Assembly: GCF_008933115.1 (NCBI RefSeq)
Contig: NZ_WBVO01000002.1
Location: 186,001 to 250,000 of the forward strand
Direction of reading: 5' to 3'
Length of the DNA stretch: 64,000 nt
DNA from: Phaeocystidibacter luteus
GTDB lineage: Bacteria > Bacteroidota > Bacteroidia > Flavobacteriales > Schleiferiaceae
The notes below the pieces were generated by a model. The model did no database searches. It was given only the letters and a program-made list of their open reading frames with translations, and was not told the origin of the DNA. The translations under genes and the position numbers were made by a program. Below, in pieces: positions 1 to 64,000 of this stretch. Each line of letters starts with the position of its first letter. The stretch's first letter is position 1.

Positions 1-386
1 AAGATGCTGCAAATGCCGACTTCGAAGCCTACTTCAGTCACTTTGAGAATGAAGAGTCGATCTTCATGGGTACGGACGAAACAGAACGTTGGACTATTGC
101 AGAGTTTAGGCCATGGTCGAAGCCTTATTTCGACAGAGGAAAGGCTTGGTCTTTCGAGGCAACAGACCGTTGGGTTTATTACAATTCGGATAGCACAATT
201 GCATGGTTCGATGAAGAACTTGCCACTCCGAACTTAGGTCCTTCACGAGGGTCAGGTGTTTTAAAACTCACCCCTGAAGGATGGAAAATCGCTCACTATA
301 ATCTCTCGATTCCCATTCCAAATGCCATTGTAGGCGATGTGGTTCGTCAAATTGAGCGCGCAAACGATAGTCTTTCTGTAGAATGA
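1..386 (+). CDS. NTF2/SnoaL-like domain protein (5' end outside window)
   Basis: The reading frame is open from base 3, with no start codon that is clearly the true one, so the N-terminus lies upstream. The visible 128 residues look like the cone-shaped alpha/beta fold of the SnoaL_3/NTF2-like superfamily: an FxxYF helix, then EESIFMGTDETERW, FDRGKAW, and late strands with GVLKLTPEGWKIAHYNLS. That run of Trp-rich strands and 'W.I.HYN.S' is common in SnoaL_3 proteins of unknown ligand. Its stop overlaps the next start by four bases (ATGA), so the two are probably co-translated. The specific substrate is unknown. Confidence 0.6.
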   Translation, partial: DAANADFEAYFSHFENEESIFMGTDETERWTIAEFRPWSKPYFDRGKAWSFEATDRWVYYNSDSTIAWFDEELATPNLGPSRGSGVLKLTPEGWKIAHYNLSIPIPNAIVGDVVRQIERANDSLSVE

Positions 387-877
387 CGAGTGTCCGCGTA
401 AGACCGAGGTTCCGACATCAACTCGCCGAAAGCGAGGAGACCATCCGTGAGAAGTTATTAATTGGATTAGAGTCGAAACCCAGCATTCATATTGTGAAGG
501 CTCGTCAGTATCTGATCGTGGAATATAATGATGACGTGAGGCACTATTGGTCGCCTCAACTCCAACTTTCATTTGAGGAAAACGAAGAGGGGACTCTGGT
601 TAGAGGATTGTACGGTCCGCATCCCAACGTTTGGGCGATCTTCTTTTATGGCTATGCTGCCATGGGAGTCTTGGGGATGTTCTTCCTCATCATCGGATTG
701 TCGCAGTACCTAGTAGATCAAAGGAGTTGGGCATTTCTCGCCTTCGGCGGATGCGCGATAGTTGCAGTATTATTGTATGTCATAGCTCAGTTCGGACAGA
801 AAGTTGGAGCGGAGCAAACCTTCGAATTGCACCATATGTACGTTGAGAGTTTGGGTCACCCGGAACAGGTGAGGTGA
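383..877 (+). CDS. Conserved membrane protein, unknown function
   Basis: A 164-residue protein with about 80 soluble N-terminal residues followed by two hydrophobic helices (about residues 88-108 and 117-138) and a short polar tail. The soluble part has alternating polar and hydrophobic strands (IHIVKARQYLIVEY, HYWSPQLQLSFEE), suggesting a small beta-rich domain facing the cytoplasm. I do not recognise an assigned enzymatic family. The ATGA overlap with the NTF2-like gene suggests one transcription unit. A three-hairpin element begins directly after the stop codon. Confidence 0.6.
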   Translation: MTSVRVRPRFRHQLAESEETIREKLLIGLESKPSIHIVKARQYLIVEYNDDVRHYWSPQLQLSFEENEEGTLVRGLYGPHPNVWAIFFYGYAAMGVLGMFFLIIGLSQYLVDQRSWAFLAFGGCAIVAVLLYVIAQFGQKVGAEQTFELHHMYVESLGHPEQVR

Positions 878-956
878 GGATCTTGGCGAAGCCAAGAAAG
901 GATCGTCCGCCTATCGGCGAACGAAAGGATTTTCGTCGGCATTCGCCGCGAAAAAA
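878..956 (+). repeat. Three-hairpin palindromic element, copy A
   Basis: GGAT directly follows the TGA stop. Then come hairpin 1 (882-896, stem CTTGGC, loop GAA), spacer AAAGGAT (897-903), hairpin 2 (904-923, stem CGTCCGCC with one mismatch, loop TAT), spacer AAAGGAT (924-930) and hairpin 3 (931-953, TTTCG-T-CGGC with loop ATTC), followed by an A-run. The same architecture occurs at 33266-33341 with different stem sequences. No downstream T-run makes it an ordinary terminator. Confidence 0.6.
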
Positions 957-1065
957 GTTGGACGCCAAGAATTAGTGAAGGTATATTTAGATAGTAAAAG
1001 CCGTCAGTAAAGAGAGAAACAAGAGATTAATGCGTCAATTTGTAAAGCAGGCTAAGTTTCAACCT

Positions 1066-1097
1066 GGGTCTTTCATTGCCCGATAGGCGAATGACCC
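1066..1097. repeat. Imperfect palindrome sharing a core with the three-hairpin element
   Basis: GGGT-CTTT-CATT-GCC, loop CGATA, GGC-G-AATG-ACCC forms a bulged hairpin. The bases at 1080-1089 (CCGATAGGCG) are the reverse complement of 908-917 inside hairpin 2 of the nearby element, so this may be a degenerate second copy. It lies in the gene-poor stretch 957-1149, where I see no gene. Confidence 0.45.
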
Positions 1098-1149
1098 ATT
1101 TTACCGCCTGAAGGATACAGGGTGAATCCATATATTCTAACTTTTCGCA

Positions 1150-1189
1150 AGTCCGAAAGTCTAATAGTCCAAAAGTCCATTAGTCTAAA
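1150..1189 (+). repeat. Octamer repeat array, 5 units (AGTCYNNN)
   Basis: Five consecutive 8-bp units: AGTCCGAA, AGTCTAAT, AGTCCAAA, AGTCCATT, AGTCTAAA. The AGTC core is invariant here and the last three bases vary within A/T/G. The array ends four bases before the ATG of the next gene and points toward it. Related arrays are at 30871-31058 (opposite strand), 31178-31241 and 33492-33531. Confidence 0.8.
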
Positions 1190-1193
1190 TAAA

Positions 1194-1712
1194 ATGAGCC
1201 AAGAAGAATTCCTCATGATTTTCCACGGCGTCATCTTCGGGATGGCCATTGTGGATTTGGTGAGTCACACCAAGGATATTATCACGAAATCGTATTGGGA
1301 GTACATCGTATGGGCCATCATGCTCTTTGATATGGGAGCGCTCAATTGGTATTCTACATTTTACCGAATTGAGGTGTTGAAGAATGGCTACGGGTATTAC
1401 GTGCTGCTCATGCTTCCGGCAATTCTGTATTATGTAGTGGTACAAACCTTTACGCCTAGTGGGGGACGGGGATATAAGGAGTATTTCCTCGCGAATGTGA
1501 AGCCCTTTATTGGCTTGATGTTCATTTTCGGTGTAGTCAGTTTGGGCGTCGATCTCATTATTGGAATGAATATCGATTACCTATGGGAGCGAATTGCAAT
1601 TCTAGCCTTACTCATACCGGCCTATTTCATTCCCAAAGCTTGGGTTCGAATGATACCTGTAATTGTGCGGTTCGCCATTGTACTTGGGTGGGCGATTGAC
1701 CATACGTATTGA
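1194..1712 (+). CDS. Polytopic membrane protein, unknown function
   Basis: I chose the ATG at 1194 because the upstream in-frame ATG at 1122 would force translation through the octamer repeats. The product is 172 residues with about five hydrophobic segments (near residues 8-25, 38-55, 72-90, 108-130 and 135-165). The N-terminal charged stretch SQEEF is followed by FHGVIFGMAIVDLV. I do not recognise a named family and see no catalytic motif. It is followed 31 bases later by another membrane protein on the same strand, possibly in one transcript. Confidence 0.55.
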   Translation: MSQEEFLMIFHGVIFGMAIVDLVSHTKDIITKSYWEYIVWAIMLFDMGALNWYSTFYRIEVLKNGYGYYVLLMLPAILYYVVVQTFTPSGGRGYKEYFLANVKPFIGLMFIFGVVSLGVDLIIGMNIDYLWERIAILALLIPAYFIPKAWVRMIPVIVRFAIVLGWAIDHTY

Positions 1713-1743
1713 GGTTGTATCTTCACGGGACAAAGCTCTCTCA

Positions 1744-2865
1744 ATGGATTCATTCAGACATAAATCAGGTAACGTAGAAGTTCACGATAGCTTCTTGTTT
1801 TTAGACTCAAAGGAGAAGCGTTACCGAAGGCAAGATTCTACGATCTTTCAGGGTTGGTCGACAAGTAGCATAGTGTTGTTTCTATTCTTGGTTGTTGCAC
1901 CTTCCGTATACTTTGGCTTTCGGTTAGATGCTTTTGAATCTTATCATCAGTTTACCGCTTTAGATTGGGCTCAGGTTGTTTATATAAATGTAGCTCTACT
2001 GACTATTTTGATTCTATCGGCTTTTGTCAAGCCCAAGAGCATCGAGGCTGAGCATTTTCAAACCAACATCCCATTCGCTAAAATTCGCAAGGTTGTGCTC
2101 ACAGATCAAAATACTTGCACAATACTGACTTCCGGATGGACCTTGCTGCTCACGGGTACATTTTCGGATACAAGCTATTTAATGCGTTTCGATGATGATG
2201 AATTCGCTTCCTTCACGAAGTGGTTGGGTTCTAGTTCATTGGATAAGAAAGTAATAATTGGATGGAGTGGACCCACTCACGCGCAAGGTGATATCCCACT
2301 GAACTCATTGGATGTGCAATTTAAGACTGGTTCCGTGAAGTTTGAAGGGGATAAGCTGTGGCTTTCCTTCAAAAAGGTGAAGCAGAAAAGAGAGAAATGG
2401 AAAGAACTTAGCCTATTGAATTATTGGCAGCATCACGGCGTGGCAGTCGGACGTGAGCGGAGATTGCTATGGATTATTCGAGCGTGTAAAATTTTAATAT
2501 ACTGGGTATTCATGCTTGGCCTTATTATTCCTGGCATCCATGAGGAAGTGAAGTTTTGGTCTCCTGAATGGATGCTAATAGGTGTGGGCATAATCGCCCT
2601 TTTGTTTCTGCTTGAGTCCTCTCTGCAATTTGCGAAATCGACTGGCTTCTATGTGCGGCTTCGGGATGTCGCTTTCATATTCGAAGATCGCTATGAGTGG
2701 CACTTCGGATTGATGTTGGATAATGGGCTGGTCGTTTTCAAAGCCTTTTTCGCCGTGTCTGAGGACCGAGATGCACTCATTGAGTTTCTGCACCAAAACT
2801 CTGATGGCGAAGCGCCTATCGATTCTTCGTATCCGACTCAATCATCCCATCTCGCAAGCGAATAA
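1744..2865 (+). CDS. Membrane protein with four predicted TM segments, unknown function
   Basis: The start chosen is ATG 1744 ([10 protein letters not shown]); the frame is open upstream only by running over the end of the previous gene. The 373-residue product has two TM helices near residues 40-60 and 78-95, a soluble middle of about 150 residues, then two more helices near 245-265 and 278-298, and a final soluble part of about 75 residues. This repeated TM-TM-soluble pattern suggests an internal duplication. Function is unknown. Its last 50 bases overlap the end of the convergent ABC ATPase gene. Confidence 0.6.
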
Positions 2866-3505
2866 TGCGGTGTGCATGTTGAGCAATGTCCTCTTCGTGG
2901 GTGACTACCACCAGCGTGTTTCCATTTTGATGAATTTCATTGAAGAGCGCCATAATCTCCACGCTTGTTTTAGTGTCTAGGTTACCCGTGGGCTCATCAG
3001 CAAGTATGAGCGATGGGTTGTTGACAAGAGCGCGCGCTACGGCCACACGCTGCCGTTGACCACCCGAAAGCTGACTCGGTTGGTGGTCCATTCGATCTCC
3101 CAGGCCAACTTGTTCCAGGACTTGAGAGGCTCTTTCGGAGCGCTTCGATTTTCCTAGTCCGGCGTACACCAACGGAAGCGCGGTGTTGTCTAAGGCCGAT
3201 TGGCGCGGTAGGAGGTTGAAAGTCTGAAAGACAAAGCCAATTTCCTTATTTCTAATATCGGCTAAATCGTCGCTAGAAAGGCGGCTTACGTCCTGGCCAT
3301 TAAGGGTATATTCGCCGGCCGTTGGCGTGTCAAGACACCCTAGCAGGTTCATCAACGTCGACTTGCCGCTTCCGGAAGGCCCCATCAAGGCGACGTATTC
3401 GCCTTTCTCTATCGTGAGGTCAATTCCCTTCAGCACTTTTACGGTATGGGAGCCCATGGCAAAGTTTCGTTTGATACCTCTGAGCTCGATGACAGGTTTG
3501 GCCAT
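2816..3505 (-). CDS. ABC transporter ATP-binding protein, LolD/MacB type
   Basis: A 229-residue ATPase of the FtsE/LolD/MacB family, which powers extrusion of lipoproteins, peptides or small molecules through a partner FtsX-like permease. Visible motifs are Walker [10 protein letters not shown] (about residue 42), Q-loop [10 protein letters not shown], signature [15 protein letters not shown], Walker [16 protein letters not shown] and the H-loop VVTHEE. Length is normal for LolD. No permease gene adjoins it, so the partner must be elsewhere and the substrate cannot be named. A box TACATTCG (one mismatch to TAnnTTTG) lies 19 bases upstream of the start. Confidence 0.9.
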
Positions 3506-3819
3506 GCTTTAGTTGTTTGCCTTACGAATGTAGCGAATTGGACGAAGAGTAGATGTCAATGAGTAGCTTCTCGTAACATCTATTGGTCATTTTACGAATC
3601 GATTTTTTACGGCTTAATTCCGTGTGATTTTCTCAACCCATTCAAGCGAGTTGCCTAACTGTTTGATAGATAGGGTGTCATGTATTGTTTAGATGCGGAT
3701 TCATAAAAAGCACCAGCAAAATACTTACAAAAAAGTAGTGTTTGTACTGACAAAAAAACGGTTTTGTATTTACAACATTGGATTGAGATGCCAATACATT
3801 TACAATGTGTCCAAGAGAG

Positions 3820-4040
3820 CAAAACAGAACTCTCGACTCTGTTTTGGGTACAGACACAGGTTAGTAGTTAGTAGGTAGGTGAGGGAGGATAGCGCGAGTT
3901 AGCTCCTCCCTCTCTCCACTATCAACTGGAGTAGATTTTGAGAGTAGTTTTTCGAGCAATGTGTACTTCTTAGTTCGGATTATTCATTAGGTCGGTAATC
4001 CGAGCTGCCTGAGCGCATAGCCCCAACTAGCGCGATGGCA
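3820..4040 (+). ncRNA. Candidate structured non-coding RNA or long leader
   Basis: The 655-base gap 3506-4160 holds no convincing gene but a chain of hairpins on the plus strand: 3820-3846 (9-bp stem CAAAACAGA), 3881-3912 (9-bp stem GAGGGAGGA), 3976-4002 (7-bp stem CGGATTA) and 4013-4033 (GCGC-TAG stem). A strong terminator follows at 4041-4089. Such spacing fits a stable small RNA (for example a 6S-type RNA) or a regulatory leader for the lipoprotein genes. I could not match it to a known family from sequence alone, and the 5' end is uncertain. A near-repeat TACTTACAAAAAA / TACTGACAAAAAA lies at 3722-3759. Confidence 0.4.
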
Positions 4041-4089
4041 AAACCTCTTCCAATGTCAAGGTGGTCTCGAGACAGGAAGAGGTTTTTTT
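4041..4089 (+). terminator. Strong rho-independent terminator
   Basis: The stem AAACCTCTTCC pairs with GGAAGAGGTTT, extended by an inner TGTC/GACA pair around a loop, and is followed by a run of seven T. It ends the candidate RNA and lies about 70 bases before the next ATG, so it could also act as an attenuator of the lipoprotein genes. Confidence 0.75.
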
Positions 4090-4160
4090 GACTTAACCGC
4101 TTCTAGGAGCGCCAAGATAAGAACACCAACTAACGCCAATAAACCAGTAATCGTCAAAAA

Positions 4161-4748
4161 ATGACACATAAGCAATTAATCTGCGCAAGCATGATCGGGA
4201 TTATAGTCTCCTCTTGTACTATTGATCCGAATCCACCATCGGCGGCCTCGCCTCAGGCTGTCTGTTTAGAGCTAATGGATAATCTTCAATTACAATGTGA
4301 AATACCTTATTCCAACGGGGTGAATGCCGGTCTTGGATCTCTACAATCTACGGTTACTGGTGACAATACATCACCACAGTTTAGCCAATCTTTGACCTTT
4401 CTTCCAATAGACTTCCCGGTCTTTTCTTCAATTAAGATGAATGCGGCCACATCATCTTCCGGAGCTCAAGAGTTGACCACACCCAGAGCTGTACGGTTTG
4501 ACGTTCCCTCTTCTGGGGGATTTCGCATCAAACTCTACTATATTGAGTACGGTGATACCTATCCTTCGCATACTCCAAACGAGACTGGCACGACATCTTC
4601 TTGCTATAATAATGACTACGGCACTCTTGAAAAAAAGTGCTACAGATGGATGAGAAGTAAACACTACAGTAGCGTGACGGGAGAGTTGCTCTGCTCGAAC
4701 AATACTCAATTTGAATTAACCGACAGAACTATAGGTTCTTGCCAATAA
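4161..4748 (+). CDS. Lipoprotein of unknown function (first of a pair)
   Basis: A 195-residue predicted lipoprotein: basic start MTHK, hydrophobic stretch, lipobox IVSSC with Cys at residue 19. The mature part contains six further cysteines, including LELMDNLQLQC and three near the C-terminus (SSCYNNDYG, KKCYRW, LLCSNN, SCQ), suggesting disulphides in the periplasm or on the surface. I recognise no family. It is followed after eight bases by a second lipoprotein gene, and the pair shares the terminator at 5558. Low GC relative to neighbours and no homologue I recognise fit an accessory gene. Confidence 0.6.
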   Translation: MTHKQLICASMIGIIVSSCTIDPNPPSAASPQAVCLELMDNLQLQCEIPYSNGVNAGLGSLQSTVTGDNTSPQFSQSLTFLPIDFPVFSSIKMNAATSSSGAQELTTPRAVRFDVPSSGGFRIKLYYIEYGDTYPSHTPNETGTTSSCYNNDYGTLEKKCYRWMRSKHYSSVTGELLCSNNTQFELTDRTIGSCQ

Positions 4749-4755
4749 TAAAAAA

Positions 4756-5547
4756 ATGAAAAACTTAGTCTTAGTCCTTGCTGGCTTCCTTTTGCTATCA
4801 TGCGAACAGAAGATAGAAGATGTAAACGAAAGTGTGGTGAGCTGGGCACTCATTCAAAATACCGATGTTGAAGGGGAAGTTAATCCTGAGCTCGAACGTA
4901 TGTATGATGCAATCGTTAATCCTGATTTTGAATTGAGCATCTACGATAACTCGTCATTTGGAGTGCATAGTACAGATCGTGGTAGTGATCTTATTCTATC
5001 CGGTAAATTACCGTTGTCAGGTGTTTCCCTTGAATTAAATGGGAATGTATTTATTCCAAATGAACTTGACGGAAAAGGATTCCTGTACAGCGGAGTTAAT
5101 CTGAACCAATACTATGGAAAACAAGTCCAAATACGATTGATTCATTCGGGAGGAGTTCTCCTCGATGAAACAAGATACTTTCCAAACCAAGCCATAGTAT
5201 CACGATTAAGCTCTACAGGAGAGAGTACGATATCCACTATGGATTCACATACTTTGATGTGGACCCCAGATCCCAATAACACCAGTGAAAAGGTTGCTCT
5301 TCATTATGAACTGTTTGATTACAGCCAAGAAGATGAGGAGAGATTTGGAGATTTACCCTTTGAAAAGAGAGTAATCGTGCTCGAAGACGATGGGTCGTTT
5401 TCAATAGATGACCTAATATCCACTCCAGATTGCCAAATGATTTTCTTTGAATTTATCTCCGGAAACACTTTTGCAAAGGACGTCCAAGGTGAAAAACTTC
5501 TTATTTCAATTGTAAGTTTCGATTCACACGAATACAATATTGAATAG
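4756..5547 (+). CDS. Lipoprotein of unknown function (second of a pair)
   Basis: A 263-residue predicted lipoprotein: MKNLVLVLAGFLLLSC with the lipobox Cys at residue 16. The mature chain is acidic and rich in Ser, Asn and beta-strand-like stretches (GSDLILSGKLPLSGVSLELNG, split by turns), suggesting a beta-sandwich adhesin- or sensor-like fold. No catalytic motif is visible and I do not recognise a family. The A-rich leader TAATAAAAAAATG is typical for this phylum, where a Shine-Dalgarno is usually absent. It is co-transcribed with the preceding lipoprotein. Confidence 0.6.
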   Translation: MKNLVLVLAGFLLLSCEQKIEDVNESVVSWALIQNTDVEGEVNPELERMYDAIVNPDFELSIYDNSSFGVHSTDRGSDLILSGKLPLSGVSLELNGNVFIPNELDGKGFLYSGVNLNQYYGKQVQIRLIHSGGVLLDETRYFPNQAIVSRLSSTGESTISTMDSHTLMWTPDPNNTSEKVALHYELFDYSQEDEERFGDLPFEKRVIVLEDDGSFSIDDLISTPDCQMIFFEFISGNTFAKDVQGEKLLISIVSFDSHEYNIE

Positions 5548-5557
5548 CCTAGCGTTG

Positions 5558-5598
5558 AATCTCTTCCTGTTCCTCGAGGAACAGGAAGAGATTTTTTT
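5558..5598 (+). terminator. Rho-independent terminator of the lipoprotein pair
   Basis: A perfect 16-bp stem (AATCTCTTCCTGTTCC with its complement) around a TCGA loop, followed by seven T. The T-run is only on the plus-strand side, so it serves the lipoprotein genes. It touches the end of the convergent ABC-F gene. Confidence 0.9.
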
Positions 5599-7468
5599 AT
5601 TCTACATACTCACTCAACTCCAACCAACGCATTTCCGCTTCATCCAATCGCTCCGTGATTTGGTTCATCTCAATAGACAATTTCTCGATTTCCGACGCAT
5701 CCACGTCAGGCGATTCGAAGATGCCGGCTATCTCGGCTTTGCGGTTTTCTAGCTGCTCTATCTCCTCTGTTAAAGCTTCAAATTCTCGTTCTTCCTTGTA
5801 GCTGAGCTTCGTTTTTTCTCGCTTCGGACGAGCATCTTTTACCGTCGGTTCGGCATATAGCTTGCGCGCCTCCTTCTTCTTTTCCTCCTCAATTTTTAGA
5901 TCCATCCGATACTCCAAGTAATTCCCATTGAAGTCCTTCACCTCTCCATTGCCCTTAAAGACAAAGAGGTGATTGGTGAGCTTGTCTAAAAAGTACCTAT
6001 CGTGACTCACAATCACCAAACACCCCTGGAAGTCCAACAGAAAGTCTTCCAGTACATTCAGGGTCAGGATGTCGAGGTCGTTCGTAGGCTCGTCCAGTAT
6101 GAGGAAGTTTGGATTCGACATTAAAATGGTGAGCAAGTATAAGCGTCGCTTTTCACCACCCGAGAGCTTACTAACAAAGGTGTATTGTTGATCACCCTCG
6201 AAGAGGAAACGCTCTAGCAACTGGCTCGCAGTCATCGATTTGCCCTTTGCCAACGGGATGACTTCCGCAATCTCCTTGATGACCTCAATCACTCGCTTAT
6301 CTTCCGACATCTGCATGCCGTCCTGACGGTAGAATCCAAAGCGAACGGTTTCTCCTGTGATGATCTTTCCAGCGTCGATTTCCTCCACCTGCGTAATCAT
6401 GCGCAGGAAAGTTGACTTTCCAACCCCGTTCTTTCCAACCATCCCAATGCGATCGCCACGCTTGAACGTGTAAGAGAACTTGTTCAATATGGGCAGATCG
6501 TCGTACGATTTCTTCACATTGTGGAGCTCGAGAATCTTACTCCCCAATCGCTCCATCTTCACATCAATTTCAACTTGCTTGTTTTGTACTTGTTGATGCG
6601 CCTGCTTCTTGACTTCCGAAAAGCTATCTATACGCGATTTGCTCTTAGTCGTTCGCGCTTGAGGTGTGCTCCTAATCCACTCCAGCTCCCGTCGATAGAT
6701 GTTCTTGGCCTTCTCAATATTCGACCTCTGCGTCTGTATTCGCTCCTCCTTCTTTTCTAGATAGTAGGAGTAATTGCCATCGTATTTGTACAACTCGCCT
6801 TCATCTAGCTCATATATCGTTTGGCATATGGCCTCTAAGAAGTACCTGTCGTGAGTTACCATCAACAAGGCAAACGATGCCTCCCTAAGCCATTCCTCTA
6901 GCCACTCAATCATGTCTAAATCCAAGTGGTTTGTCGGCTCATCCAAAATGAGAAAGTCAGGCTCGGTTAAAAGGAGGCCGGCCAGGGCGAGTCGCTTACG
7001 CTGACCTCCACTTAGGGTGTCCACCTGCGCATGAATGTCCTTTAAGTCAAGTTTGTCGAGGATGGCCGTTAATCGCGATTCGGTATCCCAACCGTTTAGT
7101 CGGTCCATCTCCGCCAGACTGTTGGTCATTTCATCGCCATCTTCAGGATTCGCAATCGCCTCCTTATACCGGATTACAGCTTTTAGAAGGGGATGGTCCA
7201 AGGTGAGGAGCCATTCCATGACCTCAACTCCCGGTGGAAAATGCGGCTCCTGTTTGAGATATCCAACGCGCAACCCTTTACGGGTGACAACCCGGCCATC
7301 GTCGGGCATTTCTTCACCGGCCAAAATGCGGAGAAGTGAAGTTTTGCCTGTGCCATTTCTTGCAACTAGAGCTACCTTCTCGCGCTCCGCCAAGCCAAAG
7401 GTCATTCCCTCAAACAATACACGTTCACCGAAGCTCTTTTTGAGCTGTTCAACCGATAGGATATTCAT
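5597..7468 (-). CDS. ABC-F family ATPase (Uup-like)
   Basis: A 623-residue soluble protein with two ABC domains and no membrane segments, as in ABC-F translation factors that act at the ribosomal E site. Domain 1 has Walker A ARNGTGKTS and signature LSGGQRKRLALAG; domain 2 has GKNGVGKST and LSGGEKRRLYLL, with LDEPTNHLD and LDEPTNDLD Walker B segments. The charged linker between them (about residues 235-310) fits the P-site tRNA interaction motif, and the C-terminal 90 residues form a Lys/Glu-rich coiled coil like that of Uup. A TATCTTCG box ends four bases before the ATG. Confidence 0.93.
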   Translation of the reverse strand: MNILSVEQLKKSFGERVLFEGMTFGLAEREKVALVARNGTGKTSLLRILAGEEMPDDGRVVTRKGLRVGYLKQEPHFPPGVEVMEWLLTLDHPLLKAVIRYKEAIANPEDGDEMTNSLAEMDRLNGWDTESRLTAILDKLDLKDIHAQVDTLSGGQRKRLALAGLLLTEPDFLILDEPTNHLDLDMIEWLEEWLREASFALLMVTHDRYFLEAICQTIYELDEGELYKYDGNYSYYLEKKEERIQTQRSNIEKAKNIYRRELEWIRSTPQARTTKSKSRIDSFSEVKKQAHQQVQNKQVEIDVKMERLGSKILELHNVKKSYDDLPILNKFSYTFKRGDRIGMVGKNGVGKSTFLRMITQVEEIDAGKIITGETVRFGFYRQDGMQMSEDKRVIEVIKEIAEVIPLAKGKSMTASQLLERFLFEGDQQYTFVSKLSGGEKRRLYLLTILMSNPNFLILDEPTNDLDILTLNVLEDFLLDFQGCLVIVSHDRYFLDKLTNHLFVFKGNGEVKDFNGNYLEYRMDLKIEEEKKKEARKLYAEPTVKDARPKREKTKLSYKEEREFEALTEEIEQLENRKAEIAGIFESPDVDASEIEKLSIEMNQITERLDEAEMRWLELSEYVE

Positions 7469-7472
7469 GTTG

Positions 7473-7480
7473 CGAAGATA
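7473..7480 (-). promoter_or_regulatory. -7-like box TATCTTCG four bases before the ABC-F start
   Basis: One mismatch to the Bacteroidota consensus TAnnTTTG. Only four bases (7469-7472) separate it from the ATG at 7468, which predicts a leaderless or nearly leaderless mRNA. Confidence 0.5.
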
Positions 7481-7536
7481 TGGGAAAACAGCGCCCTATG
7501 TTCTGCTGTTATTGGTGTATATCGGATATTTGCATC

Positions 7537-8217
7537 ATGGCTAAATTGAAACTTCGCAAGGCAGAACTCTGGAAGATTGGCGTCCTTTTGGGAATCTTCG
7601 TTATCGGTGTCATCATCGCATATCAAATTCAAAAACCAAAGGAAACACTACCCATCATCAACCCAGCGATGTTGAATGAAGCCTTAGTGGCCGACAGCCT
7701 CGAAAGTGTGGGTGTCAACCACAAAATCAGTGATTTCAATCTCGTAGATCACCATGGGGTTGAAAGGTCACTTGCCGATGTCCAAGGAAAGATCTTAGTC
7801 GTAGATTTCTTCTTTACAACGTGCCCAAGCATTTGTATCGACATGACTAAGAACCTCCGCAAAGTTCAGGAGGCCTATAAGGATGAGCCTAGAATTCAGA
7901 TTCTTTCGCATTCAGTTCAACCGGAATATGACACGGTTGAAGTGCTACAAGCTTATGCCGAGGCCAATGGTGTTAATTACGACCAGTGGTGGCTGTTGAC
8001 CGGTGACCCGTATGAAATAAATAGGCTAGCAAGAACATCGTACTTCGCAGTAATGGAGCAAGGTGAAGGATGGGACGAACACAGCTTCATACACACGGAG
8101 AATATCATCTTGGTTGACGAAAAAGGACGACTTCGTGGATTTTATGATGGTACCAGCGACGTGGATATGCAGCTAATGATTGATCAGATTCCGCTATTGC
8201 TGGATGAAGACGAGTAG
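7537..8217 (+). CDS. SCO1/SenC-family copper chaperone or thiol oxidoreductase
   Basis: The start is ATG 7537 (MAKLKLRK); the longer frame would begin within the region needed for both divergent promoters. A single TM anchor at residues 13-32 is followed by a thioredoxin-like periplasmic domain. The copper/redox motif CPSIC (in FFTTCPSICIDM) and the distal metal-ligand His (HSFIHTENIILVD) are both present, so it should bind Cu and help deliver it to the CuA site of cytochrome c oxidase, or act in thiol redox. No oxidase gene lies in this window, so the exact role is inferred from family. Confidence 0.9.
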   Translation: MAKLKLRKAELWKIGVLLGIFVIGVIIAYQIQKPKETLPIINPAMLNEALVADSLESVGVNHKISDFNLVDHHGVERSLADVQGKILVVDFFFTTCPSICIDMTKNLRKVQEAYKDEPRIQILSHSVQPEYDTVEVLQAYAEANGVNYDQWWLLTGDPYEINRLARTSYFAVMEQGEGWDEHSFIHTENIILVDEKGRLRGFYDGTSDVDMQLMIDQIPLLLDEDE

Positions 8218-8257
8218 ATTCAAGAGCACTACTCTTCATTTTAGGGCTGATTATTGG

Positions 8258-8292
8258 GAAAAAAGAAAGCCGCGCAAACGAATCACGCGGCC
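8258..8292 (-). terminator. Rho-independent terminator of the TPR gene
   Basis: Stem GCCGCG/CGCGGC (8269-8291) with the T-rich tail on the minus strand (complement of the A-rich run 8259-8268). It serves the minus-strand gene that ends at 8396, about 100 bases upstream. Confidence 0.55.
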
Positions 8293-8328
8293 ACCTTCAA
8301 AATAATCAACAAAAACTAAAACACAAAA

Positions 8329-8379
8329 ATGAAAAAACTACAAAAGCTCTTCCAGAACGAATATAATCGGTTCTGTTGA
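8329..8379 (+). CDS. Possible 16-residue peptide
   Basis: An ATG in a strongly A-rich context (ACTAAAACACAAAA before it) opens a 16-codon frame, MKKLQKLFQNEYNRFC, ending in TGA. The A-rich leader and the Lys-rich start resemble efficiently translated genes in this phylum. The very short length means chance or a gene remnant is equally possible. It sits alone in the 178-base gap between the SCO1-like and TPR genes. Confidence 0.2.
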   Translation: MKKLQKLFQNEYNRFC

Positions 8380-8395
8380 AAACTCCAAGTAGCTG

Positions 8396-9460
8396 TTACA
8401 TTTTTGATTCTATACTTCTCATATAGGAAACGAAATCCCTCAGTGTAAGGGGCGCTTCGAGTTGGACAGGCGGATAGCCTTCTTCCGTGCTATAAATCCA
8501 GTACTCGTCGTCGTTTTCCACATACTTCCACGTGCCGGCCAGTACGCCGTGTTGCGGCGTAGCAAGGAAACAAGACCACTTAGCCTTGAATACCGCATGC
8601 TCAGGTCTAACTTCAATTGTTTCGAAGAATTGTAGTCGGTAATATCCCCCAACCATATCTAAAATTGGATAGGCATTCTTTCCCAGATAGAAATTGGTAA
8701 GCTTGCCCTCTTCCTCAATCCGAGTCAGTTCCGCTCTTTGTGCATCTACTACCTCCCATTCATCTAACTCGGCGTGAATTTGAATGGCTGATAGACGAAA
8801 TTTCACCACGTCGGGCTCCATGCGAATGAGCCGATTGATTTGAACAGCCGCCTCAGCAGTGTCTTTGATTCCGTGCCACAGAATGTTGCTGTATTCTTCT
8901 CTCGCACGCACTTCATATTGCCGATCCACAAAGGCGGTTACATTGTCGCGCCAGCATTGGGCGGACTTTGCCAAAAAACCTTGTTCCGCCGGAATCTTGC
9001 ACATGGCAAAAGTGGCTACATCCTTTTCCGGAAACATTTGGTGAACTCGCTGGTAGACTGCCAAAGCAGAATCCAATCGATTGCCTCGATAGTACGCGTC
9101 ACCCAAGGCCATGAGGTAAGGAAGTCTGTTGTGATTTAGGTGCAGTGCCTCGTGATACGCTTCAGCTGCCTTATCAAACTCCTGCAATGAAAAGTGAACT
9201 TCTCCCTTCACGAAGTAATGCTGATCTCCTGCATAGCCCTTTCTTTCCGCCAACTCAAGTATATACACAGCTTCGGAATCGTGATTCAGCTTGAACGCGG
9301 CCTGTGCCACTCGGAGCATGTCCGAGCCACGCATGCGATCCACTCGGTCAACATTTGCGTAAACGCCTTCGTAGTCTTTTGCACTCCAAAGTCGCTCAAT
9401 TTGCTGAGCATGACCAAATGTGCCGAAGGTTACTAGGACGAGAAGGAGAGTTCTATTCAT
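8396..9460 (-). CDS. Secreted TPR-repeat protein
   Basis: A 354-residue protein with a cleavable signal peptide (MNRTLLLVLVTFGTFGHA) followed by tetratricopeptide-like helical pairs, for example AAQAAFKLNHDSEAVYILEL, KAAEAYHEALHLNHNRLPYL and DSALAVYQRVHQMFPEKDVA. These cover about residues 50-250; the C-terminal 100 residues (including WSCFLATPQHG) are not TPR-like. TPR arrays scaffold protein interactions, here in the periplasm. No partner is evident from neighbours. A TATATTTG box ends four bases before the ATG. Confidence 0.75.
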   Translation of the reverse strand: MNRTLLLVLVTFGTFGHAQQIERLWSAKDYEGVYANVDRVDRMRGSDMLRVAQAAFKLNHDSEAVYILELAERKGYAGDQHYFVKGEVHFSLQEFDKAAEAYHEALHLNHNRLPYLMALGDAYYRGNRLDSALAVYQRVHQMFPEKDVATFAMCKIPAEQGFLAKSAQCWRDNVTAFVDRQYEVRAREEYSNILWHGIKDTAEAAVQINRLIRMEPDVVKFRLSAIQIHAELDEWEVVDAQRAELTRIEEEGKLTNFYLGKNAYPILDMVGGYYRLQFFETIEVRPEHAVFKAKWSCFLATPQHGVLAGTWKYVENDDEYWIYSTEEGYPPVQLEAPLTLRDFVSYMRSIESKM

Positions 9461-9464
9461 TCCA

Positions 9465-9472
9465 CAAATATA
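9465..9472 (-). promoter_or_regulatory. -7 box TATATTTG of the TPR gene, N4 from ATG
   Basis: Exact match to TAnnTTTG on the minus strand; only TGGA separates it from the ATG at 9460. Confidence 0.6.
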
Positions 9473-9507
9473 GTTTGATACAGGTTCGAGAGCCGAATTG
9501 AGCTTCG

Positions 9508-9515
9508 TACTTTAG
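9508..9515 (+). promoter_or_regulatory. -7-like box TACTTTAG of the nitrilase-family gene
   Basis: One mismatch to TAnnTTTG; it ends four bases before the ATG at 9520, the same spacing as several other genes in this window. Confidence 0.5.
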
Positions 9516-9519
9516 AAGT

Positions 9520-10296
9520 ATGAACGATTTGAAAGTTTCATTGGTACAAACAGCCTTGCATTGGGAAGATGCGAAGGCTAATCGAGCTCATTTTGATAGT
9601 TTACTTGCCTCTGTCGAGGATGTTGATATCATCTTTCTTCCAGAGATGTTTTCGACCGGCTTTTCCATGAAGCCAGAAGAGTTGGCGGAGCCTATGGGGG
9701 GACCGACGGTTTCGTGGATGATGGCACAAGCTGCCGCGAAGAGTGCTGTGATTGCGGGAAGCGTCATTATTCTTGAAGAAGGCAACTATTTCAACAGATT
9801 GATTTGGGCAGAACCCAATGGGATTGTGAAGTCTTATGATAAACGCCATCGCTTTACATATGCCGGTGAAGATGAGCATTACACCGCGGGTGCTGATAGA
9901 CCCACCTGGGAGCTAAAGGGATGGAAGGTTCGCCCACAAGTGTGTTACGATTTGAGGTTCCCCGTGTGGAGCAGAAATGACAACGACTACGATCTCATCT
10001 TTTATGTGGCAAACTGGCCAGAGCGAAGAAACTATCCGTGGAAGACCTTACTCAGAGCTCGAGCCATCGAAAATATGGCATGTGTGGTCGGCTTGAATCG
10101 CGTAGGCGAAGACGGAAATGGAGTTGCACACTCCGGCGATAGCGTTATTCTGAATGCTTTAGGAGAACCAATTGCAGAAGCTACACCGCACCAAGAGGAA
10201 GTGATTACCGCGGTCTTGAGCAAGGAAGAGTTACAGTCAACTCGCGAACGATTTCGCTTTCTCAACGATAGAGATCAATTTGACATCAAGGTATAA
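9520..10296 (+). CDS. Nitrilase-superfamily amidase (YafV/omega-amidase-like)
   Basis: A 258-residue cytoplasmic carbon-nitrogen hydrolase. The Glu-Lys-Cys triad is visible: Glu in IIFLPEMFSTGF, Lys in SYDKRHRF and Cys in VRPQVCYDLRFP. The short length and these motifs match the YafV group, known to deamidate alpha-ketoglutaramate and related omega-amides formed by transaminases. That substrate is inferred from family, not from context. It overlaps the convergent Ig-like lipoprotein gene by 11 bases at its 3' end. Confidence 0.88.
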   Translation: MNDLKVSLVQTALHWEDAKANRAHFDSLLASVEDVDIIFLPEMFSTGFSMKPEELAEPMGGPTVSWMMAQAAAKSAVIAGSVIILEEGNYFNRLIWAEPNGIVKSYDKRHRFTYAGEDEHYTAGADRPTWELKGWKVRPQVCYDLRFPVWSRNDNDYDLIFYVANWPERRNYPWKTLLRARAIENMACVVGLNRVGEDGNGVAHSGDSVILNALGEPIAEATPHQEEVITAVLSKEELQSTRERFRFLNDRDQFDIKV

Positions 10297-11872
10297 TCCA
10301 GGTTTCGTCAATTTCCCAATTCGCACGTAAGTCAATTTGCTTACCGAGGTAAATGACCTTCTCAGGTTGTGTGCCTTCGAAGTATTCTCCAGTGTCCCAG
10401 CGACCATTGCCGTTTCTGTCGTAAATAACCCTGGCGCTATACTTCTGTGGGTGGATGTCGAACAAGTCTACGTTCAACGACTCACTAAAGGACGATCGAT
10501 AGACTACTTTTCCCTTTTCATCAAATAGCTCCAGTACTCTTGTAGTTATGGAATCGGACTCCACTTTCAAATGAAAAATCGATAGCTCGTTGTCGTTTTT
10601 GAACTTAAAACTGTACCCCGTGCTGTCGTTCCATCTACCAAATAAATCTTCAATGGCTCCTGAATCGATTGACCAGGTGATTTTGTCTCCATAGTCGGCA
10701 TCTACCAGCAAGCGAATGTTTCGCGTCGCGGAAATGTAAGTGCGGTGTGTAATCGGAATAGAATCGCTCCGGAAAACCGAAATCTTCGAAGGGTCGAGGC
10801 TCAAAATAGGGGTAGTCGATTCGATAATGATGGAATCTACTGGAGAAAGGGGTGTTTTGCTGGCGAGTTTGAGATTGAATTTCGCAGAATCTTTCTCGTA
10901 GAACTTCACACGTACGGTATCTACCAGTTGAGATTCTTCATGAACTATTTGCCATTGTGCCTCTCCACCGTTCTTCCAAGTATTTGTCCATAGCACTATG
11001 GTGTCTCCATCTTCTGGATATTCAAACTTCAATGTCTCGCCTATGGTATCCAATCGAGTGTATTCGACATCTTGAGCTGGGGCAGAATAGTACACGTCTA
11101 CTTTTCCAAAGGATGCAAATTTGCCTCTGTAGAATTTAAAATCTGCCTCTGCCCGAAAGAGGGAGAAGTCCACAACCGGATCCAGTTCCGAGTCGATAGT
11201 TTCATCCACGAACGCCATGGGTTCGCTGCCGCCCGACCAAGTGTAATTGAAATCGAAATCCTGGATGGCGAAAATCTTGTACTTGCCAGGAGCAACGTTC
11301 TCGATGTCGTAATGACCTTGCTCATCGCTCAAGCCGTAATAGAGCGGCGTTTCTTTCATGAAAACAGAGTCTTCTGAATCGACTTCGTAAAGTGCAATCA
11401 TGATTCCACTTTGCGCTTTGTTTGTAAATGCATCTTGCACAGAGCCATGGACAACTTGCGAATCGAGCACAGCGCCAGTAGAAAAGACGTACTTAAAATC
11501 GGTCTGTGGATTGTTCTCTGTGATATCCTTGATGGCGTTCCCGAACGAGAAGGTATACGTCGTGTTCTCGCGAAGTGTGTCTTCGATATCCAGGCGAAGT
11601 GTCTTTCCTCTCAATGAATACTCAACCCTGTGCTTCAAGGGAGGAGAGGAGATAAACTGTGTGGTAAAGCCTTCGATCTTGACGTATTCATCAAACTCAA
11701 TTTCAATTCTTTTGGCATTGAAATTAGTTGAGCGGTTAACTGGCGTGGTTTCTACAACCGCGGGGGGTTCAACATCCTTGGCGCCTCCGTCTGGAGAGCT
11801 TTGCACAGCGCACCCCACCAAGACTAGCGCGGTGAAGGCTATGAACAGATTAATTCGAAGGAGTTGTTTCAA
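10286..11872 (-). CDS. Ig-like (Big_5/SbsA) domain lipoprotein
   Basis: A 528-residue lipoprotein with the lipobox ALVLVGC (Cys 21), then CAVQSSPDGGAKDVEPP, a sequence typical of Bacteroidota Big_5 lipoproteins. The first domain (about 35-135) is an Ig-like SbsA fold (PPAVVETTPVNRSTNF, RIEIEFDEYVKIEG, YTFSFGNAIKDITENN). A second region near 145-215 (GLSDEQGHYDIENVAPGKYK) resembles a carboxypeptidase-regulatory-like beta sandwich. The last 300 residues are beta-rich and unassigned. It is probably outer-membrane anchored; exact function is unknown. Confidence 0.85.
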   Translation of the reverse strand: MKQLLRINLFIAFTALVLVGCAVQSSPDGGAKDVEPPAVVETTPVNRSTNFNAKRIEIEFDEYVKIEGFTTQFISSPPLKHRVEYSLRGKTLRLDIEDTLRENTTYTFSFGNAIKDITENNPQTDFKYVFSTGAVLDSQVVHGSVQDAFTNKAQSGIMIALYEVDSEDSVFMKETPLYYGLSDEQGHYDIENVAPGKYKIFAIQDFDFNYTWSGGSEPMAFVDETIDSELDPVVDFSLFRAEADFKFYRGKFASFGKVDVYYSAPAQDVEYTRLDTIGETLKFEYPEDGDTIVLWTNTWKNGGEAQWQIVHEESQLVDTVRVKFYEKDSAKFNLKLASKTPLSPVDSIIIESTTPILSLDPSKISVFRSDSIPITHRTYISATRNIRLLVDADYGDKITWSIDSGAIEDLFGRWNDSTGYSFKFKNDNELSIFHLKVESDSITTRVLELFDEKGKVVYRSSFSESLNVDLFDIHPQKYSARVIYDRNGNGRWDTGEYFEGTQPEKVIYLGKQIDLRANWEIDETWIIP

Positions 11873-11934
11873 GACACATCAATTTCGGTGGCAAATTACG
11901 GGAATTGCGCGCGAACGTAGACCACAACGTTGAA

Positions 11935-12606
11935 TTATGCGGTTGCGTATCCAAGAGCAGCTATTGAGATTCGTTTCACCCCAACTCTTTTTAATTGAAT
12001 TGCGCAGGCCTCAAGGGTTGCACCGGTGGTTATGGTGTCATCTACAACGAGCACGTGTGAGGGTATTTGAGATGTGTCAATTATTTCGAAGGCATCCTCC
12101 ACATTCGACCACCTGTGCGTTCTGTCTAGCTTGGTCTGACTTGGTGTGTGTTTCGTTCGCTTGAGCAGAACTTCAGCCGAAATTCCAGCCTCAGTGGCAA
12201 TACCCTTCGCTATAGCTTCACTCTGATTGTACCCACGGAGATCGAACTTCGCAGGATGAAGAGGTACAGGAGTAACCGAAGTAAAACCCTTTTGATTGAG
12301 TTGATTGCGGATGGCTAATTGTCGACCTAGTTTGCCTGCCAATTCTACATTCCCCTCATATTTTATCTCATGTAAAGCGCTTCGAAGCGGACTTTCAGCA
12401 TGAAATGACGCTAATAAGTAGACTGCTTCGATTTCGATGCGTCCTCCGAAGATCTCATCCGCCAAGGCTGCGGGGTTGAAATCTGGGGGCCAACCCGCGA
12501 TGGAATCGATGCAAACAACGCATATGCCAGACTTGGGGTCAGAAAGTGGCTCGTTACAGAGTTTACAACGCTTGGGGAACAATAAATTTATGGTGTTTGT
12601 CAGCAC
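11935..12606 (-). CDS. ComF-family phosphoribosyltransferase-like protein
   Basis: I place the start at GTG 12606, just before LLFPKRCKLCNEPL; the open frame upstream to 12696 would overlap the divergent gene's start. The product is 223 residues. An N-terminal zinc-ribbon-like cluster (CKLCNEPL, ICVVC) is followed by a type I PRTase fold with the PRPP loop VLVVDDTITTGAT. ComF proteins are needed for DNA uptake in naturally competent bacteria; many others are called ComF only by similarity. No other competence gene is in this window. Confidence 0.85.
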   Translation of the reverse strand: MLTNTINLLFPKRCKLCNEPLSDPKSGICVVCIDSIAGWPPDFNPAALADEIFGGRIEIEAVYLLASFHAESPLRSALHEIKYEGNVELAGKLGRQLAIRNQLNQKGFTSVTPVPLHPAKFDLRGYNQSEAIAKGIATEAGISAEVLLKRTKHTPSQTKLDRTHRWSNVEDAFEIIDTSQIPSHVLVVDDTITTGATLEACAIQLKRVGVKRISIAALGYATA

Positions 12607-12684
12607 ATTCTGATAGTTTGATATATACTTAGTTGCGTAAAAAACAGTTACTTTGGTCCGACCTGAATTAAACACTTCATTACT

Positions 12685-13590
12685 ATGAGTGAGCAAGCAA
12701 CCGAAAAGAAGAAAAGCAACAAGGGGCTCGTTGCCCTTGTAATCATCCTACTATTGGTAATCGCCGGAATGGGATATCTCTTGTTTGACAAGGAAGCCAC
12801 TATCGAGGACCAAAGTACGGAGCTCGCATCCATTGAAGCCGATCTCAAGTCATCACTTGAGTCGATTTCTATGTTAGAATCGTCTAACGACAGTATGGAT
12901 GCCTATATCGTAAACCGTGAAGCATACCTCGAGGCACTTCTCGACAGTGTTCAGGATGCAAAGAATGCGACCGATGCGCAATTGGCTCGCTGGAAGAACA
13001 ATACCTATAGCTTGCGCCGCCAAGTGGCTGAACTTGAAGGTAAGGTTGACTCTATCGAGAAGGCCTATGAAGCGCTTTCAATTGAGAATGCTGAAACGAA
13101 GGTGAACCTCGCTCAGCAAATTGAGGATAACGATGACCTTCGTCAGAGCAATCAAGAATTGAGCGACGATGTGGTTGCTGGATCGCGCCTGCAACTTACA
13201 GCCATCAATGCCGGTGCGTACAAGGTGTCTAGCGGGGGCGAAGAGGATGAAACCGATCGTGCTCGTCGTGCCGAAAGAGTAAAAGGGTGCATCACTATTG
13301 GTGCCAATGCCATCGCAGAGAAAGGCGAGCGTGAGGTAATCATGCGTGTCATCACTCCAGAGAAGAAAGTGCTAACGGCTGCTCAAGATTCAACCGGACA
13401 AGGCAGCAACCAGTTTAGTGTAAACGGCAACAACTTATTCTTTACCGCAAAGAAGACCGTTTGGTACGAGAATGAGAACACCAACGTGTGCTTGACTTTC
13501 GACTTCGAAGACTTTGCCGAAGGCACATACATGGTTGAGATTTACATTGATGGAGCCCTCACGCAAGAGGCTCGCTTTGTGCTCGACTAA
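12685..13590 (+). CDS. Membrane-anchored coiled-coil protein
   Basis: A 301-residue protein: Lys-rich N-terminus, one TM helix (residues 14-33, GLVALVIILLLVIAGMGYLL), a long heptad coiled coil (about 38-165, with repeated Leu/Ile/Ser pattern and 'SIE' motifs) and a C-terminal beta domain (about 175-301) containing two Cys (KGCITIG, TNVCLTF). It resembles Bacteroidota proteins of unknown function in which a coiled coil holds a small domain away from the inner membrane. A plausible envelope spacer or sensor, but no specific role can be stated. Confidence 0.65.
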   Translation: MSEQATEKKKSNKGLVALVIILLLVIAGMGYLLFDKEATIEDQSTELASIEADLKSSLESISMLESSNDSMDAYIVNREAYLEALLDSVQDAKNATDAQLARWKNNTYSLRRQVAELEGKVDSIEKAYEALSIENAETKVNLAQQIEDNDDLRQSNQELSDDVVAGSRLQLTAINAGAYKVSSGGEEDETDRARRAERVKGCITIGANAIAEKGEREVIMRVITPEKKVLTAAQDSTGQGSNQFSVNGNNLFFTAKKTVWYENENTNVCLTFDFEDFAEGTYMVEIYIDGALTQEARFVLD

Positions 13591-13610
13591 TCGAATAAGA
13601 TTCAGAATAG

Positions 13611-13645
13611 AAACTCCGATGCAGAGATGTGTCGGAGTTTTTTGT
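13611..13645 (+). terminator. Rho-independent terminator
   Basis: AAACTCCGA (13611-13619) pairs with TCGGAGTTT (13632-13640), followed by a T-run. It ends the coiled-coil gene. Confidence 0.85.
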
Positions 13646-13753
13646 TTTAAAGCACCAGGTAATTAACAATCCATAGTTGAGTACTTCTTGAACGCGTTCC
13701 AGAATCAAATAGGGCGCTATGTACCTTCGTTATTGGGTATTAAACACCTGATA

Positions 13754-14743
13754 ATGATGAAAGCTAAAATTTGGATATCCGGTGCAGCCATTGCGCTTAC
13801 ACTTACCGGATGTGTATCGTCAAAGGTTCACCAAGAACTTCAAAGCAAGTACGACGAACTTGCAGCTGAACACGATAACCTTCTCGCAGAGAATGAAGAG
13901 TGCGATGCAAGCCTCACAGAAGCTAAAGCCATGCTGGAGCGCTGTATTGAAGATCGAGATCAACTCGTTTCAGATACAATTGCTCAGAATAGAACGGTTC
14001 GTAGGCTACGTGGCAACTACGATGACCTCAATAAGAACTACCAGTTCCTTCTAGAAAACAACAATACAATGTTGGCCGAAAACGCTCGTGAAAACCGAGA
14101 GTTGCTCGATCGTATGGAGGACCTTCAGCAACGTTTGGAAGGCAAGGAAGACAGCTTGCGCATTGAGCAGGATCGTCTCGCTGCACTAAGCGTTCAACTT
14201 CAATCCAGAGAGAAACGTGTGAACGAATTGGAGAGCGTGATTGCACGTCAAGATAGCATCGTTCAGTACGTTCAACAGAAGGTGTCTGACGCGCTTCTTG
14301 GTTTTGAAGGAAAGGGCCTTACGGTAGAAATGAAGAACGGTCAGGTCTACGTTTCACTTGAGAACCGTCTCCTCTTTGCTTCTGGTTCTTGGACCGTCGA
14401 ACAAGAGGGTAAAAACGCGCTTACGGAACTCGCTAAGGTATTAGCAGAGAATCCAGATATCAAGATTATGGTTGAAGGTCATACCGATGACGACGCTTAC
14501 CGCGGAAGTGGTCAAGTACGCGACAACTGGGATCTATCCGTTATGCGCGCTACAAGTGTTGTAAAGATTCTTCAACAGAACCAGGGTATTGATCCACAAA
14601 GAATTACAGCTGCAGGTAGAGGAGAACACCTGCCAGTGGCAGACAATGATAGCGCCGAAGGCAAGGCGAAGAACCGCCGAATTGAGGTCATTCTAACCCC
14701 AGATTTGGGTGAGCTAGTTGACCTCATTGGTTCGATGCGATAA
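13754..14743 (+). CDS. OmpA-family lipoprotein with coiled coil
   Basis: The start is ATG 13754; the earlier in-frame ATG at 13688 precedes the likely promoter box TACCTTCG (13722-13729). The 329-residue product has a lipobox ALTLTGC, a long coiled coil (about 25-185) and a C-terminal OmpA-like peptidoglycan-binding domain with MVEGHTDDDAYRGSG, WDLSVMRATSVVKIL, ITAAGRGEHLPVADN and NRRIEVILTP. The last motifs provide the Asp and Arg that bind diaminopimelate. It should tether the outer membrane to peptidoglycan through an extended stalk. Confidence 0.92.
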   Translation: MMKAKIWISGAAIALTLTGCVSSKVHQELQSKYDELAAEHDNLLAENEECDASLTEAKAMLERCIEDRDQLVSDTIAQNRTVRRLRGNYDDLNKNYQFLLENNNTMLAENARENRELLDRMEDLQQRLEGKEDSLRIEQDRLAALSVQLQSREKRVNELESVIARQDSIVQYVQQKVSDALLGFEGKGLTVEMKNGQVYVSLENRLLFASGSWTVEQEGKNALTELAKVLAENPDIKIMVEGHTDDDAYRGSGQVRDNWDLSVMRATSVVKILQQNQGIDPQRITAAGRGEHLPVADNDSAEGKAKNRRIEVILTPDLGELVDLIGSMR

Positions 14744-14765
14744 TTCCTGATTTACTTTGTCTGAG

Positions 14766-14803
14766 GTCCCGTTGGCATTTTGTCAGCGGGACTTTTTATT
14801 TTT
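14766..14803 (+). terminator. Terminator whose T-run overlaps the next promoter box
   Basis: GTCCC (14766-14770) pairs with GGGAC (14788-14792), with further inner pairs, and is followed by TTTTTATTTTT. The T-run is part of the -7 box of the next gene. Confidence 0.7.
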
Positions 14804-14804
14804 G
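14797..14804 (+). promoter_or_regulatory. -7 box TATTTTTG, N4 from ATG
   Basis: Exact TAnnTTTG match, four bases before ATG 14809, inside the T-tract of the preceding terminator. Confidence 0.55.
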
Positions 14805-14808
14805 GGGT

Positions 14809-15306
14809 ATGCGCACACTTTTTACCACACTCTTTGTCCTTATTCTTTCAACATTTGCATCAGCTCAGTTCGTGCTTGGTGAGATCAATGAAGATTGGTT
14901 CGAAAGCCCTTATCAAAGCGGAGGACTTTTTGCCTATTTGGATAGTACGCTGGAAGGACATGGTGGATTGAAAGTACTTCAGCGCAGAGAGTATACCGTG
15001 GATCGAGGAGAATCGCCATGTATTATCGGGAAGTCTTACGCCGGTGGCATTTATGTGAAGGAAGACCAGGGATGCGTTGAAGAGTCTGGTTCCAACACCT
15101 GGGTTTATCTCCCATCTGAAACAGATATCGATGAACTGAAGGCCTGGGTGGAAGCCTGGAATAAGCTGTACGTTGGCGAAGAGCATGGCACATACTCTTG
15201 GCGAGGGGATAATTTTGGTCCGCCAGATGGTGAAGCTGGTTGTTATTATTCCATCCAGAAAGATCAGTACGGCCGGATTGTTCTTGAGCTTTACTGCGGT
15301 TGTTAG
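14809..15306 (+). CDS. Secreted cysteine-containing protein of unknown function
   Basis: A 165-residue protein with a clear signal peptide (MRTLFTTLFVLILSTFASAQ). The mature domain has five Cys (SPCIIG, QGCVEE, AGCYYS and the terminal YCGC), Trp-rich segments (AWVEAWNKL, YSWRGDNFG) and a final GRIVLELYCGC. I recognise no family. Disulphide bonds and export to the periplasm or beyond are likely. Its stop overlaps the convergent beta-barrel gene by four bases. Confidence 0.55.
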   Translation: MRTLFTTLFVLILSTFASAQFVLGEINEDWFESPYQSGGLFAYLDSTLEGHGGLKVLQRREYTVDRGESPCIIGKSYAGGIYVKEDQGCVEESGSNTWVYLPSETDIDELKAWVEAWNKLYVGEEHGTYSWRGDNFGPPDGEAGCYYSIQKDQYGRIVLELYCGC

Positions 15307-16298
15307 AATCTATAGGCCAAGCCTGTGTGAAAGCCAAGTTTCATGAGGACTCCTGCTTCAACATGAATACCGAAATTGTCGCTTACCCAGTATCTGATTC
15401 CTCCCTGTAGGCTAGGGGCATAACGTGAATAACCTTTCTCTGGGAAGGTGTATAGCCCTAGACCGAAACCTATGAATGGGTCCCAAGAAGAAAGTGGGTG
15501 CCAAGCTTGTACTGGTCTGGCGTCAAATCTTAACATATATCCGTTCACTGGGGTGTTTGAGAAAGTGGTTATCCCCGTGTTCAGATCCGTGAATACAGAT
15601 CCTGTCTTCGTTCGGAAATATTCGAAGCCCAGTGAGAACCATTCGTAATGTTTAAAGGATGCTTCTACCCTTCCAGAATAGGCGTTGTATTGATCATCAT
15701 TACCTATACTCGCGGTTACCCAGATTCTCGTTTTACGGCCAGCTTCAACTTCTGGAGTGTGAATCCGTTTTTTTGATCTAGGTAGATGAATTCCTAGTCC
15801 GAGGTTGAATTCATAGATGTAGGAGTCGTATCGTGTTCCGTAACGTTGGAATACCCCGCTTGATTCGAAAACTGTTTTTGCATTCGCAAAGGCTGTGAAG
15901 ATTCCGAAATTGTACTGATAGCCAAGTCCAAGTCCAGCACCTACCCCATGGTATTGGTTTTTCCCATAACTGATGATGGGTTCAAAGTAGAAACCGCGAC
16001 CAAAACCCGACTCGCTTCTAAGGTCATTGAAGAAGTAGGGGAAGCTCACTTGAACATAGGGAATGAAGTATCCCGGTTCGCCATCTCCAAAAGTAACCTT
16101 GTAATCCAGCTTTTCTGTCAACCTACCTTGAACATGAAAATTCACAAAATTGATGGGGTATACAATTGAATTGGGTAAGCGGTAATCTTCAAGATTAGAA
16201 AAACCATCTGTCGATACAGAGTATCCAAAAAAGGATTGTGCAGTGGAACTAAACGAGAGTGTTATTCCCAGTAGAATGGGGAGCGTCCATTTGGTCAT
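15303..16298 (-). CDS. Outer-membrane beta-barrel protein
   Basis: A 331-residue protein with a signal peptide (MTKWTLPILLGITLSFSSTAQS) and alternating amphipathic strands rich in Tyr, Phe and Gly (GAGLGLGYQYNFGIFTAFA, FSLGFEYFRTKTG, VSDNFGIHVEAGVLMKLG), ending in an aromatic residue (GLAYRF), the usual C-terminal signal for barrel assembly. The strand content fits an 8- to 12-stranded barrel. The transported substrate or role cannot be read from sequence. Confidence 0.75.
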   Translation of the reverse strand: MTKWTLPILLGITLSFSSTAQSFFGYSVSTDGFSNLEDYRLPNSIVYPINFVNFHVQGRLTEKLDYKVTFGDGEPGYFIPYVQVSFPYFFNDLRSESGFGRGFYFEPIISYGKNQYHGVGAGLGLGYQYNFGIFTAFANAKTVFESSGVFQRYGTRYDSYIYEFNLGLGIHLPRSKKRIHTPEVEAGRKTRIWVTASIGNDDQYNAYSGRVEASFKHYEWFSLGFEYFRTKTGSVFTDLNTGITTFSNTPVNGYMLRFDARPVQAWHPLSSWDPFIGFGLGLYTFPEKGYSRYAPSLQGGIRYWVSDNFGIHVEAGVLMKLGFHTGLAYRF

Positions 16299-16324
16299 GA
16301 GTGAGAGTTTTGCCTCTCAAAGAA

Positions 16325-16355
16325 ACAAAAAAACCCCGCCATTTCTGACGGGGTT
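16325..16355 (-). terminator. Terminator of the glmS operon
   Basis: AACCCCG/CGGGGTT stem (16332-16355) with the T-run on the minus strand, 20 bases after the glmS stop. Confidence 0.85.
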
Positions 16356-16375
16356 CGTGAGTCTGATTCTATTCC

Positions 16376-18220
16376 TTATTCCACAGTTACCGATTTCGCT
16401 AGGTTGCGAGGTTGGTCAACGTTACATCCTCTCATTACCGCAATGTGGTAGGAGAGAAGTTGCAGTGGAATAGTAGTGAGCAATGGTGAGAAAGCTTCGC
16501 TACTGTCAGGAATTTCAAGAGTAAAGTCAGCCATCTTGGCAATCTCTTCATCACCTTCGCTTACGATGGCGATGATTTTACCGTTGCGGGCTTTAACCTC
16601 TTGAATATTGGAAACGATCTTGTCGTACTGTCCGTTTTTCGGTGCGATCACGAAAACAGGCATGTTCTCATCGATGAGTGCAATTGGGCCGTGCTTCATT
16701 TCAGCAGCTGGATATCCTTCTGCATGGATATAGCTGATTTCCTTGAGCTTTAAGGCGCCTTCTAATGCCACAGGGAAGTTGTATCCACGTCCGAGGTACA
16801 AGCAGTTCTGCGCATCTTTATACTTCTCTGAAATAGCGCGTACTTGCTTGTCAGATTTTAGCATGTACTCAATCTTAGAAGGAATGCTGTAAAGCTCTTC
16901 CAAGAGTTGGTGATAGCGCGTTTCGTTAAGTGTGCCTTTCAACTTGGCCAACTGAATACTCAAAAGCGCTAGTACTGTAACCTGAGCGGTAAATGCTTTG
17001 GTTGAAGCAACACCAATTTCTGGACCGGCGTGGGTGTAGGCCCCTGCGTGTGTTTCGCGAGCGATAGAGCTTCCCACCACGTTGCAAACACCGAAAATCA
17101 ATGCGCCAGCTTGCTTGGCTAGTTTGATAGCGGCAAGCGTGTCGGCAGTTTCACCAGATTGAGAAATGGCGATAACCACATCTTTGTCGGTGATAACCGG
17201 GTTTCTATATCTGAATTCTGAAGCGTATTCAACTTCTACTGGTATGCGGGCGAGGTCTTCGAAGAGGTACTCTCCCACCAATCCTGCGTGCCATGAAGTA
17301 CCACAGCCTACGATGATGATGCGATCTGCATTCAAGAAGCGGTCTTTGTACTCGAACAAACCGCCCATTTTAATCATGTTCTGGTCTGGAAGAAGTCTTC
17401 CTCGGAAAGTGTCAAAGATTGCCTTTGGTTGCTCGTAGATCTCTTTCAACATGAAATGCTCATAGCCGCCCTTTTCAATCGAGGCAAGGTCGAGCTGAAG
17501 TTGTTGAATGTATGGGGCGATATCCTTGTTGTCGATAATGGTGCGAACCTTCAATCCTTTTTCAAGATTGACAGTAGCCATTTCGCCATCCTCTAGGTAA
17601 ACGACCTTTTTGGTGTATTCAAGAAATGGGGTTGCGTCGGAAGCGACAAAATATTCTTGATCCCCAAGGCCGATAACCAGTGGGCTACCCATCTTAGCGG
17701 TTACAATTTCAGATGGATTGTCGAGTTCGAAAACGCAAATCGCGTAGGCGCCCACCACTTGATTCAAAGCGATGCGAACAGCGTCTTCAAGGCTTACGTT
17801 GTCTTGTGATTTTACATCTTCGATGAGGTTGACTAGAACCTCTGTATCGGTATCGCTGTAAAACTTAAAACCACGATCAATAAGGGCTTCTTTCAGAGCT
17901 GAATAGTTCTCAATGATGCCGTTGTGGATAAGGGCGATTTCACCGTTGTTAGAAACGTGAGGGTGAGAATTGTTATCACTAGGTGGTCCGTGGGTGGCCC
18001 AACGAGTGTGTCCAATACCGAGGTGACCGCTTTGGTTTTTACCCTCTGCTTCTCCTTCGAGGTCGCTTACTTTTCCTTTTTTCTTGTAGAGATGGAGGTT
18101 ACCATCGTCTAGAAGGGCAACTCCGGCGCTGTCGTATCCGCGATACTCGAGACGTTGGAGCCCTTTTATGAGAATTGGATAAGCGTCCTTAGGGCCGATA
18201 TATCCTACAATTCCACACAT
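16376..18220 (-). CDS. glmS: Glutamine-fructose-6-phosphate aminotransferase (isomerizing)
   Basis: A 614-residue enzyme that makes glucosamine-6-phosphate from fructose-6-phosphate and glutamine, the first step toward peptidoglycan and LPS amino sugars. The start MCGIVGYIG exposes the catalytic Cys2. The glutaminase domain (1-240) has GHTRWATHG and GDQEYFVASD; two SIS domains follow (about 285-425 and 455-600) with CGTSWHAG, SQSGETADT and LAKSVTVE at the C-terminus. It is the last gene of a unit with the GT5-like and DUF4270 genes, 10 bases after the latter. No glmS ribozyme is possible in that 10-base gap. Confidence 0.97.
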   Translation of the reverse strand: MCGIVGYIGPKDAYPILIKGLQRLEYRGYDSAGVALLDDGNLHLYKKKGKVSDLEGEAEGKNQSGHLGIGHTRWATHGPPSDNNSHPHVSNNGEIALIHNGIIENYSALKEALIDRGFKFYSDTDTEVLVNLIEDVKSQDNVSLEDAVRIALNQVVGAYAICVFELDNPSEIVTAKMGSPLVIGLGDQEYFVASDATPFLEYTKKVVYLEDGEMATVNLEKGLKVRTIIDNKDIAPYIQQLQLDLASIEKGGYEHFMLKEIYEQPKAIFDTFRGRLLPDQNMIKMGGLFEYKDRFLNADRIIIVGCGTSWHAGLVGEYLFEDLARIPVEVEYASEFRYRNPVITDKDVVIAISQSGETADTLAAIKLAKQAGALIFGVCNVVGSSIARETHAGAYTHAGPEIGVASTKAFTAQVTVLALLSIQLAKLKGTLNETRYHQLLEELYSIPSKIEYMLKSDKQVRAISEKYKDAQNCLYLGRGYNFPVALEGALKLKEISYIHAEGYPAAEMKHGPIALIDENMPVFVIAPKNGQYDKIVSNIQEVKARNGKIIAIVSEGDEEIAKMADFTLEIPDSSEAFSPLLTTIPLQLLSYHIAVMRGCNVDQPRNLAKSVTVE

Positions 18221-18230
18221 AGGTTAGGGT

Positions 18231-19547
18231 TTATTGCGTTCGTGTATAGTACAATTTGAGTTGCGCTCTCTCAAGCGTGCTCAAGTTACCATTAATTACC
18301 GCTCTAGTTTGGTCTGGTACGGCAATTTCTGGCAAGATTAGAAAACGGACGGTTGTATCCTTGTTCTCTAGATATCGTTGCATTTGTCGGGTGATCACAA
18401 AGCGATAAGTGTGATCACGAAGCTCGCCTGTAGTTAGGCCTCCACCTACGGCGCTCGGTCCTTCGGTGAAATAGTCGTGAATAATTCTACGCCCTGCAGT
18501 GTCGTCGCGCACGATTTGAAGACGGTTTGGCAACCTGTAGCCGTTAGCCGACCCCTCTTGAACTGGAAGTTCAATTTCAGCTCTGTTCATCAACCAGCCG
18601 GAGTCTTGATACTCACGAATGTTTGGGATGTCCAGAGCAGCACAAACACCACCCAAACCTTGAATGTATACTGCATCTTCTCCATTGATGGAGTCTTGAG
18701 TTTCAAGGTCGAAAATTGCGGTTGAATAATCGCGCTGGAAGGTGTTGACGAATTCGCCACTAGAGGTGATGCGTAGATCGTAGAAGGATGTATCGCCATC
18801 GTCGTTTCGGAAATACATGCGAAGCTTGGTGTCGGTCGAAGGCATCAATAAGCCGATGATGGCCTCAGCATTTGCGTCGCTAGAAAGGCTAATACCATAG
18901 AATTGGTTGATGAAGCTTTCGGCTGATTCGAATGCGCCAGTGCCTTCAAGCGGGAAGATTACATCGTTTGCAAAGCTCTGGTTGATAGGCACTTTCATGA
19001 ATGGACGTGCGACCGTGGTGTGTTCGTAGAGCACTTTTTTACGCGGACGAACATCCATCAATAAGTTTCCAATCTCCTGGTCTGTGGCAAATACACGGTT
19101 GCTGTAATAGTTGCTATCCGGATCCATAAAATCGCGGAGTGTATTCACGAATACCTGCATTTGCGCCGTGGTATCGCCGTACCAAGCAGACTCTTGCAAG
19201 GTATAAGGGATGAAGAGAAAGGCGCTGTCGCAAACGGGGTTGCTTCCAAAAGAAGGAACTCCAGAAGGTACGAGGTGAGAAACCACAACAGCATCGGTTC
19301 TGCCGAATACGGGGTCGTTATAACCACCGAACATACCTACCCCGGTTTCGGGGCTATTTGATCTTACGGAATCGTAAGATGTTGAATACATTACGATAGG
19401 AGTAGATTCGAGGACGCCGTAGTTTACGCGGTCGTCATCTACGTATGGTAGACCGAGGTCGCCGTCTGATCTATCGCATGCTACAAAAACAACTAAAGCC
19501 ATTGAAACAATGGCCTTAGTAGATATCTTAGAGAGTGTGTGTTTCAT
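18231..19547 (-). CDS. DUF4270 lipoprotein
   Basis: A 438-residue lipoprotein (lipobox VVFVAC, Cys 24) that matches the DUF4270 family found in Bacteroidota: mature start DRSDGDLGLPYVDDDRVNY, GRTDAVVVSHLVPS, FMKVPINQSFANDVIF and a C-terminus TRAVINGNLSTLERAQLKLYYT. The family lies conservatively beside glmS and the GT5-like gene in Flavobacteriales, as here (12 bases after the GT5-like gene, 10 before glmS). Its biochemical role is unknown; beta-rich sequence and a lipid anchor point to the outer membrane. Confidence 0.88.
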   Translation of the reverse strand: MKHTLSKISTKAIVSMALVVFVACDRSDGDLGLPYVDDDRVNYGVLESTPIVMYSTSYDSVRSNSPETGVGMFGGYNDPVFGRTDAVVVSHLVPSGVPSFGSNPVCDSAFLFIPYTLQESAWYGDTTAQMQVFVNTLRDFMDPDSNYYSNRVFATDQEIGNLLMDVRPRKKVLYEHTTVARPFMKVPINQSFANDVIFPLEGTGAFESAESFINQFYGISLSSDANAEAIIGLLMPSTDTKLRMYFRNDDGDTSFYDLRITSSGEFVNTFQRDYSTAIFDLETQDSINGEDAVYIQGLGGVCAALDIPNIREYQDSGWLMNRAEIELPVQEGSANGYRLPNRLQIVRDDTAGRRIIHDYFTEGPSAVGGGLTTGELRDHTYRFVITRQMQRYLENKDTTVRFLILPEIAVPDQTRAVINGNLSTLERAQLKLYYTRTQ

Positions 19548-19559
19548 TAAGTTGCCAAA

Positions 19560-20378
19560 TTAGGCGGTCACATCTTCGGCGACAACATTCGCATAGAATT
19601 CTTTGAATGCCGCCTTGTCAATTTCTGCTGTCGACTCGAATATCGGAAGACCTTTTTCTTCAGCAAAAGAAATGAGTTCTTCTGGAACTTCAGCGTGAGC
19701 TTTAACTACTGCATCGCAGTACTCCATTGCTCCTTTGTGAAGGTTTTCGAAAGTCGGATCGTCGAAGTGACCAGTCTCCTTAACGCCGTCGAACTTCATA
19801 CCTGCGCTGAGGTTTGGTCCAAGTTGACCGTCAAATGTTTTGTTATACAGCGAGTAAACGATCTTGGCTTCAGAAAAGTGTGGATCGTCGGAGTTGAATT
19901 CCTTCAAATACATTGGAACGGCAGAGCACATCCAACCGTGAACGTGAATGATGTCTGGCTTCCATCCGAGTTTACGAACGGTTTCGATTACACTTTTGGC
20001 GAAGAACAGGGAACGTTCGTCGTTGTCTTTGTGCATCTTTTTCTTGTCATCTACCAAAGTAGACTTGCGCTTGAAGTACTCTTCGTTGTCGATGAAGTAA
20101 ACTTGCATGCGTGCCTGAGGCACTGAGGCCACCTTGATGATGAGAGGTTGGTCCATATCGTTGATTACGATATTCATCCCGCTCAAACGAATCACTTCGT
20201 GAAGCTGGTGTCTACGCTCGTTGATCACCCCAAAACGCGGCATAAACACGCGAACTTCGTGTCCCGCCTCATTCATTTTCTTGGGCAATTCCAAGCTGTT
20301 TTTTGAAATTGGGGTTTCAGGGAGATATGGACGAATTTCCTGAGAAATGTAGAGTATACGCTTTGATTCCATCTGCAA
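19560..20378 (-). CDS. GT5 (glycogen/starch synthase) N-terminal domain only
   Basis: A 272-residue protein matching only the N-terminal Rossmann half of GT5 glycogen synthases: ILYISQEIRPY, NEAGHEVRVFMPRFG, QVYFIDNEEYF, KPDIIHVHGWMCS and AKIVYSLYN. A full GlgA is about 480 residues. The ADP-glucose-binding KTGGL motif after the first strand is replaced by PETPISKNS, and the C-terminal GT-B half is absent, so glycogen synthase activity is unlikely. It heads the DUF4270-glmS unit, suggesting an envelope or sugar-sensing role. An alternative start is ATG 20372. Confidence 0.8.
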   Translation of the reverse strand: MQMESKRILYISQEIRPYLPETPISKNSLELPKKMNEAGHEVRVFMPRFGVINERRHQLHEVIRLSGMNIVINDMDQPLIIKVASVPQARMQVYFIDNEEYFKRKSTLVDDKKKMHKDNDERSLFFAKSVIETVRKLGWKPDIIHVHGWMCSAVPMYLKEFNSDDPHFSEAKIVYSLYNKTFDGQLGPNLSAGMKFDGVKETGHFDDPTFENLHKGAMEYCDAVVKAHAEVPEELISFAEEKGLPIFESTAEIDKAAFKEFYANVVAEDVTA

Positions 20379-20409
20379 AAGGCCTTTTCACTAAAAAACT
20401 AGTAGCCCG

Positions 20410-20440
20410 CAAAGGTACGATTTTTAAGGAGATTTATCAA
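20410..20440 (-). promoter_or_regulatory. Promoter of the GT5-like/DUF4270/glmS operon
   Basis: On the minus strand: TTG (20440-20438), 20-base spacer, TACCTTTG (20417-20410). This matches both elements of the Bacteroidota consensus TTG-N17-23-TAnnTTTG. The start is 31 bases downstream. Confidence 0.75.
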
Positions 20441-20449
20441 GCTAAACCT

Positions 20450-20457
20450 TAGCTTTG
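20450..20457 (+). promoter_or_regulatory. -7 box TAGCTTTG of panC
   Basis: Exact TAnnTTTG match, 21 bases before the panC ATG, back to back with the divergent promoter. No good -33 TTG is visible. Confidence 0.6.
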
Positions 20458-20478
20458 CCGCACTTTAGCACCATTTTG

Positions 20479-21312
20479 ATGCAAATTTTTAGAGAGAAAG
20501 AAGCACTGCAAAACCATCTGTCTTCCATTCGTGGAAAGGTAGGGTTCGTGCCAACCATGGGGGCGCTTCATCAAGGGCACCTTCAACTTGTCCGCGAAGC
20601 CAAGCGCAATGCGGATTACGTGGTGGCTAGCGTGTTCGTGAATCCAACGCAATTCAACAATTCTGACGACCTCAAGAATTATCCTCGAGATGAAGAAGGG
20701 GATCGTCGAAAATTGGAGTCCGCCGGTTGCCATGCAGTTTGGTTTCCCACAGAAGCCGAAATGTATCCAAATGGAACTAAATCGGAACATTTTGAGTTGG
20801 GCCGACTCGAAGAAGTGATGGAAGGTGAATTCCGCCCAGGTCACTTTCAAGGTGTCGCCACTATCGTCGACGAATTGTTTAAGTCTGTAAAACCCGATTG
20901 CGCGATTTTCGGTGAGAAGGACTTCCAGCAAGTTGCCGTGATACGAAGAATGGCCAGCCTTAAGAACCATCATATTGAGATTATCGCCGCCCCTACAATC
21001 AGAGAGCCGGACGGTCTCGCCATGTCTAGCCGAAATCTCCTTCTGAAACAAAACTATCGCGATGCCGCACCTGTTATTCATAGAATGATGACGTGGGCTA
21101 GCGAGAACAAACACAATCATACTCCGGCAGAATTGACGGAAAGGGTGATAAAAGAGATCAACGCTGCCGGTCTAGAAGTTGAATACGTCCGAATAGCTGA
21201 TTCAAATTCCCTTGAAATAGTGCACGATTGGAACGAATCCAATGCACCAAGAGTATTTGTTGCAGCCTTCGCAGGAAGCGTTCGATTAATAGACAATTTG
21301 TCTTTGAATTGA
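20479..21312 (+). CDS. panC: Pantothenate synthetase
   Basis: Joins pantoate and beta-alanine with ATP to form pantothenate. The start ATG 20479 ([10 protein letters not shown]) lies after the -7 box. The 277-residue product has the nucleotidyltransferase HIGH-type motif in [42 protein letters not shown] and the KMSKS-region equivalent LAMSSRN. All are standard for PanC. panD follows after 13 bases with its own promoter box, so both late pathway enzymes are together. Confidence 0.97.
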
Positions 21313-21313
21313 C

Positions 21314-21321
21314 TATTTTTG
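21314..21321 (+). promoter_or_regulatory. -7 box TATTTTTG of panD, N4 from ATG
   Basis: Exact TAnnTTTG match; only GCGC... bases CGCC separate it from ATG 21326, predicting a leaderless transcript. Confidence 0.6.
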
Positions 21322-21325
21322 CGCC

Positions 21326-21676
21326 ATGTTTATTGAAGTTGTCAAGAGCAAAATTCACCGCGTAAAAGTTACCGGCGCCGACCTCAACTATGTAGGAAGT
21401 ATTACGGTAGACGAAGATCTCATGGATGCATCGAACATTCGTGAAGGTGAAAAGGTATCGATCGTGAACGTGAACAACGGCGAGCGTCTAGATACCTATG
21501 TTATCAAAGGGCAAAGAGGCTCAGGTGAAATCACGCTCAATGGGCCAGCGGCTCGACGAGTTCAAGCGGGTGATATCATTATTATCATCGCTTACGGAAT
21601 GATGACGCCTGAGGAGGCGGATATTTTCAAACCTTCCATTATCTTTCCGAACGAAGAGAATAACTCCCTCTCTTAA
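21326..21676 (+). CDS. panD: Aspartate 1-decarboxylase
   Basis: Makes beta-alanine from aspartate for pantothenate synthesis. The 116-residue proenzyme has the self-cleavage site Gly-Ser in [12 protein letters not shown], which generates the pyruvoyl cofactor on the alpha chain, and conserved [27 protein letters not shown] and [13 protein letters not shown]. Length is normal. It sits between panC and a flippase-like gene, the latter starting nine bases after this stop. Confidence 0.97.
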
Positions 21677-21684
21677 TATCTAGC

Positions 21685-22677
21685 TTGAACGATCTCCTCA
21701 AAAATATCCTTAAGTACACCATATTCATCGGCCTAGCTGTTGGATTGCTTTACCTCGCATTTAGGGAAACAGATCCGGTTCAGCTGTGGGAAGATCTTTC
21801 ACATGCCCATTATGGCTGGGTTCTCGCCTCCATGATTATGGGGTACGCCGCTATCATCAGTCGCGGTATCCGATGGAAGTTACTCTTAGAACCTCTAGGG
21901 TATCACCCTAAAACCTGGAATAGTATTCATGCGGTTTCAGTCCTTTATTTCGTGAATCTCGCCATTCCTCGAGCTGGTGAAGTTGCCCGCTGTACCTCGT
22001 TAAATCAAGTGGAAGATATACCCGTAAATAAGCTGTTCGGGACCGTTCTTCTAGAACGTACAATCGACTTCGTCTTCTTGATCCTCGTATTTATTGTTTC
22101 TCTTATCCTCAACTTCGGTTATATCGAGGAGCTGTTTAACCTGACCTCCTCTAATTCAAATGGAGAAGGCGGGTCGTCGATGTTGCTTTACATCACAATA
22201 GGTACGCTTGTCGGTTTTGTAGCCGTGTATTTTGTCTTTAGAAGACGCATTCAAGCGCTTCCAATTTTTGCCAAGATTCGCGATTTCTGGACCGGCCTCA
22301 AAGAAGGATTCCGTTCTGTTACCAAAATGAAACGTCAAGGCGCCTTTTGGGCACACAGCGTTTTTATTTGGGTGAACTATTTCTTTATGGTTTATGTCTG
22401 CTTCTTCGCTATAGAAGAAACGGCACATCTAACTATCGCCGATGGGTTCTTCGTAATGGTTGCCGCAAGTTTGGGAATCGTTATTCCTGTTCCTGGCGGC
22501 ATAGGCGCATATCATTATCTGGTAAGCATGGCGCTTGTGGTTCTTGGTCTAACTAAGGACGTCGGACTTGCTTTTGCAACGATTGTACACAGCGGACAAA
22601 CACTAATGTTGTTTGGAACTGGCGCAATGGCCATGTTCATTTTGTACCTTGAGCGTCGTCGTAAGAAAACGACCTGA
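21685..22677 (+). CDS. Lysylphosphatidylglycerol synthase TM-domain (UPF0104) family protein
   Basis: A 330-residue inner-membrane protein with about eight TM helices, starting at TTG 21685; no in-frame ATG precedes the first TM helix (ILKYTIFIGLAVGLLYLAF). Family motifs include SRGIRWKLLLEPLG, NLAIPRAGEVARC, FGTVLLERTIDF and VPGGIGAYHYLV. The family includes the flippase half of MprF and archaeal AglD-type proteins; here there is no cytoplasmic aminoacyl-transferase domain. It probably moves a lipid or polyprenyl-linked substrate. Conserved between panD and radA in Flavobacteriales. Confidence 0.85.
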   Translation: MNDLLKNILKYTIFIGLAVGLLYLAFRETDPVQLWEDLSHAHYGWVLASMIMGYAAIISRGIRWKLLLEPLGYHPKTWNSIHAVSVLYFVNLAIPRAGEVARCTSLNQVEDIPVNKLFGTVLLERTIDFVFLILVFIVSLILNFGYIEELFNLTSSNSNGEGGSSMLLYITIGTLVGFVAVYFVFRRRIQALPIFAKIRDFWTGLKEGFRSVTKMKRQGAFWAHSVFIWVNYFFMVYVCFFAIEETAHLTIADGFFVMVAASLGIVIPVPGGIGAYHYLVSMALVVLGLTKDVGLAFATIVHSGQTLMLFGTGAMAMFILYLERRRKKTT

Positions 22678-22694
22678 TTCACATTTACATCGGC

Positions 22695-24050
22695 ATGGCC
22701 AAAGTCAAAAAAGCCTGGTTCTGTCAGAACTGTGGCGCCCAACATAGTCAATGGATGGGGCAGTGTTCTCGCTGTCACGAATGGAACACTCTCGTCGAGG
22801 AAGTCCTCAATAAACCGGACAAACGCTCGGTCACTCGTTCTGCTCAACCCGAAAGAAAGAGTCCAACGCCCATTCGATCCATCGAGTACGATACCACCAA
22901 AAGGACGAGTACGTGTGATGCGGAGCTCGATAGAGTACTAGGTGGCGGAATCGTTCCCGGTTCCCTGATTCTTCTTGGTGGCGAGCCAGGAATCGGGAAA
23001 TCTACATTGATGCTTCAAGTTGCACTCAGGCTAAAGACTTCTGTGCTTTATGTTTCCGGTGAGGAATCCGATCACCAGGTTCGCATGCGCGCCGAGCGGA
23101 TTGGAATTGAGAATGAAGATTGCCTAGTTCTTACGGAAACCAGAACACAAAACATCTTCCAGCATGCGGAGACGCTCAACCCTGGATTGGTGGTTGTCGA
23201 CTCAATTCAAACGCTAAGCACGGAGCATCTTGAAGCTTCTCCTGGTAGTGTGTCGCAAATCCGAGAATGCGCAGCAGAGTTTCTTCAGTTTGCGAAAACC
23301 ACAGGAATTCCTGTGATTCTAATCGGTCATATTACAAAGGAAGGTTCTTTGGCTGGACCAAAAGTTCTGGAACACATGGTCGATGTTGTCCTGCAGTTTG
23401 AAGGTGACCGTCACCATATATATCGTCTACTTCGCGGACAAAAGAACCGTTTCGGGTCTACGTCTGAGCTGGGGATTTATGAGATGAGAGGCGAGGGGCT
23501 TCGAGAAGTTCCGAACCCATCAGAGGTGCTTCTTTCAGGCAATGCCGAACAACTTTCGGGGACCGCTATTGCCGTTATGGTAGAAGGTGTTCGTCCGATG
23601 CTCGTTGAAATCCAGGCCCTAGTAAGCACGGCAGTATATGGCACTCCGCAACGATCTTCCACTGGATTTGATGTCCGACGATTGAATATGCTGCTTGCTG
23701 TTTTAGAAAAGCGATGTGGCTTTCGTCTTGGGGCAAAAGATGTATTCTTAAACGTCACCGGCGGAATAAAGGTGGATGACCCAGCGATTGACTTGGCTGT
23801 GGTTGCTGCAATTCTGTCAAGTGATCAAGACATGCCGATTGGACAGGGCGTTTGTTTTGCAGGCGAGGTTGGATTGGCAGGAGAAATTCGTCCGGCAAAT
23901 AGAATCGACCACCGTGTGAATGAAGCTGCGAAGCTAGGATTCGATCAGGCCTTTGTTTCCAAAGCTGTGAAGCTAGAAAAGACGCCACATGGTATTGATG
24001 TGATGAAGGTGGCTAAGGTTGAGGACTTGGTGCGGGGGCTGTTTGGGTGA
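22695..24050 (+). CDS. radA: DNA repair protein RadA
   Basis: A 451-residue RecA-like helicase that helps branch migration during recombination. It shows, in order, an N-terminal C4 zinc finger (FCQNCGAQ, CSRCHEW), Walker A GGEPGIGKST near residue 95, Walker B-like GLVVVDSIQT, the RadA-specific KNRFGS motif and a Lon-protease-like C-terminal domain lacking the catalytic Ser (GGIKVDDPAIDLAV). All expected parts are present. It ends two bases from the convergent pth stop. Confidence 0.97.
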   Translation: MAKVKKAWFCQNCGAQHSQWMGQCSRCHEWNTLVEEVLNKPDKRSVTRSAQPERKSPTPIRSIEYDTTKRTSTCDAELDRVLGGGIVPGSLILLGGEPGIGKSTLMLQVALRLKTSVLYVSGEESDHQVRMRAERIGIENEDCLVLTETRTQNIFQHAETLNPGLVVVDSIQTLSTEHLEASPGSVSQIRECAAEFLQFAKTTGIPVILIGHITKEGSLAGPKVLEHMVDVVLQFEGDRHHIYRLLRGQKNRFGSTSELGIYEMRGEGLREVPNPSEVLLSGNAEQLSGTAIAVMVEGVRPMLVEIQALVSTAVYGTPQRSSTGFDVRRLNMLLAVLEKRCGFRLGAKDVFLNVTGGIKVDDPAIDLAVVAAILSSDQDMPIGQGVCFAGEVGLAGEIRPANRIDHRVNEAAKLGFDQAFVSKAVKLEKTPHGIDVMKVAKVEDLVRGLFG

Positions 24051-24051
24051 T

Positions 24052-24612
24052 TCAGCCGTTGTACTGATTCATCGTAATCTGTGGTCCCGCTAGTGCGAAG
24101 CTCTTGATGGCTTCGGCAGCCTTTTCAATTCTTGGAACGAGGACTTTCCACTCCTCATCGGTCCATTTACCAAGCACGAAATCTACTTGCTGACCTTTAG
24201 AAAAGTTATTGCTGATGCCGAATCGCAGGCGGGGATAGTCGGCTCTTCCGAGCAACTGTTGGATGCTCTTGAGGCCATTGTGACCTCCGTCGGATCCTTT
24301 CATTTTGATTCGAATCGCACCGAGGGGTAGGGCGAGTTCATCTACTACGACGAGGATGTTCTCGAGGGGAACTTTTTCCTGTTCCATCCAGTAGCGCACG
24401 GCTTTACCGCTTAGGTTCATGTACGTGTTGGGCTTTACGAGAATGAGCTCTCTGCCTTTCACACGAACACGAGCTACGTCGGCATAGCGTTCGGAGGAAA
24501 AAGAAGAGGTGTCGGACGCGATTGCATCCAACACCTCGAAACCTATGTTGTGGCGGGTGCGATGGTATTCGGCACCCGGATTACCCAAACCGAAGATCAA
24601 GAACTTCTTCAA
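24052..24612 (-). CDS. pth: Peptidyl-tRNA hydrolase
   Basis: Cleaves peptidyl-tRNA released from stalled ribosomes. The 186-residue protein has [19 protein letters not shown] with the catalytic His, [22 protein letters not shown] and [12 protein letters not shown]. It is the third gene of a prs-rplY-pth unit, 23 bases after rplY, an arrangement common across bacteria. Confidence 0.97.
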
Positions 24613-24635
24613 AGCTGATCTCCTTTAGGGTTGAT

Positions 24636-25271
24636 TTATTCTGCAGAAGCCTCTTCAGCAGCTGCTTCTGGAGCAGCCTCGCCTTCAGCGCCTTCTTCAC
24701 CTTCTTCTTCTTCATCTTCAACCGCGTTACGAGCAGTTTTGATGGTTACGATTACGGCGTTCTCAGCGTTCAGGATGCTGTACTTGCTGTCAGATGCTAC
24801 GGCAGACACGCGGATAGACTGTCCGATACGAAGGTCGGTTATGTCTAGCTCGATGCTTGCTGGAATATCTTGTGGCAAAGCCTTTACGCGTAGGTAACGC
24901 ATGAAGTGCTTGAGCTTACCACCGTTACGCACACCACGAGCGTTACCGTTAAGGCGAACTGGAGTGCTAACAGTTACTGGTTTGCCGTCAACCAACTCGA
25001 TGAAATCGATGTGAGTGATTGCGTCTGTGATTGGATCGAACTGAATGTCTTGCATTACAGCTTCAACCTTCTTGCCGTCCAATTCGATTTCTGCGATGTG
25101 TACTGAAGATGTGTACACGAGGTCGCGGAAGCTCAACGTTGGAGCTGAGAAGTGGATGGTTTGTTCTCCACCGTAAACTACGCAAGGAACTTGGCCTTCA
25201 CGACGAAGGTTCTTTGCGAATTTTGTTCCTAGATCGGTGCGAACCGTACCTTTGATAGCGACTGAGTCCAT
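24636..25271 (-). CDS. rplY: 50S ribosomal protein L25/Ctc
   Basis: A 211-residue CTC-type L25 that binds 5S rRNA. The N-terminal L25 domain (1-95) has IKGTVRTDLGTKFAKNLRR and VPCVVYGG; the C-terminal TL5 domain (about 96-185) has VPVRLNGNARGVRNGG-like sequence and ITDLRIGQSIRV. The last 25 residues are an acidic Glu/Ala tail, common in Bacteroidota. It lies between prs and pth in one operon. Confidence 0.95.
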   Translation of the reverse strand: MDSVAIKGTVRTDLGTKFAKNLRREGQVPCVVYGGEQTIHFSAPTLSFRDLVYTSSVHIAEIELDGKKVEAVMQDIQFDPITDAITHIDFIELVDGKPVTVSTPVRLNGNARGVRNGGKLKHFMRYLRVKALPQDIPASIELDITDLRIGQSIRVSAVASDSKYSILNAENAVIVTIKTARNAVEDEEEEGEEGAEGEAAPEAAAEEASAE

Positions 25272-25297
25272 TACTACTATCTATTAAGATTCCCTGA

Positions 25298-26230
25298 TTA
25301 CATTACAAAGTGTCCACTGATCGATTCGTGGTGGTGCACCTTCTTCATCACTGCTGCGAAAAGTGGTGCCACGCTGATCACGCGGATTTTATCGCTCTTC
25401 TTCTGTTGTGGAAGAGTATCGGTGATCACCAACTCATCCAATGCAGAATTTTCTACTCTTTCGATGGCGTTTCCAGAGAGAACACCGTGCGTACAGTATG
25501 CACGAACGCTCTTCGCTCCTTTGTCCATCAACATATCAGCAGCCTTAGTTAAAGTACCTGCTGTATCTACCATATCATCTAGCAAAACAACGTTGCGACC
25601 TTGAACGTCACCGATAACCGTCATCTTGTCAATTACATTCGCCTTCTTGCGCTGCTTGTAGCAGATTACCACTTCAGCTCCAAGTTGGTTTCCGTAAGCA
25701 TTCGCACGTTTCGAACCACCCATGTCAGGCGATGCGATCGTCAAGTTGTCTAGGTTCAAGGCCTCGATATCCGGAAGGAAAAGGCTGCTAGAGAACAAGT
25801 GATCTACCGGAACTTCGAAGAAGCCCTGGATTTGATCGGCGTGCAAGTCCATAGTCATGATACGCGTCGCGCCCGCAGCTTGAAGAAGATTTGCCATCAA
25901 CTTTGCGCCAATCGGAACACGCGGCTTGTCTTTACGATCTTGGCGAGCCAAACCGAAGTAAGGTATCACCGCCGTAATGTGCTTTGCAGAGGCGCGCTTT
26001 GCAGCGTCGCACAGTTGCAAAAGCTCGAGCATGTTATCTGCAGGTGGGTTGGTAGACTGAACGATGAATACTCGTCCGCCTCTTACCGTTTCTTCAAACG
26101 AAGGCTGAAATTCACCATCGCTGAATTCAGTAATAGCCACTTTTCCGATAGGCTGTCCGTACGCGTCTGCGATACGTTCTGCCAACGCTTGTGTGCTTCG
26201 TCCTGCAAAAATCTTAGCCGTAGGTACCAT
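25298..26230 (-). CDS. prs: Ribose-phosphate pyrophosphokinase
   Basis: Makes PRPP from ribose-5-phosphate and ATP. The 310-residue enzyme has the family motifs FSDGEFQPSFEETVRG, NMLELLQLCDAAKRA, PYFGLARQDRK (ATP-binding flexible-loop region), MDLHADQIQGFF and the PRPP loop VVLLDDMVDTAGTL. Class I length. It heads the prs-rplY-pth unit; a TACATTTG box lies 57 bases upstream. Confidence 0.97.
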   Translation of the reverse strand: MVPTAKIFAGRSTQALAERIADAYGQPIGKVAITEFSDGEFQPSFEETVRGGRVFIVQSTNPPADNMLELLQLCDAAKRASAKHITAVIPYFGLARQDRKDKPRVPIGAKLMANLLQAAGATRIMTMDLHADQIQGFFEVPVDHLFSSSLFLPDIEALNLDNLTIASPDMGGSKRANAYGNQLGAEVVICYKQRKKANVIDKMTVIGDVQGRNVVLLDDMVDTAGTLTKAADMLMDKGAKSVRAYCTHGVLSGNAIERVENSALDELVITDTLPQQKKSDKIRVISVAPLFAAVMKKVHHHESISGHFVM

Positions 26231-26286
26231 GCTTGTACTTTAATCCTTTGAAACTGTAGTGCTTCGGCACTTGGTCAAAAGGGCTG

Positions 26287-26294
26287 CAAATGTA
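26287..26294 (-). promoter_or_regulatory. -7 box TACATTTG of the prs operon
   Basis: Exact TAnnTTTG on the minus strand, 56 bases before the prs ATG. The leader contains a small hairpin with CGAA loop (AGTGC/GCACT) followed by AAAGGATT. Confidence 0.55.
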
Positions 26295-26356
26295 ATAAAC
26301 TTTAGTAGAATGACAGGGTGTTGAACAATGAAACAATAAAATTTTTCATCAACTGC

Positions 26357-26388
26357 TTGGTTCGCGCATTGTCTTTGTTGTAATTTCG
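26357..26388 (+). promoter_or_regulatory. Candidate promoter for tRNA-Leu
   Basis: TTG at 26357-26359, 21-base spacer, TAATTTCG at 26381-26388 (one mismatch to TAnnTTTG). The tRNA starts about 115 bases downstream, so a processed leader is implied. Confidence 0.4.
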
Positions 26389-26502
26389 CCGCCTCAGTTG
26401 AGATGATGGTCCGTATTTGAAACGGATACACACCAGCATCAGACCAATTGGGGATCGAAATTGAGACCGGAGTTCCTGTCGATTTCGATGCAAATATAAG
26501 AA

Positions 26503-26583
26503 GCCCAGGTGGCGGAACTGGTAGACGCGCACGACTCAAACTCGTGTACCACTGGTGTGCGGGTTCGATTCCCGCCCTGGGCA
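26503..26583 (+). tRNA. tRNA-Leu (anticodon CAA)
   Basis: The acceptor stem is GCCCAGG/CCTGGGC with discriminator A. The anticodon stem CACGA/TCGTG encloses loop CTCAAAC, giving anticodon CAA, which reads UUG. A class II variable arm (TACCACTGGTGT) and the T arm GCGGG-TTCGATT-CCCGC follow, as expected for leucine. The CCA end is not encoded. A terminator follows immediately. Confidence 0.95.
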
Positions 26584-26587
26584 CTGC

Positions 26588-26618
26588 AAAGCCTTCTCAT
26601 TTTCGAGGAGGCTTTTTT
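26588..26618 (+). terminator. Terminator after tRNA-Leu
   Basis: AAAGCCTTCTC pairs with GAGGAGGCTTT around ATTTTC, followed by a T-run. Confidence 0.85.
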
Positions 26619-26686
26619 GTTTCCCTTCCTTTTTATCTTTGTAAGGGTGATGAATTTCAACCGTTTCATCAGCTGAACCAAAATGC

Positions 26687-26694
26687 TACCTTTG
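26687..26694 (+). promoter_or_regulatory. -7 box TACCTTTG before the deaminase gene
   Basis: Exact TAnnTTTG, 47 bases before GTG 26742. A second exact box, TATCTTTG, lies at 26634-26641; either may be used. Confidence 0.45.
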
Positions 26695-26741
26695 GTTCCT
26701 TGTGCTTGAGCTGACAATTTCAATTTCCTAGTAACACTTTC

Positions 26742-27170
26742 GTGACTCCAAAGCAGCGTAAATACGATTATGCTTATCTGCGAATGGCCAGTGAATGGGC
26801 CAAGCTTTCTTATTGTAAGCGCAGACAAGTAGGCAGCCTTCTCGTGAAAGACCGAATGATCATCAGCGATGGTTATAATGGTACTCCATCTGGTTTCGAG
26901 AATATTTGCGAAGACGAAGAGGGATATACCAAATGGTATGTGCTTCACGCAGAAGCCAACGCTATTACTAAGGTTGCTTCCTCAAATCACAGTTGCGAAG
27001 GGGCAACCCTGTACCTGACAATGTCGCCTTGCAAGGACTGCAGTAAGCTGGTTCACCAAGCAGGGATTAAACGTTTAGTGTACATCGAACGTTACAAGGA
27101 TACTTCTGGCCTGGAATTTCTCGAAAAAGCAGGCGTAGAAGTTTGTCAGTTGAATCCAGAAGAAGAATGA
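26742..27170 (+). CDS. Deoxycytidylate (dCMP) deaminase-family protein
   Basis: A 142-residue zinc-dependent deaminase starting at GTG. The active-site motif is VLHAEANAI (His ligand and catalytic Glu) with the second zinc motif SPCKDCSKLV (two Cys ligands). Length and GYNGTPSGFENICE match the ComEB/dCMP deaminase group, which supplies dUMP for thymidylate. The stop overlaps the S41 protease start (ATGA), so the two are co-translated. Confidence 0.92.
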   Translation: MTPKQRKYDYAYLRMASEWAKLSYCKRRQVGSLLVKDRMIISDGYNGTPSGFENICEDEEGYTKWYVLHAEANAITKVASSNHSCEGATLYLTMSPCKDCSKLVHQAGIKRLVYIERYKDTSGLEFLEKAGVEVCQLNPEEE

Positions 27171-28789
27171 AAGCAGCACAGATCTACTTGCCTTTGGTCA
27201 CGGCCGCAACGCTCGTTCTCGGTATGTTTATCGGGTCGAGATACGATTATCCAGCCCGACCAACACGCTTGTTGAGCGAAGAAGAGAAGGAGCAGAAGAT
27301 TCGACAAATCATCAATTATATCGATTACGAATATGTTGATGATGTAAATACGGATAGCCTACTCGATCTGACGATTCGCGATATGCTACACCGTCTCGAT
27401 CCGCACAGTTCATACATAGCGGAGCAAGACGTGCAAGCAAACGAAGAGAGCATACAAGGACATTTTGAAGGGATTGGTATCGAATTCCACATGAATCGCG
27501 ATTCACTTACCGTGGTGCGAGTCGTCGATGGTGGCCCAGCGCAGTCGTCCGGTGTAAAAGCCGGAGATCGAATCGTATCTATCGATGGAGTTTCGGCTAT
27601 AGGCGATTACAAGGTGACCGCGCCGATTATTGAAACACTTCGCGGACCTTCGGGAAGCGAGGTTGTCGTAGAAGTTGCCCAAAGAGGTGGCAATGCACTC
27701 AGGAAGATTCAGATTGAAAGAGGTCCGATACCCATTCGAAGTGTAGATGTAAGCTATCTTGTGAACGACTCTATCGGTCTCATTAAGGTGAATCGTTTCT
27801 CAGAAACAACCATGGATGAATTCGAGGTAGCCATCCGCAGTCTCGAACGCAGAGGTATGGATCGCCTAATCCTAGATCTTCGAGATAACCCAGGCGGTCT
27901 GCTTCGTATCGCCGAAGAGATGTCTGATGCCTTCCTAAAGAAAGATCAACTTATCGTTTATACTCAGAATAGAGAAGGTGACAAGGATATGACCTTCGCG
28001 ACCTCGAGAGGAATTTTTGAGAGGGGTGAACTTATTGTGCTCATCAATGAGAATTCGGCATCTGCCGCTGAAATTGTTGCGGGAGCATTGCAGGATAACG
28101 ACAGGGCGACCATTATCGGGAGACGTTCATTCGGCAAAGGCCTTGTTCAAGAAGAAATGCGCTTGAGCGATGGCTCCAGAATGAGGCTTACCACATCGCG
28201 GTATTATACTCCAACAGGGCGTAGCATTCAGAAGCCATACGATAATGGATACGAATCTTATCAGCGCGACTATTATCGACGTGTGGAGAACGGTGAGCTC
28301 TTCAAGCCTGATAGCTCTCAATTTGACCCTTCTGACAGATACATAACCAAAGGTGGAAAAGTCGTGTATGGAGGTGGAGGCATAATGCCAGACATTTTTG
28401 TGCCGATTGACAGTTCTATTTACACGAATGGCTGGCTTTATCACAAATTCAGCTACAGTAATGTTGATGAGTTTGCGTTTGAGTATGTGGACAGACACCG
28501 TGCCGAGTTTGCGGATATGACCGCTGAGGAATATGTGAAGAATTGGGCGGTTAGCAATGGGGTTTACAACGAATTGCTAGCACACTTGGGAGCATCAGAA
28601 GTTAAGAACAGAATTGATGCGGTGATGAGGGACTTCATCGAGCAAAGATTGAAGGCGCTCATCGGAAAGAATATCTGGGGACTAGATGGATTCTATCCAG
28701 TGGTTTACCAGGACGATCCAACGGTGCGGGCCGCTATGATAAATTGGGGTGCTTGGACGGATACGGTTCCACGTGTAGTTGAGCCTTGA
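27167..28789 (+). CDS. S41-family C-terminal processing peptidase (CtpA-like)
   Basis: The start is ATG 27167, overlapping the deaminase stop. The 540-residue protein has an N-terminal signal anchor (LPLVTAATLVLGMFIG), a PDZ domain (about 85-170, GIGIEFHMNRDSL, GVKAGDRIVSIDG), and the S41 protease core with LILDLRDNPGG, the catalytic Ser in ENSASAAEIVAGAL and the general-base Lys in GRRSFGKGLVQ. It cleaves C-terminal tails of envelope proteins. The 100-residue C-terminal extension is common in Bacteroidota members. Confidence 0.94.
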   Translation: MKAAQIYLPLVTAATLVLGMFIGSRYDYPARPTRLLSEEEKEQKIRQIINYIDYEYVDDVNTDSLLDLTIRDMLHRLDPHSSYIAEQDVQANEESIQGHFEGIGIEFHMNRDSLTVVRVVDGGPAQSSGVKAGDRIVSIDGVSAIGDYKVTAPIIETLRGPSGSEVVVEVAQRGGNALRKIQIERGPIPIRSVDVSYLVNDSIGLIKVNRFSETTMDEFEVAIRSLERRGMDRLILDLRDNPGGLLRIAEEMSDAFLKKDQLIVYTQNREGDKDMTFATSRGIFERGELIVLINENSASAAEIVAGALQDNDRATIIGRRSFGKGLVQEEMRLSDGSRMRLTTSRYYTPTGRSIQKPYDNGYESYQRDYYRRVENGELFKPDSSQFDPSDRYITKGGKVVYGGGGIMPDIFVPIDSSIYTNGWLYHKFSYSNVDEFAFEYVDRHRAEFADMTAEEYVKNWAVSNGVYNELLAHLGASEVKNRIDAVMRDFIEQRLKALIGKNIWGLDGFYPVVYQDDPTVRAAMINWGAWTDTVPRVVEP

Positions 28790-28807
28790 TCGGAATCCAC
28801 CTAAAAT

Positions 28808-28848
28808 AAAAAGCCGCACTAGTTTGATACCAGTGCGGCTTTTGCTTT
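28808..28848. terminator. Bidirectional terminator
   Basis: AAAAGCCGCACT (28809-28820) pairs with AGTGCGGCTTTT (28832-28843). T-runs on both strands let it serve the S41 gene and the convergent acidic lipoprotein gene. Confidence 0.85.
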
Positions 28849-28862
28849 TTGAAGGAAGCTAA

Positions 28863-29129
28863 TTACATAGCTTCTTCCATAGACTCTTCAGCAGAAGTAG
28901 CGAGAGAATCCATCTCTTCACCAGCTTCGTTCATGGCTTCACCTGCATCCTCAGCAGCGTCTTCCATAGCGTCGCCAGCTTCGTCAGCTGCTTCTTCAAC
29001 AGCGTCTCCAGCTTCTTCCATTGTTTCTTCTACCTGATCAGCAGCTTCTTCAGCGTTTGATTCAGCGTTGTTGCATGCTACCATAGCAACCATTGCAAGT
29101 GCAGTAGCAAAAAGGCTAACCTTTTTCAT
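28863..29129 (-). CDS. Small acidic lipoprotein with 11-residue repeats
   Basis: An 88-residue predicted lipoprotein (MKKVSLFATALAMVAMVAC, lipobox Cys 19). The mature 70 residues are almost only Glu, Ala, Asp, Met and Gly, with no Lys or Arg. They form five tandem 11-mers from residue 28: EAADQVEETME, EAGDAVEEAAD, EAGDAMEDAAE, DAGEAMNEAGE, EMDSLATSAEE. Such 11-mers form extended amphipathic helices, as in LEA-like or Lpp-like proteins. A structural or stress role in the periplasm is plausible but not shown. It is transcribed alone, between two terminator-bounded units. Confidence 0.75.
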   Translation of the reverse strand: MKKVSLFATALAMVAMVACNNAESNAEEAADQVEETMEEAGDAVEEAADEAGDAMEDAAEDAGEAMNEAGEEMDSLATSAEESMEEAM

Positions 29130-29226
29130 AATCTCGTGTTAGTTAGTGAGTTTAAGCTCAGGAAGGCGCAAAAGTAGAATTATTTACGACCTGTGCAAAT
29201 CTGTACAGAGGATTCCTACAAAAGAA

Positions 29227-30771
29227 TTACAGTGTTTTCAAGAGGCTTTCCATGCTCACAAGCTCTCTCAATCTTGCCTCTAACGAATCAATCGCTACGC
29301 GTTCCTGTTGCATGGAGTCGCGGTGACGAATTGTTACCGTTTGATCTTCAAGGCTATCGTGGTCTACGGTAATGCAGAGCGGAGTTCCGACCGCATCCTG
29401 ACGACGGTAGCGCTTGCCAATCGCGTCTTTTTCGTCGTATTGTACTTGGAAGTCGAATTTGAGCTTGTTGAAAATCTCACGGGCCATTTCTGGAAGGCCG
29501 TCCTTTTTGGTGAGCGGCAAAATGGCAGCCTTCACTGGTGCTAGAGGTAGAGGGAGGCGAAGAACGGTGCGTTGGCTGCCGTCTTCTAGTGTTTCATCCT
29601 CATATGCCTTAGAAAGAATAGCGAGGAACATGCGATCCAATCCAATCGATGTTTCTACTACGTACGGAACGTAGTTCTCGTTGATTTCAGGATCGAAGTA
29701 CTGAAGCTTCTTACCGCTAAATTCTTGATGGCGGTTGAGGTCGAAATCCGTTCTACTGTGAATACCTTCAAGCTCCTTGAAGCCGAATGGGAAGTTGAAT
29801 TCTATGTCAGCGGCCGCGTTCGCATAGTGTGCGAGCTTATCGTGATCGTGGTAGCGGTGTGACCCCTCTTCGAATCCGAGTGCCTGGTGCCACTTCATGC
29901 GGTGTTCTTTCCAGTACTCGTACCATTTCATTTCCTCGCCTGGGCGAACAAAGAATTGCATTTCCATTTGTTCGAACTCTCGCATACGGAAGATGAACTG
30001 ACGCGCTACGATTTCATTTCTAAAGGCCTTTCCGATTTGTGCGATGCCGAATGGAACTTTCATTCTACCGGTTTTCTGCACGTTGAGGAAATTCACGAAG
30101 ATGCCTTGGGCGGTCTCTGGACGAAGGTAAAGGTCGTTTGCATCTTCTGCCACAGATCCCATCTTGGTGGCGAACATGAGGTTGAATTGGCGAACCTCTG
30201 TCCAGTTCTTGGAACCGGAAACAGGACACGTAATTCCTTCTTCAACGATAACGTTTCGGAGTGCTTCGAGGTCATTCTTTTCGAGCGCGTCCACGAATCG
30301 TCCACGGATGTCCTCGATTTGTCCCATGTACTTTTGCACACGAGGGTTGGTTTGACGGAACATCGCTTCGTCGAATGATTCTCCGAAGCGCTTGGCAGCT
30401 TTAGTTACCTCTTTATCTGCCTTTTGGCGAATCTTTTCCATGTGATCTTCGATGAGGACGTCAGCGCGGTAGCGCTTTTTACTGTCCTTATTGTCGATCA
30501 TTGGATCGTTAAACGCATCAACGTGGCCGGATGCTTTCCACACTTCGGGATGCATGAAGATGGCCGAATCGAGACCTACGATATTCTCGTGCAGTTGAAC
30601 CATGCTTCTCCACCAATACTCTTTGATATTGTTCTTGAGGAGGGCACCATTCTGACCGTAATCATACACGGCGCTGAGGCCGTCATAAATCTCGCTGCTT
30701 TGGAATACAAAACCGTATTCTTTGGCGTGACTAATCACGTTTTTGAACTGATCTTCTGGTTGTGCGGCCAT
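29227..30771 (-). CDS. glyQS: Glycyl-tRNA synthetase, single-chain type
   Basis: Charges tRNA-Gly. The 514-residue dimeric alpha2-type enzyme is distinct from the alpha2beta2 form of many bacteria. Class II motifs are visible: FRNEIVARQFIFRMREFEQ (motif 2 region, ATP binding), YVVETSIGLDRMFLAIL (motif 3) and the early VYDYGQNGALLKNN. The C-terminal anticodon-binding domain starts near residue 405 (APVKAAILPLTKKDG). A TAACTTTG box lies 35 bases upstream, and the repeat region lies beyond that. Confidence 0.96.
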   Translation of the reverse strand: MAAQPEDQFKNVISHAKEYGFVFQSSEIYDGLSAVYDYGQNGALLKNNIKEYWWRSMVQLHENIVGLDSAIFMHPEVWKASGHVDAFNDPMIDNKDSKKRYRADVLIEDHMEKIRQKADKEVTKAAKRFGESFDEAMFRQTNPRVQKYMGQIEDIRGRFVDALEKNDLEALRNVIVEEGITCPVSGSKNWTEVRQFNLMFATKMGSVAEDANDLYLRPETAQGIFVNFLNVQKTGRMKVPFGIAQIGKAFRNEIVARQFIFRMREFEQMEMQFFVRPGEEMKWYEYWKEHRMKWHQALGFEEGSHRYHDHDKLAHYANAAADIEFNFPFGFKELEGIHSRTDFDLNRHQEFSGKKLQYFDPEINENYVPYVVETSIGLDRMFLAILSKAYEDETLEDGSQRTVLRLPLPLAPVKAAILPLTKKDGLPEMAREIFNKLKFDFQVQYDEKDAIGKRYRRQDAVGTPLCITVDHDSLEDQTVTIRHRDSMQQERVAIDSLEARLRELVSMESLLKTL

Positions 30772-30805
30772 CGATATCTTTCGTTAGTGTCGTTTAATTC
30801 GGCTG

Positions 30806-30813
30806 CAAAGTTA
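30806..30813 (-). promoter_or_regulatory. -7 box TAACTTTG of glyQS
   Basis: Exact TAnnTTTG on the minus strand, 34 bases before the ATG at 30771. The octamer array begins about 58 bases further upstream. Confidence 0.6.
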
Positions 30814-30870
30814 ATCTTCCTTGGGAAGTGGGGGAGTATTGGGGGGAGAATTAGTGGGGGTGAGGGGAGG

Positions 30871-30918
30871 GTTAGAGGGTTGGACTCATAGACTAATAGA
30901 CTTTTGGACTGATAGACT
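30871..30918 (-). repeat. Octamer repeat array, 6 units, toward glyQS
   Basis: Read on the minus strand, the units are AGTCTATC, AGTCCAAA, AGTCTATT, AGTCTATG, AGTCCAAC and CCTCTAAC. These have the same AGTCYANN pattern as the array at 1150. Confidence 0.8.
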
Positions 30919-30924
30919 GATGTT

Positions 30925-30965
30925 CCGACCGAAGGGAGGAATCCCGAGAGGCGCAGCCGATTCGG
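30925..30965. repeat. Palindrome between two octamer arrays
   Basis: TCCCGA-GA-GGC-GCA-GCC-GAT-TCGGGA forms a hairpin, next to a smaller one (TTCC/GGAA around a CC-GAA-GG core). It separates the 6-unit and 11-unit octamer arrays. Confidence 0.6.
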
Positions 30966-30970
30966 GAGAG

Positions 30971-31058
30971 GGTTAGACTTTTGGAGGGTTGGAGGGTTGG
31001 AGGGTTGGAGGGTTGGATGGTTGGACCTTTGGAGGGGCAGAAGGTCAGATGGGCAGAG
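30971..31058 (-). repeat. Octamer repeat array, 11 units, toward glyQS
   Basis: Plus-strand units from 30971 are GGTTAGAC, TTTTGGAG, GGTTGGAG (three copies), GGTTGGAT, GGTTGGAC, CTTTGGAG, GGGCAGAA, GGTCAGAT, GGGCAGAG. The minus-strand consensus is CTCCAACC-like, the same degenerate octamer family. The stretch 31059-31177 between this and the next array shows nothing I can name. Confidence 0.75.
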
Positions 31059-31177
31059 GGTAGGGTTGTCAGTGCCTAGATTCACCATACCTCCGTTGGT
31101 AACTGCATCAGCCTATCAATAGCGTCGCATCGATCATCTTCAGACACATCTTTCAACCAAAATCAGGACGAGTCATC

Positions 31178-31241
31178 AGTCTAACCCTCTAACCCTCCAA
31201 AAGTCTAATAGTCTATTGGTCCATAGGTCCATATGTCCAAC
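31178..31241 (+). repeat. Octamer repeat array, 8 units, toward trmB
   Basis: AGTCTAAC, CCTCTAAC, CCTCCAAA, AGTCTAAT, AGTCTATT, GGTCCATA, GGTCCATA, TGTCCAAC. The array is on the plus strand, opposite to the glyQS-side arrays, and points toward trmB. Confidence 0.8.
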
Positions 31242-31265
31242 GCCCCTTCAATCCCCCAGTAACCT

Positions 31266-31273
31266 TATCTTTG
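31266..31273 (+). promoter_or_regulatory. -7 box TATCTTTG of trmB, N4 from ATG
   Basis: Exact TAnnTTTG; four bases (CCTC) separate it from ATG 31278, predicting a leaderless mRNA. Confidence 0.6.
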
Positions 31274-31277
31274 CCTC

Positions 31278-31958
31278 ATGGCCAAGAACAAACTGAAGAA
31301 GTTCGCCGAGAACGCGGAAATGCGTCACGTTATAGAGCCGAATTGGGCCGACGTGAACGCCGATAAATTTGAACTCAAAGGCAAGTGGAGAGAGGAGTTC
31401 TTTAAGAACGATAATCCCATCGTTGTGGAACTCGGATGTGGTAGAGGCGAGTATACCTTCGGTTTAGCCATGCGCAACCGAGACGTGAACCACATCGGGA
31501 TGGATATTAAAGGCAACCGACTTTGGAACGGCGCTAAATGGGCGCAAGACGAGGGTCTGACTAACATTGCCTTCTTGCGGACTCGAATCGAACTGCTTGA
31601 CAAAACCTTCGCCGAAGGGGAGATTGATGAAATTTGGATTACGTTTCCCGACCCACAGATTAAGTATAAGCGCATGAAGCACAGGATGACAAATCCCGAG
31701 TTTCTGTCAATGTACAGGAAGGTGCTTTCAGATCGCGGGGTAGTTCACCTCAAATGCGATAGCGAATTCCTGCACGGGTATACGCATGGCGTGGTGCAAA
31801 TGCTGGGCTACCCGGTTGAAGAGGCTTATCACGACATAGATTTCCAACTCAAGGAGCAGGATCCAGAGCATATACTCTTCACAATTCAAACGTATTATGA
31901 GGAGATGTGGCGCGAACAAGGTAAACCTATCAATTACCTAAGGTTTAGGTTTCAATGA
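31278..31958 (+). CDS. trmB: tRNA (guanine-N7-)-methyltransferase
   Basis: Methylates G46 in the variable loop of tRNA with S-adenosylmethionine. The 226-residue enzyme has the SAM-binding motif VVELGCGRGEYTFGLA, HIGMDIKGNRLWNGAK and the family signature IWITFPDPQIKYKRMKHRM. Length is normal. Its stop overlaps the next start by four bases, forming a tight run trmB-ATL-MmcQ-DUF502. Confidence 0.96.
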   Translation: MAKNKLKKFAENAEMRHVIEPNWADVNADKFELKGKWREEFFKNDNPIVVELGCGRGEYTFGLAMRNRDVNHIGMDIKGNRLWNGAKWAQDEGLTNIAFLRTRIELLDKTFAEGEIDEIWITFPDPQIKYKRMKHRMTNPEFLSMYRKVLSDRGVVHLKCDSEFLHGYTHGVVQMLGYPVEEAYHDIDFQLKEQDPEHILFTIQTYYEEMWREQGKPINYLRFRFQ

Positions 31959-32311
31959 GCGATAAGTCCGATTTCTTCGAAAGGGTTTATGACGTAGCTC
32001 GAAAGATTCCAGAAGGCCGCGTTACGAGCTATGGCGCTATTGCCAAGGCAGTGGGTGCTCCGCGTAGCGCTCGAATGGTTGGGTATGCCATGAATGCCTC
32101 AATGAATCAACATGACGTGCCCGCGCATAGAGTAGTCAATAGAGTAGGGATGCTTACGGGAAAGCACTACTTTCAAGGTTCGAAATTGATGCAGCAACTC
32201 CTGGAGAACGAAGGTGTGAAAGTCATAGAGGATTGCGTGCAAGATTTCGATTCAGTATTCTGGAATCCCATCACGGAATTAGGACTTGACGTAACCACCA
32301 AAATCGACTAG
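31955..32311 (+). CDS. Alkyltransferase-like protein (MGMT family, Cys replaced)
   Basis: A 118-residue homologue of the DNA-binding domain of O6-alkylguanine-DNA alkyltransferase. The acceptor motif PCHRV is PAHRV here (in DVPAHRVVNRVG), so it cannot accept an alkyl group. The helix-turn-helix part IPEGRVTSYGAIAKAVG is intact. Known ATL proteins bind O6-alkylguanine, flip it and hand it to nucleotide excision repair. Start and stop overlap or abut neighbours, indicating operon expression. Confidence 0.9.
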   Translation: MSDKSDFFERVYDVARKIPEGRVTSYGAIAKAVGAPRSARMVGYAMNASMNQHDVPAHRVVNRVGMLTGKHYFQGSKLMQQLLENEGVKVIEDCVQDFDSVFWNPITELGLDVTTKID

Positions 32312-32312
32312 T

Positions 32313-32666
32313 ATGAACGTCGAAGAACTGCACGCCTTCTGCATGACTTTGAAAGCCACAGAAGAGACCTTCCCCTTTGATAATGAAACACTCGTATTCA
32401 AAGTGATGGGTAAGATGTACGCCATTATTCCACTCGAGAGTCCAACTCCATCTATTTCTTTGAAGTGCGACCCAGAAAGAGCGATTGAACTTCGCGAGGA
32501 ATATGACGGAATCAATCCGGGTTGGCACCTGAGCAAGAAGCACTGGAACTCTGTTGCTACTGATATTACACCTAGAGATCTCGTAATCGACCTAATCAAA
32601 CACAGCTATGAGCTTGTGGTAAAGGGGCTTACGAAAAAAGCACAACGCGAACTGGAAGAGCTATGA
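32313..32666 (+). CDS. MmcQ/YjbR-family protein
   Basis: A 117-residue protein with the CyaY-like fold of the YjbR family: MNVEELHAFCMTLKATEETFPFD, ETLVFKVMGKMYAI, SLKCDPERAIELRE, PGWHLSKKHWNSV and the C-terminal LIKHSYELVVKGL. YjbR proteins are called DNA-binding from structure, but their role is not established. Its stop overlaps the DUF502 start (ATGA). Confidence 0.9.
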   Translation: MNVEELHAFCMTLKATEETFPFDNETLVFKVMGKMYAIIPLESPTPSISLKCDPERAIELREEYDGINPGWHLSKKHWNSVATDITPRDLVIDLIKHSYELVVKGLTKKAQRELEEL

Positions 32667-33265
32667 TTAAGAGAGTCATCAAGTACTTTTTACAAGGACT
32701 GCTATATACGGCCCCTGTGGCTGTAACACTTTACGCATTCTACCAGGTTTTTTATTGGGTAGATCACATGATTGATGGACTCTTACCCGAAGACTCCGAA
32801 ATGAGTTTCACCGGTCTAGGGGTTATCGTAATCTTCGTTGGCGTTACGGCAGTTGGTGTTTTTGGAAGCTACCTCCTCAAGTTTCCAATCTTTAGTTTGA
32901 TTGAAGATAAGCTAGAGCGCATCCCGGTTTTCAATCTGATTTACACATCCATTAAGGATTTTCTAAAGAGCTTTACGGGTCAGCGCAAAGGATTCAAACA
33001 CCCTGTTCTCATCAAGCTATACGAGAACAGTGAGATTCGCCGATTGGGTTTTGTGACGGATGACGCTCAAGACCTTTTGAAAGACGATGAAGGCACCTTG
33101 GTAACGGTTTATGTGCCGCATTCTTTCGCCATTTCCGGACAACTCTTCATGGTTCCGCCGAAGTACATCACTGAAGTAAAAGAAAATTCAACCGATGTGA
33201 TGAAGTATATCCTCGCTGGTGGGATTACGGAGGTGGGGGAGAAAGAGGAGGATGCTGGCGCATAA
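32663..33265 (+). CDS. DUF502 membrane protein
   Basis: A 200-residue membrane protein with two TM helices (about 8-28 and 50-72) followed by a soluble domain. DUF502 signatures include FLQGLLYTAPVAVTLY, GSYLLKFPIFSLIEDKLERIP and FNLIYTSIKDFLKS, with a late YVPHSFAISGQLFMVPP. Family function is unknown. It ends the trmB unit, and a three-hairpin element begins directly after its stop. Confidence 0.88.
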   Translation: MIKRVIKYFLQGLLYTAPVAVTLYAFYQVFYWVDHMIDGLLPEDSEMSFTGLGVIVIFVGVTAVGVFGSYLLKFPIFSLIEDKLERIPVFNLIYTSIKDFLKSFTGQRKGFKHPVLIKLYENSEIRRLGFVTDDAQDLLKDDEGTLVTVYVPHSFAISGQLFMVPPKYITEVKENSTDVMKYILAGGITEVGEKEEDAGA

Positions 33266-33341
33266 GGATTGTCCTCCTTTTTAGTCGGACAAAAGGTTCC
33301 CAGCCTAGCGGCTGTGAAAGGATTGCAGCATGCGCTGCAAA
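33266..33341 (+). repeat. Three-hairpin palindromic element, copy B
   Basis: GGAT directly follows the TAA stop. Hairpin 1 is TTGTCC/GGACAA (33269-33292), spacer AAAGGTT, hairpin 2 CAGCC-TAGC-GGCTG (33301-33314), spacer AAAGGAT (33317-33323), hairpin 3 TTGCAGC-ATGC-GCTGCAA (33323-33340), then A-rich. It matches the order and spacers of copy A at 878-956, but not its stems. Confidence 0.6.
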
Positions 33342-33376
33342 AGAAGCCTTGTATTTTCGAGAGCGGAAGTATATTG

Positions 33377-33477
33377 CCTCAAGCCTCAAGCCTCAAGCCT
33401 CAAGCCTCAAGCCTCAAGCCTCAAGCCTCAAGCCTCAAGCCTCAAGCCTCAAGCCTCAAGCCTCAAGCCTCAAGCCT
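33377..33477 (+). repeat. Perfect heptamer array, CCTCAAG x 14
   Basis: Fourteen uninterrupted CCTCAAG units (33377-33474) plus a partial CCT. With a 7-bp period all frames stay open through it, which gives a false coding look. It lies between DUF502 and dnaG; such perfect arrays are prone to slippage. Confidence 0.95.
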
Positions 33478-33491
33478 TAGACTTTACGTCC

Positions 33492-33531
33492 AGTCTAACC
33501 CTCCAACCCTCTCACCCTCCAACCCTCTAAA
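33492..33531 (+). repeat. Octamer repeat array, 5 units, toward dnaG
   Basis: AGTCTAAC, CCTCCAAC, CCTCTCAC, CCTCCAAC, CCTCTAAA. It is the same family as the arrays near glyQS and trmB, 17 bases before the dnaG ATG, on the same strand as dnaG. Confidence 0.8.
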
Positions 33532-33548
33532 TTGTTACCTTAGCCCCC

Positions 33549-35534
33549 ATGAGCCGCATCTCCCAAGACACCATAAATAAAATCTTCGACGCCATTCGAA
33601 TTGAAGAGGTTATTGGGGAGTTTGTGCAGCTCAAAAAATCTGGGAGTTCCATGAAAGGGCTGAGTCCTTTTACGACCGAGAAAACCCCGAGTTTTATCGT
33701 TTCTCCCGCTAAACAGATTTTTAAAGATTTCTCTTCTGGTAAGGGTGGTACGGCCGTGACATTCCTGATGGAGCACGAGCACTTTACCTATCCAGAAGCG
33801 TTGCGCTGGCTCGCGCGCAAGTACAACGTGGAAATTGAAGAGGATGAAGTTACCGATGAACAGCGCGAAGCAGCTTCGGAACGCGAAAGCTTGTATGTCG
33901 TTTCAGAATACGCCCAGAAATATTTTGAGGACAGACTCTGGAACTCTGAAGAAGGGAAGAACATCGGACTAAGCTATTTCAAAGAGCGCGGATTCACGGA
34001 AGAGACCATCAAGAATTTCCATCTCGGGTACTCGCCAGATGGACGCGGAATCTTTAGTGATGAGGCGATTTCGAAAGGGTACGCAGAAGAGTTTCTCGTC
34101 AAAAGCGGTTTGTCCATCAAACGTGACTCGGGTGAGTTGCTAGACCGATTTTGGGGTAGGGTAATTTTCCCTATTCATAGTCTTTCTGGCAGAACGCTAG
34201 GCTTCGGGGCGAGAACACTTAGAAACGACAAGAAAACCGCAAAGTATCTCAACTCTCCAGAGAGTGAGATTTACCATAAGAGCAAGATCCTCTACGGCCT
34301 TTATCAGTCGAAAGGCGAGATCGTAAAAAAGGATAAGTGCCTACTCGTTGAAGGGTACACCGATGTTATTTCTCTCACTCAGGCGGGAATCAAGAATGTT
34401 GTAGCTAGCTCTGGTACGGCACTTACTGTGGAGCAGATTAGGCTCATTCGAAGGCTGACGAACAACGTTACGATACTTTATGACGGCGACGCGGCCGGTA
34501 TTAAAGCATCATTCCGCGGAATTGACCTAATTCTCGAAGAAGGTTTAAACGTTCGCGTGCTCCTTTTCCCTGATGGAGAGGATCCGGATAGTTTCGCTCG
34601 CAAACATCCTCAACATGAACTTGAAGATTACCTGAAGGAGGAAGAGACCGACTTCATCAGCTTCAAGGCTAAAATGTTGATGGCTGATAGCAAGAACGAC
34701 CCTATCGCCAAGGCGAATGTGATTCGAGATATTGTAGAGAGCATTGCTCTGATACCTGACGAAATTTCTCGCGATATCTACCTGCGTACATGTGCGCAAA
34801 TTATGGAGATGGAAGAGAAAGTTCTCTACGCAGAACTCGCTCAACTTCGCAAAAAGCATCTCGACGATAAGGCAAAGCGTTCTCGCACCGAGCAGCGACG
34901 CATGGAAGTCGTTCGTCCGGAAGTGGCGCCGCCTGAGTCGCTTACCGCTACGGAGGAAGCCTTTCTCTCAGATGCTCAAGATAGCCTTCACTACAAGCAA
35001 GAAGAGGCCATCATTTGGATTTTGCTGAATCACGCGGAAGATATCATCCGGTATGACGAAGATCCAGAAGACCCTAAGAACAAAGAGAAGATAGAAGAGC
35101 CGGCCGGGATCTTTATTCTAGAGGAATTGATGGACGATGGATTTACCTTCGAGAATGCCATCTTCCAAACGGTATACGATCAGGTGCTCGAGGCTTATAA
35201 GAATGAGGATCCTATTCCTACCGGGAAGGACTTTGCCAGATCCGAAGATCAACGTATTTCGTCAATGTCGACGGATTTGATGACCGAACGATACGCCCTG
35301 AGTGACTGGAGGAGAAAAGAAGTTTTCATAACGGATCGATCGGTGCATTTGTCGAAGTTTACCATCGAGGCTGTACTTCGATTCAAGGCCTGCAAGGTTG
35401 AAAAGTTAATTGCTGACGTAAAGGATCAACTCAAGGAACACACCTTAGAGGATTCTCGTGATGCTTTGGACCGAATTCAGAAGTACACTAAGATGCGCAA
35501 CAAAATCAATCTCCAACTAAACCGAGTGATTTGA
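33549..35534 (+). CDS. dnaG: DNA primase
   Basis: Synthesises RNA primers for replication. The 661-residue enzyme has the usual order: zinc-binding-type N-terminus (1-100), Toprim core (about 255-345, LLVEGYTDVISL, YDGDAAGIKA) and C-terminal helicase-interacting domain. In the N-terminal domain the normal zinc ligands are missing: CPFH is SPFT and CxxC is DFSS in FKDFSSGKGGTAVTF. This appears in other Bacteroidota primases I know. The box TACCTTAG ends five bases before the ATG. The stop overlaps the next start. Confidence 0.96.
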   Translation: MSRISQDTINKIFDAIRIEEVIGEFVQLKKSGSSMKGLSPFTTEKTPSFIVSPAKQIFKDFSSGKGGTAVTFLMEHEHFTYPEALRWLARKYNVEIEEDEVTDEQREAASERESLYVVSEYAQKYFEDRLWNSEEGKNIGLSYFKERGFTEETIKNFHLGYSPDGRGIFSDEAISKGYAEEFLVKSGLSIKRDSGELLDRFWGRVIFPIHSLSGRTLGFGARTLRNDKKTAKYLNSPESEIYHKSKILYGLYQSKGEIVKKDKCLLVEGYTDVISLTQAGIKNVVASSGTALTVEQIRLIRRLTNNVTILYDGDAAGIKASFRGIDLILEEGLNVRVLLFPDGEDPDSFARKHPQHELEDYLKEEETDFISFKAKMLMADSKNDPIAKANVIRDIVESIALIPDEISRDIYLRTCAQIMEMEEKVLYAELAQLRKKHLDDKAKRSRTEQRRMEVVRPEVAPPESLTATEEAFLSDAQDSLHYKQEEAIIWILLNHAEDIIRYDEDPEDPKNKEKIEEPAGIFILEELMDDGFTFENAIFQTVYDQVLEAYKNEDPIPTGKDFARSEDQRISSMSTDLMTERYALSDWRRKEVFITDRSVHLSKFTIEAVLRFKACKVEKLIADVKDQLKEHTLEDSRDALDRIQKYTKMRNKINLQLNRVI

Positions 35535-36223
35535 ATCCAATTGTACTCCTTCACGGCGCTCTTGGGGCAGGTTCACAACTGGAGCCTATTGCTCGGGAAA
35601 TTCGACAACAAACAAGCAGAGAGGTTTTTGCGTACGAATGTCCGGGGCATGGCGGACAAGACGTGCCAGAGGAAGGGTTTGAAATGGGCACTTTAGCCGC
35701 TCATTTCGGCAAATGGCTTGGTGAGAACAATATTTTGGGAGCTGACGTCTTTGGCTACAGTATGGGAGGGTACATTGCCCTTCTCACTGTTCGTACACAT
35801 CCGGAGAGAATTCGTCACATCTTGACCCTGGGGACCAAGTTTGATTGGTCTGTGGAAGGAGCTAAGAGGGAAATGAGATACCTCGATCCAGCGTTGTTGG
35901 AGGAGAAGGTACCAAAGTATGCGGCTCATTTACAGTCGCTGCATGGTGGAGCCTGGAAGGATGTTTTAAGTGCTACGTCTCAACTCATGACCACACTAGG
36001 CGCGAATCCGTTGCTCAATGAGCACAACCTTCAGTTCATTCAACATCCGGTAGTTATCACTCGCGGCAGTGAAGACAAGATGGTCAGTCGAGAGGAGTCT
36101 GAGAGCGTTAGCCTTTCACTCGTCGATGCCCGATATGAAGAAATAGAAGGTTGGGAGCATCCGCTGGAGAAGTTGGAGCCTGAAGCAGTTTCGAGATTAG
36201 TGACTCGAGTATTCGGAAGATAA
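35531..36223 (+). CDS. Alpha/beta hydrolase
   Basis: A 230-residue alpha/beta-hydrolase starting at TTG 35531, whose bases overlap the dnaG stop (TTGA). Motifs are the oxyanion-loop VLLHGALGAGSQ, nucleophile elbow DVFGYSMGGYIAL (Ser), acid SEDKMV (Asp) and late His in IEGWEHPLEKLE. All catalytic elements are present. The substrate is unknown. Co-transcription with dnaG is likely from the overlap. Confidence 0.85.
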   Translation: MNPIVLLHGALGAGSQLEPIAREIRQQTSREVFAYECPGHGGQDVPEEGFEMGTLAAHFGKWLGENNILGADVFGYSMGGYIALLTVRTHPERIRHILTLGTKFDWSVEGAKREMRYLDPALLEEKVPKYAAHLQSLHGGAWKDVLSATSQLMTTLGANPLLNEHNLQFIQHPVVITRGSEDKMVSREESESVSLSLVDARYEEIEGWEHPLEKLEPEAVSRLVTRVFGR

Positions 36224-36231
36224 ATTCTGAA

Positions 36232-37047
36232 TCACTTACTCATTAGCGAATAATCCAAACCGAAGTACATTCCTGACGCTGAAAGGACATTGCCTTCCAA
36301 ACTGACTGGACTAATTATCACTGAATTCAATGGATTTCCGACCTGACCACCAGCTAATTCAACAGGGTCAAGGGGAAGTACCATTATTCCGAGATACGAG
36401 GCTTCAGCTGTTCGAAAATTCTGGAATTCAAATTGAGGTAATTCTAGTATGTGGTCGGATCTGTTGCCTGTTCTGTCATGTACAGCCAACACATCAATTT
36501 CATAGAAGACTTGAGCAGAGAATATAGAATCGGGGTTGGTGAGTGGTAAGGAATCCTGTATGTTGATCCATGCAATTCTATACCTCGTTAAATCCGAATC
36601 GTTGGTTTCAATTTTTTTCACATCATGGAGGATCAGAGTCTTCCACTTACATGTGTCTCCAGTTGGAATGAAATACCCTAGCTGGCCAAGGTCAGGGGAG
36701 AATTCAATCCTCGGCCTCTTGGCTGCTGATTTATATTCTCGCAGAGCACCCTCGGAATACACCTCCACCTCCAGGAGATCATGATGCATTTTGATCATTT
36801 CAAGTGTGTCAGGGAGTAATTCATTTTTTGATAAACGTAAGGAGTGATAACCACAAGATATTATCGCCAAATCAAAAAGGCATCTTTTCCCAGAAGTGCT
36901 CTGGGTGAAGGTCAAATCTGATATAGAATCAGCGATGATTATAACATAATCACTCACTTGTTCTTTCGCCATACGGTCATATAGCACTACCTGACATTGT
37001 GCAATGCCAGGTAGTGCTATGAGTAGATATATTACTAGTTTGGACAT
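36232..37047 (-). CDS. Exported protein of unknown function
   Basis: The start is ATG 37047 (MSKLVIYLLIALPGIAQC), a clear signal peptide; the longer frame would extend into the upstream gene. The mature 250 residues contain few Cys and mixed beta-type sequence, including PRIEFSPDLGQLGYFIP and a C-terminal NVLSASGMYFGLDYSLMSK. A short carboxypeptidase-regulatory-like beginning (VVLYDRMAKEQVSDYVIII, then SLRLSKNELLPDTLEMIKM) resembles other Bacteroidota envelope proteins. No family recognised. It overlaps the upstream lipoprotein gene by 13 bases. Confidence 0.5.
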   Translation of the reverse strand: MSKLVIYLLIALPGIAQCQVVLYDRMAKEQVSDYVIIIADSISDLTFTQSTSGKRCLFDLAIISCGYHSLRLSKNELLPDTLEMIKMHHDLLEVEVYSEGALREYKSAAKRPRIEFSPDLGQLGYFIPTGDTCKWKTLILHDVKKIETNDSDLTRYRIAWINIQDSLPLTNPDSIFSAQVFYEIDVLAVHDRTGNRSDHILELPQFEFQNFRTAEASYLGIMVLPLDPVELAGGQVGNPLNSVIISPVSLEGNVLSASGMYFGLDYSLMSK

Positions 37048-37664
37048 GGCTCCGTATTGTAAGAGTGTTCTCCCCACAACCAGTGATCGTACCAATAGAG
37101 TCGGAAGTTCATAGCGGGATGATCATTGCATGGACCATGTTCTCTATCTCCCCAAAAATTTCTTACGAACCAGTCACCAACGTCAGAAAGCCACCCGTCC
37201 GTTTTTCCTGAAAGCGGGTATGTGTTCTCAAACATATCCATCAAGCGTTGCTTCCATAAAGGATCATCAACAAAAATTCGTGTATTCGTGCCAAGGGCCA
37301 AAACAAGGTCTGCCGAACACTCAACGCTAACTATTCCCTTGGAAGTACTTCTGACTCTAAGGTATCCAGTGGCTAATACTTCGGTTGATTCTGCATCAAA
37401 CCCTGTATGCTCGAAAGGACCAAGGATAATAGTAGATACTTCTTCTGCTAAATAAACTTCATCCTTGACTTCAGATGGAATTTCAAATTCCAGCATCGAA
37501 GTCAGAGATAGATTCTCGAAATGTCTGTCAGAAGGAATCTGTTCATTAATGGTGTTCTCACCACACCTGACAAAAAGAAAACTGACGCTCACTGCTAAAA
37601 TCAGTGAAGTACAATTTGGAGGTATAAATCTCCATGAAAAGCTGAGAAAAGTTTTACCTGTCAT
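37035..37664 (-). CDS. Lipoprotein of unknown function
   Basis: The start is ATG 37664 (MTGKTFLSFSW); the upstream in-frame GTG at 37685 is possible. An unusually long signal region leads to the lipobox SFLFVRC. The mature part has a strongly aromatic C-terminus with two Cys (GPCNDHP, EPCPN) and many Trp (NFRLYWYDHWLWGEHSY). I recognise no family. It is transcribed with the following exported protein; the 309-base gap upstream (37665-37973) shows no gene. Confidence 0.5.
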   Translation of the reverse strand: MTGKTFLSFSWRFIPPNCTSLILAVSVSFLFVRCGENTINEQIPSDRHFENLSLTSMLEFEIPSEVKDEVYLAEEVSTIILGPFEHTGFDAESTEVLATGYLRVRSTSKGIVSVECSADLVLALGTNTRIFVDDPLWKQRLMDMFENTYPLSGKTDGWLSDVGDWFVRNFWGDREHGPCNDHPAMNFRLYWYDHWLWGEHSYNTEPCPN

Positions 37665-37973
37665 AACAAGTAGTTTTAAAATCACCCATTTCGTATAGGC
37701 ACCGATTCAGAATTGTTCCGAATGCTATATGGACTAAAGTCACTTCAACTTTGGTCTAGGCCTAAACAGCTGTAACTGGGTGGTCAACTAGTGTAGTGTG
37801 ACAGGCTGTTTGCTCAAATATCAAGCACTATTTTTGAATTGGTCCTGATTTCAAAAAAATATTTTGAGATGAATCCAACCGAATGGGAATTTGATTGGAA
37901 ATTGAGCGTGCTAGTACGTATTTGTTCTTCATTGGAGATGATTTGAGTATTGAAACTCATGCTCTAATTGGTA

Positions 37974-38183
37974 CTATTCCAATTCTTCAATAAAGAATCC
38001 CTCATTATTGAAGCACGTGGTGAGCAATGTCGTATCGAGCTCATCGCACACGATTCTCAAGATTTTATCCCTATCCTCCAAGTCAAAACTCCATGAGCTA
38101 CCGCTAAGAACGCCGTCCAAAAGTTGATTGACATGTTCTAGAGTATTCTCTTCTACAGAAGTTTTAAAGACGTAAACATTCAT
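37974..38183 (-). CDS. Small protein (69 residues), HMA-like
   Basis: The start is ATG 38183, overlapping the DUF3817 stop (ATGA); the longer frame would lie within DUF3817. The product MNVYVFKTSVEENTLEHVNQLL has the beta-alpha-beta-beta-alpha-beta size of small HMA-like domains but lacks the CxxC metal motif; single Cys are at RIVCDEL and LTTCFNN. Probably co-translated with the two membrane genes upstream. Function unknown. Confidence 0.55.
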   Translation of the reverse strand: MNVYVFKTSVEENTLEHVNQLLDGVLSGSSWSFDLEDRDKILRIVCDELDTTLLTTCFNNEGFFIEELE

Positions 38184-38500
38184 GATTCGCTCTTTAAGTG
38201 AATAGGTCTCAGAATCTTTCTGTCGATGTAAAACGTCCCAAAAGGAATTATGCACGCAATCATCACCTTGAATGTTGTGCTTCTGAATTTCCATCGATAC
38301 TCGGTGGCAACACCAATAGTGTTCAGAATGAACAGAACGAAAAGTGCGCCGTGAATAGGTCCTAAAATTTTCGATAGTTCATCCATCGAAAAGAGGTGCT
38401 TCAAAGGAACGGCTACAAAGACAAGAACTATCAATGAAGTCCCCTCCAGAAATGCCAACATGCGAAGGCGTCCAATATTTGAGTTGAAGTATCGTCTCAT
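38180..38500 (-). CDS. DUF3817 membrane protein
   Basis: A 106-residue protein with three TM helices, starting at ATG 38500 on the last base of the upstream stop (TAATG). DUF3817 (TIGR03954) features are RLRMLAFLEGTSLIVLVFVAVPLKHL, split by a helix turn, then GPIHGALFVLFI and a late IPFGTFYIDRKIL. Family function unknown. It sits in a three-gene unit with a frameshifted 4-TM gene and a small protein. Confidence 0.8.
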   Translation of the reverse strand: MRRYFNSNIGRLRMLAFLEGTSLIVLVFVAVPLKHLFSMDELSKILGPIHGALFVLFILNTIGVATEYRWKFRSTTFKVMIACIIPFGTFYIDRKILRPIHLKSES

Positions 38501-38963
38501 TAGAAGGGTCGGATTAAGGGTCGGTTTGCCAAGGGTGAGAAGGGCCAAGGAATAGCGATCAGAATGATCATTAAACCAACTGAATACCAAAGCAGCATGG
38601 TTTTGAACTTATCTAAGTCTTGATTCTGTCTTTTCGCTTTTGCTGAGCCGATGGTTATCGTCACTATCGCTAGAATCATCAACGAAATATGAACAACCCC
38701 GTAGAACGTTGGGTCCCAGTTTGTGGAACTTTCCGTTTTGTTGTTAAAGAAATAGGAAACGATGGGACTTTTCAAATACAGAAGAATACCAATGATGAGC
38801 TGAATGTGCGCTATAGTCGCCGTCCTGTGACGAAGCTTGTTATCCGATTTCGAGAATCTCTTTTTATATAGAATACCGCGATGGAAATTGTGATAGAAAG
38901 CAATAGGGCAACAAGGACAAGCCATCTAAATAAGGAATGTAAGGGTAAGGCAAATGCATACAT
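38500..38963 (-). pseudogene. 4-TM membrane protein with an apparent -1 frameshift
   Basis: Two frames together make one expected protein. The first starts at ATG 38963 (MYAFALPLHSLFRWLVLVAL), 22 bases after an exact TAACTTTG promoter box, and carries TM1 up to FYIKR. The second carries the rest (KLRHRTATIAHIQLIIGILL, YLKSPIVSYFF, KFKTMLLWYSVGLMIILI), but its own first ATG at 38925 directly follows an in-frame stop and gives a non-hydrophobic, Cys-rich start. The frames join near the A5 run at 38861-38865. This could be a real mutation, a sequence error, or programmed frameshifting. Confidence 0.65.
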
Positions 38964-38985
38964 ACTCTGTGTCGTTTGAGAGGTG

Positions 38986-38993
38986 CAAAGTTA
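38986..38993 (-). promoter_or_regulatory. -7 box TAACTTTG of the 4-TM/DUF3817 unit
   Basis: Exact TAnnTTTG on the minus strand, 22 bases before ATG 38963. It supports the upstream start of the frameshifted gene. Confidence 0.6.
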
Positions 38994-39034
38994 GATTCAC
39001 CTAAATTCAACACATGGTATCAATCATTCCATTA

Positions 39035-39949
39035 CTAGGACTTTTCAATCATTTTTCTGAATTCAGATGGGGCAATGCCTTCCTTCTTTTTAAAGAATCT
39101 TGTAAAGTATGAAGGGTCTGAGAATCCCATCTCAAATGAGATTTCACTTATAGAAAGATCAGATTGATATAGGAGGTATTTACTTTCGATCATTTTCACC
39201 TCATCGATGAGTTGGGAGGCCGAATTTGTGGTAATCGCCTTCACTGCCTTGTTTAGGTGGTTCGGGCTGAGGTTCATCAACTCGGCGAAATCAGACACCT
39301 TCAAGTTCTTCTGTGCGTGAGTGTGAGCAAGGGATTTCAGCTTAGAAACAATACGAATGAAGCTGTTACGCTCCTTATAGCTGTTCAATCCAAATAACAC
39401 GTTTAACTCGGAGAGTAGTGCGTATAAATACGATTGAATGATTTGTGGATTGGGTTTGTCAACACTCCTAAACTCACGTACAAGTCTTTCAAATACGTTA
39501 TCTACGGCACCTTTTGAGTGATGATCAACGTTAACAACCGAAGGATGTCCCACCTCCAAGAATTCGAACTCCGATACAAGCGAGCGGTTTCCAAATCGTC
39601 CTTCGAGAAGGTCTGGATGAAAGTGACAAGTAAAGCCTTTATTTTTTGTGATGATATGCTCGACCGAGAACACAGTTCCAGCCTGAATGACCAAAACGTT
39701 GCCCGCCTCAACTGTGTACTCTTCGAAGCCAATTTTCGTTTTGTACGATCCTTCAGTGATGTAAATTATCGTGTGGCTTTCTTCCCTTGAAGGTTTAATG
39801 GGTTTAAGCACACCTTCGATGAGATCTTCTACGCGCAAACAGAAGAAATCAACAATACTCTTCTCAAATAACCTATTCAGTTCAGGGTCATCATTGAGAT
39901 ATTCTTTCCTGAAATCCTCAGACTTATATGTTTTGATGGATGGTTTCAT
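39035..39949 (-). CDS. AraC-family transcriptional regulator
   Basis: A 304-residue regulator: an N-terminal cupin-like sensing domain (about 20-150, HTIIYITEGSYKTKIGF, AGNVLVIQAGTVFSVEH) and a C-terminal double helix-turn-helix (about 205-300) with LKVSDFAELMNLSPNHLNK and the signature ISEISFEMGFSDPSYFTRFF. It may respond to a small molecule. Its neighbours are an aldehyde dehydrogenase gene and the 4-TM unit; which it controls is not visible. Confidence 0.93.
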   Translation of the reverse strand: MKPSIKTYKSEDFRKEYLNDDPELNRLFEKSIVDFFCLRVEDLIEGVLKPIKPSREESHTIIYITEGSYKTKIGFEEYTVEAGNVLVIQAGTVFSVEHIITKNKGFTCHFHPDLLEGRFGNRSLVSEFEFLEVGHPSVVNVDHHSKGAVDNVFERLVREFRSVDKPNPQIIQSYLYALLSELNVLFGLNSYKERNSFIRIVSKLKSLAHTHAQKNLKVSDFAELMNLSPNHLNKAVKAITTNSASQLIDEVKMIESKYLLYQSDLSISEISFEMGFSDPSYFTRFFKKKEGIAPSEFRKMIEKS

Positions 39950-40009
39950 TCAAGGGGGACCCAATCCAGTATTGAGGTTTCCCAATATATGAATCTTGAG
40001 TAGGAGGTG

Positions 40010-41395
40010 CTAGAACAACTTCCGCAACACCTTCAATGACCATTCCGTATACGGCGCATATTTGAATCCTGGGTCAAACCACATTCCTGAGCTAACCATC
40101 GCTTTCTGATGTGAGAATGCGTCAAACCCAAATTTGCCATGGTAATTACCCTGACCCGAGTTTCTAACCCCGCCAAATGGTATCTCACTACTCGTGAATT
40201 GAACAACGGCATTGTTCACACTTCCTCCACCAAAGCTCAAATCTCGAATGATTCCCTTTTGTAATTTCTTCGATTTCGTGAAGACGTACAGCGAAAGTGG
40301 GTCAGGATTTCTCCTAACCGTATCGATAATCTCTTCGTAGCTGTTGTATTCGATAACGGGTAGTATCGGGCCGAAAATTTCTTCCCTCATGATCCGTGAA
40401 TCCAACGATACATTGGTAAGTAGGGTGGGTTCTATTCTTCGATTAGACGCATCGTGTTTTCCTCCAATCGCAATGTCACCATCACGCATGAGCTCCGTCA
40501 GTCGCGAAAAAGCTCTATCATGGATGATACTAGCCAAATCAGCAGATTGCATAGGATTCTCGCCATAGCTCTTCTTTAACTCCTCCGACATCACCACAAG
40601 AAAATTCTCTTTTGCCGATTTTTCAATCAAGATGTAGTCTGGCGCCACGCAGGTCTGACCAGCATTCAAGAATTTGGCTAAGATGATGCGCCTCACCGTC
40701 GTTCTCATGGGGGTTGTCCCATCAATTATAGCTGGACTCTTACCTCCGAGTTCGAGCACGCAAGGAACTAAATCTTCGGCTGCCCTCTTGGCGATAATCT
40801 TGCCCACGGCCGGCGAGCCTGTAAAGAATACGTGCTGCGGACGATAGGCGTCGAACACCTCGGGTACGACCTTTTCTCCTTCACCTTGAACAACGGCGAC
40901 ATATTCCTTTGGGAAGATCTTTGTGATGAGCTTCTCAACAACTTTTGCCGTTGCCGGGGTAAGCTCCGAAGGTTTTACCAAAGCTGTATTTCCTGCGCCC
41001 AGGCACGCTATCAAGGGTTCGAAAACGAGTTGGAATGGATAGTTCCAGGGAGCAATGATGAAACATCTACCCATCGGCTCGCTGTAAATCTTACTTCGGC
41101 TGGGGAAAAGGGGAAGAGGAGAAGGGACGGATTTCGGACGAACCCAGCGTTTCAAGTGCTTCGTGAAATGGTCAATTTCTGAATAGAGCAATCCGATTTC
41201 AGACGTCCAAGTTTCCCACTTTGGCTTGCTAAAGTCGCTTTTCAAGGCGGCGATAATCTCTTCTTCCATCTCCTGAATTCCCCGCTTTAAGGCTTTCAGG
41301 TATTTTAGTCTGAATCTATAATCACGCGTGGCATTCGATTGGAAAAAGGCCGTTTGTAAGTCCTTTATTTCTTCAAGCTCATTTGCATTCATCAT
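40010..41395 (-). CDS. Aldehyde dehydrogenase family protein
   Basis: A 461-residue class 3-like aldehyde dehydrogenase oxidising aldehydes to acids with NAD(P)+. Catalytic Cys lies in NAGQTCVAPDYILI, the general base Glu in CVLELGGKSPAII, and the cofactor loop in FTGSPAVGKIIAKRA. The family motif IIAPWNYPFQLVFEPL is present. The C-terminal GSVNNAVVQFTSSEIPFGG and a hydrophobic tail resemble fatty-aldehyde dehydrogenases. It follows the AlkD-like gene by three bases. Confidence 0.94.
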   Translation of the reverse strand: MMNANELEEIKDLQTAFFQSNATRDYRFRLKYLKALKRGIQEMEEEIIAALKSDFSKPKWETWTSEIGLLYSEIDHFTKHLKRWVRPKSVPSPLPLFPSRSKIYSEPMGRCFIIAPWNYPFQLVFEPLIACLGAGNTALVKPSELTPATAKVVEKLITKIFPKEYVAVVQGEGEKVVPEVFDAYRPQHVFFTGSPAVGKIIAKRAAEDLVPCVLELGGKSPAIIDGTTPMRTTVRRIILAKFLNAGQTCVAPDYILIEKSAKENFLVVMSEELKKSYGENPMQSADLASIIHDRAFSRLTELMRDGDIAIGGKHDASNRRIEPTLLTNVSLDSRIMREEIFGPILPVIEYNSYEEIIDTVRRNPDPLSLYVFTKSKKLQKGIIRDLSFGGGSVNNAVVQFTSSEIPFGGVRNSGQGNYHGKFGFDAFSHQKAMVSSGMWFDPGFKYAPYTEWSLKVLRKLF

Positions 41396-41398
41396 CTT

Positions 41399-42124
41399 CT
41401 ACTGTCTGTCTTTTGCGGTCATCCAATGAGTTCGCTCTTCCTTGTCGAGCTTCTCAATTGAATACCTTAACGCAGTTCGAGGCATATGGTGCGCATGATG
41501 CTCTAAAAACTGTCGAAGTAGCACAGGTTCTCTATTGCCCATCTCTCGCAACATCCAACCTACCGCCTTGTGAATGAGGTCGTGCTCGTGAAACAACAAG
41601 ACCTCGGCCAACTCCAGAGTGTCACCGTACTGCTTGTTTTTAATGAACCAATAGGTCGAAACCATCGCAATTCGGTTTTTCCAGAGGTCTTCCTCCAACG
41701 CAAACTCTCGAAGGATTGCTCGGTCCCTATCCAACAACCAATCTCCCAGCAGGTAAGGGGCGGAGGAGTCTACCAAGTCCCAATTGTTGATTCCTTCCAG
41801 ATTGTTTAGGTAAATCTGTATCAGTTCTTCGCGGCGAGTTTGGTCTTTCCGAGCTTTCTTGTATTTATGAATGAGGATGAAAACAGCAGTCAGTCTGACC
41901 TCATGCCATTTCGAATGCAGGGATTTAATCATCTCTGCATCGGACATATTAGGATAGAAATCCTTCGCCACAGCGCGCATATCCGGAACCTTGTTCCCTA
42001 TAAATAAGTCGCCTTCCGCATATTCCCCTTTGCCCGATTTGAAGAACTTTGGATTGTGTTCTTTTCTCGCGGGAATGCTTAGCGCTTCTAGGGCGGTTAC
42101 CAAATCGGCTGACGATTTTACCAC
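41399..42124 (-). CDS. DNA alkylation repair protein (AlkD-like)
   Basis: A 241-residue HEAT-repeat DNA glycosylase of the AlkD family, which removes alkylated bases. It starts at GTG 42124, one base inside the upstream stop. Motifs are IGNKVPDMRAVAKDF, SKWHEVRLTAVFILIHK, NNWDLVDSSAPYLLGD (with the conserved Trp and Asp) and DLIHKAVGWMLREMG. The second alkylation-related gene in the window is the ATL protein at 31955. Confidence 0.92.
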   Translation of the reverse strand: MVKSSADLVTALEALSIPARKEHNPKFFKSGKGEYAEGDLFIGNKVPDMRAVAKDFYPNMSDAEMIKSLHSKWHEVRLTAVFILIHKYKKARKDQTRREELIQIYLNNLEGINNWDLVDSSAPYLLGDWLLDRDRAILREFALEEDLWKNRIAMVSTYWFIKNKQYGDTLELAEVLLFHEHDLIHKAVGWMLREMGNREPVLLRQFLEHHAHHMPRTALRYSIEKLDKEERTHWMTAKDRQ

Positions 42125-43089
42125 TATTTCTTCTTTAGCAATTCAAAGTTCTGAAACGACCAAAGAGGGTTTCCACCATTGAAGGTGTTCTCAATAAAGG
42201 AAACCAATCGATACTTCGTCTTTTCGTGTTTATGCTTCTGACGATATTTATTCGGTGAACCGGAGTATTGAAGTTTCTCTTTCCAATGAAAGTCCTTCAT
42301 CCATTCTTCCATAACGGCTGGATGAGTCCCCTTGAATTTTGGGATTCGGTTCAACGGACCATAGTCAAATTCGTCGGGCATATTTTTCAACAACCGCTCT
42401 CCCTTTTTCTTGCCGTGGAAGGTTCCGAAGGTTTGTTTGCGCTTGTTTGACATCACACGTGGTGGACGAGCATGACCATAGTGATAGATGTACGCATCGA
42501 GCGGAATCACACGCAACTTGCGGGTTCCTTCTGTCCGCATGTATTCTTCATAGGTGTCCTCCTCGAATTTGTCGAACACACGAAAGCTCTGCGCATCCTT
42601 CCAGCTGTGAATCTCCGGCTTGTTTCGGATAATTCTTATCTCGTGCTTGTACCATCCATGCGAACGATGCACATGGTCGTAATCGCCCCAAAAGTGGTTG
42701 TAGTTGAAGAGAAACCCTTCCACCTGCGGATCGTCAACGTACTTTTCTAGTGCTTCGCGAATCTCGGGATGGTCTTTCTCGTGAATCGCTTCATCACACT
42801 GAATATAGAGCAGCCAATCACCCGAGCAGTTTTGCTTCGCAATGTCGGTTTGATGTGCGTACTCCGTATTCTTCAAGTACTTTCCATCCTTGTCCCAAAC
42901 GGTGCGAACAATCTTGATCTTATCTGAATCAATCGAACGGATGATTTCTTCCGTTCGGTCGCTCGCATCGTTGTCACCTAAGGCGATTACAAATTCATCG
43001 CACAATGGCAGAACACTCTCTATACTCTCCTTAACAGGGATGTAGAGTTTGTCAGCATTGCGAACGAACGTAAATCCACTTACCACCAT
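42124..43089 (-). CDS. Glycosyltransferase family 2 protein
   Basis: A 321-residue GT-A-type glycosyltransferase. It has the nucleotide-sugar site FVIALGDNDASDRTEE, a DxD-like YIQCDEAIHEKDH and acceptor-side FNYNHFWGDYDHVH. The family pattern with 'WGDYDHVHRSHGWYKHEIR' (19 residues) and a later IYHYGHARPP suits Bacteroidota glycosyltransferases of unknown acceptor. It starts directly after the M1 peptidase stop, with no gap, and overlaps the AlkD start by one base. Confidence 0.88.
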   Translation of the reverse strand: MVVSGFTFVRNADKLYIPVKESIESVLPLCDEFVIALGDNDASDRTEEIIRSIDSDKIKIVRTVWDKDGKYLKNTEYAHQTDIAKQNCSGDWLLYIQCDEAIHEKDHPEIREALEKYVDDPQVEGFLFNYNHFWGDYDHVHRSHGWYKHEIRIIRNKPEIHSWKDAQSFRVFDKFEEDTYEEYMRTEGTRKLRVIPLDAYIYHYGHARPPRVMSNKRKQTFGTFHGKKKGERLLKNMPDEFDYGPLNRIPKFKGTHPAVMEEWMKDFHWKEKLQYSGSPNKYRQKHKHEKTKYRLVSFIENTFNGGNPLWSFQNFELLKKK

Positions 43090-44964
43090 TTAACCTTCGT
43101 AGTTAAGGAGGTGGTCCATCGTTTCGCGAGCAACGGCGTGGTAGTTAGGACGCGCCTTCGTGTAAACGTTCATGGCCCAATCAGACTTGTCGCTCTCTAG
43201 CATCGCGCGATAAGTAGGGGTTAGGAATTTACGACGACCCACGTTGATCAAGAAGTTTTCTACTACTGGTTTAACCGGTTCGTATCCAGCACGGATAGCT
43301 GGTTGGAACCATGCTGCGAGAATCTCACTGTTCCCGCTTTGTGTAAAGCCGTATTTCTCGTCTGCAGCCTGAACCTGAGCTAGCGTAGCACCCTCAAGTC
43401 CGTGAATGAATCGCAACCACTCATGCGTAGACCATTCGTCTGTAGTTTCAGTAGCCAAGAACTCTCCGTTTTCCATGAACATGGCAACGGCCTTGTCTAC
43501 ATTTTCGAAACGAGCAGGCGATGGAACTGGAGCGTTTTCAGGTAGACCGGTTTCATAAATCCATTTGTCAACCCCAATACTTGCAACCTCTTCTTCTGTA
43601 AGTAGGTCTTCTTTGAGTAGGGCTACAAATTGCCCTGTAGTCATTACCTCAAAAGCATGTGTCTTGAAATAGTTTTTCAAGAATGAATCAAAACGGTCAC
43701 GTCCAACGGTTTCTTCAACCAAACGAAGGAAGTGATAGCCCTTGTCGTATGCGATGGTTGTTACTCCATCGTCTGGGTTTCTATCTGTCAAATCGATGGC
43801 CAATTTCGTATCGTTTGGATGCTCTTTCATGAATTCAGCAACCTCATCTTTTAGGCCTTCGTGAGAAAGGCTAGCGAGCATTTCGCTGTAATCTCTACCA
43901 TAAACTTCTTCCATAATGCGCTGCTCGAAGTACACGGTGAAACCTTCATTTAGCCAGAAGTCATTCCAAGTGGCATTGGTCACCAAATTGCCACTCCAGC
44001 TGTGTGCGAGCTCGTGTGCAACGAGGCTAACCAAACTGCGGTCACCCGCCAAAATGGTTGGCGTTGCAAAGGTGATTCGTGGATTTTCCATTCCACCAAA
44101 TGGGAAGCTGGCCGGAAGCACGATAATGTCGTATCGACCCCATGCATATGGACCGTAAAGTGATTCGGCAGCGGTAATCATCGCATCGATATCGGCGAAT
44201 TCCCAGGCGGCATCCTCTACGATATTTGGTTCAGCATAAACTCCTGTATTCTCACCAATAGCGCGAAACTCAATGTCGCCAATTGCCAACGCCATCAAAT
44301 AACTTGGAATGGCCTGTGGCATTTCAAAATGGTATGTTCCATTCTCAGAAAGCTCTGTTGGATTGCCTCCTGCGCTCATTACAGGCATGAGGTCGGCTCT
44401 AGTAGAAACATCCGCATTATAGGTGAAGCGAATTCCTGGGCCATCTTGACAAGGAATCCAGGTGCGAGCCAAAATTGCTTGGCTCTGCGTTAGTAGGAAA
44501 GGAGCAGTTTTGCTCGAAGTCTGCTCAGGATCCAACCACTGGAGTGCTTTCGCGTCTGGACTAGTTTTGTAGGTAATCACTACGTGCTCGGTGCTCGACG
44601 TAATGGGCACGACGAGCGGAACGCCCATAATTTCATCTTCTGTTCCAAGCGTGAATTCAACTTCACCGCCGTCATTGGTTGACACACTTTCGATGTCGAG
44701 CATGTCGGTATCAAAGATGATTTCCTCAGCTCCTTCTGCAGTTTCGATAGTCCAGTCGGCAATGCCAGTGATCATCTTTGTTTCAAAATCGACATCCAAA
44801 GTGATGTCCAAGTGCTTCACCGCTGCCTCATTCGGCTTTGAGAAGCTGTGTATGTCTTCGGCATATTTCTGATTCATATCACCGCTAGTTGAGTCCGTGT
44901 TTTTGTCGGAAGGCGATTGGCAAGCTACCATAGCTACCGCAGCCAATAATGCAAGTTTTTTCAT
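43090..44964 (-). CDS. M1-family aminopeptidase lipoprotein
   Basis: A 624-residue zinc metallopeptidase resembling leukotriene A4 hydrolase. A lipobox (AAVAMVAC, Cys 15) anchors it in the envelope. The zinc site is HELAHSW with the downstream Glu in NEGFTVYFE; the substrate loop GGMENP replaces GAMEN. The catalytic domain is followed by a helical C-terminal domain (about 480-624). It probably trims N-terminal residues from imported peptides. It is the first gene of a four-gene unit running to the aldehyde dehydrogenase. Confidence 0.94.
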   Translation of the reverse strand: MKKLALLAAVAMVACQSPSDKNTDSTSGDMNQKYAEDIHSFSKPNEAAVKHLDITLDVDFETKMITGIADWTIETAEGAEEIIFDTDMLDIESVSTNDGGEVEFTLGTEDEIMGVPLVVPITSSTEHVVITYKTSPDAKALQWLDPEQTSSKTAPFLLTQSQAILARTWIPCQDGPGIRFTYNADVSTRADLMPVMSAGGNPTELSENGTYHFEMPQAIPSYLMALAIGDIEFRAIGENTGVYAEPNIVEDAAWEFADIDAMITAAESLYGPYAWGRYDIIVLPASFPFGGMENPRITFATPTILAGDRSLVSLVAHELAHSWSGNLVTNATWNDFWLNEGFTVYFEQRIMEEVYGRDYSEMLASLSHEGLKDEVAEFMKEHPNDTKLAIDLTDRNPDDGVTTIAYDKGYHFLRLVEETVGRDRFDSFLKNYFKTHAFEVMTTGQFVALLKEDLLTEEEVASIGVDKWIYETGLPENAPVPSPARFENVDKAVAMFMENGEFLATETTDEWSTHEWLRFIHGLEGATLAQVQAADEKYGFTQSGNSEILAAWFQPAIRAGYEPVKPVVENFLINVGRRKFLTPTYRAMLESDKSDWAMNVYTKARPNYHAVARETMDHLLNYEG

Positions 44965-45000
44965 GGGAATGACTTTGAGGACACCAAGGTAAAAAAGTCG

Positions 45001-45008
45001 TAGATTCG
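45001..45008 (+). promoter_or_regulatory. -7-like box TAGATTCG, N4 from ATG
   Basis: One mismatch to TAnnTTTG; ends four bases before ATG 45013. Confidence 0.45.
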
Positions 45009-45012
45009 ATGT

Positions 45013-45393
45013 ATGGAAATTCGTTACGAGTCTAACCGACCACGCAATATTTTTATCTCGCTACTGGTAAACACGTTGAGTATTTTACTCGCGTCGTACC
45101 TCCTAACCGGAGTTCATGTAGCAAGTCCAACCAAGGCAATCATAGTGGCAGCGGTGCTTGCGCTGCTAAATGTGACGCTGAAACCGTTGCTGATTATCCT
45201 CACTCTGCCACTCACGCTGTTCTCATTTGGACTATTCTTATTTGTGATCAATGCGATAGTAATCTACGTAGCAGCAGATTGGATTGACGGCTTCGGAGTA
45301 GATAGCTTCTGGTGGGCCGTGTTCTTCAGCCTATTGATTTCTATTATCAATAGTATTCTCTACAGTTTTGGAGAACGACAACAACGAGACTGA
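45013..45393 (+). CDS. Phage-holin-like 4-TM membrane protein
   Basis: A 126-residue membrane protein with four TM helices, of the family annotated as mycobacterial 4-TMS phage holin or YvlD-like. Features are ILLASYLLTGVHVASPTKAI, ALLNVTLKPLLIILTLPLT, FGLFLFVINAIVIYVAA and a late SFWWAVFFSLLISIINSIL. The NVTLKPLL motif is diagnostic. Despite the name it is chromosomal and not phage-linked. Function unknown. Confidence 0.88.
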   Translation: MEIRYESNRPRNIFISLLVNTLSILLASYLLTGVHVASPTKAIIVAAVLALLNVTLKPLLIILTLPLTLFSFGLFLFVINAIVIYVAADWIDGFGVDSFWWAVFFSLLISIINSILYSFGERQQRD

Positions 45394-45410
45394 TTAAACC
45401 ATCTACATAG

Positions 45411-45449
45411 AAAAAGGCCGGTGTTGAATTATTTCAGCACCGGCCTTTT
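45411..45449. terminator. Bidirectional terminator
   Basis: A 17-bp stem with one G-U-type pair (AAAAGGCCGGTGTTGAA and its complement) around TTAT, with T- and A-runs at its ends. It serves the 4-TM gene and the convergent PNGase F-like gene. Confidence 0.9.
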
Positions 45450-45471
45450 CAATAAGTTAATGATCCTGAAT

Positions 45472-47460
45472 CTAGTTCAGTACAAGTTTCTTGGTGATTG
45501 CACCTTCATTGGTGATGACATTCAAGAAGTAAATTCCACTCGGATTTCCGGAGAGGTCAATCATGGTTCGAGTCGCTTCAGCTTTCCCTGTTTGAATAGG
45601 TCGGCCTTGCATGTCTACAACAGTCCAGCTTTCAACAGCTCCATTTCCACTGTAGAGCATCTCAAATACGCCGTTCGATGGATTTGGTGCTACGTCGAGG
45701 AATTCATCTAGTGTCTCAGATGAAGTTGATAGCTCCCCACCAATGGTAAACATGTGTCGGTACTCCGTTCCAAAATCAGTTGGAAGTTTTAGGAAGAGTG
45801 GATTTGTGCCGCCATTGTTTCGCAACTGGACGTATCCTGCTCCGTCGTTGTTCGCCCACCAAGCGAGTCCATCTTCTCCGCGATCCATAATTCTCAATTC
45901 GTAGCATCCGCTAGCAAGGTCGAGGGTGTCGTAGAAGAACTGGTTGCTCGCCATGTTATCGCGACTTGCAATAACGCTTCCGGCATCGTCGTAAAGCTCC
46001 CAGTGAGTTTCTGCTCCGGCTGCATTCGTACGCGTTACCACCACTAGGTTGTGAGGGTGTACCACTGGAATTTCAAAGCTGCTATGCTTCATGTTGTTGT
46101 AGGCTACTTCATCGTTTTGCACGACCACTTGCGCCATGAATTCTGCACTTTGAGCATTATCCCACGGCCAAGGTCCAACCATTGGGAGGTATACCACCTC
46201 AGACTCTCCAAACTCCAAGTTACCGGTCCACGCCATATCCTGAATCCAACTTCCTGGAATTCCATAACGGATGGTTGCGTTGGTAAGGGCATCTCCACCT
46301 CGATTTGTAATTCGAACTATCGCTTCTCTACAAGCTGGATTGTATCTGCGGTACTCATCTTCGAGGTTTGGCGCAATAATCTCGGTTAATTCGGCGTCGA
46401 CATCAATTTGAAAGTCACCGTACTGCACTAGCACGCCGTGGAGCTCATATCCTGCCGGCGTTTCTCCAGATGGAACAGTGTAACTATATGCTTCCACATC
46501 AATATTAAGTTCGATACTATCCTGTGTATTTGCGTCAATTGCTCCGATTTCATCTTTAAAGATGATGGCATCGTCGCCCGGACACCAGTTCGCCCTGTCG
46601 TAGAGCCAAGTTCCTCCTTGTGGATAAATAGGATTCATTCCACAATCGTCTCTCCACATATCGTGACGAGCCACTTGGCTACCATCTCTGTACAACGTGA
46701 AGTGTCGGTTGCAGAACTCCGCACAGTTGAGTGAATTCACGAAGCCGTGACCTGTTGGTGTGAATCTGAATTGTCCATCTACAGCCGCCGCATTTGCCGC
46801 TACTTTTCGCGGAGGCAAGTGTGTGTTTTCGAAAGTTGAGGTTTGAATGTATTGCCCGTAGCTGTGATAAACCCTGTCCATTTGCACGACAGGACGGGGT
46901 GTTGTTCCTTCGATGAAGATGAAATCGACGGTCGCGCTAAAGCCGCTAGACCAACCTTTATAAATTGCCGAAAAGGCAACCGTATCTTTTAGGAGATGGG
47001 CGTAATCCGTGACGTCAAACACAAAGGGATGCTCCCAGTTATTGTCGTATCCGGCCGAACCTTGGCGCATGTAGCCTCCGTATGGAGTAATAACGCGGCC
47101 CAGTTCCCAAATGCGCTTCACTTCGAAGACGTTCCAAGTGGTATCTATAACCAAAGGGTTCGTAGAAATGGTATCTATTGAAGCTACGTTTGAATCGAGC
47201 GCTCCGGTAGGTTCGTAGAGATGGATAGCAGTTGTGTAGTCCCAATCGCTGCATCCGTTGCTGGCGCATCCCATGGTGTACACCATCAGAATTTTGTTGT
47301 AGCTCGTATTTCCGTCCGGCAGGATGGCCGTGTCACGGTAATTGCCATACCATGTCATGTCAAGGTGATCCATGGCTCTTACCACAGTTGTATCACCAGG
47401 ACCCGCAAGTGCGAAAAGCGGGGCGAAGAGTAGTACAAGAAGCGTAGTTGTTTGTCTCAT
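45472..47460 (-). CDS. Secreted PNGase F-like amidase with T9SS sorting domain
   Basis: A 662-residue secreted protein: signal peptide (MRQTTTLLVLLFAPLFALA), peptide-N-glycosidase F-type domain and a C-terminal type IX sorting domain. PNGase F signatures are CSDWDYTTAIHLYE (Asp), WELGRVITPYGGYM, NCAEFCNRHFTLY (Glu) and QGGTWLYDRANWCPGD. A domain near 490-580 (HWELYDDAGSVIASRDN) may bind sugar. The sorting domain has DVAPNPSNGVFEMLYSG, PSGIYFLNVITNEGAI and KKLVLN. It could release N-glycans from glycoproteins, probably eukaryotic. No sugar-degradation cluster adjoins it. Confidence 0.87.
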   Translation of the reverse strand: MRQTTTLLVLLFAPLFALAGPGDTTVVRAMDHLDMTWYGNYRDTAILPDGNTSYNKILMVYTMGCASNGCSDWDYTTAIHLYEPTGALDSNVASIDTISTNPLVIDTTWNVFEVKRIWELGRVITPYGGYMRQGSAGYDNNWEHPFVFDVTDYAHLLKDTVAFSAIYKGWSSGFSATVDFIFIEGTTPRPVVQMDRVYHSYGQYIQTSTFENTHLPPRKVAANAAAVDGQFRFTPTGHGFVNSLNCAEFCNRHFTLYRDGSQVARHDMWRDDCGMNPIYPQGGTWLYDRANWCPGDDAIIFKDEIGAIDANTQDSIELNIDVEAYSYTVPSGETPAGYELHGVLVQYGDFQIDVDAELTEIIAPNLEDEYRRYNPACREAIVRITNRGGDALTNATIRYGIPGSWIQDMAWTGNLEFGESEVVYLPMVGPWPWDNAQSAEFMAQVVVQNDEVAYNNMKHSSFEIPVVHPHNLVVVTRTNAAGAETHWELYDDAGSVIASRDNMASNQFFYDTLDLASGCYELRIMDRGEDGLAWWANNDGAGYVQLRNNGGTNPLFLKLPTDFGTEYRHMFTIGGELSTSSETLDEFLDVAPNPSNGVFEMLYSGNGAVESWTVVDMQGRPIQTGKAEATRTMIDLSGNPSGIYFLNVITNEGAITKKLVLN

Positions 47461-47551
47461 TCCGTTTGTGTTAGATGTGCAAGATAGCGCAAAACGCTGG
47501 CTTGGAGTGAGATTTGAAAGTGTGAAAGGAGGGCTCCGGTCGAGTATGATA

Positions 47552-48526
47552 CTACTTGACGCGCTCGATTACGTAATCGACCAATTCAGTCATCGCCGTT
47601 TTGTACTCCGACTCTGGATAGGAGGCCAGTATTTCCAGTGCCTTCTCCTTGTATTCATTCATGCGTTGAGTGGCATATTCAATACCACCGCTTTGTTGAA
47701 CGTAAGCGATAACCTCAGCCACCTTCTTGGGATTGTCGTGATGTTTCTTCACAATTCTGATAATTCGTTTCTTATCAGAACTAGACGCATTGTTAAGTGC
47801 GTAGATCAAAGGCAGGGTCATCTTTTGCTCCTTGATATCGATACCTGTTGGCTTCCCAGTTTTATTACTTGCTTCGTAATCAAAGAGGTCGTCCTTAATC
47901 TGAAACGCTATGCCCAACCACTCGCCGAATTGGCGCATTCTTTTGACGGTGTCTGCATCTGCTCCAACACTAGCTGTTCCAACACCGCAGCAGCTGGCAA
48001 TCAGAGATGCGGTTTTTTGACGAATAATCTCGAAGTAAACGTCTTCATTGATATCGAGGCGTCGGGCCTTTTCTATTTGAAGAAGTTCGCCTTCAGACAT
48101 CTCTCGAACTGCGGTAGATACAATTTGAAGGAGTTGGCTTTCGTCATTGTCAACCGCTAGCAAGAGCACCTTTGACAAGAGGTAGTCGCCCACGAGAACG
48201 GCAATTTTGTTCTTCCAAAGGGCATTAATGCTGAAGAAACCACGACGCATGTTTGCGTCATCCACAACGTCGTCATGTACCAATGTGGCGGTATGCATCA
48301 GCTCAATGAGGCTTGCGCCGCGGTAGGTAGACTCGTTTACTTCGCCGTGCATTTTAGCGGTGAGGAACACGAGCATAGGGCGCAGTTGCTTGCCCTTTCT
48401 ACGAACGATGTAATGGGTGATGCGGTCGAGCAGGGCAACCTTGCTCTTCATGGCTTCTTTGAACTTAGGTTCAAAGGCGGCCATTTCTCCCGCTATGGGT
48501 TTTTTGATGTGGTCGATGGAAGCCAT
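47552..48526 (-). CDS. Polyprenyl (octaprenyl-type) diphosphate synthase
   Basis: A 324-residue all-helical trans-prenyltransferase that builds the C35-C40 chain for menaquinone and related lipids. The first aspartate-rich motif is DDVVDDANMRRG (about residue 84) and the second is IKDDLFDYE. The region before the first motif (GASLIELMHTATLVH) favours medium to long chains. The chain length is inferred. A TACCTTTG box lies 10 bases before the ATG. Confidence 0.93.
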   Translation of the reverse strand: MASIDHIKKPIAGEMAAFEPKFKEAMKSKVALLDRITHYIVRRKGKQLRPMLVFLTAKMHGEVNESTYRGASLIELMHTATLVHDDVVDDANMRRGFFSINALWKNKIAVLVGDYLLSKVLLLAVDNDESQLLQIVSTAVREMSEGELLQIEKARRLDINEDVYFEIIRQKTASLIASCCGVGTASVGADADTVKRMRQFGEWLGIAFQIKDDLFDYEASNKTGKPTGIDIKEQKMTLPLIYALNNASSSDKKRIIRIVKKHHDNPKKVAEVIAYVQQSGGIEYATQRMNEYKEKALEILASYPESEYKTAMTELVDYVIERVK

Positions 48527-48640
48527 GCGATGGCCTCAAAGGTAGCAAAGGCCCAATTAATCTGGACCATTTTCAATAATATTTGAAAGATTTTGAGCGA
48601 CCTATAATTGCGCACTATCTTTTCCGTTCAATCAAGCATC

Positions 48641-49297
48641 ATGATCCGATTATTCAAGAGCATATGGTTCCGCCGAATCCTCCGAATAGGAGTGGCTTTG
48701 GTAGTCATTGTGCTCTTGGCCGACCGGCATGTTACGCATAAAACTACCGCGTATTGCTATTCTTCAGTTGAAGAAACCCCTCACGCACACGTCGGGGTAG
48801 TATTGGGTACTTCGCCAAAACTTGTAGACGGTCGTGATAACCTCTATTTCAAATACCGGATTGACGCCGCAACTCGCTTATTTCTCAAAGGCAAGATTGA
48901 TCGAATTCTGGTAAGCGGAGATAATCGAACCATCTATTACAATGAGCCTGAGGAAATGAGAAAGGCCCTGTTGGAGAACGGTGTACCACCCAACCGAATT
49001 CATCTTGATTATGCCGGACTAAGGACTTTTGATTCCATGGTGAGAACTAAAGAAGTCTTCCAGCAAGATTCAGTGATTGTAATCAGTCAGGCTTTTCACA
49101 ACCAACGTGCAACGTACATTGCCCGGGCAAAAGGTATTCATGCCATTGGCTTCAATGCAAAGGATGTTCCCGTTGGGTTTGGACTCAAGACCCGAATTCG
49201 CGAAGCATTGGCTAGAACGAAAATGGTGCTAGACGTGTATGTTTTGGGTACAGAGCCACGCCACCTCGGGCCACAAGAGCACATTCCTGCGGATTAA
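48641..49297 (+). CDS. SanA/YdcF-like DUF218 protein
   Basis: The start is ATG 48641 (MIRLFKSIWF); the longer frame precedes the likely promoter box TATCTTTT (48616-48623). The 218-residue protein has one TM helix (about residues 14-32) and a DUF218 domain with VGVVLGTSPKLVDGRDNLYF, KIDRILVSGDNRTIYYNE and SVIVISQAFHNQRATYIAR. In E. coli SanA is an envelope barrier protein linked to vancomycin exclusion. Enzymatic activity is not established. Confidence 0.87.
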   Translation: MIRLFKSIWFRRILRIGVALVVIVLLADRHVTHKTTAYCYSSVEETPHAHVGVVLGTSPKLVDGRDNLYFKYRIDAATRLFLKGKIDRILVSGDNRTIYYNEPEEMRKALLENGVPPNRIHLDYAGLRTFDSMVRTKEVFQQDSVIVISQAFHNQRATYIARAKGIHAIGFNAKDVPVGFGLKTRIREALARTKMVLDVYVLGTEPRHLGPQEHIPAD

Positions 49298-50058
49298 ATG
49301 CCCCGTGCTTTGCAAATACTATCGTAGGCTTCCTGAACCTTTAAGAATTTAGCCTGACCTGCCTTAATTACATCCTCACCTAAATGTTGGAGTTTGTCCG
49401 GATGGTATTTCACGGCCATCTTTCGATAGGCCTTTTTCACTTGGTCGTCCGTGGCATTGTTGTCAATCTCTAAGATTTTATAAGCGGATTCAAGGTTGCT
49501 TGCAGGATTGTACGTTGCGCGAATCGACTCAAAGTCGGCATCGCTGATGTAGAGGTTACGAGCAATTTTGCGAATCACGTTGAGCTCGGTTGCATCTACG
49601 GATCCATCAGCCAAGGCAATTCCAAAGAGGAAATGCACGAGTTGAAGTCGGCCAGAGTGGGCCATGTTTCTACGAATCTGCTCTGTGATTTGAGCGGTTT
49701 GGATGTCCTTATCCACTAAACTTTTGAAGATTCGAAAGCTCTCATTTGCCTTTTCCTTCCCGAAAAGTGAAACAAACTTGCTTCTGACGAAGTCTAGCTC
49801 GCGTTGGTCTACCACTCCATCGGCCTTGATTACTACCGCGGAGAGGACAAGTAAACTCAGGTGAAAATCCCCTGCTTGCGTATGGTCACGTCCCGTTCTT
49901 TTTCCACCGGTGGTGAACCTTCTGGCTTCTCTTTCTTTCTTTTCGCTGCTGTCCGTAGACGTTAGGTATTCACCTGCCGCAGCGCCAATTAATGCTCCAA
50001 TGGGGCCGCCTAGTATCCATCCGCTAACCCCTCCTATGATTGTCCAAATTCTTTTCAC
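49294..50058 (-). CDS. TerB-like/J-domain protein (DjlA-like)
   Basis: A 254-residue protein starting at GTG 50058: an N-terminal glycine-rich helix (GVSGWILGGPIGALIGAAAG), a TerB-like helical domain (about 65-175, DFHLSLLVLSAVVIKADG, IALADGSVDATELNVIRKIA) and a C-terminal J domain (about 188-254) with AYRKMAVKYHPDKLQHLG, in which HPD activates Hsp70. It resembles DjlA, a membrane-linked DnaK co-chaperone. The -7-like TACATTTA ends four bases before the start. It overlaps SanA's stop by four bases, convergently. Confidence 0.9.
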   Translation of the reverse strand: MKRIWTIIGGVSGWILGGPIGALIGAAAGEYLTSTDSSEKKEREARRFTTGGKRTGRDHTQAGDFHLSLLVLSAVVIKADGVVDQRELDFVRSKFVSLFGKEKANESFRIFKSLVDKDIQTAQITEQIRRNMAHSGRLQLVHFLFGIALADGSVDATELNVIRKIARNLYISDADFESIRATYNPASNLESAYKILEIDNNATDDQVKKAYRKMAVKYHPDKLQHLGEDVIKAGQAKFLKVQEAYDSICKARGI

Positions 50059-50084
50059 GCTATAAATGTAATATCTTCTCGCTC

Positions 50085-50849
50085 ATGAGCGCCCCCACTC
50101 CAAAAGATCTGTTGAGAATAGCCGATTGGATTCTGGATTCTCCCGCCTTTTTCAATATGGCAGAGAACTGGGATTTTGATGATGATTTTAAACGAAAGCT
50201 CGACAGGAATCGTCTACTTACCAACTTAGAATTCACCGCGGCCGTTTTGCACGAAACCAGGTTGAGAATGGGACGAATTTTTGAGCGTGTTGTGTTCGCG
50301 TTGTTTAATGCGCATCCCGACTATCAGGTACTGGCTACGGGGGTGGGAATGTTTGAAGAAAAGAAACAGTTGACCGAGCTAGACATTCTTATGCGAGACA
50401 AGGAGGGAAGGGGATTACACCTCGAGGTTTCTGTGAAATTCTATCTCTACCTTTTTGAGGATGGGAATCTTCGTGTCGTTGGTCCAAATAAGCAGGATGT
50501 GCTCGAGAACCGTATGGCCAAGTTCAAAAGGCAGCTAGACTTCGGGCGAATGTACGTTGCGGAGAATTTTCCGGAAATAGACTTTGATCATCGTGTTCTT
50601 TCGCGTGGACGAATATTTCAACCGGAGAATGGGAAGTTTTCTCATCCTCTGATTTGTGATGATGCAGAAGTTGGAATGTACACGGATGGAGTAGTTCCTA
50701 AAGGTTGCAGCCTTCTTGAAAATCGCTGGGAATGGATTGCTTGGCCTCCTGTTGAATCTCGAGGTGAATTGTCTGTAGCAGAGGACGAATCACACGGCTG
50801 GAGGATGATGGACGGTGCGCCGCAGCACATTATCGTGCTTCCTTCCTAG
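50085..50849 (+). CDS. DUF1853 family protein
   Basis: The start is ATG 50085 (MSAPTPKDLLRIADW). The 254-residue product matches DUF1853: DWILDSPAFFNM, RMGRIFERVVFALFN, HPDYQVLATGVGMF, LTELDILMRDKEGRGLHLEVSVKF-like (LTELDILM, then LHLEVSVKFYLY), and KRQLDFGRMYV. The E-D-E-K-type acidic/basic arrangement (TELDIL and HLEVSVK) is like PD-(D/E)xK nucleases. Nuclease activity is inferred only. It overlaps the convergent small membrane gene by four bases. Confidence 0.85.
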   Translation: MSAPTPKDLLRIADWILDSPAFFNMAENWDFDDDFKRKLDRNRLLTNLEFTAAVLHETRLRMGRIFERVVFALFNAHPDYQVLATGVGMFEEKKQLTELDILMRDKEGRGLHLEVSVKFYLYLFEDGNLRVVGPNKQDVLENRMAKFKRQLDFGRMYVAENFPEIDFDHRVLSRGRIFQPENGKFSHPLICDDAEVGMYTDGVVPKGCSLLENRWEWIAWPPVESRGELSVAEDESHGWRMMDGAPQHIIVLPS

Positions 50850-51157
50850 AATTTATTTCCCTTTTCGTCGTCGGGGTTCTTCAGGTATTCTTCGGTCTTG
50901 TCTACCAAATTCCACCATCTACCGCTGTTTTCATCTGTTTTGATGCCGCGCTTCTCCAGCTTGGCGATGTATTTTTCGCGCTGGTTGGTCTTGAGGTCGT
51001 ATCGATAAAATAGGATGAACGGAACCCATAAAAAAGCAAACGCCAGCATTCCGGCTGGGAATGCGTGGCGCAAAAAGGTTTCAGAGTCGCGGGTAAAGAA
51101 CCCCACGCCAATGGTAATGAACACGATGGCTGTGATTATTCTTGCGGCAATAGACAT
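50846..51157 (-). CDS. Small membrane protein with two TM helices
   Basis: A 103-residue protein with two TM helices (residues 8-24 and 34-52) and a basic-acidic tail containing YIAKLEKRGIKTDENSG. The box TATCTTTG ends exactly four bases before the ATG. I do not recognise a family. It is one of several very small membrane proteins between 50846 and 51514. Confidence 0.6.
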   Translation of the reverse strand: MSIAARIITAIVFITIGVGFFTRDSETFLRHAFPAGMLAFAFLWVPFILFYRYDLKTNQREKYIAKLEKRGIKTDENSGRWWNLVDKTEEYLKNPDDEKGNKF

Positions 51158-51161
51158 GCTG

Positions 51162-51169
51162 CAAAGATA
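51162..51169 (-). promoter_or_regulatory. -7 box TATCTTTG, N4 from ATG
   Basis: Exact TAnnTTTG on the minus strand; only CAGC lies between it and the ATG at 51157. Confidence 0.6.
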
Positions 51170-51178
51170 GTCACTGCG

Positions 51179-51268
51179 CTATACGTATTCTGACATGGTG
51201 ATTGCAAAACCTACGATTAGCGCGATTATAAAAATCACGCCCGCGATTTGTAAGTTGATTGCTTTCAT
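51179..51268 (-). CDS. Putative 29-residue single-span membrane protein
   Basis: A 90-base frame with ATG 51268 and TAG stop encodes MKAINLQIAGVIFIIALIVG followed by FAITMSEYV. This is a single strong hydrophobic helix (residues 7-25) with a short basic start and acidic end, typical of small membrane proteins. It lies just upstream of, and on the same strand as, the 103-residue membrane gene. Expression is not proven. Confidence 0.45.
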   Translation of the reverse strand: MKAINLQIAGVIFIIALIVGFAITMSEYV

Positions 51269-51331
51269 AATCAGTAGATTGTAGTTGTTCGGAAATGAAT
51301 TTACAAAATAATTTCATTTGTAACCAAATCC

Positions 51332-51514
51332 TTACAAGCTGTCTGCAAAGAAGATAGACCCGATAACGATGACAATGATGAGTGCAATAACGAAGATGAT
51401 TTGCGCCCATTCTGCTTTCGTGCGCTTTCTTTTGCGTTGACGCTGCATGCGCTTCGCTCTTTGCCGTACGGCTTGTCGCTGGGAATATGACCGTCGATCT
51501 CTAGGGTCTGCCAT
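51332..51514 (-). CDS. Small basic single-TM protein (60 residues)
   Basis: A 60-residue protein: a strongly basic N-terminal half rich in Arg, Lys and Gln (RQRAKRMQRQRKRKRTK) and a single C-terminal TM helix (about 37-56, IIFVIALIIVIVIGSIFF). The composition is like short Bacteroidota proteins that place an arginine-rich cytoplasmic tail at the membrane. Its role is unknown. Confidence 0.55.
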   Translation of the reverse strand: MADPRDRRSYSQRQAVRQRAKRMQRQRKRKRTKAEWAQIIFVIALIIVIVIGSIFFADSL

Positions 51515-51589
51515 AACTACTCATTTAGGATTGTTCATCTTGAAGTTAATGAATTCAATCTAAATGAGGGCTGAGCGGTAGGACGAATA

Positions 51590-51991
51590 CTACGAAATAG
51601 GGTTCATGACTACTGAAAAGATCACGATGCCGTTTGGATCTCTTCCGTAATGAAGCTTATCAATTGCTTCTGGGATGTCTTTAGCGCGGAAATACGAGGT
51701 GTGGAGTTCTTCTTTTTCACGCATCGCCCACTGGATAGTGTACGTGTTCTCCTTCTCTTTGTACGTTTTGACGTAATCGAACATCTTCTTGAGAACATCG
51801 ACCTTGTCGTAGCCTAAAGAAGATTGAAATAAGAAGCTCTGATCGTGACGTGGGTTTACGGTAATAACGTCCAGACGCATTTGCTTTCCCTTGTCTTGAT
51901 AATCGAAAATGATAGAAGTGGAACCCAAGTTTAGGTAAGATTCAATTTCTCCTTGAAGTTTGGCGATTTCGAGCGTCTCTTGATCAGACAT
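51590..51991 (-). CDS. Conserved protein of unknown function
   Basis: A 133-residue soluble protein with no signal or TM segment. It begins MSDQETLEIAKLQGEIESYL and contains SIIFDYQDKGKQMRLDVI, ENTYTIQWAMREKEELHT and SYFRAKDIPEAIDKLHYG. I think it belongs to a family restricted to Bacteroidota, but I cannot assign a function. It lies between small membrane genes and an exported protein, all on the minus strand. Confidence 0.6.
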   Translation of the reverse strand: MSDQETLEIAKLQGEIESYLNLGSTSIIFDYQDKGKQMRLDVITVNPRHDQSFLFQSSLGYDKVDVLKKMFDYVKTYKEKENTYTIQWAMREKEELHTSYFRAKDIPEAIDKLHYGRDPNGIVIFSVVMNPIS

Positions 51992-52037
51992 GTCTTCTGC
52001 TTTGGTGGTGCAACGTAAATACTGTGTAAAGATAAGG

Positions 52038-52517
52038 TCAATCTATCAGATAGTAGCTGTTTTCATGGGTTAGAAAAATTCTCAGCCCATCCGATTCTAT
52101 CACCATGTAACGCTCATCGATATACCATATTTCAAGCTTTTGACGAGGACCAGTTTCCGTTTTGTAAAGCTCTATAAAGTTCCCTTTTCTCTGGAAGTAG
52201 CCCTCTACCGTCAAGCCAATCTGTCTCGGGTTATTTGGGTCGATGAATTGTATCATGAATTCCGTTCCTGAGAATGCATATCGGTCACCCACCGCTTCTT
52301 GCAGAGATTCTACGGTTTTCGGATCCGACATGTCCCAATATGCCAATGCCTCCCAAGAACCCTTCTGTAAGAGTGAATCTACGTTGCCGTTGACTGTATG
52401 CTCCTCTAGTGTCAACGCCTCTAGAACAACCTGCATAACGCTATCTGCAGCTGCCGTTTGTGCATTCGAGTGAATGGAAAGTGCAATTGTGAAGATGAAT
52501 ATCAGTCTCTTGACCAT
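52038..52517 (-). CDS. Exported protein of unknown function
   Basis: The start is ATG 52517 (MVKRLIFIFTIALSIHSNAQ), a clear signal peptide; the longer frame overlaps the upstream gene in a shadow frame. The mature 140 residues are alpha/beta-type, beginning with AAADSVMQVVLEALTLEEHT and containing SGTEFMIQFIDPNNPRQIG and MVIESDGLRIFL. I recognise no family. It overlaps the upstream membrane gene by 16 bases, suggesting co-transcription. Confidence 0.6.
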   Translation of the reverse strand: MVKRLIFIFTIALSIHSNAQTAAADSVMQVVLEALTLEEHTVNGNVDSLLQKGSWEALAYWDMSDPKTVESLQEAVGDRYAFSGTEFMIQFIDPNNPRQIGLTVEGYFQRKGNFIELYKTETGPRQKLEIWYIDERYMVIESDGLRIFLTHENSYYLID

Positions 52518-52825
52518 AGCGAATAGAGTTGTTCTTTTCTGTTCCATCCTAGACTTACCAAAAGCATGCCGTATGCCAAGGAGAAAATGACAGAGAGTGT
52601 GAACATTGAGAGAATAAAAACAAAGAGGAATAGCACCCAAGTGAGGAGCACTTGCGTTTTTGATGTCTCGCGCTTCGAAAACTCGAGAATTCCACCCAAT
52701 GATAGAATAATCAAGGCAGCAACCCATCCCGCAGTTGAATCCACAAAGAGCTGTCCAAACCACAGGAATGCGTAGGCGGTGATTAGCCAGACTAAGACCG
52801 CCATGAACTTTTGTTCTGCCTTCAT
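52502..52825 (-). CDS. Four-TM-type small membrane protein
   Basis: The start is ATG 52825 (MKAEQKFMAVLVWLITAYAF); the longer frame to 52882 runs into the nrdA terminator. The 107-residue product has about three to four TM segments (near 7-24, 32-46, 56-75 and 78-92). I recognise no family. It lies 13-20 bases after the nrdA terminator, and is followed by the exported protein gene with an overlap. Confidence 0.6.
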   Translation of the reverse strand: MKAEQKFMAVLVWLITAYAFLWFGQLFVDSTAGWVAALIILSLGGILEFSKRETSKTQVLLTWVLFLFVFILSMFTLSVIFSLAYGMLLVSLGWNRKEQLYSLWSRD

Positions 52826-52837
52826 GGGTCGAAGGTA

Positions 52838-52873
52838 AAAGAAAACCCTGACGTTGCTTGCGCAAGTCAGGGT
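52838..52873 (-). terminator. Terminator of nrdA
   Basis: ACCCTGAC (52845-52852) pairs with GTCAGGGT (52866-52873). The minus-strand T-rich tail (complement of 52835-52844) follows, 47 bases after the nrdA stop. Confidence 0.75.
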
Positions 52874-52919
52874 CATTCTCACCGTTTTCCGGTACGCTAT
52901 GAACGTTTATGCGAAATGA

Positions 52920-55436
52920 TTAAGAGCCACAGGCTTCGCACTCATCAGGATTGTCGATGGAGCATGAAATCATTTCTTCTTCGGTGTACGACTTTCCTTT
53001 TTCTGGAAGTGCAACCGTGTTTTCCATAGTCATTGAAGCTTGTGCTTGGGCTAGCTTCTGAGCGTTCACTTCAGCTTGTGAGTTTGCTGCTGCTTCGGCT
53101 GCAGATGGTGCTGCTGGCGCTTCAACTTCTGGCTTAGATTCGGTAACAGGCTCAACCTCCGACTTAGCTTGCTTCGATACGGTGAACTTAATCGCCGCTG
53201 AAGCTGCCTTGGTGCGCAAGTAGTACATACCTGTTTTCAAACCTTTCTTCCACGCGTAGAAGTGCATAGAAGTTAGTTTACCCATGTTTGGTGCCTCGAT
53301 GAAGAGGTTCAAGCTCTGAGACTGGTCGATGAAGGCACCGCGATCGGCTGCCATGTCGATGATGTCTCTCATAGAAAGCTCCCAAACTGTTTTGTAGAGT
53401 TCCTTGATGTTTTCAGGAATGGCATCAATGTGCTGGATAGAACCGTTTGCACGCATGATTTCATTCTTGATATCCTCATTCCAAAGACCCAACTTCACGA
53501 GGTCGAGTAGGAGGTGCTTGTTCACGACGATGAACTCACCTGATAGAACGCGACGGGTGTAGATGTTGGAGGTGTAAGGCTCGAAGCACTCGTTGTTTCC
53601 AAGGATTTGGCTTGTTGAAGCCGTTGGCATTGGAGCGAGTAGGAGTGAGTTGCGTACACCTGTTTCCATCACATTCTTGCGAAGATCTTTCCAATCCCAA
53701 CGTCCGCTGAGGTTGTCTTCAGAGATTCCCCACATGTTGAATTGGAATTCACCTTTAGAGATAGGCGAACCTTCCCAAGTCTCGTAAGCTCCGTCTTCCT
53801 TCGCGATGTCCATTGAAGACTTCAATGATGCGAAGTAGATGGTTTCAAAAATTTCCTTGTTCAACTGCTTAGCTTCATCCGAAGTGAATGGGTAGCGTAG
53901 CATGATGAACGCGTCTGCCAAACCTTGAATACCGATTCCGATTGGACGGTGGCGCATGTTGCTGTTGCGCGCTTCAGGGATTGGGTAGTAGTTGCGATCG
54001 ATGATCTTGTTGAGGTTCTTCGTGATCTTATAGGTCACGTCGTACAACAACTGGTGGTTAAACTCACCGTCTTCGATAAACATCGGAAGTGCAATAGATG
54101 CAAGGTTGCAAACTGCAACTTCATCTGGAGCAGTGTACTCGATGATCTCTGTACAGAGGTTCGAGCTGCGAATAGTTCCGAGGTTCTTTTGGTTAGACTT
54201 CTCGTTGGCCGCATCCTTGTAAAGCATGTATGGAGTTCCAGTCTCGATTTGAGACTCCATAACTTTCTGCCATAGCTCACGTGCCTTGATCGTCTTGCGA
54301 CCTTTACCTTGAGCCTCGTATGAGGTGTAAAGCTCTTCGAACTTCTCGCCGTAAGTATCATAGAGATCCGGGCACTCATTTGGATCCATCAAGGTCCATT
54401 CTGCGTCTTCTTCAACACGCTTCATGAACAAGTCGTTAATCCAAAGTGCGTAGAACAAGTCACGTGCACGGAGTTCTTCCTTACCGTGGTTCTTCTTCAA
54501 ATCGAGGAAGTCGAAGATATCTGCGTGCCAAGGCTCGAGATATACAGCGAATGATCCTTTACGCTTACCTCCACCTTGGTCAACGTAACGAGCTGTATCG
54601 TTGAATACGCGAAGCATAGGAACTAGACCGTTGGAAGTACCGTTGGTACCGCGGATGTAAGATCCCGTTGCGCGAATATTGTGAGCGCTTAGTCCGATTC
54701 CACCTGCACTTTGTGAAATCTTTGCGCACTGCTTTAGTGTATCGTAAATGCCGTCGATGCTGTCATCTTTCATTTGAAGGAGGAAGCAGCTTGACATTTG
54801 TGGCTTAGGGGTACCCGCATTGAAGAGGGTAGGAGTGGCGTGTGTGAAGAATTTCTTCGACATGAGCTCGTAGGTCTCCACCGCAGCTTCAAGGTCGTCT
54901 TTGTGAATTCCGATAGACACACGCATTAGCATATGCTGAGGGCGTTCAGCGATTTGCCCGTTTAGGCGGAGCAAGTAAGAACGCTCGAGAGTTTTGAAAC
55001 CGAAGTAATCGTAAGAGAAGTCGCGGTCGTAGATCAAAGCTGAATCTAGGAACTCGGCATTCTCTTGGATAATTTCATGCACGTCTTCGGCAATCAACGG
55101 AGCTTTCTTGCCCGTTTTTGGGTTCACGTAATCGTGGAGGTCTTTCATCGTTTCCGAGAAGGACTTCGTGGTGTTTTTGTGAAGGTTAGACACGGCGATG
55201 CGTGCTGCTAGCTGAGCATAGTCTGGGTGCTTGATGGTCATCGAAGCGGCGATCTCAGCAGCAAGGCTGTCGAGTTCAGAAGTAGTAACGCCGTCGTAGA
55301 GACCTTCAATCACACGCATGGCTACTGCCACTGGGTCAGTCAGAGGGCCCAAACCGTAGCATAGCTTCTGTACGCGAGCCGTGATCTTGTCGAACTTGAC
55401 GGCTTCCTTGCGGCCGTCTCTTTTAATTACGTGCAT
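52920..55436 (-). CDS. nrdA: Ribonucleoside-diphosphate reductase, alpha subunit
   Basis: The large subunit of class I ribonucleotide reductase, which reduces NDPs to dNDPs. The 838-residue protein starts with an ATP-cone ([20 protein letters not shown]), which senses ATP/dATP. Active-site elements are [18 protein letters not shown] with [10 protein letters not shown], and [19 protein letters not shown]. The C-terminal 80 residues form an Ala/Glu/Pro-rich linker ending in ECEACGS, the swinging CxxC that re-reduces the active site. The linker is longer than usual. It is downstream of nrdB with a 48-base gap. Confidence 0.97.
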
Positions 55437-55484
55437 GTGTGTAGGATTTTGGGTGGAGTGTTGAACTTTTGGGGGACTTATGGT

Positions 55485-56477
55485 CTAGAAATCGTCGTCG
55501 AAGCTGAAGGTGTTCTCCTGCTTCTCCTCGTCGGCTGCTCCTGTACCTACACCCGCTTTGCGGTAGTCTGATACACGCTTCTCGAAGAAGTTGGTCTTTC
55601 CTTCTAGTGAAATCATTTCCATGAAGTCAAATGGATTGGAGACGTTGAATACTTTTTCGCATTCGAGTTCTACCAATAGGCGGTCAGCCACGAATTCGAG
55701 GTACTGAACCATCAAACGAGAGTTCATACCAATGAGGTCAACCGGTAGTGATTCTGTGATAAACTTGCGCTCGATATCCAAAGCCTCCGTGATGATCTGC
55801 TTGATGCGATCTTTCGGTACTTTGTTCACGAGGTGATGGTTGTGAAGGTGACAAGCAAAGTCGCAGTGCATACCCTCGTCACGAGAGATCAACTCGTTAG
55901 AGAAGGTAAGCCCTGGCATCAAGCCGCGCTTCTTCAACCAAAAAATTGAGCAGAAAGAACCTGAGAAGAAAATGCCCTCAACCGCTGCGAAGGCAATCAA
56001 TCTTTCTGCGAACGATGGAGACTCAATCCAACGAAGTGCCCAGTCTGCCTTTTCCTTAATCGCATCAAACGTGTCGATAGCGTGGAACAGACGGTCACGA
56101 TCCGCCGGGTCTTTGATGTAGGTATCAATCAACAACGAGTAGGTCTCACTGTGAATGTTCTCCATCATGATTTGGAATCCATAGAAAAACTTCGCCTCTG
56201 TATATTGAACCTCATTCACGAAGTTCTCAGCCAAGTTCTCATTTACGATCCCATCGCTAGCCGCGAAGAACGCCAAGATGTGTTTGATGAAGTATCGCTC
56301 ATCATCATTCAACTTGTTCTCCCAATCCGTCAAATCAGAATGCAAGTCAATTTCCTCTGCTGTCCAGAAACTAGCTTCAGATTTTTTATACCACTCCCAA
56401 ATGTCGTGGTGCTGTATTGGAAAGAGAACGAAGCGGTCTTTGTTCTCCTTTAGAATTGGTTCCTCTACCTGGCTCAT
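55485..56477 (-). CDS. nrdB: Ribonucleoside-diphosphate reductase, beta subunit
   Basis: The small subunit carrying the diiron-tyrosyl radical. The 330-residue ferritin-like protein shows [39 protein letters not shown] (helix with metal-binding Glu and candidate radical Tyr), [14 protein letters not shown] and late [19 protein letters not shown] metal ligands. The C-terminal tail that docks on NrdA ends in NTFSFDDDF. It is the first gene of the nrdB-nrdA unit; hairpins occur in the 320-base leader. Confidence 0.97.
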
Positions 56478-56494
56478 AGCGTTAATTATCTAGG

Positions 56495-56598
56495 GACGCT
56501 TCCTCTCAGAGCGTCGATTAATAGAAATTATGTTCTTGATTGTCAGGACTTTAGAAAGTCGCGAGCATGCAATGGACAGCGGGGTCTGCGTCATGCTC
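56495..56598 (-). promoter_or_regulatory. Hairpins in the nrdB leader
   Basis: Two hairpins precede nrdB: GACGCT/AGCGTC (56495-56515), about 18 bases before the ATG, and GAGCATG/CATGCTC (56563-56598) with an inner CAG/CTG stem. A regulatory leader is plausible but not matched to a known motif. No clear NrdR box was seen. Confidence 0.35.
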
Positions 56599-56669
56599 TA
56601 TTACAAATCTTGAAAATGATGCTCCCCAAAACAAGGAGTGGTTATTCACAATTTGTAGGAGTTTTCAAC

Positions 56670-56762
56670 ATGTCTTCAAAACTGCCCTTAGCTGAAAGCG
56701 TGATGTTTTCTGAGATAGAAAAAATGCAACTCGAAATCGCAAAAAGTTGGGGAAAGAAATGA
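56670..56762 (+). CDS. Possible 30-residue peptide with a Shine-Dalgarno
   Basis: ATG 56670 opens a 30-codon frame encoding MSSKLPLAESVMFSEIEKMQ followed by LEIAKSWGKK, an amphipathic helix. AGGAG lies eight bases upstream, unusual here, because most genes in this window have no Shine-Dalgarno. It ends before the convergent DUF3109 gene. It may be chance; there are no neighbours to support it. Confidence 0.3.
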   Translation: MSSKLPLAESVMFSEIEKMQLEIAKSWGKK

Positions 56763-56799
56763 ACACCGATTGTTAAAAACCTCGTCCGAAATGAACTTC

Positions 56800-57375
56800 C
56801 TACGATCGGTTTAACCATGCTTCCGCAACTTCCTCTAAGTCGCGGTACCATTCTTCACCATATCTGCGCACAAGTCCCTCACGCGCAAATCGATATACCG
56901 GCACCTTCAATTCCTCACCCAGCGTGCACGCCGGAGAGCAAATGTCCCATTTGTCATAGTTGACCGCATCGAACGAGCGGTACTCTGTAATTCTAATCGG
57001 ATAGAGATGGCAAGACACCGGCTTGCGGAAGTCCACAACCCCGTCTTTCCACGCCTTTTCAATGCCACAAAGCGTAGTGCCATCTTCCGAGAAAACGACA
57101 TACGCACATTCGGCATCATTTACCAAAGGCGTCACCATATCACCATCGGAGTCAGTCAACCAACTGCCCTGCTCGCGAATGGCTTTCTTGCCTTCATCTC
57201 TTAAGTACGGTTCTAATTGAGATTGAATAGATTCCAATTTAACCGTCTCCTCCTTCAACAAAGGGGCACCAGAGTCACCCTCTACACAACACGCCCCCTT
57301 GCATGCCGATAAATTGCATACAAAGTCCTTCTCCAATATGTCCTCAGAAACTAAGGTTCTTCCAATCTCAATCAT
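56800..57375 (-). CDS. DUF3109 cysteine-rich protein
   Basis: A 191-residue soluble protein of the DUF3109/YkgJ-like type. The eight Cys are arranged as NLSACKGACCVEGDSG near residue 20, AECAYV, TTLCGIEKAW, VSCHLYPI and DICSPACTLG; such spacing suits an iron-sulphur or zinc site. The sequence FRKPVSCHLYPIRI is characteristic. Family function is unknown. The box TAACTTTG ends four bases before the ATG. Confidence 0.88.
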   Translation of the reverse strand: MIEIGRTLVSEDILEKDFVCNLSACKGACCVEGDSGAPLLKEETVKLESIQSQLEPYLRDEGKKAIREQGSWLTDSDGDMVTPLVNDAECAYVVFSEDGTTLCGIEKAWKDGVVDFRKPVSCHLYPIRITEYRSFDAVNYDKWDICSPACTLGEELKVPVYRFAREGLVRRYGEEWYRDLEEVAEAWLNRS

Positions 57376-57379
57376 GCCA

Positions 57380-57387
57380 CAAAGTTA
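57380..57387 (-). promoter_or_regulatory. -7 box TAACTTTG, N4 from ATG
   Basis: Exact TAnnTTTG on the minus strand; TGGC separates it from the ATG at 57375. Confidence 0.6.
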
Positions 57388-57415
57388 GGGCAGTATTACA
57401 ACACAGCCTAACCGT

Positions 57416-57423
57416 TAGGTTTG
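57416..57423 (+). promoter_or_regulatory. -7 box TAGGTTTG of the 81-residue protein gene
   Basis: Exact TAnnTTTG, 47 bases before ATG 57471, divergent from the DUF3109 promoter. Confidence 0.5.
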
Positions 57424-57470
57424 CCGCATACACAACGCGAACCAAATGGCAATCAGGATGTTATATCAGT

Positions 57471-57716
57471 ATGAGCCCATTACCAAAGAACATAGTCGCT
57501 TGGATTTCAGGCCTCTCCGCCGCAGTCGGATTTTACATGATTTTGTTTTTGCTCCCTTTCGATTGGAGCGAAAGACTAGCCCTTTTTCTTGGCTTGGTGC
57601 TCCCAATTTTCACAATCCGAATGGTTTATCTAATCCTCAAGTCGGATTACGATAGAGAAGATTCCTTTGAGGATAGATTCTACGAAGATGGGAGTTTGAG
57701 GTCTGGGAGAAAGTAA
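57471..57716 (+). CDS. Small membrane protein (81 residues)
   Basis: The start is ATG 57471 (MSPLPKNIVAWISGLSAAVG); the longer frame overlaps the divergent gene and its promoter. Two TM helices (about 8-28 and 32-52) are followed by an acidic tail, SDYDREDSFEDRFYEDGS. I do not recognise a family. It ends three bases from the convergent recJ stop. Confidence 0.6.
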   Translation: MSPLPKNIVAWISGLSAAVGFYMILFLLPFDWSERLALFLGLVLPIFTIRMVYLILKSDYDREDSFEDRFYEDGSLRSGRK

Positions 57717-57719
57717 GGT

Positions 57720-59408
57720 CTATACTCGTCGTATATCCAACACGCGAAGCTGAGGTTTAACTCTACCCCTGAATTCGTTTTCCTCAATATGGAAAGCGAT
57801 TTCCAAATCTCCATCATGAAGTTCTTTTTCCCATGAGGCCATCTTGAACGCGATACAGTCCATTCCTGCTACAGTGAATTTCAGGTGGTCTTTGTTCGAA
57901 CCAATCACTCTGACTCCGCTTACGCCATTCAGTTTCATAGAGAATATTGGAAGCGGATTGCCTGGTCCGTGTGGTTCAAACATCTTCAGTCTCCTCAAAA
58001 ACTGATTATTCACCTCTTCCAAGTTCAGCTCTGCATCAATATGTATCTCAGGGGTCTTCTGCTCTTCTTTCAAGTTGTTGGCCACGTATTGGTCAAACGC
58101 GGTTCGGAATTCTGACAATCGTTCTTCTTCCATCGTCATTCCCGCCGCATACATGTGCCCTCCAAATTGAATGAGTTGTTCACTACACGCGTCCAATGCA
58201 TCGTACAAATTAAAGCCGATAACACTGCGTGCACTTCCCGCTAAGACCCCATTGCTTTTGGTGAATACGACCGTAGGACGATAATGTGTTTCAATTAATC
58301 GTGAAGCCACAATACCTATCACACCTTTGTGCCACGACTCGTGATATACAACCGTGGAGTGTTCATATTCCGAAAGCGATTCAATTTGCTCTAACGCCAA
58401 ATCGGTTATCGCAGAGTCAAGTTGTTTGCGCTCCGTGTTGTGTTGATTTATTTCTCCTAGAACACGCTGAGCTTCAAGTCCATCTTTAGACTTCAAAAGC
58501 TCGACTGCTGCCGATGCATGCTTAATTCGCCCCGCCGCATTGATCCTTGGCGCAATGGTAAAGACCACATCCGTAATCGTGAACTTACTCTTTTGCGCTG
58601 CCTGTATCATCAATCGTATGGCGGGCCGGTCTTGCATATTCAATACATCCATGCCCAGGTGGGCCAGCACTCTGTTTTCGCCGGTAATGGGAACGATATC
58701 CGCAGCTATACTGATGGCGAGCAAATCCAAATGCGCATGCAAAGCGCTTCCGTCTCTTCCGCGTAACTTTTCAATAGCAACGCAGAGTTTGTAGCCAACA
58801 CCGCAACCGGAAAGTTCTTTATATGGGTATGTACAATCCTTCCTTTTTGGATCTAGCACTGCATAGGCTTCTGGCAAGCTCGCGCCCGGAGTATGGTGAT
58901 CACCAATGATAAGGTCAATGCTCAATTCTCGGGCTAACTTCGCTTGTTCGTGGGCCTTGATGCCACAATCAAGCGCAATAATTACGCTGATGTCGTTGTC
59001 GCTTGCGGTTCGAATGCCCTCTTCAGAAAGACCATATCCTTCCTTGTAGCGGTCGGGAATATAAGTGACCACATGATCCGTAAAATCATCCAGGTAACTT
59101 GAAACAAGAGCCACAGCGGTTGTCCCATCTACATCGTAATCGCCATAAACCATGATGCGCTCACCACTGTCGATTGCGCGAATAACGCGTGCTGCCGCCT
59201 TTTCCATATCGGCCATCCGAAATGGGTCGTGCAGAAAGTCGGTAGAAGGTCGGAAGAATCTTCGCGCCGCCTCGAAGTCTCTCACACCTCTACTCCATAA
59301 TATGGAAGTAAGGATTTCGTCAAACTTCAGACTGTCGCGCAGCTGCTCAAACTCACTCGAGCTGGGGAGCGCGTTGGATATCCATCTATAAGATTGCTGT
59401 GAACTCAT
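57720..59408 (-). CDS. recJ: Single-stranded-DNA exonuclease RecJ
   Basis: The start is ATG 59408; the upstream in-frame TTG at 59420 is less likely. The 562-residue nuclease degrades ssDNA 5'-3' in recombination and mismatch repair. It has the DHH motifs IMVYGDYDVDGTTAVAL, LDCGIKAHEQAK and IIGDHHTPG, the DHHA1 domain (about 340-450, SARSVIGFNLYDALDAC, FGGHMYAAGMTM) and the C-terminal OB-like region. Length and order are standard. Confidence 0.96.
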   Translation of the reverse strand: MSSQQSYRWISNALPSSSEFEQLRDSLKFDEILTSILWSRGVRDFEAARRFFRPSTDFLHDPFRMADMEKAAARVIRAIDSGERIMVYGDYDVDGTTAVALVSSYLDDFTDHVVTYIPDRYKEGYGLSEEGIRTASDNDISVIIALDCGIKAHEQAKLARELSIDLIIGDHHTPGASLPEAYAVLDPKRKDCTYPYKELSGCGVGYKLCVAIEKLRGRDGSALHAHLDLLAISIAADIVPITGENRVLAHLGMDVLNMQDRPAIRLMIQAAQKSKFTITDVVFTIAPRINAAGRIKHASAAVELLKSKDGLEAQRVLGEINQHNTERKQLDSAITDLALEQIESLSEYEHSTVVYHESWHKGVIGIVASRLIETHYRPTVVFTKSNGVLAGSARSVIGFNLYDALDACSEQLIQFGGHMYAAGMTMEEERLSEFRTAFDQYVANNLKEEQKTPEIHIDAELNLEEVNNQFLRRLKMFEPHGPGNPLPIFSMKLNGVSGVRVIGSNKDHLKFTVAGMDCIAFKMASWEKELHDGDLEIAFHIEENEFRGRVKPQLRVLDIRRV

Positions 59409-59477
59409 ATGCTTCAGCAATTTTACAAAAGGCTACGGGATGAAGTCGTGTGGTAAACGTTTAAAACGGTTCTCGTT

Positions 59478-60578
59478 TCAATCTTTCTTGTTGAAAGATT
59501 CATTTTGACGTTCAACGCTGTACTTATGGATGATTTGGAAGAGTTCTTGAATGAGTGCCGGACTCAAGTTTAGGTTCTTTCCTTGCAACCCGCGCTTGGC
59601 AAGTATCTCAAACCAACGGTCCATTTGAAAGATGGATATGTCGTTTTCCACTTTCACTTTCCCAATGGTGTCTACTACATCCATTCGCTTGAAGAGCAGC
59701 TCCACAATGTCTTCGTCAATTTCGTCAATCGAGTTTCTCAGAGCGTCGAGCTGACTATGCGCTTCTTCATTTCTAGGTTCTGCACTTCGGATGATCAACC
59801 GATCAATCATAGCTGAAAGCGAAGCAGGCGTAACCTGTTGCGCGGCATCGCTAAGCGCTTTATCTGGCGTAATGTGCGATTCTACCATGAGCCCATCCAG
59901 GTTGATATCCATGGCGGTCTGACTCACCTGTTCAACTAAATCTCGCGCACCCGCAATGTGGCTAGGGTCGCAAATGATGGGAATTTCTGGTGCTTTTGCG
60001 CGCAGGGCAAAACTCATTTCCCACTTGGGTTCATTTCTGAATGGAGCACTGTTTTCAGCAAAGAATCCGCGGTGTATAGCAGCAATTCTCTTCACGCCAG
60101 CTTTTTCCAACCTTTCAATAGCTCCCATCCATAATCCTAGGTCGGCGTGAATGGGATTCTTTACCAATACTGGGACGTCTACCCCCTTGAGGGACTCGGA
60201 TATTTCCTGGACATAAAAGGGGTTGACCGTGGTACGAGCGCCTAGCCATAGGACATCAATTCCGGCTTTCAAACAATGCTCTACGTGACGTGCATTTGCA
60301 ACTTCGGTCGCTACAGGAACATTCAGTTCGGACTGCACGCGTTGCAGCCATGGCAGGGCATTTGGTCCAATCCCTTCGAATGAATCGGGACGAGTTCTAG
60401 GTTTCCATACACCTGCGCGAATCACGGAGACTTTGCCGCTTTCGACAAGTTGACGGCTCGTTTCGAAGACCTGCTCTTCACTTTCAGCCGAACAAGGTCC
60501 GGCAATAGTGAAAGGGTGGCCTTTTACATTGAACCATTCGTGAAGGGCGCGTGTGCTTTTATCAGCTGCTGAAGTCAT
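59478..60578 (-). CDS. Bifunctional DAHP synthase / chorismate mutase
   Basis: A 366-residue fusion joining the first step of the shikimate pathway to the chorismate branch point for Phe and Tyr. The DAHP synthase barrel (about 1-265) has FTIAGPCSAESEEQVFE, IRAGVWKPRTRPDSFEG, LWLGARTTVNPF, VLVKNPIH and MVESHITPDKALSD. A type II chorismate mutase (about 275-366) has LDALRNSIDEIDEDIVELL, RMDVVDTIGKVK and QELFQIIHKYSVERQ. Physical linkage allows feedback control. Standard in Bacteroidota. Confidence 0.93.
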   Translation of the reverse strand: MTSAADKSTRALHEWFNVKGHPFTIAGPCSAESEEQVFETSRQLVESGKVSVIRAGVWKPRTRPDSFEGIGPNALPWLQRVQSELNVPVATEVANARHVEHCLKAGIDVLWLGARTTVNPFYVQEISESLKGVDVPVLVKNPIHADLGLWMGAIERLEKAGVKRIAAIHRGFFAENSAPFRNEPKWEMSFALRAKAPEIPIICDPSHIAGARDLVEQVSQTAMDINLDGLMVESHITPDKALSDAAQQVTPASLSAMIDRLIIRSAEPRNEEAHSQLDALRNSIDEIDEDIVELLFKRMDVVDTIGKVKVENDISIFQMDRWFEILAKRGLQGKNLNLSPALIQELFQIIHKYSVERQNESFNKKD

Positions 60579-60609
60579 TAGTATGTCAACAGTTGTTCAG
60601 GAGTATGGT

Positions 60610-61272
60610 TTAGGCTCCGCCTAAGATTACCACGAATTCTCCTTTTGGGGCATTGGTTTCGAAATGTGCTTTTACTTCTGAAACGGTTCCGCGAATCGTT
60701 TCCTCAAATTTCTTGCTGATTTCTCGACTAACCGATATCGGTCTGTCGGCGCCAAAATAGGTTTCGAAATCCCCTAGTGTCTTTATGAGTTTATGTGGAC
60801 TTTCATAGAACACCATAGTTCGCGTTTCGTCCGCCAATGATTTGAACTTGGTTTGTCGACCTTTCTTTGGAGGGAGGAATCCTTCAAAGGTGAAGCGATC
60901 ACAGGGCAATCCGCTATTTACGAGCGCCGGGACAAATGCCGTGGCGCCGGGAAGCGTTTGTACTTCGATGCCTCTTTTGGCAGCCTCTCTTACGAGTAAG
61001 AAGCCTGGATCGGAAATTCCCGGAGTTCCTGCATCGGTAACGAGCGCCATGTTTCTCCCAGCGGCGAGCTCGTCTACAATGGAGTCAACAACCTTGTGCT
61101 CGTTGTGCATGTGGTACGACCGCATAGGCGTGTCGATGCTGTAATGCTTCATCAGAAAGCCTGAAGTTCGGGTGTCTTCAGCCAGGATGAGTTCAACCTC
61201 TTTCAGGATGCGCACGCTTCGGAAGGTCATGTCTTCCAAGTTTCCTACCGGTGTGGGAACGATGTATAGCAT
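60610..61272 (-). CDS. rsmI: 16S rRNA (cytidine 2'-O)-methyltransferase RsmI
   Basis: Methylates the 2'-O of C1402 in 16S rRNA. The 220-residue protein has LYIVPTPVGNLEDMTFRSVR, ILAEDTRTSGFLMKHY, ALVTDAGTPGISDPG and the late FYESPHKLIKTL and GEFVVILGG. It lacks the C-terminal extension of some RsmI (usual 270-290 residues), as is common in Bacteroidota. The box GACCTTTG (one mismatch) ends four bases before the ATG. Confidence 0.95.
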   Translation of the reverse strand: MLYIVPTPVGNLEDMTFRSVRILKEVELILAEDTRTSGFLMKHYSIDTPMRSYHMHNEHKVVDSIVDELAAGRNMALVTDAGTPGISDPGFLLVREAAKRGIEVQTLPGATAFVPALVNSGLPCDRFTFEGFLPPKKGRQTKFKSLADETRTMVFYESPHKLIKTLGDFETYFGADRPISVSREISKKFEETIRGTVSEVKAHFETNAPKGEFVVILGGA

Positions 61273-61286
61273 GGCGCAAAGGTCGC

Positions 61287-62015
61287 CTACTTATTGAAAC
61301 GATTGGCAACTAAGTCCATCAATCGTTGCTCGGTTTCCTCTACTTCGCTCCAGTCGTAGTCAAGTTTCACCACATTTTGAACGAAGTCGATGGTTTCATC
61401 GTAGTCGTCCATGGTGTTGATTTGACTGATTACACGTTGGTAATCTTCTTGCGAACCCATGAATAATTGTTTCACGAAAGCAATGCGATCGTTCAGGCCG
61501 ATATTCAATTTTGTAAGTCTTGAGCTTCCATTTGAGGAACTCTTAGCTTCTAGGGCTTCGACGACTTCTTTTGGTGGTTCTACAGCCTTCGGTTTTTCAG
61601 GCTCTTGAGCATTTGGAGCATCTTCTTTTACTGGTTCGGAAGCAGGTTGCTCTTTAGCAACTGGCTCAGGCGCTGGCTTCGGCGCTGGTTTAGGTGGGCC
61701 TTCAGGATGGGGAAGCACTTTTACTTCATCTCCAAACTGTCGTGAGGGCTGCTCTTCCTTCACAGGTTGTATTGGAGCTTCCGCCTTTGGAGCTGGGATA
61801 TTTGTATCTTCCGAATCGGCTGAGGCTGCCGCCCTTTCCATCACTCTTTTTTGGAGAGTGTTGAGTGCGTTTTTGCGCTCTTCGAGGTAATTGGCAAGTA
61901 GCGCTTCTTCGTACAGTTCCTCCAACTTCTTGAGGATTTGAGGGTTAATCGATCCGTCGAGGTCTAATATTTCCCGACAAAGTTGGTTTAAGGTCTCCTT
62001 GTTGAACTGCGACAT
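61287..62015 (-). CDS. Conserved protein with proline-rich linker
   Basis: A 242-residue soluble protein. A helical N-terminal domain (1-65, NQLCREILDLDGSINPQILK) is joined by a flexible Pro/Ala/Glu-rich linker (about 70-160, with repeated PKPAPKPAPEPVAKE) to a helical C-terminal domain (about 165-242, LTKLNIGLNDRIAFVKQLF, YDETIDFVQNVVKLDYDW). Proteins of this form lie beside rsmI and tdk in Flavobacteriales. Function unknown; the linker suggests that the ends bind different partners. Confidence 0.65.
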   Translation of the reverse strand: MSQFNKETLNQLCREILDLDGSINPQILKKLEELYEEALLANYLEERKNALNTLQKRVMERAAASADSEDTNIPAPKAEAPIQPVKEEQPSRQFGDEVKVLPHPEGPPKPAPKPAPEPVAKEQPASEPVKEDAPNAQEPEKPKAVEPPKEVVEALEAKSSSNGSSRLTKLNIGLNDRIAFVKQLFMGSQEDYQRVISQINTMDDYDETIDFVQNVVKLDYDWSEVEETEQRLMDLVANRFNK

Positions 62016-62043
62016 GTAGCGACTTTTTGCGAATGGCTTTTCT

Positions 62044-62051
62044 TAGCTTTG
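62044..62051 (+). promoter_or_regulatory. -7 box TAGCTTTG of tdk
   Basis: Exact TAnnTTTG, 33 bases before ATG 62085. Confidence 0.55.
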
Positions 62052-62084
62052 CTTTCGTTTGAAAACGCGGTTGGAAAGTACAAA

Positions 62085-62678
62085 ATGTTTCTCGAAAACA
62101 CAGTTAATCATAAGCACCACACTGGCTGGATAGAGGTCATCTGCGGCTCGATGTTTTCCGGTAAAACGGAGGAGTTGTTGCGGAGATTGAATAGAGCTCT
62201 AATTGGTAAGCAAAAGGTGCAAATATTTAAGCCTTCGGTAGATAAACGCTATCACGATTCGGCAGTTGTCTCCCATGATAAGAAGTCTGTAAACTCTACC
62301 GCGGTAGATAGCGCCGAACACATTCTCCTCCACGTAAGTGAAGATGTGGATGTGGTCGGAATAGATGAGGCACAATTCTTCGATGAGGCTATTGTAGACG
62401 TCTGTAACACATTGGCAAATAGAGGAATGCGCGTCGTTGTTGCCGGTCTAGACATGGATTTCAACGGCAAGCCATTTGGTTCGATGCCGCACCTCATGGC
62501 TATAGCTGAGTATGTGACGAAAGTGCACGCCATCTGTGTTCACACCGGTAACCTGGCCCATTATTCACACCGCAAGGTGTTGGGTGAATCCGTTGTGCTT
62601 CTTGGTGAACAAGACGAGTACGAACCGGTGAGTAGAGCTGCGTTTCTCAAGCTCCAACAAGAGAAAAAAGGCAAATGA
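62085..62678 (+). CDS. tdk: Thymidine kinase
   Basis: Phosphorylates thymidine in the salvage pathway. The start is ATG 62085 (MFLENTVNHKHH), after the -7 box. The 197-residue type II enzyme has the P-loop GSMFSGKTEELLRR, the DEAQFF motif VGIDEAQFFDEAIV and the lasso region VVVAGLDMDFNGKPFG. The late zinc finger is reduced (ICVHTGNLAHYSHR has one Cys). It overlaps murF by four bases (ATGA). Confidence 0.95.
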   Translation: MFLENTVNHKHHTGWIEVICGSMFSGKTEELLRRLNRALIGKQKVQIFKPSVDKRYHDSAVVSHDKKSVNSTAVDSAEHILLHVSEDVDVVGIDEAQFFDEAIVDVCNTLANRGMRVVVAGLDMDFNGKPFGSMPHLMAIAEYVTKVHAICVHTGNLAHYSHRKVLGESVVLLGEQDEYEPVSRAAFLKLQQEKKGK

Positions 62679-64000
62679 TCGGCGAAGGTTGGAAGATATC
62701 TGACATTGCCTCCGCCATGAACGGAGAAGTTCATGGAAATCCTGATTTGTTGGTAAGACAAGTACTCACGGATTCTCGCCGTTTGAGCTTTCCCAGCGAT
62801 ACCATTTTCGTGGCTCTGAAGTCTCTAAAGGATGACGGTCACCGTTATATTCCCGAGCTTTTTGCCAAGGGTGTCCGCGTTTTTGTGGTCGATCACATTC
62901 CACAGATTCATCGAGAGGAGGCCACGTTCATTTTAGTGAAGAGTACGTTCGAAGCTCTTCAAGATGCTGCAGCTGCTTGGCGTTCGAGATTCAACTATCC
63001 CGTGCTTGCTATCACGGGTAGCAACGGAAAAACCGTTGTTAAGGAGTGGATACATCAAATGCTGAATTCGGAGTTTCGAATTGTTCGAAGCCCAAGAAGT
63101 TACAATAGCCAAATCGGTGTTCCATTGAGCCTGTTCTACATGCGGGGTACACACCAACTTGGTGTGTTTGAAGCGGGTATTTCCCAGATGGGGGAGATGG
63201 AGAACATCGAAGCCATGGTCCATCCAGAGTGGGGCATTTTTACCAATATCGGGGATGCCCATCAGGAGCACTTTCCAGATTTGGAAACCAAGCTGAATGA
63301 AAAGCTGACCTTATTCGAGCGTTCGAAGCATCTTATATATTGTTCTGATTTCACGATGGTTGCCAATGCCATTCGAACTAAGTTTGGATCAGGCACGGTC
63401 AAACTGGTTTCGTGGGGACGAACACAGGAGGAATCCGACTGCTGGATTGAAAGCCAAAGCGAAGATGCGGAAGGCACCAAACTCAACCTTCGCTGGAAGA
63501 GCTCAAAGTTGGAGGTTCATTTGCCTTTCACCGACGGTGCATCTGTTGAGAATGCAATGCACGCACTCACATTTGCGCTTGCCTTTGGGGTTGGGCCAAA
63601 GATCCTGGTTGATGCTGTAAAGCGTCTTTCTCCAGTAGCGATGCGACTCGAATTGAAGAGCGCTCAACGCGGTTCGTCCCTCATAAATGATGCGTACAAT
63701 TCGGATCCTCAATCGATTCGCATTGCCCTCGATTTTTTGCGTCAACAGCAGCAACACAACCGCAGAATCGTCATCCTATCGGACCTGGAACAGAGCGGTA
63801 TGGACGAGAGCGTGCTTTATCCTCAATTGGCAAGAATGCTGAAGGAGCGCAATATATCCATGCTTATTGGCATCGGACCTGTTATTAGCGCTCATCAAGA
63901 TACATTTGAAATTCCCTCCTATTTCTACCCGAGTACGCAGAGCTTCATCTCCGAAATGCCCATTTACGATTTGAGCGATTCCGCCATTTTGTTAAAAGGA
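62675..64000 (+). CDS. murF: UDP-N-acetylmuramoyl-tripeptide--D-Ala-D-Ala ligase (3' end outside window)
   Basis: Adds D-Ala-D-Ala to UDP-MurNAc-tripeptide. ATG 62675 overlaps the tdk stop. The 442 visible residues show LVRQVLTDSRRLSFPSDTIF, the ATP-binding ITGSNGKTVVKEWI, RSPRSYNSQIGVPLSLF, GVFEAGISQMGEM, IFTNIGDAHQEHF and LINDAYNSDPQSI. In Bacteroidota this gene often carries a C-terminal alanine racemase domain; the window ends too early to tell. Confidence 0.93.
   Translation, partial: MIGEGWKISDIASAMNGEVHGNPDLLVRQVLTDSRRLSFPSDTIFVALKSLKDDGHRYIPELFAKGVRVFVVDHIPQIHREEATFILVKSTFEALQDAAAAWRSRFNYPVLAITGSNGKTVVKEWIHQMLNSEFRIVRSPRSYNSQIGVPLSLFYMRGTHQLGVFEAGISQMGEMENIEAMVHPEWGIFTNIGDAHQEHFPDLETKLNEKLTLFERSKHLIYCSDFTMVANAIRTKFGSGTVKLVSWGRTQEESDCWIESQSEDAEGTKLNLRWKSSKLEVHLPFTDGASVENAMHALTFALAFGVGPKILVDAVKRLSPVAMRLELKSAQRGSSLINDAYNSDPQSIRIALDFLRQQQQHNRRIVILSDLEQSGMDESVLYPQLARMLKERNISMLIGIGPVISAHQDTFEIPSYFYPSTQSFISEMPIYDLSDSAILLKG

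Follow-up and report, generated by a model that had tools for sequence, protein, structure and literature searches.

Octamer arrays in the window

The window analysed here, a stretch of 64,000 nucleotides from Phaeocystidibacter luteus (contig NZ_WBVO01000002.1, positions 186,001 to 250,000), has five arrays of degenerate 8-bp units, each of which runs toward its adjoining gene, and this raises the question of whether such arrays are signals linked to promoters or parts of something more widely dispersed. The five arrays of the preliminary description were all found in place to within one base, a difference that depends on the choice of unit phase (Table 1). The unit was written as nnSTCYAW with a period of 8, and its two-unit pattern, STCYAWNNSTCYAW (STCYAW at a step of 8), has 22 matches in the window, compared with a mean of 0.45 and a maximum of 2 when the window was shuffled 100 times, in agreement with the earlier view that the arrays are more than random low complexity. 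The array described as spanning 30971-31058 is clean up to position 31036 and degenerate beyond it, with decayed units that appear by eye to reach about 31063. In the divergent gap shared by glyQS and trmB, the minus strand carries the arrays at 30871-30918 and 30971-31036 and the plus strand the one at 31178-31242, as had been described; any array in a divergent gap faces a gene by definition, so the informative property is its nearness to the gene faced. The arrays had also been described as lying upstream of, or next to, a -7 box; at 1150-1189, however, 4 bases separate the array from the ATG at 1194 and, judged by the -7 box consensus, such a box would not fit between them.

Table 1. Octamer arrays and neighbouring repeats in the window
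Feature	Position in window	Strand	Context
Octamer array, 5 units	1150-1189	+	Adjoining gene is an ORF without a Pfam match
Octamer array, 6 units	30870-30918	-	glyQS side of the glyQS/trmB gap
Second, smaller module-3 hairpin, TTCCTCCCTTCGGTCGGAA on the minus strand	30923-30941	-	
Module-3 hairpin, CCCGAATCGGCTGCGCCTCTCGGG	30943-30966	-	Strand shared with both adjoining arrays
Octamer array, about 8 units	30971-31036	-	glyQS/trmB gap
Octamer array, 8 units	31178-31242	+	trmB ATG 35 bases further on
Perfect heptamer array, (GCCTCAA)14.6	33376-33477	+	Directly upstream of the octamer array at 33492
Octamer array, 5 units	33492-33532	+	16 bases 5' of the DnaG primase ATG

Arrays and hairpins across the genome

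The genome (G000; 3.21 Mb in 27 contigs) contains 227 three-unit matches to the octamer, 123 on the forward strand and 104 on the reverse, and 0 to the reversed octamer pattern. The DNA analysed in the context of its genes amounted to 1.22 Mb, comprising positions 1-460000 of contig C1, which were taken blind to hits, the window extended by 20 kb in both directions, and other stretches that were mostly picked around hits; genes were mapped with a purpose-made simple gene finder that relies on coding hexamers rather than on curated annotation. At the threshold that was also used later, a scan of the first 857 kb found 51 arrays, compared with 0 on the reversed sequence. The 1.22 Mb contains 96 octamer arrays and 84 copies of a hairpin, designated module 3, in 68 gaps between predicted genes, of which 35 have both arrays and the hairpin, 6 have hairpins only, and the other 27 of the 62 array gaps, including that of the array at 1150-1189, have no module-3 hairpin. 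None of the 96 arrays is centred inside a predicted gene, and 4 run 1-14 bases into a gene end. Spacers that bear these elements are long (median 621 versus 169 bp). Three contigs stop within tens of bases of octamer arrays (at C6:82861, C7:75688 and C1:842670), so the assembly seems to break there and the counts of arrays may be too low.

Orientation relative to gene edges

Orientation was counted as one cluster per gap and strand, with exclusion of gaps cut by the end of a stretch, which gave 62 clusters; in four gaps arrays occur on both strands. A gene start is faced by 39 of these clusters and a gene 3' end by 23, so the proposed rule that arrays always point toward the next gene start fails, although orientation is indeed non-random genome-wide. 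In co-directional gaps the next start is faced in 22 of 32 cases and the end of the preceding gene in 10 of 32 (p = 0.050), a borderline excess that leaves a possible mild preference for starts rather than "always", and with respect to promoters orientation is random only in part. Clusters in divergent gaps necessarily face a start (17 of 17) and those in convergent gaps necessarily face a 3' end (13 of 13); 16 of the former are nearer the gene faced, as are all 13 of the latter to the end faced. The regularity that does extend over all gap types is an outward rule, according to which the 3' end of the cluster is nearer the gene edge that it faces in 60 of 62 cases (p = 8e-16), divided into 37 of 39 at starts and 23 of 23 at 3' ends.

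Gaps with arrays or hairpins comprise 34 co-directional, 17 divergent and 13 convergent ones, a mix similar to that found when every gap of 200 bp or more in this DNA is counted, element gaps included (112, 55 and 28). In the blind stretch C1:1-460000, arrays face 1 of 143 starts and 5 of 85 ends. In C12:166001-270000, which contains the window, they face 7 of 39 starts and 0 of 27 ends, with all 7 clusters at starts, and the window thus lies in a start-rich neighbourhood. When C1:1-480000, of which positions 460001-480000 were chosen for a hit, was pooled with the C12 stretch, which contains the finding itself, 8 of 192 starts and 6 of 118 ends were faced.

These counts bear directly on the suggestion that the arrays have a promoter-linked function, in which an array upstream of a -7 box would bind an activator or RNA polymerase. 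All five arrays of the window are near a start, all seven clusters in the surrounding C12 stretch face one, and the co-directional excess (22 of 32) points in the same direction, but arrays also occur in 13 convergent gaps, where the flanking genes have no promoters, 23 of 62 clusters face 3' ends, and no preference for starts is present in the blind stretch. The genome-wide orientation test largely refutes a promoter link, which was rejected on the gap types and edge rates and is now highly improbable; a tempting reading of five local examples is thereby corrected. Slippage tied to the direction of transcription, the other explanation offered at first, does not account for arrays that are antisense to the 3' end of a neighbouring gene.

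Modules of a composite element

A common hairpin recurs beside octamer arrays, and when the element-bearing gaps are aligned in the direction of the array, they have longer modules in common. Along the array strand, the most complete copies have GC-rich hairpins in a string (module 1), then hairpins of the CCACGGGCTTTAGCCCGTGG type (module 2), then one or more CCCGAATCGGCTNCGCCTCTCGGG hairpins (module 3) accompanied by a 13-base AGTCGGAAC repeat, and lastly degenerate octamers; many copies are partial. The module-3 hairpin is found at 81 places across the genome, and its reversed control at 0. Within the 68 gaps, matches on the array strand and on the opposite strand number 86:0 for the module-3 hairpin (with a looser pattern than that of the 84-copy count), 49:0 for the 13-mer CAGTCGGAACTTC, 36:1 for the GC-rich hairpin string and 23:2 for the second hairpin type, and the heptamer GCCTCAA is without clear polarity (20:14). 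The order of string, second hairpin and module-3 hairpin is kept in 8 of 8 cases, and string and second hairpin lie 5' of arrays in 7 of 7; where array and module-3 hairpin are both present (35 gaps), the 3'-most module is the array in 23 and the hairpin in 12. The DNA fetched from this genome has 62 matches to the GC-rich string, 37 in the 68 gaps and 25 elsewhere, and 34 to the second hairpin, 25 in those gaps and 9 elsewhere. Separate gaps have up to 363 bp in common when they are on different contigs and up to 463 bp when both are on C21, and there are 43 alignments between gaps of at least 120 bp and at least 85% identity, the best 40 of the 43 being at 85-93%. If the whole repeat-covered stretch is taken as the element, the remainder of the spacer is shorter on the 3' side in 38 of 53 single-strand gaps, with 1 tie (p = 0.002; medians of 35.5 bp on the 3' side and 85.5 bp on the 5' side), and the outward rule is therefore explained mostly, not wholly, by the order of the modules.

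Compensatory changes in the module-3 hairpin were looked for in the 84 copies, and none of any strength was found. Pair 8-16 appears as A-C (broken) in 9 copies, T-C in 2 and A-T in 1, and in the 68 of 84 copies where the small second hairpin was matched, its usual T-A pair is replaced by G-C in 6 and by A-T in 3, with mismatches in 8. Fold z-scores are unremarkable for two arrays of the window (-0.45 and 0.22) and for the plus-strand hairpin pair (-0.94 and -0.67); that of the 24-base hairpin alone, on the opposite strand, is -3.19. Three tRNAs were the only Rfam families above the gathering score in the window and in the loci L068, L060 and L174. In some copies (in L060 at about 13936-14060, equivalent to C1:793936-794060) there is a CCTCCTTTC stretch 3' of the module-3 hairpin, which may resemble the 3' tail of 16S rRNA.

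Comparison with related genomes

Three-unit octamer matches were found in 5 of 59 other genomes, with 6 in the congener G002, 1 in G004 and the rest, in G030, G037 and G041, being pure simple repeats; another congener, G001, has 0. The expansion of the octamer is thus specific to this species or nearly so. The module-3 hairpin has 1 match in the 59 genomes, with 3 mismatches, and modules 1-3 and the 13-mer have 0 in 655 kb of G002. By similarity of TrmB, the nearest named records are metagenome-assembled genomes of Flavobacteriia (88% identity) and Schleiferiaceae (59%).

The period of 8 is shared with the sister species G002. The excess of lag 8 over the median lag in spacers is +0.0235 in G002 and +0.0242 in G000; coding DNA has no lag-8 excess, and in G000 spacers without motif or hairpin lag 8 is at +0.0046, with no clear peak. 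Arrays detected de novo number 33 at lag 8 and 12 at lag 7 in G002, where no other lag between 5 and 13 has more than 4, and 115 at lag 8 and 33 at lag 7 in G000, with at most 11 at the others. Lag-7 arrays are thus also in excess in both genomes, and the window has its GCCTCAA heptamer beside octamers. Many G002 units differ by eye from those of G000 (GCGYTCCT, CTNAGCAC, GTGCYYAC, AGCTCACC, ACYTCSRC and others), and units of the GTCTA type, as in G000, are present in some G002 gaps. The presence in G002 of C-rich arrays of period 8 without hairpin modules indicates that octamers can arise without the composite. Where the ratio of C to G is at least 1.5, the C-rich strand runs outward in 27 of 33 G002 arrays (p = 3e-4), a count that some gaps enter more than once and that divides into 13 of 14 in co-directional, 9 of 11 in convergent and 5 of 8 in divergent gaps. 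In several G002 gaps a G-rich half is seen by eye to precede a C-rich one. The 29 G002 arrays examined for it do not support a fixed YC step as their common core (z = 0.56); the fixed-step z-scores of the same arrays are 2.2 for TC alone, 3.2 for AC and 3.5 for RG.

Of 19 orthologous gap pairs, 6 have a period-8 array in G000, and 5 of these have one in G002 too, one of the five being just a conserved A-rich stretch; of the 13 other pairs, 2 have one in G002 (p = 0.0095). The corresponding values are 4 of 5 versus 2 of 6 for pairs in which both gaps are at least 200 bp (p = 0.24), and 3 of 4 versus 4 of 15 with the G000 motif as the criterion (p = 0.12). The co-occurrence is therefore suggestive only, and under the stricter criteria the orthologous gaps do not prove that array sites are conserved; two of eight compared G002 gaps measure 6.7 and 9.7 kb and so do not count as intact orthologues. 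A family-wide period of 8 is unsupported, there being no general excess in 17 other genomes from which 4.7-75 kb each was sampled.

Likeness to known repeats

The STRR heptamer repeats of cyanobacteria are short tandem units between genes, with a period of 7; the octamer arrays differ from them in their period of 8 and their occurrence in another phylum, and to our knowledge no composite has been described for STRR repeats. Direct repeats of the heptamer TAACTGA occur in Beggiatoaceae, Cyanobacteria and five Bacteroidetes, with 169 sets in one genome, mostly intergenic and patchy among species; they mostly face a start in some genomes, and in one of the Bacteroidetes a set is reversed just past a stop codon, according to PMC4679880. 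The octamer arrays resemble them in being direct repeats of a short unit, intergenic and patchily distributed, and the reversed set past a stop codon would fit the outward rule seen here; in TAACTGA-type terms of placement, 0 of 96 arrays are centred in genes, and starts are faced by 39 clusters and 3' ends by 23. Unlike the TAACTGA repeat as presented there, which is 7 bp long and nearly invariant, the octamer is degenerate and 8 bp long; it is often linked to hairpin modules, and convergent gaps frequently contain it.

The composite has in common with REP, REPIN and BIME sequences, as described in PMC3733652 and PMC6006769, that it consists of dispersed intergenic palindromes in mosaic clusters, species-specific and in high copy number, its module-3 hairpin being a short, imperfect, extragenic palindrome at 81 places genome-wide with 84 of 84 copies in the 1.22 Mb outside predicted genes. 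Unlike REP sequences, 0 of 84 copies have GTAG or CGTC at the foot of the hairpin, which reads CTCT in 52, AACT in 19, GTCT in 7 and otherwise in 6 on the array strand, and GAAT in 57, GCAT in 11, GTAT in 10 and otherwise in 6 on the opposite strand. It also departs from the same accounts of REP and BIME in the absence of head-to-head pairs (86 hairpin copies on the array strand and 0 on the opposite), in its octamer module, and in that no flanking Y1 transposase (RAYT) was seen. Three PF01797 genes are present in the genome, at C11:6444-6785 (L184), C1:16766-17110 (L035) and C23:163292-163630 (L183), and their flanks carry other hairpins, each gene having by eye its own sets on both sides. 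Y1 transposases as the mover of the element were rejected because those hairpins are not, by eye, in common with it, and no transposase gene flanked by element modules was seen by eye. The motifs of the three proteins (YIENQ, YVRDQ and YVKNQ) resemble subclass 1.2, for which the table in PMC6006769 lists no such flanking structures. On C11, a gap with three octamer arrays lies about 2.9 kb from the Y1 transposase gene. The repeat thus conforms in full neither to the TAACTGA type nor to REP/BIME. No description of the octamer or of the composite was found in the open-access collection searched, as judged by titles, the openings of abstracts and selected passages, and little was found there on comparable repeats for this phylum.

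At somewhat better than even probability, we favour an explanation in which a polar and mosaic intergenic repeat of REP/BIME-like kind has multiplied in this species, the octamer arrays being its usual 3' module. The element is dispersed, polar, constant in the order of its modules, restricted to spacers and specific to the species, and its copies occupy the spaces separating predicted genes, with their ends near starts or terminators. On this view, the main reason why an array runs toward a gene edge would be that it forms the 3' module, which is the end of the element closest to the working edge. Such an element would spread by copying between spacers, its hairpin-plus-array blocks may duplicate in tandem, the length of its arrays could shift through gain and loss of 8-bp units, and selection would purge copies that cross a promoter, a terminator or an ORF; a regulatory role for it is probably absent. 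It exemplifies a mosaic intergenic repeat in which module polarity is strict and the tail consists of short tandem repeats.

Terminators, array composition and rival explanations

Arrays that face a 3' end often abut, by eye, a poly-A tract that is the complement of the T-tract of that gene's terminator. A terminator scan found an intrinsic terminator at 13 of 20 faced 3' ends, compared with 35 of 141 ends in array-free gaps (p = 0.0005) and with 15 of 275 in a control read away from gene starts; hairpin-only gaps (3 of 4) and both-strand gaps (2 of 2) were kept separate in this tally. Where read-through from a gene would yield the C-rich strand, that gene has a terminator in 8 of 32 cases (p = 0.008 versus the faced ends). 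C makes up 38.6% and G 9.4% of the array strand, and folding is weak in the 57 arrays that are 48 nt or longer, at a mean of -0.04 kcal/mol per nt versus -0.20 for 1679 spacer windows. TC stands at one fixed place in 630 of 650 units, a figure that the search motif itself favours. The median array length is 48 nt, and 19 of 96 arrays reach 72 nt. In being C-rich, G-poor and unstructured, with regular steps of pyrimidine-C, the array strand is like the rut sites of PMC6407284 and PMC9160355, and it is unlike them in that the arrays are more regular and mostly shorter.

By a different reading, the arrays are putative Rho-loading sites: the C-rich strand, once transcribed, would capture Rho before the next gene, each gene edge would be insulated from incoming sense or antisense transcription, and the 5' hairpins would protect trimmed 3' ends. 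The genome has a Rho gene, and the base composition, weak folding and regular TC step of the arrays are consistent with such a role, as are their outward polarity at starts and ends alike, in the sister species as well (27 of 33), and the frequency of terminators at faced ends relative to genes read through the C-rich strand; published rut sites are C-rich, G-poor RNA of 70-80 nt (PMC6407284). Most arrays are shorter than that, however, and terminators in genes read through the C-rich strand are no rarer than the array-free baseline (8 of 32 versus 35 of 141). The YC spacing given in PMC9160355 is 9-13 rather than 8, the fixed YC step is unremarkable in G002, and arrays in divergent gaps would be read by no ordinary transcript. 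A Rho-loading role is thus possible but unproven, and we regard this reading as unlikely. Its extension to the sister-species pair, by which outward, C-rich arrays of period 8 would guard gene edges on either side as Rho-loading barriers, period and strand persisting while the unit is largely replaced, is distinctly improbable. The outward rule and the turnover of units at a constant period of 8 bear on the choice between selfish filling of spacers and built barriers to transcription.

It could also be supposed that each array arose separately by local slippage in an unconstrained spacer, without any mobile or copied element. Period 8 is in excess in spacers and not in coding DNA, lag 7 is the next commonest in both species (33 and 12 arrays), a perfect heptamer array adjoins an octamer array in the window, the G002 arrays are mostly of other units and partly at the same gaps, and 27 of 62 array gaps are without the module-3 hairpin, all of which would suit such an origin. 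Slippage alone predicts no fixed polarity, however, and one degenerate unit is found at dozens of separate loci in this genome and hardly in its relatives, with hairpins, where present, on the array strand (86:0); independent slippage is therefore rather unlikely, and the dispersed composite repeat is preferred.

Arrays of the same period were noted in another genus. In G016, 420 kb contains 5 lag-8 arrays, 4 of which are within the first 7.2 kb, and in the 400 kb that follow the first 20 kb there is a lag-8 array in just one gap (at 346577). Two gaps of the first 20 kb (L243, C1:1-20000 of G016) consist of a purine-rich octamer half, the sequence GATCC and a pyrimidine-rich half. Within the window itself there is also a 33-bp tandem repeat at 28951-29030, inside a small predicted minus-strand gene.
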